A DNA stretch of 64,000 nucleotides from Malurus cyaneus samueli (Eukaryota > Chordata > Aves > Passeriformes > Maluridae), in assembly GCA_009741485.1 (NCBI GenBank), contig CM019218.1, positions 29,844,898 through 29,908,897 of the forward strand. Reading direction: 5' to 3'. The notes beneath the pieces are model-generated. The model worked only from the letters and a program-made list of their open reading frames with translations. It did not search any database and was not told the origin of the DNA. A program made the position numbers and the translations under genes. Below are positions 1-64,000 of the stretch, in pieces (within the stretch, counting starts at the first letter, position 1; every line of letters starts with the position of its first letter).

Positions 1-165
1 CTGGCCCTGCTGCCCACGCTGCTCTGGATGCAGCCCAGGACACGCTTGGCTCTCTGGGCTGGGAGTGCCCATGGCTGGGTTATGTCCAGCCTCACCCACC
101 AGCACCCTTAAGTCCTTCTCTGCAGGGCTGCTTTCAATCCATTCCCACCAGCCTGGTATTTCTGC
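1..165 (-). repeat. CR1 LINE fragment
   Basis: The sequence is the reverse complement of the CR1 3' coding region, with the familiar string TGGATGCAGCCCAGGACACG followed by the segments about the caption-like 'cagcaccc...aagtccttctc'. The 3' end of the element lies outside the window. The same block recurs, more diverged, in the CR1 copy near 19790. The right edge is approximate. Confidence 0.85.
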
Positions 166-2189
166 TCTCATCTCAGCTATCACCTAAACTCAAAGCTGTT
201 TGCAGCACCTGGGCGTAGTCAGTGAACTGCCTACCTGCTGATTTTCCTATGTCCCCTTTCTTGTAGGGAGATTGCCAGCAGGTTTGACTGCATGATTATG
301 TGCTATGCACTTTTTCACTGGGATAGAAGAGGTTTCAAATCATAATCCACTAATGTTTTCCCTTTCCTTCTAAATGACTTTGAGTTTCCGGGTAGCAGCA
401 GTGAAAAGTTTAAGCCCTTCCAAAAAAGAAATTAATTTAGTCCATGATGTTACGAGGAAATTAAGAGTACTCTCATTCACATTAAAGTTAGGGAACTGTT
501 TCATCCTGAACCTCTAGGGGTTCAATAAAAATTTGACAATTAAAAGAATTGAACACTGGTGACTGTGCTAGAGTATGACTGACTTTTTCTGTATACTGCT
601 TATATGGTCTCAGATAACTACTTAGAACATTAGAAATATTTGTGATTTTTAAAGCAAGAGCCCTTAAAGTTAGTGGTGGTATCCGTCTTTCTAAAAAAAG
701 GCGATAATGTTACTCACTATATAGAATAGAAATCTCTGTGTTCCCTCTTTTTTTTTTTTCATTTGGGGAAGAACAAACCTCTAGAAAATGTCAGCACTAT
801 GTGTAAGGAACTGAAAGAGTCAACTTAAAATATGTAATTTGCCTCCCACGGAAAATGTAAGTTTTATTTAAAATTTTATACAGTTTGCATTGTCTGTTTG
901 AGTCTTACGGTTACAACTATGTTTGTTGTTCAAAATAATATTTACATACCTTTTATGTTAGTGTTAAAACATTTCTGTCAAATTGTATCAGTTTCTTGGA
1001 GCAACCTTTCTGGTAGTTGCAGCCCATTCTCCATTTATTATGTTTTTAAACTTGCTAACAATATATAGACCTGATACAGCCTGAGGGAATGCACAATAGA
1101 AGAATTCTTTATCCAGGGACTCCTTGTCCTCGGAGCTGTGATAAGCTAGCAATGTTGATAAATTTTGTGTTAGGGAAGAGTTCAATAACCAGGTTTTCTC
1201 AGACATGGGAGGTCCAAAAGAAAGGGCCTCGCTGATGGCCAGGCTGCCAGTGTTCTACCTTGACCAACAGTATTTGGCATGTTACTTGCTTCACGCTCTG
1301 CTGAAAATTTCACTTATGAGCGTGAGCTTTTTTATATTGACAGCCGTTACACACTTAGCTTAAAAGGAGAGCACAATGGCAGACAGACTGATCTATGCTT
1401 GGTTTTCATGTGTTGCTTTTGAATCCCAGATCAGTGAATAGAGCTTGTAGTCCAAGAAAAACAGATCAGTCCCCAGGCTGGAAACTGCTCTTTTTCTGTT
1501 GTAGCATGGCAAAAAGATGACAGTACTAGGAGTTCTCATATAGTGTCCTAAGGTCAGTTTTGTCACATACAGTGTCAATCCCAAGTAATTTTATGGGACA
1601 GTTTATGCTGTAATTATTTATTGTCTGTGTTACAGCAGCACCTAGTGGTTCAAATTAAGATCAGAAATGAACTTTCATGGCATGTGATCTCTGCTGGGAA
1701 AGCTTGCATTGAGAGTAGATAGAATGGAAATAGGAGGATACAGGAAGCTAAGGCAGAGAACAGGGAGATGTCTTTTTATCCACTACAGAAGAGCTGACGT
1801 ACAGCTAGCAAGAGACCTAAATTTCCATAAAGGGTCTGACTTCATTTTTATGTAGAAACAGGCTTTTCCTAACATCAGCTCTTGTTAGTTCACTGCCTTT
1901 GGAAAATAGATTTTTTTTTAATATGAACATAGCTACTTATTTCTAATCTCAGTTAGAAGTCTATAATTGTAACATTTTGGTCAGATTTGAGCAAATACTG
2001 CACCCAGCTACCTGTTGTTAAATATTATCCTTTGAAATTCAGAGCATAGCATTAGGATTACTCACTGCATCCCAACGCATGATGCTTCTGTCACTTGGTT
2101 GCTCTAAAGGCTTCACAAGTATCAAGTGTACATTAGTATTCCAACTGCATTGACCTCCTGGAAGGGGTCAGTAAAGGGAGTTCAGTTGA
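166..2189. other. GPHN: Intronic DNA, nothing recognised
   Basis: AT-rich single-copy-looking sequence with a short T run near 749. Short open frames here have no family resemblance and no splice context. Confidence 0.7.
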
Positions 2190-3300
2190 AATTTCCAGGC
2201 ATCTGAAGGACAAGAAGGTCATAAGGAGCAGTCAGCATGGATTCACCAAGGGAGAGTAAAGCTTGATCAGTGATACACCTCTGTGAATTAATGACTGGAT
2301 TGAAAGCTGGTAGAACGGCCAATGATTAGTGAGACAAAGTCTAGTTGGAGGCCGGTAACTGGAAGTGTATCCCAGGAATCAATACTGGCTCCAATCCTGT
2401 TTAATACCTTCATTATATTAATGAAGGTGTGTATCCTCAGTAAGTTTGCAGAAGACGCAAAACTGGGGGAGGAGTAGCTGATACACTGAAGGGTTGTACT
2501 GCCATCCAGAGGGACCTCAGTTGGGAATAGGGGCACACAGGAACCTCCTGAAATTCAGCTTGGGGAAGTGCAAAGTGCTGCAGCTGGGGAGGAACAACCA
2601 CAGGCAACTGGAAAGCAGCTCTGTGAAAGGACGTGAAGCTCCTTCCTGGCAGACACCAAGTTGAAATAAGCCAGCAAGGCACCCTTGTGACATAGAAGAC
2701 GAATGGTGCATGGGCTGTACTGGGTGAAGTATTGCCAGCAGTGTGAGGGAGGTCATCCACCCCTTCTGCTCGGCGCTGGTGAGGCCACACTTGATGTGCA
2801 GTTTCCACTTCTGGCCTCCCCAGCAGAGGAGAGACAGGGAGAACCTGGAGTGGGTCCAGTGGAGAGAGCCCAACAAAGGGTCAAAAAGATGATTACAGAT
2901 CTTGATCATCTCTTTAGCAAGGAAGGGCTGGGAGCTGGGACTTTATAGCCTGGAGAAGAGATGGCTTAGTGTTTATAAATATCTGAAGGAATGGTACAAA
3001 GAAGCCCAAGCCTGACTTCTCTCACCACTGCCCAGTGATGAGAGCAGAGGCAATTGGCACAAGCTGTAACACAGGTTCCCTCTGAACAACAGGCAACACT
3101 TTTTTACTGTGAGGGAAACTGAGCACTGGCACAGGTTGCCCATGGAGGTTTTGGGTTTTGGACTCTGCATCTTGGAGGGAATCAAAAGGGCTCTGTACAT
3201 GGTCCTGGGCTCTAGGTAGCCCAGCTTGAGGTAAAGTAGATGGGCCCGGTGACCTCCAGAGGTTCCTTCCAGCCTCAGACATTCTGTGATTCTATTGTAT
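2190..3300 (+). repeat. CR1 LINE fragment, 3' part with terminus
   Basis: About 1.1 kb of degraded CR1 in sense orientation. It passes through the end of the reverse transcriptase (cagtcagcatggattcacca type block near 2230, and the block near 2340-2430 also present at 12410 and 35300). It then runs through the 3' region to the diagnostic end ATTCTGTGATTCTATTG at 3281-3298. Frameshifts and stops are frequent, so it is long dead. The open frames in both strands across this stretch are remnants or shadows of the element. The 5' edge is approximate, as expected for 5'-truncated CR1 insertions. Confidence 0.92.
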
Positions 3301-6300
3301 CATAAGGTCTGCAATTCAGTCAAACAGGAAGTTGTTATGACAACTTTTTTTAATACTATGGAAATCTGAACAGCTTTTAAGATTTTTGGATGAGAGCCTT
3401 GATCTTACTCCTAAATATTTAATTTTTTTTTTTTTTTTTTTAAAAAAAAACCTCACCAGAAAAAAGTGTTAGCAGACTTTAGTCATGATTCATTGGCAAG
3501 TAAAGAGGAAAAATTAAGGACAGAAACAGGGAGTCTATCCTTGTGACACAAGCCTGGTATTCATGCAGCTCCCTTCTGCTGGTTTTTTAAGAGTCTTGGG
3601 AAGTTGTTTTGCTTTGTAAAACCCATTGAAAACCCAATGTATTATATAATTTACTATGCAGAATTATATAACAATGTTTGTACAACACTCAGCCTATTAA
3701 ATTTGGAAAAAATAGTTAAGAAAAATAAGGTAAAATTTAATTTGGATTCCCAGTCTCACAGCAAGGACTGCCTTTTATGTCCAGCAGATTCTCTGATGGG
3801 TATCGTCAGTGAAGGAATCAAAATGGTTGAAATTCTTTCTGTTGGAATAACTATTTTGTGTGTTTGTCGTATAAGCAACTACTGTTTCGAGAATACATTG
3901 ACAGAACCCAAATGATTTCAATTTATTATGCTACTAGGGCTTTATTAAAGGAATTACTTAGGAGCTAAGAAGTGACAGAAGGGCAACTAGAACATGAAAA
4001 AGTATATAACTCACTTTCAGCTTACACTTCTCTTGTCAAGCCTGTTTGTCAACCTTTTTTAGACTCAATTTTACTTTCTGTTCTGCAGCATCAGTGCATG
4101 GCACAATCTAGAAGAATTCATCTGCTGGTTCTTCCCCTCCAGTCATCAGCCTTTCAGCTTGTCACCTTCACAATTTACAGGTCAATTTTGTTGTGATACC
4201 CGTAGTGAATGTAGATGTTTAGTTAGGCTTGTTAATTTTGTTTTTCCTGCCTTCTTTCTGTCTATTTGCCTGCCTGTCTTCAGAGCCTGAGCTCTGAAGG
4301 GCACAGACCGTCCCGTCTCGGTTGCATAGAAAATGTTAGCACACTGTGGCTACTACCATGTGCACAAAAAATCTGTAGCAAGCCTAGATCAAGAGGATGA
4401 ATGAGATGCGTAACTGGAAGATGTGAACTTTATCAATCCTGCTGAACAGTAGGAACATTTTGTATTTTAAGGTCAGGAAGATGCTCTCATTTTTACTTTC
4501 CTAATATAGCTCTCATAACTGTATTCTCTCTTCTGAGTTGACTTCTAGATGTGGAATATATATCTAAAATAATTTTCCCTTCTTGTTATTTCTTGGCAAA
4601 TCACTGCCATGTATAATGAAGTAGTTTTTGTGGTAAGAGAGACAGATATATGTAGTAATAAATTTATATGTCTTGCTTTTGCAGAAGTTTTTTCAAAATA
4701 CTGAATGTTTTTCAAGTTTTTCAATACCTTATGTTTTTCAAGTTAGTTCCTTAGTGTAAATCGAAAAGATAAATTATGTCAGAGATTGGAAAACTTGTGG
4801 TAATTTAATAAAAATCAAGTTTGTTTATTGCACTGTTTCACTGAGTACATAGAAAACTGATTTGCTAGAACTCTCAGTGATGTATATGAACTTGTGAATT
4901 AAGGACTTGCAGTGACTGTCATTTACTGCTACTGTTGAAACAAAGAAATGTTTTCAACTTCTGTTGCTCTTCTCCATAATCCATATTTATTACTCAAAGT
5001 TTAGGATGTACCTGCAATTGTGCAATTATGGAGTATCCTACAACAGGATCTGAAAAGGCTATATGTAGAAAGAGAATTGTTTGGCTTGGGTTTTTTTGGT
5101 GATGAATTTCTGCACTGAACTAACATTCTTACACGATCTTTGTCTACCTGTTAAAATTTTTGAGAGTCTTGTATGAAAGTGTCATTTTTAAATATTTTTT
5201 TTAAAATCTGAGTTTAAAATTAAAATGTGAAATCATCAGACATATCATTATGGACAAGGTTATGAGAAGCAGGCATATTTTTTTAATATCACTAAACAGT
5301 ACACATAAAATTGGCATGATTAGAAATAAGTCCTACCTCCAGTTCACATATGAATTTTGGAAATCAAACACTGCTTCTTGCTTTTTCTCTCATTTCTACA
5401 GAGAATTTGTTCCAGTCCTTACAAACACTCTGCTGGGAACAGAATCCATTTTTAATAATAAAGACATATTACAAATACTGAAGTTAGAAAAAAAAAGTTT
5501 TGCAAACAGTGTTTCAAAATGGTGTATTAGAAACATGTGCTTCCTGAACTGCATTTACAATAAAGCTGGAATAAATAATGTATTTTCTTTGAGCAGTAAC
5601 CATGTTTTTATTAGTTTGATTTGTAGGCTGCTTGTTTTTAACCTTTCCTGTTCTGCTTTAATAGCTGTCACTTTTTAAAAGTGTACCTCTTAATAGTGTA
5701 TCTGCTAGTCTTATTTTTTAGGGAATGAGTATCACTAGTTGAAAGATTGTAGTTAATTAAAGTTTCTTATTGTTCTCTTTTCAAACACAAAATTGAGGTA
5801 GACTTCGTTATAAGTTTATGAATATACAGACTGAAAATGCAAACTTTCATTATGAGATGCTGAAAACTGCAGTGCAGCTAAAACAATTGCACATATACTT
5901 GCTTTGCATTGTGTTTGTTGTAGAGACATTTATTTCACTGGATTTTGGAGATGACGCTATGTGGGCCAATATTAGGGACTGATAAATTGTTTTCCTTATC
6001 GGTTAATTATTGAGGTTTATATGAAAAGATTAAAAACAGTAAGACAGACAATGAATCATTTTAAATTAAATTAGTATAATAAGTTTATCAAATAATGGAT
6101 CGATTTAGGGGTTTTTTTCTGCCTCTGATACTGCACTGAATACTGAGCATCGGGTATTATACTCAGTGCAATAAACTGTTGAAATATTGGGATGTTCTTC
6201 TCTAACTACCTAAATCTGGAATTGTGTACAGAGGGATCTACAAAGTTGGAATGTTTCTATTTAGTAGTATGAAGAAAAAAAATGAAATTATGCCCAAAGG

Positions 6301-9161
6301 GCTCAAATTCCGAGAAGATGTAAGTATTTGTAATTAACAAACAAACAAAGGAGAACGAAGAGTGGCAGGTTTGAATAATGAAGTGCTTAGGGGCTGCATC
6401 CCTGGCCTTGTGTGTGGTAGGGTTCCTGCTGGGCTGTTGTGCTGTAGCTAGTGCAAACCTACCTGTCTCGCATGGGGGCACAAGTTGTGGGCTGGCAGTC
6501 ACTCTGAAGCGGGCAGCTTTATGTTGCAGTGAGGATTTTCACTGCTTATTTGGGGAGTGGGTCCAAATACATTCATTCCTTTGCTCTCTCCATGATCTCT
6601 CTTTAGCAAGAAGGTACCAGAAGAAGCAATTGACTGTAGGTAGGTGGAGAACAAGGAAGGAATGAGTACCTGAAAGAGGTTTTTTCCTCTTTTTCAAAAC
6701 AAATCAGCAGGATTGACTTCGCCTGCAGTATTTATTGTAGTTTTTGGCTAGCATTACTGTATACCAATAATATAATTTGTACTACATTTAAGTTTTACCA
6801 GATGACTATCAATGCAGTCAGAATTCATTTTTCCTCATGATTTATCCATAATTCTGCTTTCCATTTACACTTCACCTTAAATCAAGTTAACTTCTGCTTC
6901 TAAGCCAATCATGTATTATTTTAGTCATTCTTCAGGAAAAATTTTGTATTCTTAGCATTATTTTTTTCAGGCTCTGCCTGAATGCTCTAAAGTTGTTCTG
7001 TCATTCAGGATTTTTGTTTGAGGACAATACCTACTGCATGGATGAGCAGTCATGCAGCAACGTGACTGTGGATGTGTCCACTGATTGTAACCAAACAAGA
7101 GACTGGCAAGGTCTACCCCTTTTTTTCCTACCAAATTCTAGGAAATAAAGAGTGTAAAATTAGAAGAGAAATATACTACAGATGTGCAACATTAATTTCT
7201 AGTGCATTGGTGAAGCTGTGTCTGTGTGAATGCTTAGTCCCTTTTTGAGTAAGCATAAATATAACCTATAATACTAGTTTTGTGAGTCGTCTTACAGAGT
7301 GAAGTCGAGCAATTGCCACTGGCTTTGGTAAGATAATTCTTGTAAATTAAGTTTATAAATATTTTCATTCATATACAAGTGAGAAAAACAGCTCTGGTGT
7401 TAAGATGAGGACCTTTAGAAGGGAGAATTTTCTCTGCAAAAACAGCCTCCAGTGTTGATTTACTCACTTTGTACTTCTTTTTCCTGCCTCCCCTATCCCC
7501 ATCTCTTCCTGGTGTTTTTTTTAGAAACTTGCTTATTGCTATCTTTTCTTTTTTGTTTTGTTTTTTTTTTATACTCTTACCAGTTTATGAAATGTGTAAG
7601 TATTCATTATTTTACTGGAAATTGTGTTTCAGTGCTTTTCATGACACAGATTTTAAGCATAGATCTGGTTGCAGATATCACTTCGGTCAGGTTTGAATGT
7701 GCAGTGTTGGTGTTATCAGCTTCATTTTTGAAGAGCCTGTAAATCCTGAAACCTGTCTTAATCTGAGATGTGTCTTAGTCTCTAAATCCATGTTCTTTAC
7801 TTTTACAATTGTGGTTCTGCTGAAATTTGTTTGTTTTTTGTAATAATTAGACAGAGGTGCTAATTTCTCCTTTCCATGTATATTTTAGATTTTTTTTTTT
7901 TGCTATAGTGGTAGGTGTTTTGAATCTTCTGATGAGCATTATTAAGAAAACTAAATTTGTTGAATTGAATAAACAACTTCATTTCAGGGTTTAACATACC
8001 TTTCAGATTACTCTTAATATTTTGTTTACATTTGATCTTAAAAGTAGTTGTTTGTATGTGCAGTTGTATGTGACTTTACAAGAAGAGAAACAGGGTGTCT
8101 GTTGGAATTTTGGCTGAAATGTTACAGTACTGTCTTGGCTTTACCCTTTCATTGTTCCTGCTCTAGATGTCTTGGCAGAATGTAAACTTTTTGCATTGTT
8201 GGGTGATGACTGGTCTTGGTTTAATCAACAGTTGTATATCATTGTAAGACTCTTTCAGCAAAACACTATTTTATTGTAGTTACTTTTTAAAATGGTTTTA
8301 AAGAGCTTTTACCTCAATGCCTTCTTATTCTAGAGTTATTATACTAAGTGTTGTTTCCAACTTCATTATATTCATTGGTAGAATATTAAATTCTTTTCCA
8401 TAATACAGGAGAATCCAACCAGTGATATAATAAACTGTATATACATATATTAAGCTGTATGGCTTATATAAAGATTATAATTATATAGCATATCTAAAGT
8501 TGTATTGATAGCTGATATTAATAGAGCATTGATAGCAAATGTAAATTTGAGAGCTGAGAAATTGTAAAGCAAATGCAGAGTGGGAAAAAAAGGTAGTGAA
8601 AATGACACAGTTGACATGGGTGCCATGTAGCTCATATTTCTCTTCGTTTATTTTTTGTATTAATTCTGCCTGAGGGGGAGGGAGTGAGATGTTGTAATGT
8701 TCTTTTTGGATCTCACTAAGAACGGCTGGCCAATGAACAGGATGATATAATAGTCATATTAATAAGAAAGAATAAAAAGAGAAACACAGCAATTGAATCT
8801 TGCATCTCTTCAGAGATTTGATACTCCTTGATCATGCAGCCTCAGATGGACCCCAGGTGGGTTTTCCCACAGCATGCTGTGCAGCTGCTGTCTGTGGATA
8901 CATTCCTCTTCCATCTCACAGTGCCTTTTATTTATGTAGCAAACAGTCATTTGTCCTAAGAGCCTGGCATGGCATCTCTGTGGGATCATCCAGCAGTAGC
9001 CCTCGGGTGTGCCAGCAGGGTCCCTGCCAGCACTGCTCATACCAATGTATGGGCTTCTAATGCAAGGCCCCATGGGGTGTGCATTGCCCGTTCAAGGTCC
9101 CTAAATCCTCAAACGCAGTGCCTTCTGTGGGGCTCCCAATACGGTGTTTCCCTTGACATGG
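3301..9161. other. GPHN: Intronic DNA, nothing recognised
   Basis: AT-rich intron with a T19/A9 head-to-head homopolymer at 3423-3450. It holds several open frames of 80-142 codons (for example 5250-5678), none recognisable. From about 8800 to 9160 the sequence becomes more GC-rich and has open frames in several phases; I cannot name it. The solo LTR that follows inserted into that patch. Confidence 0.6.
9157..9161. repeat. Target site duplication, left (LTR A copy 1)
   Basis: CATGG immediately left of the LTR, repeated exactly at 9777-9781. Confidence 0.9.
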
Positions 9162-9776
9162 TGTTCTGGTTGAACGAACTCAAATGGGAGCAAAACACTC
9201 CCAAGTTCCAGCAAACCTCCCCCCCTCTCCTTTCCCCACCTGAGTCCCAGAGACAAACTTTTCCACAGAGAGGAAAGTGAAAAGAAAAGGGAAAAAAAAA
9301 CTATTTATGTAAAATTATAAAAACAAAAAGAAAAAACCTGTGGAATCAGCTGTTAGATCCCAAAGCCTTTCTCTTCCCTCCTGGGAGTGGCTTCCCCTCC
9401 GGGGCCCCCAGAGGGGTTGGACAGAGTCTCTCTCTCTCCGGTGGTTCACTGAAGGATCTTTCTCGCCTGTCGTGCCACGGGAATCCTCCAATTCTCAGAT
9501 GACGAATCGAGGAAAAACAAGTCCAAAGAAAGGGAGAAAAAAGGAGCAGTCCCAGAGAGCAGACAGCTTCTTTTCCACCGCTGATCCCGAGAGCCTCTGG
9601 GAAAAAAAACAAAAACGTGTGTGTCTTGTCCCTTTCCCTCCCATTGTCCTTGAAGGGAGGAACATCACCAAACAAACCAGAGCAGTCTCGACTAATGTAT
9701 AGTTACAGAAGGGTTGTTTAACTTTCCTCTAACATAAGCAGATGATAGGAATACAATACTCAGCTAACCTAGGACA
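9162..9776. mobile_element. Solo LTR, family A copy 1 (ERVL-like)
   Basis: A 615-base element starting TGTTCTGG and ending CTAGGACA, flanked by the perfect 5-base direct repeat CATGG (9157-9161 and 9777-9781). The TG...CA ends, length and lack of internal genes make it a solo LTR left by recombination of a full provirus. A second copy lies at 57376-58007 in the same orientation; the last 166 bases are identical in the two. Five-base duplications fit ERVL-type elements. The transcriptional direction is not settled: in the second copy an AATAAA lies on the minus strand near the end, which favours minus. Open frames of 109-120 codons inside it have no retroviral similarity. Confidence 0.9.
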
Positions 9777-9781
9777 CATGG
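9777..9781. repeat. Target site duplication, right (LTR A copy 1)
   Basis: CATGG immediately right of the LTR, matching 9157-9161. Confidence 0.9.
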
Positions 9782-12404
9782 GCAAGAGGATGATCTCTTC
9801 TGAGGGGGAATAAGTACAGGAAAAAGATCCAGTGATAGTTTTCCAAGTGAAACTCTTGGTGCAGCTAGCCAATTCTAATGTAGTTTGAGATTTTAATTTT
9901 GCAGTGGATTAGACATTTGTTGGCAAGAGGATGAAAAAGCCTCTGTCGGCCTTTCAATGGTAGCTTTCCCTTGCTGCTGCTGGGATGCAGCTATGAACAG
10001 ATGCAGAAGGCTTCAAGTCTGTCTGCCAGATATGTACATGATTTCTAACTTTATACAGATTTAAACAAAACTCTGTAACTTTGTTGCAGTCCAAAACTAA
10101 GAGTACCAGGTCATTGTGTGCTGTGGGTCACCCAATTTATTTTTAGGGTCTAATCCCTAGACATGTCTGTAAGCATGTAGCTTAAGGAGGGTTGTGCTAC
10201 TTTCATTACATATACATTCATCCACACACACAGTAACTGTTTCCCATCATATGTTTTCTAAGCTGTTTTTGAGAACTTGCACTTCAGAAAGCTCTGGAGA
10301 ATTTAAAGTCCCACTGTGACTACTACTGCTCTTCAAAAGTACAGAAGCAATATTTCAATCCCTGCAAAATCATTTATTGAAGGCATTTCTGAAGCCTAAC
10401 TATCAAACCCAAGGCACTACTGTGGCATTTTTTTTCTGTTATGCAACTGTTTAGGTGCTGTGGCAGTTTCAGTGTCTCCAGTATTTTTTCCTCTTCCTGC
10501 ACCTCACATTTTTAGAAAGCAGCTAATTCATTAAGGTAGAGAACAGATTAGAGAAAACCAGTGGCAGGCTAAAACACAGCATGTAAGGTGATGACATAAA
10601 AGCTGACAGCAGCAAAAACTTTTGGTAGCCTGCATCTGAAACAGAAGTGCTATTGGTTGAACTCCACATGTAGAACTCATTAAGCATTCAAGGTTGGAAG
10701 TATTAGATTTTTGTTAGGGATTTCTATTTCGTTATCTTATGTTAATGTTGTTTAGCATAGCGCACTATTAGGAAAACTGCTGAGTCATGACAACCGGTGT
10801 GCTTTTTGTGGAATTCATTGCCTTTCAGCTAAATAACAATATTGCATTAATAATGCCTGGGCAAGTTATACATAAGCCCTTAGAAAAGTGTGCTTCAAAG
10901 CATTTTAAAAATGCAATGAAGGCTGTGAGGGTCAGTCATTCTTTCCAGTCTGTTCTCTATACAAGTCTTCAAAGAAAAGACTCTTTCTTTAACAACTTAA
11001 AGGTGCCAGACAGAGTGATCTCAGCATACCTAGCTTCTCACCTGAAGTTTAGAGATGATGTGTATGGTTGATAACTGTTCCTTTGCCACAGTGGACTGTG
11101 TACAGCAAAGGTAAAATCTATATTCACACACAGGCTGTTCTCTGGTGCTTATCCAAGGGTATGAAGCAGAATCTCAAATGAGAGCTGCAAAGATGAATAT
11201 CTGCATTTCCTGTTTCTGTTGGAAGGTATTTTTCTTTTTTCTGTAATGGGGGGGGTGGGTAAAAGGAACAAAGTAATCTTAAGAAATCTTTGAAAACTAC
11301 ATAATGTCTGGGGGGAAAAAAAGAAAATGTGAATTAAAAGGATAAGAATCTGAAGCATATTAGTGAATTGACTTTTGGAAGGTGACTAGCTGTTACAGTA
11401 ATCAAGATGTTATACAAAAAGGATTTTTTTCAGCTTAGAATTTGTACTCACTCATCTTTTTTTTTCTTCTGTCTAAAGGAGTGTTTTAATGATTTCATAC
11501 TTCCCAGGGTGTCTCGCTTCACAGCATGCTGCAATCACCTTGCCTTTGGCCCTAGAGGCTGAGGAGCCCTCCAAAAATAAATGAGAAAAGCCAGAAGCTG
11601 TCTCCTCGACTTAGCATTTTCTTTTAGCGCTGCTTAATGGCAGAATTTTGTTGGGTTTGGTCTCAGAATGGTGTCTCTCCAGTGAGAGCTTCCTCTGGCA
11701 GCCACTGTCTGCTGCCTGCTGCTTAGGGGCATCAGCTGGGACACTGTGCACAGCTGTCTCTCTCAGAAATGTCTGCCAATGTCTGCTATAAGAGCTTTTT
11801 AACTACTTGTCCTGCATAATACTGGCTTTTCAGCTAACCATTAAGCGTCAAGAAGTGTTAAGACCATGGTAATTCTGATAGCTATGCTGAAGAAGTAAAT
11901 CTGTTGGCTTTTTTCTTTACAGTTCTGTACATAAAATGAAAACAAAGGAAACTGGCTGGTAGTTGTGAAACCCTTAAACCTCTGGAAATGCATAGACAGG
12001 TAATAAGTAGAGGTGATTCTTTCCAAATATGGATGTGCCAGTGAAATCACAAGGCTGAAATAAACATACCGTTTGTTTCTACAACACAAAGAGAAATGCC
12101 TTGTTGCATAGGAAAATAGCTGGATGGAAAATACACAGCACTTTGTTTCTTACGAACTGTGAAACAGGTACCTGATTAGTGTCACTCTAATTCTGAGTAT
12201 TTGTGCTGGATATATTTAGGTTTTTATTTACAGATACACCTGAGTTATTTTGCCCATACTTCAGCCTAGGTAGCTGATGTCAATGATAGCATGGTAGTTC
12301 AGTTCTAGAGCTGACCTTGGCAGACCGGCCAGTTCAGCTCAGGCACAGCACCACTTCAGTGTCTGGGTGGCTTTTGGAGGAGGTCTGGTTTATGTCCAGT
12401 TCAA
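9782..12404. other. GPHN: Intronic DNA, nothing recognised
   Basis: AT-rich intron with no recognisable gene or repeat. There is a short G run near 11249-11256. Confidence 0.65.
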
Positions 12405-12612
12405 AGTATGCCCAAAGTCTAATTGGAGGCTGATGCCCTAACGGTGTATCCCAGGGGTCAATACTAGCTCCAGCCCTGTTTAACATCTTCATTAGTAATA
12501 TGGATGTTGGCAACAGGTTTGCAGATGCCACAAGATTGGGATCAGTGGTTGATGTGTTAAAGGGTCATACTTCATCCAGAAGGACGGTGAAAGGCTGGAG
12601 AAAGAACCCAGC
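12405..12612 (+). repeat. CR1 LINE fragment, internal
   Basis: Carries the CR1 block that reads through 'aattggaggctgatg', 'gtatcccaggggtcaatac' and 'ccctgtttaacatcttcatt', then the 'gtttgcagatgccacaag' block. The same order is found at 2340-2470. The fragment lacks the CR1 3' end, so it is truncated on both sides. Edges are approximate. Confidence 0.85.
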
Positions 12613-15600
12613 CAACTTATCTCTGAAGCCAAGACCTACTGGTTTTGCATTTTTGTCATTCTGACACAACTCTTAAAACACTTCATGTTTCCATTTGACA
12701 AATATGGAGAAAAGTTATTCTTAAGGTTACACAATAACTAACACAAAATTACAAGAATTGTTGCCTTTCCTTGGGAAAAGTAAATTCGAATTAATGGCGT
12801 TTTAAATTAAATTCATTGAGATACCTTGTACCCTAAGGCATGGGTGCATCTCATATTTGGGAAGAAGAGGAAGTACTGCCTTTTTCTCTTGGAAATGTAA
12901 TATGAGTATTGAGGTACAGGGAGGTTTGCACGTTTAATTGATATTCATAGCTTTTACAAATTTTAGAGAACTATAATTACAGATTCGACAGTGGGATAAA
13001 AATTTAATATTATTTAAAGAAGGTTGTATGCACTGTTTTGGTTTAGCAAATTCTTTACAAGTTTGCAATACAGGCATTGGTATAGAAATGTTTTAAAGCA
13101 AATAAACCACATTTTGGACCCAGTTTATAGTTTACCTGATATTTCTGACATCATAGACAAAGTATATGAAGTTTTTCAAAGAAATGAGATGTTTCTAAAT
13201 GGTTGCATATGGACAGGAAGAACAAAATAGCCTACACTGCTCTGCAAGTCATTAAACTACCTGAAAATGTAATTCATGTCTCCTTTGTTGTAGATTTGTG
13301 GTATTTTCCGCTTATCAAAAAGTGTGCAATAAAATAAGAAAAGCCAGTTCTCCAGTTATACTTCATTCCAGCCCCCCTGCTCTGACTCCCTACATTGTTC
13401 CTGATTTTTAGGTCTGCTCTTCTGTAGCCATCTGTTCACTTCCTAAAATAGCATTGCTTGTGTCTCAGTTTAGAACTTTTCTCATTATCCATAATACATT
13501 TTAACTTCCCTTTGAATGATGCTCATTTTGATACTGAGTTTTTTAATGCATTGCTGAATATGTATATGTTAAATAGTTGAACACCAACTTTGACATTCAT
13601 AATTACACCAATATGTTTTAGGTTGTTGAACATAAGAAATAATTCTTGGTTTTCAGTGTTTTCTGTTTGTGTAACTGTTTTGCATTGTTCTAAGTGGTAC
13701 TTCGTGTGGAATTAGTCAAATGCTAAATTATAAATGCACTAGCAAGCTGAAAAGGCATACCACAAAGTCACACAGTTAATTCCAGATCAATCCTTAGTTT
13801 GCAGTGATTTAAGGCGAAGTGCGTCTTGCATGGTTGACTGCTGCTGGACTGGTGATGGACTAGAATAGATAAGAGCCCTATCATTGTAAGGGCACTGATT
13901 TGCCTTTCCTCTCCCAACCATTGATTTCTCATACTTTCTATCATACTATCTTTCATGTCTCTAATTTTCTGTAATGATGTACAAGCTCTGACAGCTTTAA
14001 TTTTGTGAAATTCACTTGAAGTTGGTCATCAGGTTAAAAAACAGTATTAGGAAGGAAATGCAGGAAGGGGAAAAGGGAATTTGGCACAAAGAAATGAATG
14101 GACAGTGTTTTGAGTAATTTTTATAGGCAAAAACATACATTATTACTGAAGAATTTAAAAAATGTTTAGTATGTATGTCTGGCTGTCAGATTTTTTCCAT
14201 CACAGCAATGCTAAAGGCCTTATTCACTGTTGAAAATTATAAACATTGATACTTCTAAGTCTAGGCAAAGTTTACTTGCTTACCTATGTGCTCCATATTC
14301 ATGGAACAGTTCTTTGTAGGAGCAAAATGGCGTTTCTCAATGAACTGGTGAAGTTACAAATGTGGGCTTTGGTAGTTTAGAAGTGATTATGTCGATAGTT
14401 TTCACTAAGACATTTATTTTTTTTCAGCTACTTAGGAACATTTTCAATATCTATTATGATTTTCTATTATACTTGTATAAATACACAGAAGTTATTAGTG
14501 GAATTAATGAAAACTGCATGGCAAACATGGATGTCATGCATACCTATAAATTTGAAGACTTTTTTTTTTAATAACTACTGATTTTAAGAAGAGCTGCAGA
14601 ATACATTAGGAAATTCTGCAATCCGTTCGGTCTCCCATTCACTCAACAGCACATTTAACAGGGAGTTGAATAACATTGCAGATCTCAGAATACAGTGGAA
14701 AAAAAAGAAAAAAACATTTGGTAGAGAAGTGTTTTCTTCTTTCCCAGTTAAATTACCCTGATGTCCATTACTATTTTTATAATCTTCAAATGGCTGGTTT
14801 AAAATGTAACAGCTCAAAGGTTTCAGTAAGGACAAAAGTAATTATATAATAATAGAAAATTACACTAAACTTTTCAATGGCATATACCATTTGTATCTAT
14901 TTTTGTTGGCCATTTGTGAACTATGAGGATTACTGAGGGTGCAGTAAAAAATAATGATAATCCTATCATTCTAGTCATGCTTCCCCTCATTGCTGATCAA
15001 ACAGGACGAACTCAGAGCAAATAAGGAAAACCAGTATGCATTTATGATTTGGAGTTTCAGAATGCCCATAAGAACATTATTCTTGATAGGGCTGTAAGAG
15101 TGGCAAGAAATGAGCCCAGACAATGGATCATAACCTATTTAGCCTTCCTAACTGAGACAGCCACACATATACACAGCCTGAGACTGGATCAGAGCCTGTA
15201 ATGCCAAGTGCTGTTGTACGCCAGCAGGCAGAGGCACCAAACCCATGGAGTCAGGCAGGAGGGGTTTGTCATTGCCTGGGAATGCTGTTCCTGTGGGCTT
15301 TGTCAACAGGAGCCTCTCGATATTGTTCTGCTGCTCTGCTTGTCTCATTTCCAGGGCTGCTGCCTTGGCTGGGTGCATAGGGCAGAAACCAGCGAGGGAG
15401 AACCCTTGGCAGAGTGCTCCACGTTGCCATGTTACAAATGTGGCAACTGCTGGGTTTCTTTTGAGCAGCAAGAAATTTGCATGGAGTGTTCGTATGGGGT
15501 GTCATTCTCCTACAAATGCCAGCATGGCTTGGTATGGTCCTGACAGCTGATTGATTGATTTGATTCATTGCCTGGATAAGCAAACATATGAGACATGACA

Positions 15601-18600
15601 GGCTGTATAGGCTTTAAAGACTTCTCCCATTTTGTTGCTTGCTGTAGGCTTTAAGTTAAATATAGTTAGGTTTGGAATCAGCAAAGAGAGGGAACTAAAA
15701 GTAAGAATAAGGAGTCAAATACCAGTGTGAGAAGATTATTTACAGAATATGTAAATTTTTCTCTATTCAGGAGAGGAAAAATAAGACGTATTTATTCACA
15801 TCAAACAAACAGGGACAGCAGTAAGATGACAACATTTGTATCTTGCTAAGGTGTTTAGAAAAGACTAAGTCCCTGAAAGATGAAGTAAGTTAAGTAAATC
15901 AGCAACAAGATTATGTCAAAAGTCATGTTTAGGTAACTAAGACAAACAGGAGAAATAATCTGGGCTACCTACTGCATCAGTAATTCTAATTTCTTTCTAA
16001 CTAATAAGGAATGAAGTTTTGAGCTAATGGCTAAAATACAGTAGCTCAAAAAAGAACCCAGTACAAATAGAATGGTAGGAGCAAATGTGCTTAAACACTT
16101 GGAGGAACATTCACAGGAGGAAACATTGGGCTATAGTTCTCTGGGCTCACATCAGATGAGGGTTGCATAGGGCAAGAAGGCACTTCTATTTGCTGCCTTA
16201 CACCTGCTATTAAAATAAGCCAATTTTAAACTAAAGAAATTATTTTATATGCAATTCATTATTTGCCACATAGAATTGTTGCATAAAATATCTGATTGTA
16301 AAAGCATAGCAAGACCCCAGAAAGGGAATTACCCCGTAATCAGGACCTGAAATCAAGGACTGGCAATCAAGACTTCATAGTCTTGAAGGTTGCAACTTTG
16401 TAAATGAGCATAAACAAAGGTACACAAATGTAAATCTTACTCATGGTGTAATTTCTTAGCTTATTTTTAGTCTCCTTATTTTTATTTTCTGTATTTCAGG
16501 TTTGGTGGAGTATGCGTTTCAAGTGGTATATGAAGCATGACTTGTAGTACTCTGGAATCATTTGAGATCGTAATTTTAATAATTAGTTGAATGAGTGAGT
16601 GATGAAAACACTTAGCATTTAAACTGATTTTCAGGTTTTTCACAGTTCACTGAGATAATTGGCTCAGTTCCAACTATTTAAAGCTTTTTTCAGGATCCTC
16701 CCAGCTGTAAGAAATGACAAGAGGCTTTGGTTCCCATTTTCTAGGTTTATTCATGAGCATTGGGAACAGACATGGAAACGAACCCTGAGATGAAGGATTG
16801 ATGTTGTCAGTTCTTTGAGCCAGTTCACTGAAAAGTGGTCCACTCCAGAACTGCTAAAATAGGCACAGTTTATAAGCATAATGTTAAACTAAACAAAACA
16901 CTGAAAAAAGGCTTAAAGAAAAGGAAATATTTTAGAGATTGGGGGTAAGGGATAAATCTATGTTTCTTTTAGAGTTGTTTCATGAACTACAGGCTTTCTG
17001 GTGAGGTATCCTCTCCTCCCATGACATTTGAGTGGAACTTGCCCCACTGAGATCATCATTGCCGCCAGTAGAGACAGCAGTGAATGAAATACAAACAATA
17101 TTGAAAATCCCGGGTTTTAGAATCTGCACTTTCCTCTGTAGGATTTGATATTAGCTGTTTTTTGTGCATGACAGCTCAGTGTTCTGGAAAGACTTGAGTG
17201 GTACATTCCCAGATCATTCGGTAGAAAGTTACCCACTGCTTGTGATAATTGTGGAGCCCTGGGAAGCCAGCAAAAATCTTAGACAGCATGACTAGTTCAG
17301 CGTTGTGTGAATGTGACTGTATTTCTTCCAGGAGCTTGAAGGTTTTTTAGATGCCTTTTTGCCGCTGCAAATCTGAGCTAATAAACCTTTTCATAGCTGA
17401 GTTGGCACCATGTAAAGTTAGCTTAAATGCATCTGTCTTTGTGTTTCCTGACCTAAGCTTATATATTGGCATTAAAGTATATAGAGTCAGTGAATATTGA
17501 TGAGGATTTAATAGATGTGCCTCAGTGCTAGTTGTGCTCTATCCAAGCTGGTGCTGGTGGTGCTAATGTGACGTCAATGCCTTGTGGTCTAGATTTAGCA
17601 GGGCTCTTCTGTTCAAACAGAGCTTTTGCCAATCAAATGCTGCATCTGGGCAAGCAGGACCATCCAGAAACAGTGTGTGATAGCCTGGGTTGAACCCAGT
17701 GAAGAGAATGAGCTATGTTGATTGATACATTGTGCCTGCTCAGTAGTAACTGTCTGCAGGGCTTTTTCACTCCATCACCTGAGGTATATTTTACTTCTGA
17801 GAATAGAAAGTTGATTGTAAAATGAAAACATGGTGGTAGTTGGTTTTTAAACAAGCACTAGGATTTAACGTAATGCACTTTGTTTTTCTTAACCACTTCT
17901 GCTGCTGGGTGTTCGTTGGTTTTTTTTTCCCCACGTAGAGTTGAAAACCTCTCCTTAAAGTGTTTCTATTTTGAAACAGTCTGTTTGTACTACCACTAGT
18001 TTTAGGGAGGCTTAAGAGAAAAGTGCAAAAAGATATCTTAAGAAGTACTTATGTTCTGGACAAAGTGGAACTGTCCTATTTTTAAGGATTGTTGTAAGCA
18101 CTTTTTATAATACTGGTTTTTTTCCACTTATATGTAGAATTTTCTTATTAACTATCAAGAGTTCGCATTTAATCAATCGAAAATTCTAAACATATGGATA
18201 TAATTTACTTCATAATTAGATTTAAGGAAAAGTAATTAGACTGACAGATTGCCATGTAAACAGTATTTATTGATACTAAATATATTAGTAGTTGTATAAA
18301 ATCTCTTTTTAACGCATATTCTTATTTTACTTTATTAAATCATACTGATTTATTTAAATATTTGATCTTGTAATTGTGAAAGCAAATATTTTAAAGACCC
18401 CTTTGCATCAATGAACATCCTTACATCCAATAAGTAAATAGCTGCAACTGAATTTTAATATCAACATCTTTTCATCATCTCTGCTACCAGTAGAAAACCA
18501 TGCCTTTGATTCCTCAGTATGGTGTCTGTAGGGCCTCAGTTCAGAGCTTTGCATATAGAGCTGTGCTAAATAAATGATTACTGTGTAATTGCTTACAGGA

Positions 18601-19197
18601 GACTCCTCTGTCCCAGGTGATCCATTCGGCAAGCAGACCAAAAGGGACAGATATACCAGACTGGGCCCAGGTGCTATTTTTGTCTAAAAATTAAAAGAGA
18701 AAATGTTTTTTTCTTCAAGTCTTTGCCTGTAGTAGAGTTGTTTTGCTACTATACATGTTAAAGTTCTGGTTTATGTGGCAACTGGCATTATTTTGCTATG
18801 ATTACACCTTCAGGCTTTGAAATCTTACAGCTGCATATGATTTAATGCCATTCAATCTGGAGTTGCACTTGATTGTCACTAGGATTTCTGTAGTTTTATT
18901 AGCTCACTAATACATTCAGTGTTCTGCTTTCTTCTAATTTCTGTTGATCTTGGCTTGTGGCACTCCCCTGGTCCAAGTCTGTAGGTGACCTTTAGTTGCT
19001 TTTACTTAAACTCAGAAGGTGAATCAAAATCCTCAGTAAGTCAGCTGTCTTCGTGATCTGATGCTGCATCTCATCCAGCTCCATACCCTGTCTATGTATT
19101 TCCCTTCCTCTAATCTTCCTTGAAAGTCCTGTAGTTCATAGTTGTGCATCTGGCTTAAGGGAAGGCATCTGCCAAGCCTTAGATACAATGACTGGGG
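12613..19197. other. GPHN: Intronic DNA, nothing recognised
   Basis: Mostly AT-rich. A GC-richer patch at about 15150-15560 has four overlapping open frames of 101-111 codons on both strands. One of them is Cys-rich, but none resembles a family I know and no splice context is evident. Confidence 0.6.
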
Positions 19198-19862
19198 GAA
19201 TCGTAGAGTCGTAGAATGGTTTGAGTTGGAAGGGACCTTAAAGATCATCTCATTTCCACCTTCCTGCCATGGCTAGGGACAGCTTCCACTAGACCCAGAT
19301 GTTCAGAGCCCCATTCAAACCTGGCGTTGAACACTTCCAGGGATGGGGCATCCACAAGTTCCCTAGGCAACCTGTTCTGGTGTCTTAGCACCCTCACAGT
19401 AAAAAATTTCTACCTGTCATCCAATCTAAACCTACTTTCTTTGAGTTTAAAATCTTTACTCCTCAGGCTATCACTGCATGCCCTCGTAAAAATTCCCTCT
19501 CCAGCTTTCTTGTAGCCTTCTATAGGTACTAGAAGGTGCTATAGGGTTTGCTTCTCAGACCTCTTGTTGTCCAGGCTGAACACCCCAGCTCTCTCAGCCT
19601 GTCTTCACGGGAGAGGTGCTCCATCCCTCTGATCAACTTGGTGGCCTTCATCTGGACTCACTCCAACAGCTCCATGTCCCTCCTGTGCAGGGACCCCAGA
19701 GCTGGATGCAGCCCTGCAGGTGGGGTCTCAGCAGAGCAGAGCAGAGCAGAGGAGTAGAATTCACTCCATCTTCCTGGTGCCCACACTGCTTTGGATGCAG
19801 CCCAGGACACTTTTGGCTCTCTGAGCTGTGAGTGTGCACTGCCAGCTGTGGCTTGGCATGGA
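19198..19862 (-). repeat. CR1 LINE fragment, 3' end to internal
   Basis: Reverse-oriented CR1. It begins with the reverse complement of the CR1 terminus (AATCGTAGAGTCGTAGAATGG region), followed by 'gagttggaagggacctt' and 'ccaccttcctgccatgg'. It continues through 'cctgttctggtgtc', 'aacaccccagctctctcagcctgtc' and 'ggatgcagcccaggacac'. About 665 bases remain; the 5' part is missing, as usual for CR1. A short (GCAGA) run occurs near 19735-19750. The open frames across it are shadows of the dead element. Confidence 0.94.
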
Positions 19863-22800
19863 CATCACATACTGTGTATCTCAAGAAGTACAAAGTACCT
19901 TCTATTTTTTCCTGCCCTTTTTTACTGTGTGTTTTTGAGGTGGTTTCTTTTAACAGCATTTGGCAGGCTATGTTGAACAGTACAGAAAATACTTCAGTTT
20001 CCTTAAGGATGCTGAGGTACCTGATTTCTGGTGTCTGCGGCTGTTTGAGACATGAGCAGAAGGAGCACAGGACACTGAGGCCCTGGGGTCTCTGGGCTGG
20101 TCCTGGAGGATTATCTACCTATCCACAGGTCTGTATGCATTTGGCAGTGCAGCAGTGCAAAGAGGGATGTTGTTCCAAGCCACATTTCTTAAATCCTGTC
20201 ATTATTGAATTCTGCAAGCCTGTGGTCACAGGTCCCTAATAATGGAACAGTCACTGGAGTGGTTTGCATAGGAAGTGCAGTGTTTATAGGTGGAATATAT
20301 CACTGGGAAAATGGGCTATAGTTTTCCATGTGTTTCTTGTGGTTCTCAATCAAGCTGGCAGATAAGATGAAATGTGATAGCATCTTTTATAGGCATATTT
20401 TGCCATTTTTAAAAGTGCATCTAGCTGAGGCTGATTGTACACTTGATTAGTGTACATTGCAACCAAGGATCCATGTAAGATGTTAACTTATAGCATCTTA
20501 TATAGGCCCATTTTATTTCAAGTGTTAGTTTTTTCCTAAATAACACATAAGAAAACTAAGTTTAGCGATAAGAATTTTATCTTTTTTTGAGATATTGAAA
20601 AAACTCTTAGACATCATCTAAAGATAACAGAAAAGCTGAAAATCAAGACCTCCTTGTAAAGACTCCCCTTTAAAGAAACGGTTCTCAATCTCTGTTCTAA
20701 GTGCAGCAGTTCTAACCTGTGATAGACCTAAAAGTTCCTGAGAAGTCTAAAAGGAGATACTACTCTTCAATGGTACTTAGTTTTTAGGTACTTAGTTGTT
20801 GTTAACTCTTCTCTTCCCCTCTCTTGGATGTGCTTGCCTTCTATACTTTTTCTTCCCTTCCTGGAATTTTTTATGGTTTTACAGTGAAAGGAAGAACAAC
20901 ACAAACTTTTTACTGGAAATACTTGTTGGGGAAAAAAATCCACGCAAAACAGAAACTAATTTATCTCAACAAGAGGCCAAAGAAAAAAATCCATCAAGTG
21001 TTTAGTATTTGTAGCTTCAAGTAACTTATTTTTTTTATTGGGTATAATTAGAAGTATTGCTAATGCTGCGTCTCCAAAGATTTGAATGTCTTCAATGGCT
21101 TCTGAAGTTCACCTGATTGCAGTAGTGATCACACTGACACTGGGATGGAGTTGAAACTCAAGCTTGTTAAATATTAGATTAAAACCCAGTGGAGAATTTG
21201 TAGCCTAAGGCCGTACAAATATTGTAAAATTTAAATGATAAATCATTTGAGAGAGGCATAGCCCACTAGACTAATAGCTACATAGAAAAAAATGGCTCAT
21301 TTAATTGCTGTTAGAAAATGGTAGAAACCCTGAGGGGGTTTAGAAGTTCATAGCCTTTGGAGAAACTCTAACATAAATTTTACAGCATTAGCTACTGTGG
21401 TGCAGAATGCTTCAGGTCTTCAAGAGCAATTTCTATGTCATTTAATCTATCTTTAAATCTGTTGAGAATGAGTCTGTGTGCTTTTCTTGCCCTCACTGTA
21501 CTTATAGAAGGATTATTTGTGAGGTCTCACCTCTCTAATTCTTTGAAAAATTCTGCTCTGTTTCTTAAGACTTCTTCACAGTTATTTTACGTCTCAATAG
21601 TATTCTTCATCTTTTCTCCCTCTGATATCTGTTTTGCTTTATATTACATAAACATAACAGCGGATACCATCTAACACCTTTTTTTTTGGTTAAGCTAATC
21701 AAGAAAGGTCTTTTCACTTCCCCTGCAAAGTTGCTTTTCTTTATCATTACAACAGCCTTCTTTTACATCTGGTTTACAAGTGTCATTACTTCTCCATTTT
21801 CTAGAACAAGAAAAACCCAGATTCACGTATATAATTTGTAATTTCTGGTTTGTGATCACACTGTTTGTCAGTAGGTCACCTGAACCTTTCCCGTCTGTTG
21901 TTCCAGTAGATTAGCTCCTCTTTTTTTAGTACTACTTCTTTGCCAGTCTGTGACTATATCATTCTGGTGCTCATAATACTTTGTCGGAAGGGAAAGAGAT
22001 AGAAGATTTGCTCTGCTCTGAGATCCAGTAAAGCCCAGGTTGAAAACCTTGCTATGGGATGTTCATAAAGGTGGTTGTTAAATTTTATTGTCTTGGAAAA
22101 ATATGGTTATACTTTCCTTGTGCTTTTGTCCCAAAACATTCATCAGATATGTGCAGGGAGTCAAACTAATCACTGCGGTCTTGTCTTCAAAATCATTAAG
22201 TTGATAGCTTGTCTGCTATGTTTGTCAGAGAAAGTAGGGATGCATGCATTGCACTGGTGTTTTCTGATATTGTAGAGAAACATGAGGCAGCTCTTGCTGT
22301 GTGGATGAGAAATAGGTTACTTATGGGATGTCGGTGTATTGAAATAACTGAAATAAGTATGTTCTTTCTCTTGTCTGCTAAGAACTTAAGTTAATATATT
22401 AAGTGAAAATACACTTAGTCTTGATACTATGACTAGCTCTGAGTACCCATTAATAATAAATTTTATGAAGTAAATTGAAGTTACTGGTTTATTCTTTTAT
22501 TTCAGGGTAATCTCAACCGTGTGCTTTTTTTGATCAGAAAGCCTCATCTGCTAGCATGCAGAAGCAGCCTTTGGGGTTCTATGAGATTTTTCACATTGTC
22601 TCCTACAATTAAAATTCCCACTGGTGGATACATTCTATAACTTTGTCTAAACTATGGCACCTCAGCTTTTTTATTTCCAATGATATATTTTTCAAAGATA
22701 AGAGAAAATGAGCTCAAACGGTGATGTGACAGGAACTTCTCAGCTACTTTCAGTTTTCTAGAGCTGTTGTCGTTCATGATACTTTCTCTGGCAGGAGAAA

Positions 22801-25800
22801 ATACAGAATTATGTAAGTTGAAAGGATACAAGACTGACTTAGAAAGGCCCTACTTATTTTTGGAATGCAATGTGTTGCTCTCAGGGTTAAAAAAAAAAAT
22901 GGAACCTGGACTTATATGAAAACCATTAGCCATCTCTGATACTGTGTGTCCTGCATATCTTATTTTCACCAGCATGGTTTTAATTTGTTTTTCTGAATTT
23001 GTTAAAATGTAATCTGTGTAAAAGAGACACTTTTTTCTTCATGTAGCTACTTTACCTGTTTTAATACTCCTGTTTAATTAAGGTCTTGTGTTGCCATTTT
23101 TTCCACAGCTCTCAGGTCAGAATATGTGAACCTGTGCAGGGGATAGGGTGTTTTCTATTGCCTGACCCTACTCACACCCAAGCAAATTTTTGAGTGCTGT
23201 TTATCAGTGTGCTGTAAATGCCACCATGCTCTGACTTAGTTTTTAAAATTGTTACTTCTGTGGCATGTTTGGGCAGATACTGCACAACCTATTGTGAACT
23301 CTATTAAGGTGTTACAGCTATTTTTGTTGTTAAATGCTTTTTGGTTAAAACTAAAACTGTTGCCATTTTATTATTTCATTCTCTTACATCCATTTTTAAC
23401 AAATGAAGTTCAAAAGAGAAATTAAAAGGGTAGGAAACTTGAAAGTTGATGTGCATCAATGTCTTAATTCTGAAAATGGTATTTAGATTATCTGCCATGG
23501 GAGCACAATGTTTACATGATCAAAAGTCATTGTCATCCGTCAATCTGTCCCTTTGTTTGTCAGGTTCCCTCTCTTAAACCTATTTAACCTGCATATGAAA
23601 TATGTGAAAACAGGGTAATAGGAAAGTAAACACAAGGTAGAAAAAAAAAAAAAATCTCTAAATTAAGTGAACATTAGCAATCAGACAAGAAGGAGACTCA
23701 GATTGTTTCCCCTACTGAGGAGAAGGCAGGGTGTTCTGACTGGTGCTTTCACATGCATGGTATTGTATTAGCTTTAGCTCTGTTCCTTGTGAGGGTATCT
23801 AAGGGAATCTGGATTTGTATGGTGATAGCAAATGGCATTTAGATCTCAAGTTCTTAGGAAACCAACCAGTCTTATTTCTGCTGCTCACAGACAACATACT
23901 TTCTTTGCAGTGATAAGCATTTGCAGTTTGCATGCAGACTCATAGTTCTTTTTATTCTGTAAATACATCAGAGATATGTGTGCAGATATGCAAATAGTGT
24001 AAGTGCTGCTCTTAAAATTAATTTGCTGTCTTCTTTGATAGATCTGGAGAAGGTGCTACAAAAATTCTGTAATGCACCATCTGTTTTATATATGTTTTCT
24101 GCTTGACATGCACTCACTTGAAAAATGTGACAGTAGCAGAGAAAAAAAGCAGTATTATTTATCTCTGTTGTTACTGTCCATGGAACCTATGAAAATCACC
24201 TTAAATACCTTAAAATCATTTTACTATTAAGAGAATCAATCGTCTGGTGCTTTTTCGTTCCTTTGCCTTCTGTAAGTAGGCCTGTAGGACAGGAATTCTG
24301 TGTTTGAAGGAGAATAGGCTTTTAAAGAGAGATGTTTTGAGGTCTGAGAAAAAATTCTTTTGCCTTCTTCTATCCTAAACCCTAAGACCCTAAGCTTCCC
24401 TTGCAGAGTTTTTTATGTCTTGAAGTCAACAATATGAGTGATAGGTAAAGAAGGTATTTGTTGCCTTGTGTATAAGGTTGGGCCCATAAAAACAAACTGC
24501 TTGAATCCTGATATGTTTGCATGCAGTACATGAATTTGGATGAGACTTCTGAATAATGCTTGTTGCAAGCAAAACCAGACTGGAATGCAACACTGTGCCA
24601 GACCAATGCTTTTCAGAAAATCCCAAGTGTACTAAATATTATTTATATTTATTAGCTGCTGAATTAATTTGTTATAAATCCTGGATACATAAATTATCCT
24701 GTAAAAAGAGGAGTACAGTAAAGTCTATCAAAAATACTATGGGCAGATGAAGAGGTCCTAAGGAAATGAGCTGAACTTAGGAGATGTTATCGTTAAAAGA
24801 CAAAAATGTAAGCAATTGATATCTTATACTTCAGTGCATACTGCTCGATACTGTAGTAGTCCATGAATTTTCAAACTTATAGTGCATCAGTTACTGCCTT
24901 CATGAGTGTAGCATTTTTGTTGTCAAGATTATATTTATCAGCAGGTAGTCACAACTAATCTAAGAGCAGTTCTGAATTCTGGGAACCAAGAGGGAAATCT
25001 GGCAGGTAATAGTAGTTTTCTGGAGTTGTATATTTAGATATGGGGGAGGTAAACTTTATTGTTAATTCTCTTTATGAAACTGTAGATATTCGTTCATTTT
25101 TTGAGGGCAGTTATTGCATTTTTTCTAAAGCATATAGATATGACAATCACTGTCATCAGCTGTAGATTTGGAAGTGATTTGATCTAAAGAGTGCTCTTTT
25201 TAACTGGGATTATTCTCTGTGGGGTAAGAGATAAAGTGACATTTTTAAAGAGCTGCTTGGTTTTCAAATTTTAGGGCATTTAAAAAATAAAATTAAAAAA
25301 ATTATTCGTTTCACAGCAGATTATGTCCTGCCTCTACTTGAAGAAAATATTAGTTTGCCTTCATAGTTAAAGAACGTCTCATTTTGTAAATCAACAGGAT
25401 AATAATCTATTTCTCTTTGGCATGGTCTAATTTAAAACTGCTAAAGAAAGCAAAGGAAAAAAAATCGCATGGACAAATTTAGAAGTTCACAAATGCCAAG
25501 TGGGAAGGCTTCACAACTGTTGTAAATTGGATGTTTGCACATTACAGTGTGAATGCTGATTTTAACCTTTCCATCAGGAATTTTGTATGCTGTGTAATTG
25601 ACAGGTGAGAACTATATTCCCTTATTAGTTTCCCACCTCTGTTGCTTCCTAGGCATAAGACTAGACAGGGGTCAGAAACAGAACATCAGCAATAGAAACC
25701 AGGAGCTGGAAGTAGGACGAATGTTGGGAAAATTGGAGCTATTGCTAAATCCTGTTTGCTTTTGATACATGTAACAGCTCACTTGGAAGTCAGCCTTTTC

Positions 25801-27240
25801 AGTGGATGTTTAAGGATTTTGCCTCAGTGTGATGTTTTTCAGGCTATGTGTTTTGTTCAGTTGATGCCAGTGATATTTGTGCCAATAGTTGATATATTAA
25901 AAACATTCCTAGTACCTTACAAGCTGTCATTGTATGTGCAATACTCCATGGAGCAAATGTACTTTAGAGACCTATTTTTGTTGTCATTTGGTATGTCTCT
26001 AAGTACATGTGGGGGGTGTAATGCAGATCAGAGGCTCAGCCACATGATGTGTATGTAGAGGGGAACAGCTAACAGTTCTGTATCTCTCCAGAAACCATCC
26101 ACTCAACAATGCATAAAATAACAGCTTTTATAAAGTTTTGGGGGGGTTAAAAAATTAATTTTGAAACAAGACAATAAAATCCTATATGTGGATTTGTTCA
26201 TAGAGATGTCCTATGCAAAAGTATCCTTTGGTTGTGCTTTAAAGAGAAGTTGGGCATGGCCATTGTGTCTGCAGCACAATTTGTGGCTGTGATGCACAGT
26301 TTTCTTCTGCATTTTCTTCCCTCAAACCTTAAAGCACCATTGATCAACCTGATGTCATGCCATCACAGTTTCACTTTTCTATTTAAAATAAATAGCTTGC
26401 ATTTCAATCAGGGTATACTTTTAAAAAATATATGCAGTGTTGATTTAGAGTTTTCTAAGCTGTGGGAAATATAGTACCTACTCAGCTTTATTGCCTCCAC
26501 CTTGCATTTATTGCTGAACATTTGTTTTATTTATTTATGGTGAGAGTTTGCAAGGATGTGAAGGAGCATGGCTGTGCTTGTATGCAGACCAAGTCCTTAT
26601 TCCAGCCTATTCCACTGAATTATTTCCTCTCACTGGAAACCCTCCTGTTGCAGTGCATACTAGTCACTTTATTGACAGTTTTAGTCAAATGTTTATTGCT
26701 AAACTGTTGGGATTCTTGATTTTTAAAACTGTGTTTGGAACTTTTTACATTTATCTGGAGTGTTTGTGTTTTCTAAATCTGGCTAGAACAGTAATCTAAG
26801 AAGAGACTTACTTACAAATTTGCAGCATTACATTGTTCTAACTCTCCTGCAATCAAAGAAGAAAACCAGGGAGACCAGGTGGATACATTTTTCGGAGTTC
26901 ATAGGTATTTGATGTTGATTTAGTCTTTTAAGTGAGTGCTTTTATTGCATAGGTTTGAAGTTTTAAAATTGTCTCAATTTGAAAGACAGGTATCTGTCAA
27001 GGAAGGCGGGAGCATCCCTTGGAATGGGAAATGTGACACCCTTCCCTCTGAATTATTGTAACTTTGAAATGAAAGGGCTTTCAGGCAAAGATATGGGAAA
27101 AGGAATAACAGTTCTTTACCAGTATATATATGTACAGCAAGGCAGGCAAACAAACAACACCAAGGGCAGCAACAGCCCCAAAGCCCCGGAGCGCAGCGCC
27201 AGCCCCGTGTGGCTGCCGAGGCTTCCCCACTGTGCGGTAC
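19863..27240. other. GPHN: Intronic DNA, nothing recognised
   Basis: AT-rich intron with poly-A near 23640 and short open frames without family resemblance. GC content rises sharply only from about 27170, just before the minisatellite. Confidence 0.65.
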
Positions 27241-27244
27241 CTGT

Positions 27245-27263
27245 GCCGCCAGGGGGCGCTGTG
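27245..27263 (+). promoter_or_regulatory. Predicted CTCF site, first of the tandem array
   Basis: GCCGCCAGGGGGCGCTGTG contains the CTCF core in the forward orientation: CC, then CC-A-GGGGG-CGCT with a purine at the end. This is the type copy for the 17 identical sites; positions of all others are given in the array entry. Binding is inferred from the motif only. Confidence 0.75.
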
Positions 27264-27369
27264 GGCGGGTGCGATGGTTCCTGTGCCGCCAGGGGGCGCT
27301 GTGGGCGGGTGTGATGGTTCCTGTGCGCAGGGGGCGCTGTGGGCGGGTGCGATGGTTCCTGTGCCGCCA

Positions 27370-27390
27370 GGGGCGCTGTGGGCGGGCGGG
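27370..27390 (+). other. G-quadruplex motif in variant unit
   Basis: Four G runs (4, 3, 3 and 3) separated by loops of 6, 1 and 1 bases fit the usual G3+N1-7 pattern. It arises because this unit's spacer carries an extra GGGC. Confidence 0.6.
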
Positions 27391-27684
27391 TGCGATGGTC
27401 CTGTGCCGCCAGGGGGCGCTGTGGGCGGGTGCGATGGTTCCTGTGCCGCCAGGGGGCGCTGTGGCCGGGTGCGATGGTTCCTGTGCCGCCAGGGGGCGCT
27501 GTGCTCCTGTTCGATGGTTCCTGTGCCGCGGGCGCTGTGGGCGGGTGCGATGGTTCTGTGCCGCCAGGGGGCGCTGTGGGCGGGTGGATGGTTCCTGTGC
27601 CGCCAGGGGGCGCTGTGGGCGGGTGTGATGGTTCCTGTGCCGCCAGGGGGCGCTGTGGGCGGGTGGATGGTTCCTGTGCCGCCA

Positions 27685-27706
27685 GGGGCGCTGTGGGCCG
27701 GGCGGG
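27685..27706 (+). other. G-quadruplex motif in variant unit
   Basis: G runs of 4, 3, 3 and 3 with loops of 6, 2 and 1 bases, created by the GGGCCGGGCGGG spacer variant. Confidence 0.6.
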
Positions 27707-27767
27707 TGCGATGGTTCCTGTGCCGCCAGGGGGCGCTGTGGGCGGGTGGATGGTTCCTGTGCCGCCA

Positions 27768-27790
27768 GGGGGCGCTGTGGGCCGGGCGGG
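27768..27790 (+). other. G-quadruplex motif in variant unit
   Basis: G runs of 5, 3, 3 and 3 with loops of 6, 2 and 1 bases, from the same GGGCCGGGCGGG spacer variant. Confidence 0.6.
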
Positions 27791-27848
27791 TGCGATGGTT
27801 CCTGTGCCGCCAGGGGGCGCTGTGCCGCCAGGGGGCGCTGTGCCGCCA

Positions 27849-27871
27849 GGGGGCGCTGTGGGCCGGGCGGG
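27849..27871 (+). other. G-quadruplex motif in variant unit
   Basis: Same pattern as at 27768, following the last of the three abutting cores. Confidence 0.6.
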
Positions 27872-28025
27872 TGCGATGGTTCCTGTGCCGCCAGGGGGCG
27901 CTGTGGGCGGGTGCGATGGTTCCTGTGCCGCCAGGGGGCGCTGTGGGCGGGTGTGATGGTTCCTGTGCCGCCAGGGGGCGCTGTGGGCGGGTGCGATGGT
28001 TCCTGTGCCGCCAGGGGGCGCTGTG

Positions 28026-32323
<4,298 letters not shown>

Positions 32324-32502
32324 TTTAATTAAAATCTTACGCCTATTTGGCTGTGACTGACACCTGCAATAATACCTGGAGTTGTAAAACAACATTTGAT
32401 TAATCCTCTTACNTTTAATTAAAATCTTACGCCTATTTGGCTGTGACTGACACCTGCAATAATACCTGGAGTTGTAAAACAACATTTGATTAATCCTCTT
32501 AC
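32324..32502 (+). repeat. Perfect 89-base duplication around a single N
   Basis: Bases 32324-32412 and 32414-32502 are identical and are separated only by one N at 32413. This is the pattern left when two contig ends that overlap are joined without being merged, so it is most likely an assembly artefact rather than a real tandem repeat. Confidence 0.92.
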
Positions 32503-33182
32503 CGCTTTAATATTTACAGTTTAGGATTTCTTTGGTGCTCTTTTGTGCTGACTGTAGATGAATTGCCTCTTTTCTTTGTAATCTAATATCAGATACAAAC
32601 ATTTGATTTACATAAAAAATTTTCATGCTTTCTCTGCAAATGGCTCTGTCCCTCTTTGCTGCTCTTGGCTCTGTAGCAGACAACTTCTCTTTTTGGACAG
32701 CTGAATTCTGTCTTTACTTTGAAATGAAACTCTTATTATAAAACAGCATTATACCTTTTTTTTCAGTAATGTTTGATTTATATCTAGTATGCCTAATTGT
32801 CAGAGTAGTCTTTTTTTCCCAACTGATTTCCCAGCTGGAGCAGTCTGGATTGTAAACTTAATCTCTTTCAGTTCTCTCAGTATTGCTAATAAAAGCTGTG
32901 CTGCTCAAATCAGGACTTAGATCACCTCTACTTGTATGTGTTTTACTCTGTCAATAAAAATGTAAATGCTGCTAAGGGGGAAAAAAACAAAACACCAAGC
33001 ATATCAAATAAACCTGAAGTGAGGAGTTACATACTGTGGGAGAAGGAAGCATGCAACAACTTTCAAATTAAATTTCATTTTGTGGTTAATTACAGAAAAA
33101 TTTAATTTCTGCAAAAAGTTGATTATTGATTCAACTGTGAAGGTGGTTTGAGACTTAAGTGCTGGTTTTTATTCATTGCAGA
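32503..33182. other. GPHN: Intronic DNA, nothing recognised
   Basis: AT-rich sequence; nothing supported. Confidence 0.7.
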
Positions 33183-33295
33183 TAATCATAGAATAGTTTG
33201 GGTTGGAAAGGTCCTTTAAAGGTCACTAGTCCAACCTTCTTGCTGTGAGTAGGGATGTCTTCAACTAGATTGAGTTCCCCAGGCTCAAGCATATG
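33183..33295 (-). repeat. CR1 LINE 3' end fragment
   Basis: Reverse complement of the CR1 terminus: 'aatcatagaatagtttggg' then 'ttggaaaggtcctttaaagg' and 'agtccaacc'. It is only about 110 bases long, a strongly 5'-truncated insertion. Confidence 0.9.
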
Positions 33296-35109
33296 TCTGC
33301 TATATACACTGACCAGTTTTGGACATGGAACTTAGAGATCTAGAAGTGTGTAGAAGAACAAAAAGGAGAAGGCAGTTGGAAAATACAATGCATGGCAGGT
33401 TAATTAATTGAGAAAACAGTGTCAGAGGAGAGGAAATATGAGTTCTCTATAGTATGTAAGAGATTATTAAAGAGCTTGTGCTGTTTGACTAGTGAAAAAG
33501 AATTAGTTCAATTTATAGCAGAGAAGATTGATTGGATAGTTTTGAAGAAATTCTGAATGTCAGTAAGGGGAAGAAACCAGAATCTATATCTAAGAATATT
33601 AGGGAGAGCTCTGCAGATTATTGTCTATATATTTGATCCCCATGTACATGTAGAGAGCTAGAAGGAGAAACCTTTTTTTTTATTTCCTCCTTTTTTTCTT
33701 TTTCCTTTTCTTCTGTGAAAATGTATGCATTCTGGTTTGTCCTCTGTGTAATTAATATGACCAAAAACTAGATGAAACTTTGATTCCTATGAAGGTAACT
33801 TAATGTGGCTATGAATATTCAAATCCTGTGATTTGGTTTAGATGATGCCCTGCCTACCATTCCAGTAACACATAAAAGGTATTTAAAATGTTGCATTCTA
33901 CAAAGATTATTCTCCATGAGAAGAGTACAGGTATTTTTCCATGAATTGTCCTAAACAGCAGAGCTGCAGAGAGAGCAGGTACAGTTGGAAGAACTAGGCT
34001 GCTTCTTAGATGATGCCTCAAGCTATATTCAGCTGAAGTAAAATGCAGTGGAATAGCTTAGGATGCTAGCAAAGTCCTCCTGAGGGGAGATCTTTAAGGC
34101 TCTCTAGCAAGGCAAAATTTCTTTAGCTGGTGCTCAAGGAATGATAAAAATACTGATTAGTTAATTTGACACCTTGCTCATGAGCAGCCTAAATGGCCTG
34201 CTCTCCTTTCTCTTCTTCTCTACCCTCAATGGCCAGGAGAGAAATGGGTTAGATACAATTCAGTACATCTACCACCTGAACCTTCAAGGATTTTTACTAC
34301 TGCTTTTCTTTTCTAACTGGTAGTTAGTTAAATGCATCTGAAGAGTGAACCTTCAGATAATTAATTAGGTATGCATTCATCTACTTCAAACAAAAGCTCT
34401 GTGTGTAGACATTCTCAAGTTTTAGTTCTTAGCATCACTTAATAAGATGTCCCTTTCAGCTTTAGCATGCATATAGACATAAAGTTCACTTGTCTAGACA
34501 GAAAGGAGGATGCTTTTAATCTTTCTGTGCCATTCAGTAGCTGCAGCTGCAGATAATCACTGATGCGTTTGTTTTGGAAACATCTTCAGAGCTTTTTGGA
34601 GATGAACAATATCCAAGAGATTCAGAATAACTTCCTTCTAGGCAAAATCACATCACATCTGAACCACGTTTCATGTCTCCTTCAGACTATGAGAAAGTAG
34701 ATAAATCTAAAATGTATGAACAGGTAACTTTTGACAAGAAATTAGAACTTGTTTTAATAAGTATGTACTACAGAGAAGAAAAGATTGTGAGAAGAAAATG
34801 TTATTTACTCTCAATGTAATTGCATTAGAAAGACAACCAAAATGATTATAGGTCTGTGTTAGAAACTTGTGGATTAAGTCTGAGTTCCGTTTGTCCATGA
34901 CACAAGATAGAAATCTGACAGAAGTTGTCATCATCACTTACAGTATTTTACAACCTTAGGAGGAGGAGCTAGGTGATATTTCTGGGAAGCAGTTGTGAGA
35001 GCCTTAGAATTTGTCACTTAAGGACTGAAGATGATAAAGGAATTCTTGAGGAGCCCTATTTTTTTTTATCTTGCTGAGTACATAAGCTCTACTGTAGGAT
35101 GAAAAAAAT
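33296..35109. other. GPHN: Intronic DNA, nothing recognised
   Basis: AT-rich sequence with a T-rich stretch near 33670-33710; no gene or repeat recognised. Confidence 0.65.
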
Positions 35110-35885
35110 ACAGGATGGATGAGGGAAGAGCAGTAGGTATTGTTTGCTTTGACTTCAGCAAGGCTTTCAACACTGTCTCTCCCAGCATCCTCTTAGGCAC
35201 AGTCAGGAGATGTGGGCTGCATGAATGGACATGAAGTGCTTTGAGAAGTGGATGAATGGCGGATCCCAGAGGGTTATAATCAGTGGCACAGGGCCTGTCT
35301 CTGGTGGTGTCTGCTAAAGTTCAATGCTGGGCCCAGACCTTAATTATTTGATTTCTTTACCTTAATTCATGGATTTCTTGGATGAAGGGGAGATGCCTCC
35401 TCAGCAATTTCTCTGAGGACACAAAGCTGAGAGGGGTGACTGATACCCCAGAGGACTGTGCAACCCTTCAGAAGGACCTCAACAGGGTCGAGAGATGGAC
35501 AGAGAAAAACTGTCTGAGATTGAACAAAGGCAAATGAGGATCCTGCACCTGGGGAAGAATAACCCCAGGCACCAGCACAGGCTGGGGCTGAGCTGCTGGG
35601 AAGCAGCTCTGTGGAGAAGGACCTGGGGGTCCTGGTGGACAACAAACTGTCCATAAGGCAGCGGTGTGTCCTTGTGAACAAGAAGGCAAATGGGATCCTG
35701 AGCTGCCCTAGGAAGGGCATGGCCAGCATCGAGGGAGATGATCTTGCTCCTCTACTCAGCCCAGGTATGGCCTGACCTGGAGTGCCATGTCCAGTTGTGG
35801 ATGCAATCCCATGCAAGGTGCTCTTCAGATGATCCACTGCAGTCCTTTCAAGCCTTACCCATTCTGTGATGGAATTTGTGATAAA
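35110..35885 (+). repeat. CR1 LINE fragment with reverse transcriptase remnant
   Basis: A sense CR1 copy beginning in the reverse transcriptase. Reading near 35136-35180 gives VCFDFSKAFNTVSPS, the conserved LINE motif around the catalytic Asp of motif A. It then passes through the shared CR1 blocks ('ctctgaggacacaaagctg', 'agaaggacct', 'ctggggaagaataacccc') to a shortened 3' end at 'cccattctgtgatgg'. Stops and indels show it is inactive, and part of the 3' region is missing. The 188-codon open frame on the opposite strand is a shadow of this element. Confidence 0.92.
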
Positions 35886-38800
35886 TGCATTATTAAGTCT
35901 GTGGATGTAAAACTTCACCGTTTCTATCTTCACATGTAGGAACCTGTCTAGCAGTTTTTGAGCAAAACTGAAAGTATTGTAGTTTATACTTTCTAGGTTT
36001 TCCTCATCATTTGAAAATCAGTGGCATATTCTGTCTTGCTGAACATTACTAGAATTCAGTGTTGTTATGATACCCATTCTCACTTTCTCCCCTTTCTAGT
36101 TTTTAAATGTCTATTACAATATATGAATGGTCATGCCTGTTTCTTTTATTTAGCTGCTAGTCTCAGTAGTGCTGTGTAGAGAGGAAACTTATTTGGCAGT
36201 TCTACCCACTGTAATCTTGTTGTGCTGCGGCCTTCTAGTGGGAGTTCATGGGATCTGTAAAATGGATGTATGATGTTTGTTGAAATAAGAAATTTCATCA
36301 TTAGTTATGGAGATTTGCTAGATCCTTCATTTTCGGAGTTTAAGTTTGTTGTTACTGTTACTAAACGTACTTAAACTTTCATTTAGGAAAATAAATAAAA
36401 GAGTTAGAAAATATTTTTTTTTTAGGTTCGAAAGAAAAGCTATGCCCTTTGTGCTCTATTTCCCTTTGCTATCTGATGTCTGAAAAGAAACGCATTGAAC
36501 ATGGGTTCAGAAAACTTGATCAAGTTTCAATCTAGATTGTATCACAACTGATTAAAACTTGTTTCTGTGTGTGTCTTAAACCTTCATTTTAAAATTGTCC
36601 ACTCTGCTTCTGACTTTAAATTCAGGCCAATTTTTCATTTTTCATATTTTTCCAAATGCAATTTTTAAATCTCGTTTTCATAATAACTTCTATTTTCCAA
36701 TAGTATAAGAAAGGGCCTTAATACTTCCCATCAGCAGGCAGATGTTTTGCCAATTCCTGGGAAGCCAGGCCTGAGTACACAGAAGGATTGCCTGGAAAGA
36801 CAAACAGTGCAATGTCTAATGTTACCCCTCTTCCTTCTTTCCTTGACCACTTATTGCTGAGCACAGTGTTATGGTATGGAATATCCCTTTGGTCAGCAAT
36901 GCTGGCTGTGCTCCCTCCCAACTCTTTTCTATCCCCAGCCTTACTTGCTGGGGTGGCAGAGTAGGGAAAGAAAAGGCCTTCATGTTGTAAAAGTACTGTT
37001 CAATCATAGTGTAAACATTGGTGTGTTATCAACACTGTTCAATCACAAGTCCAAAACACAGCAACTGTGTTGCAGCCAGCTGCTGTGAAGAAAGTCAATT
37101 CCATCCCAATCAGACTTAGTACATATATGAATAATATTAAAATTGTAGGTTTTCCTCCTTTTGCATTTGGAAGGAATATGGACAAGCTTCTTGTGTGTCT
37201 GGGTATATTCAGTACCAGGAAAAAAAAGACTTTTGCAGAAGAAGTAGGAAAATTGAGTATGTACCAAGTACTGTCACAGTCTCAGAATTAAGTACCAAAA
37301 GACTTCTTTTTTGTAATCATTTGCACTAGTAATTAATAAGAATAGACTGGAGTAGAATGTAAAATGTTCATTTGATTGAATATAATTTTACAGCTGGTCA
37401 TTTGCTTTGGAATTTGATGGCATAGCAGCCCTAATTGCTTCCTGGTCAATATTCTATTTTTCAAAATCACAGTCCACATTATTTTTAAAAGCTTCATTTG
37501 TAATAATAGGGATTTCCTTGAGGGATTGTGCTGTACAATTCTCTGGCTTTGCATTTTGTCTTCTTGTCCTACCCAAATCCACCACAGCTTCTAGTTGCAT
37601 TCTCTAGTCTTACCCTGGTGGCCTAATCTTGCCTCGATCTTCTAACTTCAGGCTTCTTTTGGAGAGGTCTTTTCATGGTATTTGCTGTTTTTGTCAGCTT
37701 TCCACCCTATGAGGATCAATGACTCTCAAAACTGAAACAGATTCTTCTAAGCCTATTTTGCCAGGCTTCATCCAAATCTCAGCTAACCTGACTCTTCACC
37801 TGATTTCGTTCTTTCAAATATTAGTCTTTGTTTTCTGTTCATTTTCTAATCTTTCCTGGGTATTTACAAGGGGTTGTCTTCTTATAGTGTCTACACTATG
37901 AAAAATATATTTTTTTATATCTACGGGTAAGAAATGGTCCAGTCCCAATCTTAGCTTAAGCTGCATTTGTGAAGACAATGCTCTGAAAAGATTGTCTTAC
38001 TACTCAGTAGTGTTTTAAGTGTGTTTCTGTATACTCAGAAAAGAAAATATGAGATAAGGACTTGCTAAAAAAAGCAAGAACCAAACAGAAGACCTATTTA
38101 AATTACTATAAACCCCAGATGTGCGTAAGTCTTGACTACTTTATTAACTTCTAAAAGGGGTGGGGTATGGATGATAAGATGAAGCAGAGATTTGAAACAG
38201 CTTCCACACTAAAATTAAATAGACTAGAATTTTTCACTTTAACTAAGAAACAACATATGGTGGAGGTATACAGAATGAATAGCCTTTAAAAAAAGTTAGA
38301 AGCAGTTATTCACTGTTTTTCACAGATCAGAAACTGTGACAGGAAAAAAATTGAGCAGCAGGTTTAAAATTAATAAGAGGACATACTTCTTCAAGTGTAG
38401 CAGAACTGAATGTTTCATAATTGATGTAAAATCATATGGAAGCCTGGAGTATAAGTGATAGATATAAATAAAAGAATTAGGCTGGTAGACCTAGTATGGC
38501 TGTTAAAGCTGATGATCTGCATACCATATCTAGGTCAGGAAAGCTCCTGAACCAAAGTTAGCAAGAAGTTGTAAATGTGTACCAGGAAACAAATCATGTT
38601 CTATGTCATGTGTTTATTCCCTAAGCACTTGTTTCTTAGCACCAGAAACATCACACTGAATTGTGTGCACATTTAGACTGAGCTGTTGTGACAATTTTTA
38701 TATACTTCTTTCAGGAGTAGTACTTTCCTAAATGGTGGAGCATCCACAAACATGAAAAATGTTTCCATTGCATGAGCAAAAACTTGTGTTTCAAAGTAGA

Positions 38801-41800
38801 GCGGGCTTCCCTAATATGGCTAAACTTAAATTTGGAACTCCAGTAATGGAGGTACCAAAGCCTCTCAGCAAATGGCTTTTGGTAATTTATTACATGGTAG
38901 AATGTCTCTCTCCTCTAATCTCGCTGTTAAAAAATACTAAATGATCTTTTGAACTTGTCTGAAAAGCAATTGTGAGCTGACCCCTGGACGTGATTCTCCT
39001 CGTACAAGAGGCTACATTTTGTCTAAGCTATAAATACTTGAAGGAATGCTTTATTTAGAGAAGGCCTCTCTGAAACTGGTGTGCTTATTTGCAGTAGAGA
39101 TTAAGTTAGCAGGGAGATTGGATAATCTGCTACTGAAATAATAAAATAGAGATGCAAAGGAAGCCATTGCTGCACATTTTAGAAATTATTCTGACACTGA
39201 GATTCAGAAAATTGCTACGCATGGATGTGTTCATGCTTCTGTGCAATATTATTCACTACATTTAAATTCTAGATTGCTTTCTTAATTAGAATAGTCCTGC
39301 CATAACTTTTATGGGGGACTTTTATAATCAGTTTTTAACACTGTAGAACAGAAATCTATGCAAATGGTGGTTTAAGAGAGAAAAATATAGTTATCCCACA
39401 GTAATTCTTGTATTTTGTTCCTGTACACTTTTCTAACCTTCTTTTACTACAGCTTGAATTTTACCATGGATTCTTCACTTCTTTTTCCCTTTATCTATGC
39501 TACCATAAAAATCTCACAAGGGTATAACCAAGTCTTAAGTATTTATTTATGGATGAAGACAGAAGTGAAGCTCAAAACTGACATATTAAGATTTCAAAAA
39601 TTTTCCCAAGTGATCTTCCACAGACAGTTATGTCAAAGAAACAGTTACATTACAGCAGTAAATGCTTTCCTTTATACCCTTACTAACACTGTTTTAAGCT
39701 TTTTGCTTTTTATTTAACTACAGCATCTCTCCTTACTTCCCATGTCATCTCCTTCCTTGTATTCTAATACAAATTTTTACTCTATTAAAATTCTGTTTCT
39801 TATTGATTATTGGTTACAGAGAAAAGAATGTATCTTGTCTATATTTGTGGTTGGAAATACAGTACATCCTTTAGAAATTTGTTACTGGTGTAATTTTGAA
39901 ATAGGTTTTTAATTTAGAAAATACGGGTTGCTCTGGAATGTCATTTGACTGACATAATTGTAACACCTGTTTAAAAAATGCACATTCGGGTTCCTTTTTT
40001 CCTTAACCCCTCCTCATTCAGTAGTTTTCTAACTGTCACAAGCATTCTACACGGTTAACGTGCTCACTCTGTAGTTTAGAGTTAAGAGTATAATATGTGG
40101 AAGTGTTCAGTGGCAAGTGTTCAAAAACAGAGTAGGTCATAGAGGGACTATTAAATGTGCATAATTGGAATGTCTTCTCCATTTTAGTCAAACATAATTA
40201 TTACTTATGAGGTTGTGACTTTCAGTCTGCTGTGTTCCATTTTTCCAAAAGGTGCACTAAAAGATACAAATGTGCACTAAAATAAAAATACTTTTAATGT
40301 ATTCTTTCTTTGGCTAACTTTAAAAAAATAATGGTACTACCAGAGCTGGGAAAGCCATTCACTGTATAGATTGCAATTAACCTGAGAAATACATTAATAT
40401 GTAATTTGGTTTTGGTTTTCATATCCAGAAAAAGAAAACTGAGGGCAGTGTGACTGAGAGATTTTTACCATTGTAGTTCTGGGATAGCTGCAGGATTCAG
40501 GACTGAGAAGCAGGGTGTGGTACCACACGCAGCTGTTGTGTCCATTTTGTGCCTGGAGCTCTAGTTTATCCGTGTTGTTGGCATTTTGCCCAGGAAACTC
40601 TATATTGTGCCTACTCTACTGCATTTGCAATGCTTTGAAAATTAGGGAGTAAGGCTTGAAGAAGTTTCAATTCAACCTATTATAACAGTTTCATACATTT
40701 TAGAATCTCATCTTCATCTAAACATGCATTAATTTCAGGGGAAAATCAGAAGCTTCAGAAATATTGTCCTATCATAGTTCAAGTTTCATTCACAGAGTTG
40801 ACAGAAAGAAAAATTCAATAAGGTATTTGAGTTTTGAATAATCTTGAAATGAAAACTCTTAAGATCCGTTTTCATAGAATAAGCAAATAACAAAACCCAG
40901 AAGATGCTCCTCGCAAATGGGCTAGTGCTTACCCAGCTTCCACATCCACAGGGGATCATCTTGGTTTTGTGTGTATAGCTAAGTGCAAAATTTGCTTTCC
41001 ACCAAGCTGCAATAAATACCCTATCCAAAATTGCATCTAAAATAGCTCTCAGACTCTTTACTTTCAAAGTGGACATACATACAGTTACAATAAAATATTT
41101 TGTATTTATAAGAAAGTTGCTGTATTAAGACAGTATTCTTTGAGTACAGTTTACTTTAAAATGCTTTTTTTTTTTTTTTTTTTTTTGGAAGCTTTCATCA
41201 TTTAGTCCCTTCTGAAAACAGGAATTTTCCAGAAAAATGCAAAGAAATGCAGTTATTTTAGGTTTTTTACAGCTTCTTCTTGACTTAAGAGGGAATGCTG
41301 CCTGCCATGAGCCTTAGGCAAATAGCTTTTCAAGGGCAATTCTGAGTGTGAGGGGATGAAGCAACACACTTCACAGACTGATTCATATTTTTAACAGTAT
41401 GCTCTGTGTTGTTTTTTAAAATATAACAACCTTAAAAATACATCCTTAAGGAATGAATTTGTGGCCAAAAGCTGAGTAAGATTTAAAGATAATGTTTGTG
41501 TTCAAATAGATGGAGTATCTGTGTGTACTTCATTATTTGCTAATGCTTAAACAGGCATTAGTAATAGATGAGCTAGTAAAGATTTGGAGATTTCAGAACT
41601 ATTTTATAGTTTTAATTCTAATATTTTGCATTTATGTAAATAATTTGGTTTTATGTTGTGAAAGAATTTTGGGAAGTGTGCTTCAAAGAAATCAAAACTG
41701 AGAAAACTTCTGCCCTTTTTCCTCGTGCCTTTGAGAAGTGTGTCTGCTTCAGCTGCATGGTTGAGCAGAACATTTTGAAGATATGTAGGTGAGACAAAAA

Positions 41801-44800
41801 TGCCCCCAAGTTTTTCTAAATCTAGTAGAATATTACATCATCAGCTCAAGGTTTTGTTCAGAAATCCCAGCAACAGCAGTGAGTTCTACATTTAGGAAAG
41901 CGTTTTTTTGTTTGTCTTCCTTCAGGAGTTCCTCTTGTCTTGCTTTCTGTAGTCTTAAGCCTTTTAACCTCTTTAGCCAATTTATTATATATACTGAACA
42001 TAAGGGTTTGCTTTTTTATTTACAGTTTGTGAAAGCTTATGATGCGCAAGACCTTTAATAAAAGATAACATTTTCTTTGGATTGAAACCCTTTTTTTCCC
42101 CAGTCACTGGTTTTATCATCTTTGATTTGGTACTCTTATTTTCATTGTGTAAATGAGGAAGTAAATAGTATGTGAGCAGTGCAATGGCTGCAGCATGTAT
42201 GCACACAAGCTATTTTTAAAAGTCAAATGGTATTCTTATATTACTGATAATAACATTTCTAGGAAGGTTGTGTAATAACTTTTGATGTCAGTCACACCAC
42301 TGTTACCAGTATCCAAGCTTCTCATTAGCTCTCCATCTTGGTATTCCTTCGTAGCTTAATATACTGACTTACTGTGAAGGGATAGCAGTAATCTGTGCAA
42401 AGTTAGCAGTACTTAGAAATGTTTTCTTCATATGATTTCTCTAATGCAGCAATGACTTCTCTTAAAATTTGTTTTAGCGTCATCTTAGCTGAAGATTGTA
42501 CTCACTTTCATTCCCCAACAAAGAACTGATTTAAGCTTCTGTTTTTAACAAGGTCTTAATATCTTTTAACTGCAGGAGAATTAGACCTGTTCCAGTCCAA
42601 AACTTCATGTTATGTGGAGAAACAGTTCTCAGATGAGATCTTACTAGTAGAGAGTTCCTGCATTTATCAGAGAGATCTTTATTTTCACATAGTTTCCTTC
42701 TGCCAGTCTCTCCCTCAATGCTCCTCTTCATTTCAGGGAGTGGTCTATGTATACAGACCCTTCTCAAGACTGTGAATTTTTGATGCTGCTTTGGTATATG
42801 AAATGCTGGTTTCTTTGTACTATTTCTGTTCTATGCAGGACAGGATACTAGCTGAATATTTTCAACAGAAATTAGATTGCCAGATTATTAGCAGCGCTAA
42901 AAGCAAGCTTTTGTGTTGCCCTGTCCTCTGTATTTCTGTTCAGACAGTTTACAGAAGGATTATGTTAGAATCATCACTGGAGAAGGAAGAAGAGGTAAAT
43001 GAAACATTAGTAATCTTTAGTGAGAAATTATTCAGCCTCATTAGGGGCAAGTTTTGGAACTTAATGCATTTGGACAAGAACTGTGACTGTAAGTGTATCG
43101 ACCAAGAGGTAGGCATCTGTTGTTTTTACAATTAGAGTGTTGCAGAGCAATGTGTGTTTCTTAAGACACAAGAATACTGAGTAATGCTAAGGATCAGACC
43201 ACTGACAGCTTTATGAAAAGGACGTTTGTACATATTTGACTGCTTCCAGAAGTAATGTCCCTTCCTTCAGCAAAGCTGGACTTCATGCTCGTATATGTCC
43301 TTCCTATCTCAGCAAAAGCTGCTTTTGAGGAGAGACTTCATCAGAAAATGTTTTGACACTCTGTTATTCTGGAACAGGAGTAAATTATCAAATCAAACAT
43401 TCAAATATATCTGCACTATTCAGATTTTACAGCTGTTTTCTGTTGCTGCTTCATTTTGCAACACATGGAAGAAAATTCTAACTGAAGTTACTGATCATTA
43501 GCCTGTGTTGTTCCTCGGTTCAGCTAAGCAGCAAGTCTGCTTCTTTTCCTTCTTTTCAGGGTGCTCTTGTTACAATCTTACAGGATAAAATAAGGTATCT
43601 TCTGCAGTAGCTAGTTACAGGAGGAAAATCTCACAATCAGTGAAGGGAAGTGATGTACTATATGTTCCTTGGCCTTGGGAAAAAGAAGATTAAGACTTGA
43701 AGGATTTTGTGCTGAGCAGAGGCAAGAGACTGGGCTTGGTAAAATTGCTAAAAATGAGTTTTTCTCACCAGACTAATAATGAAGAGCCTTTCTAAATAGT
43801 CTGTTTTGCAGCTATAGATCATGCTTTCAGGCACTAGAAAATATTTTTTTTCCTAACTGTAATGAAATGTTGATTAATTTGTAAAAGGAAAGCTATGTCA
43901 TGAAATAAGACAAGTCTTTGTTTTACCACTGCTATTAATATGAAAGTCTAATAGTGAGATGAGTTGGGGGGTGTGGGTGTGGATTAAGGGAGGATATATT
44001 GAATGGATAATTTAAGTTAAATTTAATATGCCAGTGTGGTCAAGTGGAACTAAAAATACTGAAAAACATAAGCAAATTCATGAGGAAGAGGAAAGCAGAT
44101 GAACTAAACAATAAATACTTAGTACTTGGCCAATAAAAATGAGTGAAATGTTGAACATGGAATGAAACTGGCAAATCAAAAAATTGAATTGTTTGATTTC
44201 AGGTCCAAGTTTTTGTAAAACCTGTCACTGAGGAACTTCAATAAAATTTTATCATGCACAACTATTTTCATTTTAATTGAATTACATATTTAATTGGAAA
44301 AGAGTCACTGAAGATTTGTCAAGTAGCTCTTTCCCAATTTTAATTTGAAAGATCTCGAAGTGGTATAAATAAGTTATGTTTGCGAGTAACAACTATTCAT
44401 TTACATCATTCTCATGGAACAACACACTGTTTCTAATTACACTGTCACAGCATGCAACACATTTTATACCTTTTATATTTAAATTATGTAATTAATATCA
44501 TTTACCTATTGCCTTGTTAATAGTTTTTGACAAATAAGGACAAGTAAGTGTTCTGTACTCTGAGCTGGCTGGTTGTAAGAGAGATGTCTGTAGCACAGTG
44601 GTGAGTACAAGCCAACATGCTTTTCCTCTCAGCATGGTTTATTAGTTGTGGCTCAGTGCCACTCTCAATGTGGTACGGAGTTGGCTGTGATCTCATGTGG
44701 GATGCTGGTATAGCTCCCTGAAAATTACAAATAGACTCAAGATTTTATCTGGGCTTTTTTTTTTTTTTTTGTCTTTACCCTTCTTTCATCTCCTGCATTT

Positions 44801-47143
44801 AATAGTTCAGGTTGCTAACAAAAGCTCTGAGAATTCTGCCAGAAGAAGGTAATAAACTTTAAAAAAAACAAGTAGCAAGCATGCATTATGATGCATCATT
44901 TAAGTATCTGTCACCAGCAGTTGTTCAAAGTTGAGGTTATTATTTTAATTTATTGTTAAATCAGAAGACTTCTTATGCCTTACACTTTCTTTAATGCAAT
45001 TTAATGCAAAACTGTGTCATGGATTGAATTGCTTTGTAAAAGAGAATTCTCCAATAATATGAAAGCTCTCCCTGAAGTATTTCTGTATTATAGCTACTTA
45101 GCTAATTTTAGAAGGGGGAAGACTGGGGGGAGGGAAATGGTTAGAAGACTTATTTTGTGTGTTTTGCTCATGTATATATCATTGCAGTTCTGAGGATGCA
45201 GGTGAGCTGGGGCAAGAGTAGAAATGTCGATAATGCTACAATACTGGATGACTTTATCAATGTATACTCTATGAGAAATTTAAAAATCTACCTATAGAGT
45301 TTTATGTTTTAAGGGCATACATGGCAGAAGTGGAGTTGCTGTGCTTTACTGTAAAGATCTGGCCACTGGAGTAAAGATCAGCTGAACTGTGAGCTAATCA
45401 ATAGATGTGACAGAAAAAGAACTGTGGAATTAACATGTTCAGGTATCAGACACTCAACTTTGACTTTCTTTTATTTATAAAAGGCTTCTCCGATATTTAA
45501 TTTATGTATTACAAATGGTTTTGAATTCAGGACGAGTTTTGAAGAAATTGTTATATAAGATTGGTGAAGGTGAATCAGTGAGGGAACGCTTCTGGGTATT
45601 TCCTTTTCCCTGAGTAAGACGAAGGAGAATATTCTGTTTTTCATACTAAAAATCTGTACTCTGAGCTTCAGAGCATGAGAAGTCTGGGTTTTTTTTTTTT
45701 TTTTTAAAAAAAAGCCATTTATTTGAATTATTGTCTGATTTATGAAGCCAGCTTTATGTGCACTGGTAATCAATGTTTCTCAGCTTTGAAGAACACTGCT
45801 GAATTTGGAGAAGTATGCCTTCTTAGCAGTTTAAGGTATAGAGGCACTGCAGCTATGAAATGTATCTTGACACTTATCTAGGGTAACATTATGCATCAAT
45901 GAGCATTTAAAGTCAGGTGATGTGGCTGGAGGAAATAGGAGCTAAAGCGTTGACTGCTGTTGAGGAGGGATAGCATCACTATTTGTCCTGACATGTTTTG
46001 GATGAAAATATAGCTGACAATATAGTTTATGTTAAAATAACCTAGTAAAATCTACCCATGATACTGTGCTGGAGGGAAGGGAGGGGGATATTTATAAAAT
46101 ACAAAATCTGGAGGGGTTTTTTTCGTTTGTAAATGGTCTTTGGTCCACAAGCTTTCGAGATACACCTTTTATGTTTTAAATGAAAGAGATGGGCATATTG
46201 GTATGATCGATCTGATGTATTTGTACTTAAACTTCTTCTCAGGATAAGCCTTTTATTCTTCCACTGCTTGACCTGATGGCATCACCCACCTATCTCTAAG
46301 CTCTTTGATCACAAATGCAATTCCAAAATAGAACAGAACCTTGTAAAGCAATTATGTTATGGCATTGTCAGCATGATATGATCTTGCAGAGGTTTAAGGT
46401 CCTAAAATGTATTCTACTGACATTAGTGCTTTTCCTATCAGTTCTTTAAATTTTCTTTCTTAATGTAATGCTGCAGTTTAGCTCAGTTCCTAAGTTTAGA
46501 TATCACTTAAACTCATTTTGGTACAGACTGGTACAGATTGTTTCTGGGCTTTTGTAACTGGCTCTTTCAGTTATTGCTGTTACCGTCTAAAGGGTGAGAG
46601 TGTTTAGTGCTAGTTCTGGAAAGAAAAGGCGATTCTCATCATAATAATTGCTTGTTTGGAGTAAAATGTTAAATTGTGATCTGGCAAGAAACTTGCAGTT
46701 TCTTACAGTGGTTTATTCATAAAGCCTGTAAACAAACCTCATGTATTTGTTTTTTATATCGTTCTCTGCAAGAATTGTGCATACTAATATGCTGTCCTCA
46801 CTACCAGTTTTTAGGTAGACTTGCCCTAACCATTTTTGATTTCTTTTCTCCACCATGGCTCAGGAAGTACTATGGGAAGTACTACCAATGTTAGTGTTGG
46901 TCATTTGCCTATTTATAGTCAGAAATGTAGCCTTTCAATTAATATAATGGGATTCTGGATATATAGTCTAAGCAAAATCCATGGTGCTTAATATTTTCCA
47001 CTGTGATTCTATGATAGTTTATACAGTGGCTGTTTCAGATGCCTAGAAACACATCTAAGCTGTCTGTGGTATTTGCTGATAGGATTACAGGAGGAGCATT
47101 TTTCAAGACTGTTCTCCAAGTGCATGAAATTGATTGATTGTGA
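35886..47143. other. GPHN: Intronic DNA, nothing recognised
   Basis: A long AT-rich stretch. There is a 22-base T run at 41165-41186, a T run at 44756-44770, and a T17/A8 head-to-head homopolymer at 45689-45713. Open frames such as 42791-43135 have no recognisable similarity. Confidence 0.65.
41165..41186. repeat. Poly-T tract, 22 bases
   Basis: An uninterrupted run of 22 T; likely length-variable. Confidence 0.9.
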
Positions 47144-47163
47144 NNNNNNNNNNNNNNNNNNNN
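47144..47163. other. Assembly gap, 20 N
   Basis: Twenty N directly followed by a T run, suggesting sequencing failed in a homopolymer. The true length is unknown. Confidence 0.97.
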
Positions 47164-50100
47164 TTTTTTTTACCTGTGTGGGCTTATAATTTTCAAATAC
47201 ACTGATAAGTGGCAGAGAGTTCCAGACTAAATTTCTGCTTTGGACGAGGTACCTTTCTCCTGTCACTTTTGCTGTATTTATCCAGACAAATAGACGAGGC
47301 CTCTTTGATGTGGAATATACATGCCAGTGCTCAAGGAAGTTACTTATTTTACAGAAATACGAAGTCCAGGACTCATCTTATCTGTTTTCACTCCTGTGCT
47401 GGAGCAGAAATGGAAGAAGAGATCAAATATCTGCCTTATTCATGTTCTTGAGCTCAGGGGTTGCTGGAGGGTGTTGAAGTTATGGGGCATGTTATTGTCA
47501 CTGTCACCCAAAGGAATGTGATAGTAAGTACTGTAGTGTCCTCAGTAAGCTTGTAGTCATATCTTAAAGTCATAGGGGGAGAGAGAAGAGCTTTGGAATA
47601 GTAAGAGAGAGAAGGGCTTTGGAAGATGGAACCATAGGGGATTGTTCTATCTAACTATTATTTTTGCTTTTAAGAGAACATCATACAGAATAGAAGGAAG
47701 GAGAGCATAGCTGATAGTGACTTATAAGGTAAATTAAAGCTGTAAGTAAGAGGAGTAATAAATAGTTGCATTTTGCCAATGGATTATGTTTGTGCAAGCT
47801 AGTTAAAAATTAGAAGTAGTAATTACTTTTGGGACCTGAATGGAGCAAAATGCATAAATACATATATATATAATCAAAGCTTTCTTAAATTGTCTAAGAT
47901 ATACATGTCCCCAGCCTTCCGTGTTTTTGGATACTGAAAGAGTCAGGTTGTAATGTGTTGTGACACGAATAGCAGAGACAACACATCAGTGTTTTCTCAA
48001 TTCATGTAGAAACTTTTTGTTGATGTTGAAATGATCAGATATAAAGAAAAAGGGAATGACAACTACAGAAAACAAAAAAGAGTTCTAAAAACCCATATTG
48101 CCAATAATGTATGAAAAACTAAGTGCTTTTCAGTACCTTGACTATGAACCATACATACATACTTTACAAGCAGCTGTAAAATATGGATGATGACAACTTC
48201 AAAAGTAATTGTGAATTATCTGGAATGGTGATAACTATGTGAGACATGCAATAATATCTCACTTGAAGCATTGACAGTAATACTATTTGTCTATAGGAAG
48301 TTCCTTCTAGGTATGAAGACAGATGGACTAAATGTGGAGTTGTTCTACTCCTATGACTCTGATCTATGGCTAAACAGATTTTTCTTTTCCCCTTTCACGT
48401 TCCCCAGCACAGAACATGCACTAAGAAAACTCCGTTTGAGTCAGTTCACTATTTTAAACAATTTAATTCACTCATTTAGGCCACACAGGGCAATATAGAT
48501 ATATATATGCGAACACACTAATGTACAAAGATAAAAGAAAGCCGGCAAATTCTGCTTCTGAGTTTAACTGTCTGGAGAAATACAGACATAACAAGATTGC
48601 CACTAGTTCTGTACTGGATCGTAATCATACTCAACATCTCTCTGGAATGTGGGGGAAAAAATAAGGTGTTCCAGAAGGTGAAGCATTGCATGAACAAGTT
48701 TGTTAGCCTCTCTGGATGCTGCTTGTCTCTGAGACACTTCTCTCATTCTTATGACTTCAGTATTGTAGGATTATTTTTTTGGAACAAGTTATTTAAAAGT
48801 TCTCTTGGTCATCCATGAGCCCTGTGATTTAAATTGTAATGAAAAATTGGTCTAGAATCTGGAGCGATCAGACCATTCCCACGTATTCTCCACATCTTAT
48901 TCTTTCTAAATTTGAGTCATACTGCTCTCACCTTTGGTTCTTATTGATTTTTTTTTTTTTTGAATGAAGATATGTTCTAGATGTCTTTATACCTAATCAT
49001 AGAGAGTACTGTGACTGCTCTTTTCAACCTGTGGTCTGAAATTTATTCCAGCCTGCTCACAAACATCAAATGTTCCTCTATCGCTGGTCGCATTTTCTGG
49101 TTTTATGTATCTCAGTCAAACTTCCTCTCTCTGAACTGAGCACCTAATATTTTTTAACATTGGCATAAGCTGGCATGTGGACTTTGTGTATATAACACTG
49201 CTTCACAAACACGTGCTGGAGTTTCTAAAAACGGAAGAGAAAAGATGCACTGAAGTTATTGGGAAGAAAGTGATGGTATTGTAGTGGAATATGAGCACCA
49301 TATACATGGAAAATGCCTGAAGGGTTCATGGGGAAGTGCCATATTTTTTTTATTCATTTCTTGTTGGATAAGTCTCTAGGAGAGGTAGACAAAGAAAATT
49401 GGCTTTGCGGTTTCTACTGGTTGTGGGTCAACTTATTGTCATAAGGAGGAATCTTCTTAATATTTGATTCAGGTAGTCTCTTACATTTGGGTAGGAACAA
49501 ATAGTGCTCAACTGAAATGACAGGAGTGCAGGAAAAGTAGCTTTATCTGCCTGCATAGGTTTTTAAAAGCTGTCATTGTAATTTACCAGTAAAATCTTTC
49601 ATTTGCAGGCAGATCATTGCAATGCTTATCATATGACCTAAATCCTTTAATTTGCAGTGCCTTCCAAGATAGGCAAAAGGTGACTCTCCAGCACTCAAAA
49701 ATTTTGCTTTCAGTTGAGATAGGTGAGGATTTTTTGACAGACAATTCCTAGCAATATATATGCAAATGCTCTGTATCTCTCCTAGGTATGTACTTGCTGG
49801 AAAATATGCAAATACATACTTTGCCCTACCATGGTATTTCCTATAGGAAAAGGTAAGATCAACATTTATTATTGTCCTGGCACTTGCTATAAATACTTCT
49901 TTACATACAGTGTTTTAAAGTCCTCTGTCTACCAACTAAATCCCAACCTGGATATTAAATATATATTTCTTTGTCTAAATGGTGAGAGTTTTACTGGTTT
50001 TGTGATAATGATGTTTGTCTGCTTCTGCATATTTTTTCTCTCAGGAAATTTCAAATCTTGCTCATGTTGTTTAATGAGCTGGCTGGTCAAGCATCTGATG

Positions 50101-50876
50101 CCCCGGTGGGAACTTTCAAAGTCACTGAACACATTTTTGCTTAAATCTAGCTGACATTTCTGTCTGTTTGATTTAATGTATGATTTCCATATTTAGATTA
50201 CCAATCAGATGGAGCATAGTACAATCATTCCTCTGCACTATAAACACGCATGCATCCTGCATGGAAGTGGGCTCTTTTGCTGTTGGTCCACATGGCAAGA
50301 GTGTTTTTAGATACTGGTGGCATTTGGGAATATTTTATAAGTCATTTTTAATTAGAAATACAGTTTTGAATCTGTAATGAAAATTCTGAATGCAGAATTA
50401 GTCTTCAGTACCTTATTCTCAGCCTATTTCAGTTTCTGTAATCTGGTAGAACCAGTCTATTACAAATGATGAAGTATTTATTTACCAGTTAAATGCTAAA
50501 ATCCTTTTTAAAAACTCCATGTTATAAATATCCATACTGTTTTTACTTAAGTTCATTTTATTCAAATATGTTAAAATATTTGCTATTTGCATGCTTCAAA
50601 CTTTTGCCATGAAGCATACAAATTTGGATGATAGTACTTTTGAGCAGTTATTAATGAATTTGTGTAATGAAAATTGAAACTGAAATAGTTTCAATTTTTC
50701 AACTATTTTCAGGAAGCTCTGCATTCCTCCTGAGTTTGCACAGGAGGTGCCTTCCCATGCTGAGAGTAAAAAAAGATAAATAAAATTGCACCGCTGAAAA
50801 TCCATGTATTCTAAGTGTTCTCTTCATCTAATTTTTTTATTTTGAGTGCCAGTGCCTGCAAGCCCAAAAATTCTTG
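47164..50876. other. GPHN: Intronic DNA, nothing recognised
   Basis: AT-rich sequence with short TA dinucleotide runs near 47860 and 48498. No gene or repeat recognised. Confidence 0.65.
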
Positions 50877-50881
50877 GTGAT
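50877..50881. repeat. Target site duplication, left (LTR B)
   Basis: GTGAT directly left of the LTR, repeated at 52119-52123. Confidence 0.85.
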
Positions 50882-52118
50882 TGTTGTGGTTTAGAATGCT
50901 GGCCAAAAGCCAGGCACCCACAACACCTGCTCATTCGGTCTCCACCACCACCACACCGGGTAGAGAAGAGCAAAGAGAAAAAAACTAACAAAAAGGTTCA
51001 TGATTTGAGATAAGGAATGCGGAGGAAAACACTTGATGGACAAAACAGGCACTATTTAAATAATCAAGTGAATTTATTACTAACAAAGTCAGAGGAGGAG
51101 AATGAGAAATAAATTACAACCCTCAAAAACACCGATCTTCTCCCCACTCCCTCCCCTGTTCCCACATACAACAAAGCAGCAGGAACGGAACAGGGTGTGG
51201 GGTTGGTCAGTTCATCACCGGATCCTCTGTGACAGCTGAGGGAGAAGATTTCCTTCCCTTGCGTTGCCGTGGGGTCCCTCCCACGGGAGACAGTTCTGTG
51301 TGAACCTCTCCATCGTGGCTTCACTCTCACGAGTAGCACTCCACACACATCTGCTGCAGCGTGAGTCCCCCCACGGGCAGACAGTCGTGCCCAAACTGCT
51401 GCACCGTGGGGTCCCTCGTCCCCTGGGTGCAGTCCCAAGGCCAGGCTGTTCCATCTCGGGAGCAAGGCCTCTCTCTCCATGGCTCTCCTGCTGGACACAG
51501 CCCCCTTCCTGACGTCCACCCGCTCCGGCGTGGGGACCTCCCTCCTCCACGGGCTGCGGGTGGATCTCTGCACCCTCTGGCCATGGACCCCTGGCTGCAG
51601 GGGACAGCCTGCTCCACCATGGTCACCAGGGCTGCAGGGGACAGCCTGCTCCCCCATGTCACCATGGGCTCAGGGGGACACTGCTCCACCATGGCAGCTC
51701 CACCATGGTCACCAGGGCTGCAGGGGACAGCCTGCTCCACCATGGTCACCTGCAGGGGACAGCCTGCTCCACCATGCTCGTCACCACGGCCTGCAAAGGA
51801 ATCCCAGCTCCGGTGCCTGGAGCAGCTCCTCCCCTCATCCACTGACCTTGGTGGCTGCATCCTTCACATTTCTCAGCCTCCTCCACTGGCAAAACTACTC
51901 TGAGTGCCCCTTGTTTTGATTTCTTCGTAAATATGTTTTCACAGAGGTGTAACCACTATCTTTAATTGGCCCAGGTTTGGTCAGTGGCATGTCCATCATC
52001 CTCAGAGCCAACAGCAATTGGCTTTGCTGGACATGGTGGAAGCCTCCAGAAGCTTCTCACAGGCGCCATCTTTTTGGCCCCCCCACTTCCAAAAACTGGG
52101 CCAAGCAAAAGCAACACA
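50882..52118. mobile_element. Solo LTR, family B, long (ERVL-like)
   Basis: A 1,237-base element starting TGTTGTGGTTTAG and ending GCAACACA, flanked by the perfect 5-base repeat GTGAT (50877-50881 and 52119-52123). It is GC-rich in the middle and includes a minisatellite at 51594-51788. Near the right end, GGCGCCATCTT (52062-52072) is close to a YY1 site read on the minus strand. AATAAA occurs on both strands near 51075-51105, so the transcriptional direction is unclear. The YY1-like site near the right end and the minus-strand AATAAA near the left end would fit minus orientation. No gag or pol is present, so this is a solo LTR. The open frames of 146-197 codons inside come from its GC-rich repeats. 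Confidence 0.85.
51594..51788. repeat. Minisatellite inside LTR B, about 5 units
   Basis: Imperfect tandem units of about 33-37 bases (one longer) containing GCTGCAGGGGACAGCCTGCT followed by CCACCATGGTCACC. Units begin near 51594, 51631, 51667 (degenerate), 51717 and 51750. Confidence 0.85.
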
Positions 52119-52123
52119 GTGAT
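52119..52123. repeat. Target site duplication, right (LTR B)
   Basis: GTGAT directly right of the LTR, matching 50877-50881. Confidence 0.85.
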
Positions 52124-55100
52124 GGTGCCTTCCCAGCTGCCTTTGTGCATCTTAAAGAGGCAGTGAGCAAACTGATGAACGCTTTCAAGGAGGGGCAGTC
52201 CATCTATTGAGCTGTCTTTCGGCTGACAGCAGTGTTACCCCAGACTGTCATACAAGGGTGTGCCTCATGTACTGAGATAAACCAAAGTTACTCCCTAGGA
52301 AACTACACTAAGCTCTGAACTCATGTGGGGCTGCATAACTATACAGAGGTATGTATTTTAAATTAATTTAATTTATTACAGTTCCAACTTTCCTCCCCAA
52401 AATTAAATCAAGTCAGATTAATTCTGCTAGAAAGGAAGAGTGTCTCCTGGTCCTGTGATTGCCAGATGACCTACATATGACCTCATCCCTCGTTTCTGAC
52501 ATATGTTGAGGACAAAGATCTGCGTTGTATTCTTTTCCAATAATAGATTGTTGAAGTGATAATATTTTCCTGCTGGAAGTGACTGATTTAGTCTAGCTTT
52601 TCCTGTAGTAAAATTTTGAAAAAAGAAAAAAGCAACAAAGCAACTCTAAAGGGTGAAAGAGAAGAATAACATGCTTTCCTCCTTAAAAATAATGTTTTCA
52701 TGTAGTTTGCTGCTTTTCTTGGAGAAAAAAAAAAGCCTGAAAGCAGCGAAAAATGGGGTATACCTTAAAACATAATAATGATAATGTAGGGAATAAAAAT
52801 TTCTTGGTTAATTCCCTCCCCCTTCTTTATTTGTGTGTGCAAAGAGTCTGGGACATGGTGAGGCAGAGAAAGAACCCTGTAAATTTAATGTCTTAATCTC
52901 AGAGCTGTTGTTCATAAGACACATAAACTGACAGAGGGCACACCTGCAGTAATTTGATTTCTGTGAAGTTTTTGAGTATAGTACATTAAAGTTAGCCTAA
53001 GACTGGCAGAGGAGGGAAGTAAGTTTTCAAGGATCTAATTATTGTATGCATTAAAATAACAATGATTATGCTGATGATAATAATAACAATAATAATAAAA
53101 ACAAATCCCAAAAAGAAACAAAAAACCATGTGTGAATCTTCATCATGTAATTTTACACCTCCGAGTGAGTAAAGCTGTCATCAGGATCCTCTTTGAAAGC
53201 TGTTTTGCACAGTTCATTGCTGGCAAGCAGCCAGCAATAGGAGCTGCAGCCCATCTTGGTGTAGCTGCCAGTATTCTGTCCTGTAGGAAGGGAGCCCAGA
53301 ATAGCAGCCTTCTTAGTGCCTCCCTGAAGGTGCTTCAACCATTTCTCAAAGGTCAGTAGAAACTAATTATCAATTAAAAGATCTCTGTGTCTGCTTTTAA
53401 TGATAATGGAGAACAAAGCTGCTTTCAAATGCAATCCTTCTATCTCTTTCCTTGGAATACTTTGTAAGGATGTGAGGATCCAAGGCCAATTGATTTGTTG
53501 ATATCATGGGGGTCAGCATGAAGGTAGTCCAGCTGAGCAGGCTAAAAGTGCTGACTTGGTCAATTTGCTATGACAGGAGTATTGTGGCAAGTATCCATTC
53601 AGTAGCCTGTGATAAAATGAATTGGTCATAGAATTAGAAATAGCCAGTCTGGCTCCCAGTCATTTGACCTGCTCCCAAGAAAAGTCTCTCTTGAATAATC
53701 TGCTTGGTTTATAAATCAGTCAAAAGACAGAATATCCTGGTGGCAGGTAACAAATACATTTGTGAGATTTCAAGGGAAAAAATACCGAGTGGAGGATTTT
53801 GAGTTTTGCTGTCATTAAAAATGAAGGAGAGTTTCACTGGGGGTTTTAGTGACAACTTGATATTGTTGAGACAGTGAACTATCTGAAGAAAGATTAACGC
53901 TAATTAAAGTGGCATTGGAGAAATTCAGCAAATGACAGCAGCCAGGCTGGCTACAAGCTATTTTTAGAAAATTCACTTCATTGCATTTGGTATGACTCAT
54001 TTATTAAGTTAATGCATGAATCAATAGCTCAGCTTCTTATGGCAGTTCCTGAATGTGTAACTGTATATAAAGACTATGTTCATATCTCTGGTCAGAATTC
54101 AAATTATAAAAGCTGACCTGTATGGATTCAGTCCAAATGCACAAGTGTCCTGCACAAAATATAGCTCTGCAGTAATAATCCAGTGAGTCCGTACAAACAT
54201 GCATATATAGAGGGGCACAGGGGAAAATCAGCCACAAGATCAACTTGCAATAATTGGGAAGTAACATAAATAGCAAATCGGTCAGCATATTAAAATAATA
54301 CAAGGGAGTTGTAATTTATTTCTCTTTTAGTTTTGTCTTGACTTTACTTTTCATTTGAGTTCTGGCTCCTTGTTTCTTGCATCCATTTGAGTACAGTTCT
54401 TCCTGGTTTTCAACTTTCCTTAACTTGGATGTAGTCTTCCATCTTCTGTGAAGTTCGGCTTTAATTTGTGGAATAGTAAAGCATCCATCTGTTCCAATAC
54501 AACTGTGTTGGCCTTAGTTCAGTTTATTTCCTGTATTTTGCTAATTTCTTAGGTTGCTATAGAAACCTTGTTTACCACATCCTCCTGAATCCTTTTTGTG
54601 AACTTTTGTGAACCCAGTCTGAAAAGATAAAAAAGACACTTCATTTTTTATTTTTTAAAATTCCATAAAAATAATTATATTTATTATTTCCTGATCATTT
54701 TTATAGAATTTCTGTCATTTCTGATCCTTTCCTCAAAGGTCTTCACTGGTTTAGCCCAATATAAGGTATGGTTCTTCATTATTATTGTGTCAGCTCTAAT
54801 TTCTACATCTGGGAATAATTTCATTCTCTTCTGCAAAGAGATTAGAGAATTGGACTCTCTGTATTACTTGCAAGGTATGATGCTGAGCTGATAAGACATT
54901 TTGATGTCTATCAAAATTTGAATATAAATTCTGGTACCTTTGAGATTGTCTGTTGTATATACAAGTGAAACATGAAAAGTAACTAGTATTTGAAATAATT
55001 TAACTATTAAATAGTGTAACTTGCTGTAGTGCAGTTTGAGTGGGAAAGACTTTGGACATTAGATCTCCCTAGATGAAGTTTGTGACCGTCTTTTCAGTGT

Positions 55101-57370
55101 ACTGGAAGTAGCTGGATCTATATTTAACTTTGCGCTTGGTTAGTTGTGTATTATCAGAGAAAAGATGCCATTTATGTTGGAGGATGCTGGATGTTGTATT
55201 GTTCAAGTGGAGAGAAGTACAATAAAATCTGTAAAAAAACCTAAAAAATGTGAAAGATGACGAGGTAATCTGCACAAGAATTGAGTTCCTAGTGATCTGA
55301 ATTCTGGCCATCCTAACATCTTTGCTGTATTATATTTTAACATACAAAGACCATTGTAGTTAATGCTTGCTCACTCATGCTAGCTGGTTCTTTGCTTTTC
55401 TGATTGCACTTACTTCTTGAAACATTGTAATTACAAATGATACTGTAATATAACTATTTTTTAAAATATATTTTAAAAACCAGCATGCAGAGAGAGCTTT
55501 TCCACAACAAAGGGAAAAATATGCCATGTGCAAGCCCTCTGTCATGGTCTGTGTATCATCCTGTAGCTGGAATCTCCTATGTAGTTGTGTGGTCATTGTT
55601 CTTTTCAATGTCAGTAATGAAATCAAGGATTTGCATAGTGACAGGCAAGCTTCCAGACAGGTCACAATTGATAAATTTAATTGAGAGAAACACTTGAAAT
55701 ACAAAATTTTCTTCAAGTAAGACATATCAATTAATGCGTTAATTTTCAATTTGTTTTGATATTGCTGTTTTTTCTTACTATTCATCACAATGTGGATTTT
55801 TTCTCTGTAACCTCAGTGCGTGTGTGACATTGTCTAGTCCCTTAAACTTTGGACTTACCTGACTGTTGGAGATTTGTAAGAGTGATGTTGTAGCACCAAA
55901 TGATTAATTTTCAAATTTTTCAGAGCATTTATGTTGAAGTTGGAATAAAGCTAATATTTATTTTTTTTTAGCGAAGAGTGTGCAACATGTTTCACAACTG
56001 GTTCAGCCTCCTTAGTTTCTTTGACAAGTGAATGGTATAGCATAATAGTTTTTGCATGACATTGAAACTAAGAAGGATGTTTTGGCATCAAAAGTAGAAT
56101 GTTTTTAAGTAGAATGTCTGTATGTTACTCTTCACTACTCACAGCCTGCCAAACTGGCAGCTTAAATCTTTTTTATCTTGTGTATGCATTATTATATCGT
56201 GATAACAAAAACTCTGTTTCTAATATGTCGTACTTATGACCAGTAGAAGATTTCAGGCTGTGTTAGTTGCGTCCTCCCGGTGTGTGAGATACCTTTAAAC
56301 TTCCGTGAAACTCACAGCCAAATTGTATACACAATGTGAGATGTCTTCATTATGTCGTTCACCAGTTAAATCTGGTACTATAATCTGCTATGGTGGATCT
56401 CTTTCAAAAGCTGAAAGAGAGAGTGCAGTCTAATGCTCTGAAATGAAGACAGTATAGATAGTATAGTTATCTGGAGCAGTGATGGACTTCAGACATGACT
56501 TCTCCTATGCAGACTTCATCCTTTATGTAAAGCCTTCAAACAGTTCATTTACAAGAGTGGTTTGCTCGTAGAGATATGGAAAGGCAAGACTTACATGGAA
56601 AATCTTAATGTTTTCTCTTTGTTACTCTCTTCTGCCCTTTTCCACTTGAGTAAACAATATTTATAATAATTTCAAGATACAAGAAAATACATCTGTGTGG
56701 AAACACTGGCATTTGGAAAGAAAAATTCCAATAATAGGGAGATAATTCAAATACACATTTGGTTTGGTCTACTGGTTTACAAAGAATAGTTTTTTATGTG
56801 ACTTCTGTTTTTGTAGGATCCAGAAAACTAATAGTATTGCTATGCAGAGCCAGCAGGAGGTCATTAGTGCACTTATATTTTTAGGTCTGAATTGTCACTA
56901 TCAATGATAAATCTTCGTGAAATAAAAGAAGCCGTGTCTGCATGTCTCTGGGGAAAATGTAATATTTACCACCATTTATAGTACATACTATTCATGCATC
57001 TTCAATATGTGAACTATTCTTTATCAGGGTATTTTGCAGGATTTTAAAAAGTAATTTCAGTGAATTCCATGTGTAATAAAACCATCTATTTTTCTGTGTC
57101 AGTACCAGCTATTGCTCGTCACCCACTTTTTATTACCTATCATGAACTGCAGAGAATTTTTAAACATGGAGACCATAGAGTCTGCGTAATTAGTGAGGTC
57201 TGTACAGGCACATTTAATTAAAAATCTAAATTTTTAGAATTTTATTGGGATACATTTCAGACCATATAGCAGCTTAGTGAAATACTCAGCGCAAAGCACA
57301 TCAGGCTTTAAACTCATCCATGTGCCTTAGACAATCAACAAGAAATCATAGAATATGATGATTGATGATG
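52124..57370. other. GPHN: Intronic DNA, nothing recognised
   Basis: AT-rich sequence with an (AAT)-rich run near 53075-53098. A slightly GC-richer stretch at 53153-53345 has open frames on both strands but no recognised family. Confidence 0.65.
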
Positions 57371-57375
57371 GCCAT
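57371..57375. repeat. Target site duplication, left (LTR A copy 2)
   Basis: GCCAT directly left of the LTR, repeated at 58008-58012. Confidence 0.9.
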
Positions 57376-58007
57376 TGTCGTGGTTTGAATGAATTTAATG
57401 GGAGCAAAACACTCCCAAGTTCCAGCAAACCTCCCCTCCTCTCTCCTCCCCACCCAGGTCCTGGAGACAAACTTTTCCACAGAGAGGAAAGTGAAAAGGG
57501 GAAAAAAATATATTTATTTAAAATTATAAAAACAAAAAGAAAAAAACCTGTGGAATCAGCTGTTAGATCTTAAAGTCTTTTCTCTTCCCTCCTGGGAGTA
57601 GCTTCCCCTCCGGGGCCCCCAGAGGGGTTGGACAGAGTCTCTCTCTCTCCGGTGGTTCACTGAAGGATCTTTCTCGGCTGTCGTGTCACGGGAATCCTCC
57701 AATTCTCAGATGATGAAGGAAAAAAAAAATTCGAGATAAAAAAAAAAACAAGTCCAAAGAAAGGGAGAAAAAAAAAGAGCAGTCCCAGAGAGCAGGCAGC
57801 TTCTTTTCCGCCACTGATCCCGAGAGCCTCCGGACCGAAAAAAAAACGTGTGTGTCTTGTCCCTTTCCCTCCCATTGTCCTTGAAGGGAGGAACATCACC
57901 AAACAAACCAGAGCAGTCTCGACTAATGTATAGTTACAGAAGGGTTGTTTAACTTTCCTCTAACATAAGCAGATGATAGGAATACAATACTCAGCTAACC
58001 TAGGACA
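57376..58007. mobile_element. Solo LTR, family A copy 2 (ERVL-like)
   Basis: A 632-base element starting TGTCGTGG and ending CTAGGACA, flanked by the perfect 5-base repeat GCCAT (57371-57375 and 58008-58012). It is a second copy of the LTR at 9162-9776, in the same orientation. The final 166 bases (57842-58007) are identical to 9611-9776, and most differences are in A-rich runs. On the minus strand an AATAAA lies about 130 bases from the end. It sits only 277 bases upstream of GPHN exon 3. Confidence 0.92.
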
Positions 58008-58012
58008 GCCAT
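58008..58012. repeat. Target site duplication, right (LTR A copy 2)
   Basis: GCCAT directly right of the LTR, matching 57371-57375. Confidence 0.9.
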
Positions 58013-58284
58013 TAATATAAAAAATACTATCCTGGTGATGGTAATTCTGCTTGGTTGACTTAATTGTTAAGATGATGGACACCTTTGCTTCTAGTATTTA
58101 TGTTAATCACATAAAAAATTTTTATTGAATAAAGAAAGGTGGGTTTTGCTTTTGATTTGGGGCATACTGGGTTTTACCTCTAAATTGGTAGAAAGAGTAT
58201 GATGTTTGAAACAAGTCTGACACTATTAACGTGCTGTATTTCCTGTTACCAATTTTGAGAACATTTTTCTTCTCCTGATTTCAG

Positions 58285-58342
58285 GTTGGGTGGGACTATA
58301 TCTGCATACAAGATAGTACCAGACGAAATAGAAGAAATCAAG
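58285..58342 (+). CDS. GPHN: Gephyrin coding exon 3 (G domain)
   Basis: This 58-base exon lies between a TTTCAG acceptor and a GTACAG donor. Its first base completes the Leu codon begun at the end of exon 2, and it then reads LGGTISAYKIVPDEIEEIK, ending exactly on a codon boundary (phase 0). Joined to exon 2 it gives one uninterrupted gephyrin G-domain segment, about residues 48-67 by recall of human numbering. The Gly-Gly and the Val-Pro-Asp-Glu segment lie in the N-terminal half of the MogA-like fold, which binds molybdopterin and adenylylates it. The match in phase with the upstream exon across a 27.9 kb intron is strong support that both are real exons. The next exon was looked for downstream and not seen before the window ends. 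Confidence 0.95.
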
Positions 58343-61300
58343 GTACAGTATTACTGCGTTTCAACACTGAATTTCTTTTTTTTGAAAATTACGGAACTGT
58401 TACATTGAAAAGCCATGGTATTTCTTGCTCTGAAGTGTGTCATGGGGGAGAGAGGCAAGTGTCTAAAGTAAAATTATTAGATCCATGTTTATGCATCTGA
58501 AATAGAGGTTTGGTTATTTTTACAAGTACAGATTAGCTTCAGGCTAAGCTGACTTCAGCAGGATTTGTTTAATGCCAGAAACCTGTGTAATTCAACATAT
58601 TTTTATTTTGCTGCCTGAAGAGATATGCAGGACTATGATGAACACTAAGTTGTATTTCTGTAGTAAAAAAATATATGTAACGTCCTTCTGCTTTTGAGAT
58701 CAAAAGTACATCCATGTTTTTCAATATTGTCTGTCTTAAGAAGGGGATAGTATGAAGTCATTGATACTCAAAATCATTATAAACTCTTTGATTTTGAGTA
58801 GTGATAACAATAAATACTTAAGTTCACTTTGCAATTAATGTGCATTATAGCAAAATTCACTTTAGCCAAGTCCTCTCATGAAAAGTACTTAAGCAATTTG
58901 TGTCGGTTTTGTTTTTCAGTGGAGTGAAAGATGGGTACTGGGGGGGGATTTGGCCTGGATCTGATAGCATAGTTTGTGTAATTGATTCTTTATTTGATTG
59001 TTATACATCAATCTGACATATTGTTTGCTCATTGTGCTTGCTTAACTTGTGCTATTTCACATACTTATTTTCAGCTGTGCAAAGAGAATTAGAGTAGTTT
59101 CGAAATCTTGTGAAGAGAACTGACAGTATAATATTTGATGTATACATGACTTCACAGTGTGTAAATGGTTTATTCCTCTTCAATTAGTATCAAACCCACT
59201 GCAAGCAAATACAGTGACTGCATGGATCTGTATAAGTCAACATGATCACACGATCAAGGTCAAAATTTGTTTTTGTCATCTAAGATTCATGGACTCCTCT
59301 ATCCTGAATTTTATCAAGGGGAGCATGCTTTATTAGGATAGATCTAATGTTCAGACTTGGGTCTTGGAATAAAAGAAAGAAAGAAGGTTTTCAAAATTTA
59401 TTAGTGGTTTTTTTATGATGCTCAGAGAACTGCTCCAGAATTATTTTAAAAAATTGCCAAAAATCCTAAACCACAATGTTTTTCCTTTAATATAAGAAAT
59501 CCAATACCAATGACATTTTGTTAATGCTGAAGATGAAGGAAGCGGATATTTGTGGCTTCATCGGACTAAACTGTATTCAGTGAAAAAGAAAAATGGAATG
59601 CTGGGAAATAAATAATTTTACTTTTAGGCTTACTGCAAGATCAGTAGATACCTGCTTAGGACACGTGTTCTGAATCTTCAACTTTTTCTTATTTAGCTGG
59701 TGTTTAAGTGGTTGTTCTCAGTTCTTCCAGGATGTAAATGAGGAGGAAGGATTTTAGCTCTGTTCAAAGCCAGAGCTATTTAAAGTATTGGGAAAAAATC
59801 CCTTCCTTTAATTGTTTTTGGTCTTGTCCACATTAACGGGTTTTTGAGGTTGTGATGAAGTCAGGTCACCTCCCACACCTTAAATGATTGAATTTCTCAA
59901 GCTGCAGTGCATGTTATTTATATGAAACAAGGCACTACTGGAAGATGCCAAGACACACTAGCAGTGTATATAGTGGACAAATATATATTGGATACAGAAA
60001 AGTATTATTTTTACATATGTATTCTGAATAGCAGCTGGTAAACAGGGAGATTGAGTGTCTTTGCAGTTAATATCGGGGGTAGTTTTAACATCTGAAAGGT
60101 TCTCCTAGCTGATTTGAATAGGAAAAGGAGAGAGGAGAAAATAGAAGGCAAATCTGCTTACTGGAATATTACTTCCAGAGAGAAAAGAATCTTGTTCTGT
60201 ACATTTTAATTTGGTTATTTTGCCTCACAACTATCCTTCCCCTATTTAAACATGAAATATTAGGGACTAAATTTGATGAAATATGCAAAAATAATATCTC
60301 CGCATTAAAAATCTGATTTAACTTGATGGATTGCTGAATTATATTTATGGAAGATGTAGTTTTCATGTTTTCTGATAGTCCTTAAAAAGAAAACTGCTTT
60401 CTTAAATGGCAGAAGAGGTACTTTATCGGACAGAGCAATAATTACTATGACAAATAAATAAATCTCTTAAACAACATTTGCATGTATTCTAGAAAAGGTG
60501 GTAGATTTTTTTGAGCTGTGAAAGCGTTTAAAGTTACGAAGAAAACCAATGTATTGATTTTGTTAATTCATTTAATTACATCTTAGGTAGAACACCATTG
60601 TAAGCATATGAATAAGGAGTACTTAAGACAGAAGTAGTAACATGTACCCTGACTAGTCTCATGCACCATACCAAGGCTGGGAAGAATTATGTGGAACCAA
60701 TCACTACTACAGTTCCACAGTATCTCTAACAGTCTGAAATGAGTTCTCATGAAACTTACCTTCCCTAGATTTTTGTCATAGGTGCTTAAGTGAGAACACA
60801 AAATGAGAACACTCAACAAGTAGTTTTACCTAGATACCATTACAGGTTTTTCCCTGTGAAAGTAGTAGATATAGTGTATCTTCTAGAAGGTAAGTGTCCT
60901 CTATCACATAATCTGCTGCTTCAGGAAAGAAGCTCTCAGAGAATACATAAATGCATATACTACCATCTGCCTTTCTGTCATTCCTCTACACCAGTGAAAG
61001 CAATGTCACTTTATTTTCAGTACCTGCTGGTTTTAAAATACTTCCGAAACTGATAAAGACAGTAAATGTAGAAATTGCAGCACATTCCTGAGAAGGTGTC
61101 ATTGTTTCCGCTTTCTGTAGGCTACTATTCTCATCACAATTATTCATCCTGTAAGCATGAAGCTTTTCAAACTAGCAAACATGCATTGTCAGATTTCAGC
61201 ATTGTTCCTCATCCACTATAATAGTATATGCCTAAAGGAGAGGTCTTCCAATCCAGATGATTTCATGTACATAGTGAGCATACCAGGCAACTCTGGTTTT

Positions 61301-62633
61301 GATGAACGACATGGAGATTGTCTCAAGAGTAAAGAGTGTTTTATGACTATTAGGGAAATTATTACAGGTTAGGGAAAGTGTGCATGATGTGCCTATTGAT
61401 TTATGTCAACAGTATCATCCTATGGTTTATAGTACCATGAGAGATGTTCTTTTTGATTTCAGCATTCTGCCATTACAAAGGAAATACATGATGGGGTGAA
61501 GAGTGGTTATGATAGAAGACTCAGTGAATGAGAAGACCACTCATTAACAGATTTCTAAAAAGAAAAATACTTGGTTTGCTAGGATTTGAAAATCAACAGC
61601 AAAAAGGAATTTAACTGGTTTTTGTTAGGTTTTTTATGTGCTATCCTATATGCTTGTCGTGTAGGCATATGCATGCACGCATCTCATCTCAAGACCAGAA
61701 ATTTATTTTGTAGCAGGTGCTTAATTCATGAAAGTATATGCACAAGAAAGATATTGCTGGAATGTTTCATTCCTATATTTGTGGCATGAAGCAGATATTC
61801 CAGTGCGGAGAATAAACTTAAGTAGTTGCCTCCTGTGGTAGTTAGTTTTAAGACATCTTGTTAGAAATATTTTGGTAGGGCTGGTTGTAAACTGTAAAAT
61901 TAGATGTAAAGCAGATCTGGAGCAAGATGGGAAGGGGATTTAATTCCATTAACCACTGTTTCACACAGAGAAACACTTTGTGCTCCACAAAGAACACTCA
62001 TAATTCTTCTGTAGGTGCTTTTTAAATGAAAGCAGACATGCATAAAGGTTACATTTAAGACTACAGACATTTTCCCCTGAATGATGATTGGATAGCTTTT
62101 GTGAATAGCTGAAACACATTCTTCTCAGATTGTCTTTGGTCTTTGAGAGAGCAGAGTCCATTGATAACGATCCAAGAGTAGAAAATTATAAAAACTATGA
62201 GGGAGAGTGAAGTAGCCAGAAGGAAAATGGTGAACACTGTGTCTTTTTACATGTCGGTTGCCCCAGATGACTTAGGAATTCAAGAGATTTTAAATTTTCC
62301 TCACAGTCATTTTTAGGAATGTCTTAGGAACAAAGGAAGCAGATTTCATGATCAGTGAGCTATATTTCACAGCAAAGCTGTACTCCCTGCCATCAAAAAT
62401 ATGTAGCTTTAATATGATTACAATTAAAATCAGACCATTCTGAGACTTTCTCAGAAATCATTTGGTTTGCCAACTTTGTGGTGTCATATATCTACATAAT
62501 GCTGTATTGCAGAATTCTTCTTGCTGGTAAGAGTAACTAATGAAACTCATGGAGTCTTTATGTGCATCCAGGAGATGCTGGCCTTGCTCTTTCAAAGCAT
62601 TTTCATATTTGTGGGAAATATCTATGGGACATG
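58343..62633. other. GPHN: Intronic DNA, nothing recognised
   Basis: AT-rich sequence with a GGGGGGG run near 58940. No exon, repeat family or RNA gene was supported. Confidence 0.65.
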
Positions 62634-62831
62634 GCTGCGTGACGGGGCTCATGACCAGCGTGGGGCTGCCTGGCTTCAGAGTCATCAGCCAACCACAGCG
62701 AAGCTAATGTAACAACAGGTTGCTCCTGCCCCCTTTTCCGTTAGGTCCCTTAATAACGGACCCCCCCCCCTTTAGCAGGTGGCAACACCCACCCCTTATA
62801 AGGAATTTTAATGATACGTTTTAAAAGTTGA

Positions 62832-62836
62832 CCAAT
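62832..62836 (+). promoter_or_regulatory. CCAAT box in ERV LTR
   Basis: CCAAT within 'gttgaccaatgagaa', 42 bases before the TATA box, normal spacing for an LTR promoter. Confidence 0.6.
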
Positions 62837-62877
62837 GAGAAGTGTTTACTTGGAATATTCATGTTCATTAGAGTGGT

Positions 62878-62884
62878 TATAAAA
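62878..62884 (+). promoter_or_regulatory. TATA box in ERV LTR
   Basis: TATAAAA followed by GGCG. Transcription would begin about 25-30 bases downstream, giving a short R-U5 before the primer binding site, as in avian retroviruses. Confidence 0.7.
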
Positions 62885-62969
62885 GGCGTGTTCAGTGTTG
62901 ATAAAAGTTGAGTTCTGGCGGATCATCTGTGATGGTCAGTGTGCTGTTCTCCTGGCACTTCGCGAAAAA

Positions 62970-62987
62970 TGCTGATCCCGACGTGAT
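62970..62987 (+). promoter_or_regulatory. Primer binding site, tRNA-Trp type
   Basis: TGCTGATCCCGACGTGAT agrees at 16 of 18 positions with the complement of the tRNA-Trp 3' end as recalled from alpharetroviruses; positions 3 and 7 differ. Confidence 0.8.
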
Positions 62988-63181
62988 CCGTCGGGGAACA
63001 AGGTGGACACGCGGTCAGCGGACACTGGTTTCCACGCTCGGGCTGGAGCAAATGATTTACAGATCACAGCTGAGCGTCGTAAGGTGAACTGGGTTTTATA
63101 AGCAGCGAAAAACGGCCAAAAGCATCAGTAAAAAAGAGTGGGTACTGGGCCCTGGACGAGCCTCATCTGAGGGTCCAGCCG

Positions 63182-63190
63182 AAGGTATGC
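63182..63190 (+). promoter_or_regulatory. Possible retroviral splice donor
   Basis: AAG|GTATGC in the leader, 54 bases before the gag start, is a good match to a 5' splice site. It could serve subgenomic RNA, or could create aberrant splicing within the host intron. Inferred from the motif alone. Confidence 0.4.
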
Positions 63191-63238
63191 TGCCGAACCT
63201 TGGAAGGCTGCAAAGCGCGCACTAAAGGGTATTAAAAT

Positions 63239-63990
63239 ATGGAGAGGCAAGTGGCATACGACTTATTTACGTGCTTTCTAAGAAAGCTCCAAGCTAGGAA
63301 TACTGATCTCCGTAAGGAGTTACTTGATTTATTAAATTATGGTTGTGATCGGGGTTGTTTTCAAAACCCTCATTTAGTACACAAATTGTGTGAGTGGGAA
63401 AAGCTGGGAGATAAATGGCGGGTGGATCATGGCGAACTAGTGCAGTGCCAGGTGGAGAGAAAGGCGGTACGGCGGGCTGATGTGGTGCGTGGCGGGGGTC
63501 GGGGGTCTGCTGTGTGTGGGTGTGGGTGTCCCCTGCCCCCTGCTGTCTCCACTGTTGGGATGCCGTCGCCGGTCGCCGGGGGGCAAGCAGGTCTCCTCCG
63601 GCGGCTGCCCCGCCCACGCCAACGGCCTCCCTCCTACCAGAGCAGGAAGTCGCGGGATGGGGGGGGCCGGAGGTCCCTCGTCCGGGGGGTGTCCGGGTGG
63701 ATTCCGTCTCCCGGGGTGGGGGGGACGTATGGGCTGCCGTGGCTAAGGACTGCCTTAATAGTGGAGACAACGAGGGCCTAGATGCAATCAAGGAAGCAAT
63801 TAGGGAACTCAGGTTAGGTCTTAAGGAACAAGCCCAAGCCGCTCAACATCAGGTCCTAGCTGCTTTAGCGTCCTTGCAAGCTGCAGCCGCTTTCAGTTCT
63901 GGTCCCCTGTCCAGTGGCAAATCTGGTCACTTGCGGCGCCAATGCCGAGCCCAAGGACTGTGGTGCTGCCGATGCCAGTCCAGCTCCTAA
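63239..63990 (+). pseudogene. gag: Endogenous retroviral gag, frameshifted and missing capsid
   Basis: Gag is the retroviral structural polyprotein (matrix, capsid, nucleocapsid). The start codon at 63239 opens a segment of about 83 residues that looks like an avian ERVK-type matrix N-terminus (starts MERQVAYDLFTCFLRKL). In a G-rich stretch around 63480-63530 the coding frame shifts; the open frame continues to 63781 but is no longer gag-like. In the other frame there follows a Pro/Ala-rich part, a helical Gln/Ala-rich part (about 63780-63890), then a remnant zinc knuckle (GKSGHLRRQC) and a second Cys-rich piece, with a stop at 63988-63990. No capsid domain or major homology region fits in the roughly 150 residues between, so an internal deletion is inferred. 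The first Cys pair of the first knuckle is gone. It is non-functional. Confidence 0.75.
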
Positions 63991-64000
63991 AACATCGGAG

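Follow-up and report, generated by a model that had tools for sequence, protein, structure and literature searches.

What is a minisatellite made of CTCF-like motifs, all pointing the same way, doing inside the gephyrin gene GPHN, and where does it come from? The first-pass annotation saw in it an isolated array, similar to DXZ4 and particular to the GPHN locus. We analysed the array in its window (the whole 64-kb stretch of DNA under study, C70:29844898-29908897) and searched the 1.067-Gb assembly for relatives. The reading that we favour, and consider fairly likely, is that the array is an expanded CpG-rich segment of an ERV LTR lying in GPHN intron 1, with amplified and predicted CTCF-competent sites. 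Coordinates of the features are collected in Table 1.

Table 1. Features at and around the array (positions in the window)
Feature	Position	Strand	Basis
Truncated LTR of a dispersed retroviral family	26970..28051		TG left edge at 26970, right arm missing
LTR left arm	26970..27235		90.5% identity to L012 left arm; left-arm match E 7e-42
Minisatellite, 21 units with forward CTCF cores, 17 strong candidate sites	27236..28028	+	Tandem Repeats Finder, motif counts, matrix scan
Core triplet, 18-base spacing, also in arrays of L010 and L012	27806..27860	+	Motif positions, array comparison
Last LTR remnant past the array	28029..28051		Homology end at 28051
Lone weaker CTCF-like site facing the array	30054..30072	-	Score 13.9 bits; p 7e-6 with uniform composition, 1e-6 with that of the window
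GPHN exon, gephyrin residues 22-48	30345..30425	+	100% identity to gephyrin protein
GPHN exon part, gephyrin residues 49-67	58286..58342	+	100% identity to gephyrin protein

Tandem Repeats Finder reported a period of 40 bases and 19.8 copies, which places the array among minisatellites (tandem units of about 10-100 bases) and not among DXZ4-type macrosatellites with kilobase-sized units. The motif GGCGCTGTG, which defines the units, occurs 21 times in the window, always on the + strand and never on the - strand, and core-to-core distances in the array are mostly 38-45 bases. The 19-base core GCCGCCAGGGGGCGCTGTG has 17 exact occurrences from 27245 to 28025, again all on + and none on -, exactly the 17 identical copies within 781 bases originally described. 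We scored the units against the CTCF matrix MA0139.1 (column sums 908-913), and call a match at p<1e-5 a strong site. Seventeen of the 21 units scored 18.3 bits out of a possible 26.1 (uniform background p 4e-7, window background p 6e-9), in agreement with the proposed identity of the motif. The other four carry core deletions (near 27328, 27368, 27531 and 27683) and fail p<1e-5. There are therefore 21 units but 17 good sites: the 21 same-direction sites of the first-pass annotation stand as units on one strand, and four of them are lost as sites. Outside the array, the 64-kb window holds 7 matches at p<1e-5 on its own composition and 3 on a uniform background.

Such a score is not a chance product of GC-rich composition, as judged by shuffles of the 40-base unit: none of 20,000 mononucleotide shuffles and none of 20,000 dinucleotide shuffles reached the array score, the best of the latter attaining 17.9 bits and 121 of them reaching 12 bits. 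An optional upstream CTCF motif resembling CAGCTGTTCC, at a linker of 2-7 bases, is reported for 13-15% of sites (PMC12885311). The units carry CGATGGTTCC upstream (GTTCC, 4-base linker), an attractive candidate in which 6 of 10 bases fit, but which was not significant with shuffled linkers (P 0.09). Within the window array core and linker did not differ: 11 changes fall in the core and 14 in the linker, in line with their lengths (p 0.84). Because core and linker mutate alike, no purifying selection on the core is visible.

Other properties of the region were recorded in passing. Four G-quadruplex-type motifs (G3, loops 1-7) occur at 27236-28040 on the + strand and none on the - strand, the + strand being that of the GPHN transcript sequence. 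A second minisatellite at 51593-51776 (37-base unit, 4.8 copies) has CTCF-like matches too, though less strong ones (window background p 7e-7 to 8e-6). At the GC-rich window end, an ORF at 63239-63781 has no Pfam match at 0.1; its start looks gag-like. As for the array itself, none of 7992 scored candidates supported protein coding at E<=0.001, and comparison with Pfam gave nothing at 0.1. An Rfam scan gave nothing at gathering thresholds. A scan of viral contigs gave one single-copy match, in an unrelated IMG/VR contig, which we take to be chance.

The location in GPHN was confirmed by two gephyrin exons on the + strand; the first of them, which encodes residues 22-48, begins 2.3 kb downstream of the array. 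GPHN exon 1 was not detected within the 64-kb window, and the placement in intron 1 is assumed from the known structure of the gene. Concerning assembly quality, two perfect 90-base copies at 32324-32502 meet at a single N (32413), probably an unmerged assembly join, and a gap of 20 N lies at 47144-47163. The array unit count may thus be inexact.

The array does not stand alone at GPHN: it sits inside a dispersed LTR. The window left arm, besides its close match to copy L012, shows 59.5-75.7% identity to 13 other left arms. LTR copies begin abruptly at a common left edge close to TGTCTTGGTTTGAAAGACAGG, with unrelated sequence before it, and those that are complete also end alike, in a right edge of type TAACCTCCAACA. 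The family has TG...CA ends, of which the window copy shows the left one only; no match was found for its right arm, LTR homology stopping at the remnant just past the array. Perfect 5-base target duplications flank 3 of 12 copies tested (L010, L017, L027) and, in a separate sample, 5 of 15 copies with both ends found (L037, L039, L042, L043, L044), four further copies of that sample having 4 of 5 duplication bases and six having 1-3. None can be seen at the window copy, since its right end is gone. Where an LTR is complete and has no large array, its length is mostly 0.9-1.2 kb, and 0.6 kb in one case. Shared edges, TG...CA ends and 5-base duplications are the marks of solo LTRs. No internal retroviral region was found; in the one stretch examined between a pair of LTRs (L081, 2.5 kb of C965) there were only short ORFs and a further LTR left arm. 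Target duplications of 5 bases fit ERVL, and their length here only hints at ERVL (class III). That the array is one of several CTCF-site arrays grown inside a retroviral LTR is well supported by these sequence comparisons.

How widely are cores and arrays distributed? A genome-wide search for the exact 19-mer GCCGCCAGGGGGCGCTGTG gave 63 occurrences at 25 places, against none for its reversed control; the array is thus not unique. When the window and the 24 other places were compared with the LTR arms, 16 of the 25 gave strong matches, 2 gave weak ones (E about 1e-11, both on C731, with 1.1 kb of sequence each) and 7 gave none. Eight LTR copies were seen with three or more strong sites: the window copy (WIN) and L012 with 17 each, L010 with 16, L040 with 4 and, over the whole fetched locus, L079 with 8, L069 with 7, and L068 and L078 with 3 each. 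At p<1e-5, a pair of cores 40-60 bases apart was seen in each of L011, L019, L020, L024, L025 and L027, and a single core in L015, L016, L017, L021, L026 and L029. For a view of the family by left arm, 40 copies were scored from 1033 first-look candidates, and 38 were examined after removal of the query's own locus and the window. No strong site was present in 31 (including L063, which is largely N), while four had one, two had two and one had four; the strong site is therefore a minority trait in this left-arm sample.

Three CAGGGGGCGC separated by gaps of 7-37 bases occur 77 times genome-wide versus once in the reversed control, and the 77 occurrences group into 12 places. Seven of these belong to the LTR family (the window, L010, L012, L068, L069, L070 and L040). 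The remaining five, two on C161 and three on C985, have no LTR-family match, so this genome also contains CTCF-like minisatellites that did not arise from the LTR. The pair pattern, AGGGGGCGC twice, gave at least 148 occurrences versus 16, a count that takes in GAGGGGGCGC repeats, which are not CTCF-like. On C161, L071 (3727500-3733500) and L072 (3738000-3744000) are inverted, convergent arrays about 10 kb apart; each has 20 CAGGGGGCGC in 37-base units and no match to the LTR family, with 30 and 34 CTCF matches at p<1e-5, respectively. On C985, a 245-kb contig, L073 (232000-238000) and L074 (242000-245426) comprise three arrays, the last near the contig end; their CTCF-like units measure 18/27 bases and point both ways.

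Comparison of left arms gave access to the kinship of the array copies. Those of the window copy and L012 are 90.5% identical, versus at most 75.7% to the others aligned, and are joined on the tree with 100/98. Their K2P distance is 0.105 over 269 bases; the avian substitution rate being near 3e-9 per year, this corresponds very roughly to 17 million years. The two copies, equal in strong sites, lie on the same contig (C70), 2.04 Mb apart and convergent. L010, on another contig, has the linker CGATGGTTCCTGTG and the 18-base triplet in common with both, and one window unit carries the L010-type linker. The tree joins L010 to L011 (98/95); by plain identity it is nearer L029 and L021. Since the linker is shared although the tree separates L010, either an array-bearing copy transposed or arrays exchanged units, and a transfer of units between these loci is possible.

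More generally, arrays turn up in different parts of a tree built from 59 left arms, which has many open forks and unsettled bootstrap values. The nine array-labelled copies (among them L070, whose four CAGGGGGCGC fail the matrix) need 8 changes of state; shuffled labels need 8.5 on average, and 216 of 500 shuffles were as low as the observed 8. Starred branches alone force at least 5 array-state changes. Judged from these sequences, the predicted CTCF site came with the LTR family and not from GPHN, and the segment that carries it has been amplified more than once within the family.

Several relatives share a contig: besides the pair on C70, these are L010-L011 (C29), L015-L016 (C1), L019-L020 (C45), L024-L025 (C89) and L029-L076 (C178). 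Relatedness was taken from the left-arm tree and, for L019-L020, from identity comparison. Members of the six pairs lie 0.06-2.3 Mb apart with their main homology limited to the LTR, and L015-L016 also share a 141-base inverted stretch. Such clustering would be rare under random integration; it suggests local gene conversion or local dispersal. An excess of convergent pairs was considered and dropped: two pairs are convergent, three tandem and one divergent, without bias.

We propose the following course of events. An ERV LTR would have inserted into GPHN intron 1 and subsequently lost its right arm. It would have carried one or two forward CTCF cores, near-copies 40-60 bases apart offering a substrate on which unequal exchange or slippage could have enlarged the segment to 21 units; other copies would have expanded too. 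The relationship between array and LTR was established by comparison, and the amplification process we infer. In the absence of methylation and of repressive chromatin the resulting sites should be good enough for CTCF, and an unmethylated array would probably be occupied. Such an occupied array would be expected to stall cohesin and, with loops forming between convergent sites, to favour contacts toward higher coordinates, through GPHN.

The array may instead be an inert minisatellite, the product of neutral slippage or unequal exchange, from which methylation or H3K9me3 excludes CTCF and which contributes nothing to folding or insulation. We hold this to be a serious possibility, if a doubtful one. 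The core without sign of selection, the 31 of 38 sampled LTR copies without a strong site and the CpGs within the cores all fit with it, ERV chromatin at the array may be silenced, and SETDB1-dependent exclusion of CTCF has been reported in mouse (PMC10762014). It accounts less well for the CpG observed/expected ratio, 0.76 in the window array versus 0.15 in the flanks, or for the somewhat higher CpG retained by site-bearing LTR copies: outside the sites, the ratio in the left-arm sample was 0.56 for the 7 copies that have a site and 0.40 for the 30 that lack one (one-sided p 0.02, one copy omitted for N), a contrast that age or GC content alone could explain. The CpG richness of the LTR segment also fits a role as viral promoter or enhancer repeats, with the CTCF match secondary and a putative promoter or enhancer within GPHN today. 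Direct repeats are well known in retroviral U3 regions, and many units contain GGGCGGG, which we take to be an SP1/KLF-like GC box. We nevertheless judge this origin unlikely, the CTCF core being the part retained across arrays with different linkers.

Could the array instead be maintained at GPHN as a strong DXZ4-like boundary, in line with the first-pass annotation? With 17 strong same-direction sites in 781 bases the idea is appealing, but the array lies in an LTR insertion, related arrays occur elsewhere in the genome, the motif belongs to the LTR family, the core is not conserved beyond the linker within the array, and unit size and setting are unlike those of DXZ4; we consider it very unlikely. 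Least probable of all is a copy number created by the assembly, the true array being shorter or longer. The N join between perfect duplicates and the 20-N gap point that way, against which differing units follow in mixed order and arrays of similar size occur at other places of the same assembly. We thus retain the expanded LTR segment. To go further and regard the LTR family as a mobile, self-amplifying boundary element, whose forward site would grow time and again into same-direction arrays that bind CTCF and alter folding around each insertion, with the window and L012 arrays anchoring a loop that would enclose the GPHN body and its downstream neighbours, is quite unlikely on present evidence.

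The number of sites needed for a strong boundary has so far been asked with inserted or reporter copies, the dose tests cited for tandem CTCF sites having placed 2-4 copies at Sox2 or put 1-3 into plasmids (PMC12885311). The LTR family described here, with copies bearing 0, 1, 2, 3, 4, 7-8 and 16-17 strong sites, constitutes a natural dose series in one genome, directly readable by CTCF profiling and Hi-C. If the sites are bound, CTCF-spreading repeats would extend beyond the mammalian SINEs and LTRs of the work cited here, and site growth within a repeat would be an added route to strong anchors. A Hi-C comparison of 12 species reports fewer LTRs than expected at TAD boundaries, a rule to which some non-mammals are exceptions (PMC9077971). 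By term search, the main text of a study of passerine ERVK solo LTRs contains neither 'CTCF' nor 'ERVL' (PMC11009239), and titles and abstract openings, with few subscription papers covered, gave no LTR-borne same-direction CTCF array in birds. Within that literature, anchors borne by transposable elements are already known, and array growth within an LTR is the new part.

Among known systems, the closest in origin are LTR41 and other mammalian loop anchors borne by transposable elements (PMC6979391), where, as here, an ERV LTR supplies the CTCF motif. A copy of LTR41 anchors a loop in human cells (PMC6979391), and the anchoring elements of mammals bear mutational traces of hypomethylation, to which the weak CpG signal of our copies is comparable in type. 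LTR41 differs in having one site, tested by deletion (PMC6979391), whereas up to 17 strong copies per LTR are predicted here from sequence. Mouse B2 SINEs likewise form a repeat family spreading a CTCF motif over the genome; they are SINEs, and the parts of that report drawn on here describe no tandem growth of sites (PMC6979391). Tandem CTCF sites function as insulators in mammals (PMC7087399, PMC12885311), and in the Pcdh and Igh clusters same-direction sites act as directional insulators (PMC7087399); the array shares their uniform direction. Those sites are spread through gene clusters, unlike those of the array, mostly 18-45 bases apart in one repeat. Finally, DXZ4 and mouse Dxz4 share with the array tandem units that hold a CTCF motif, a CTCF-homologous stretch lying in a VNTR within each monomer of mouse Dxz4 (PMC3491370). 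The units of DXZ4, a macrosatellite of the X chromosome that is linked to X inactivation, are far larger, while the array at GPHN consists of 40-base units in an LTR.
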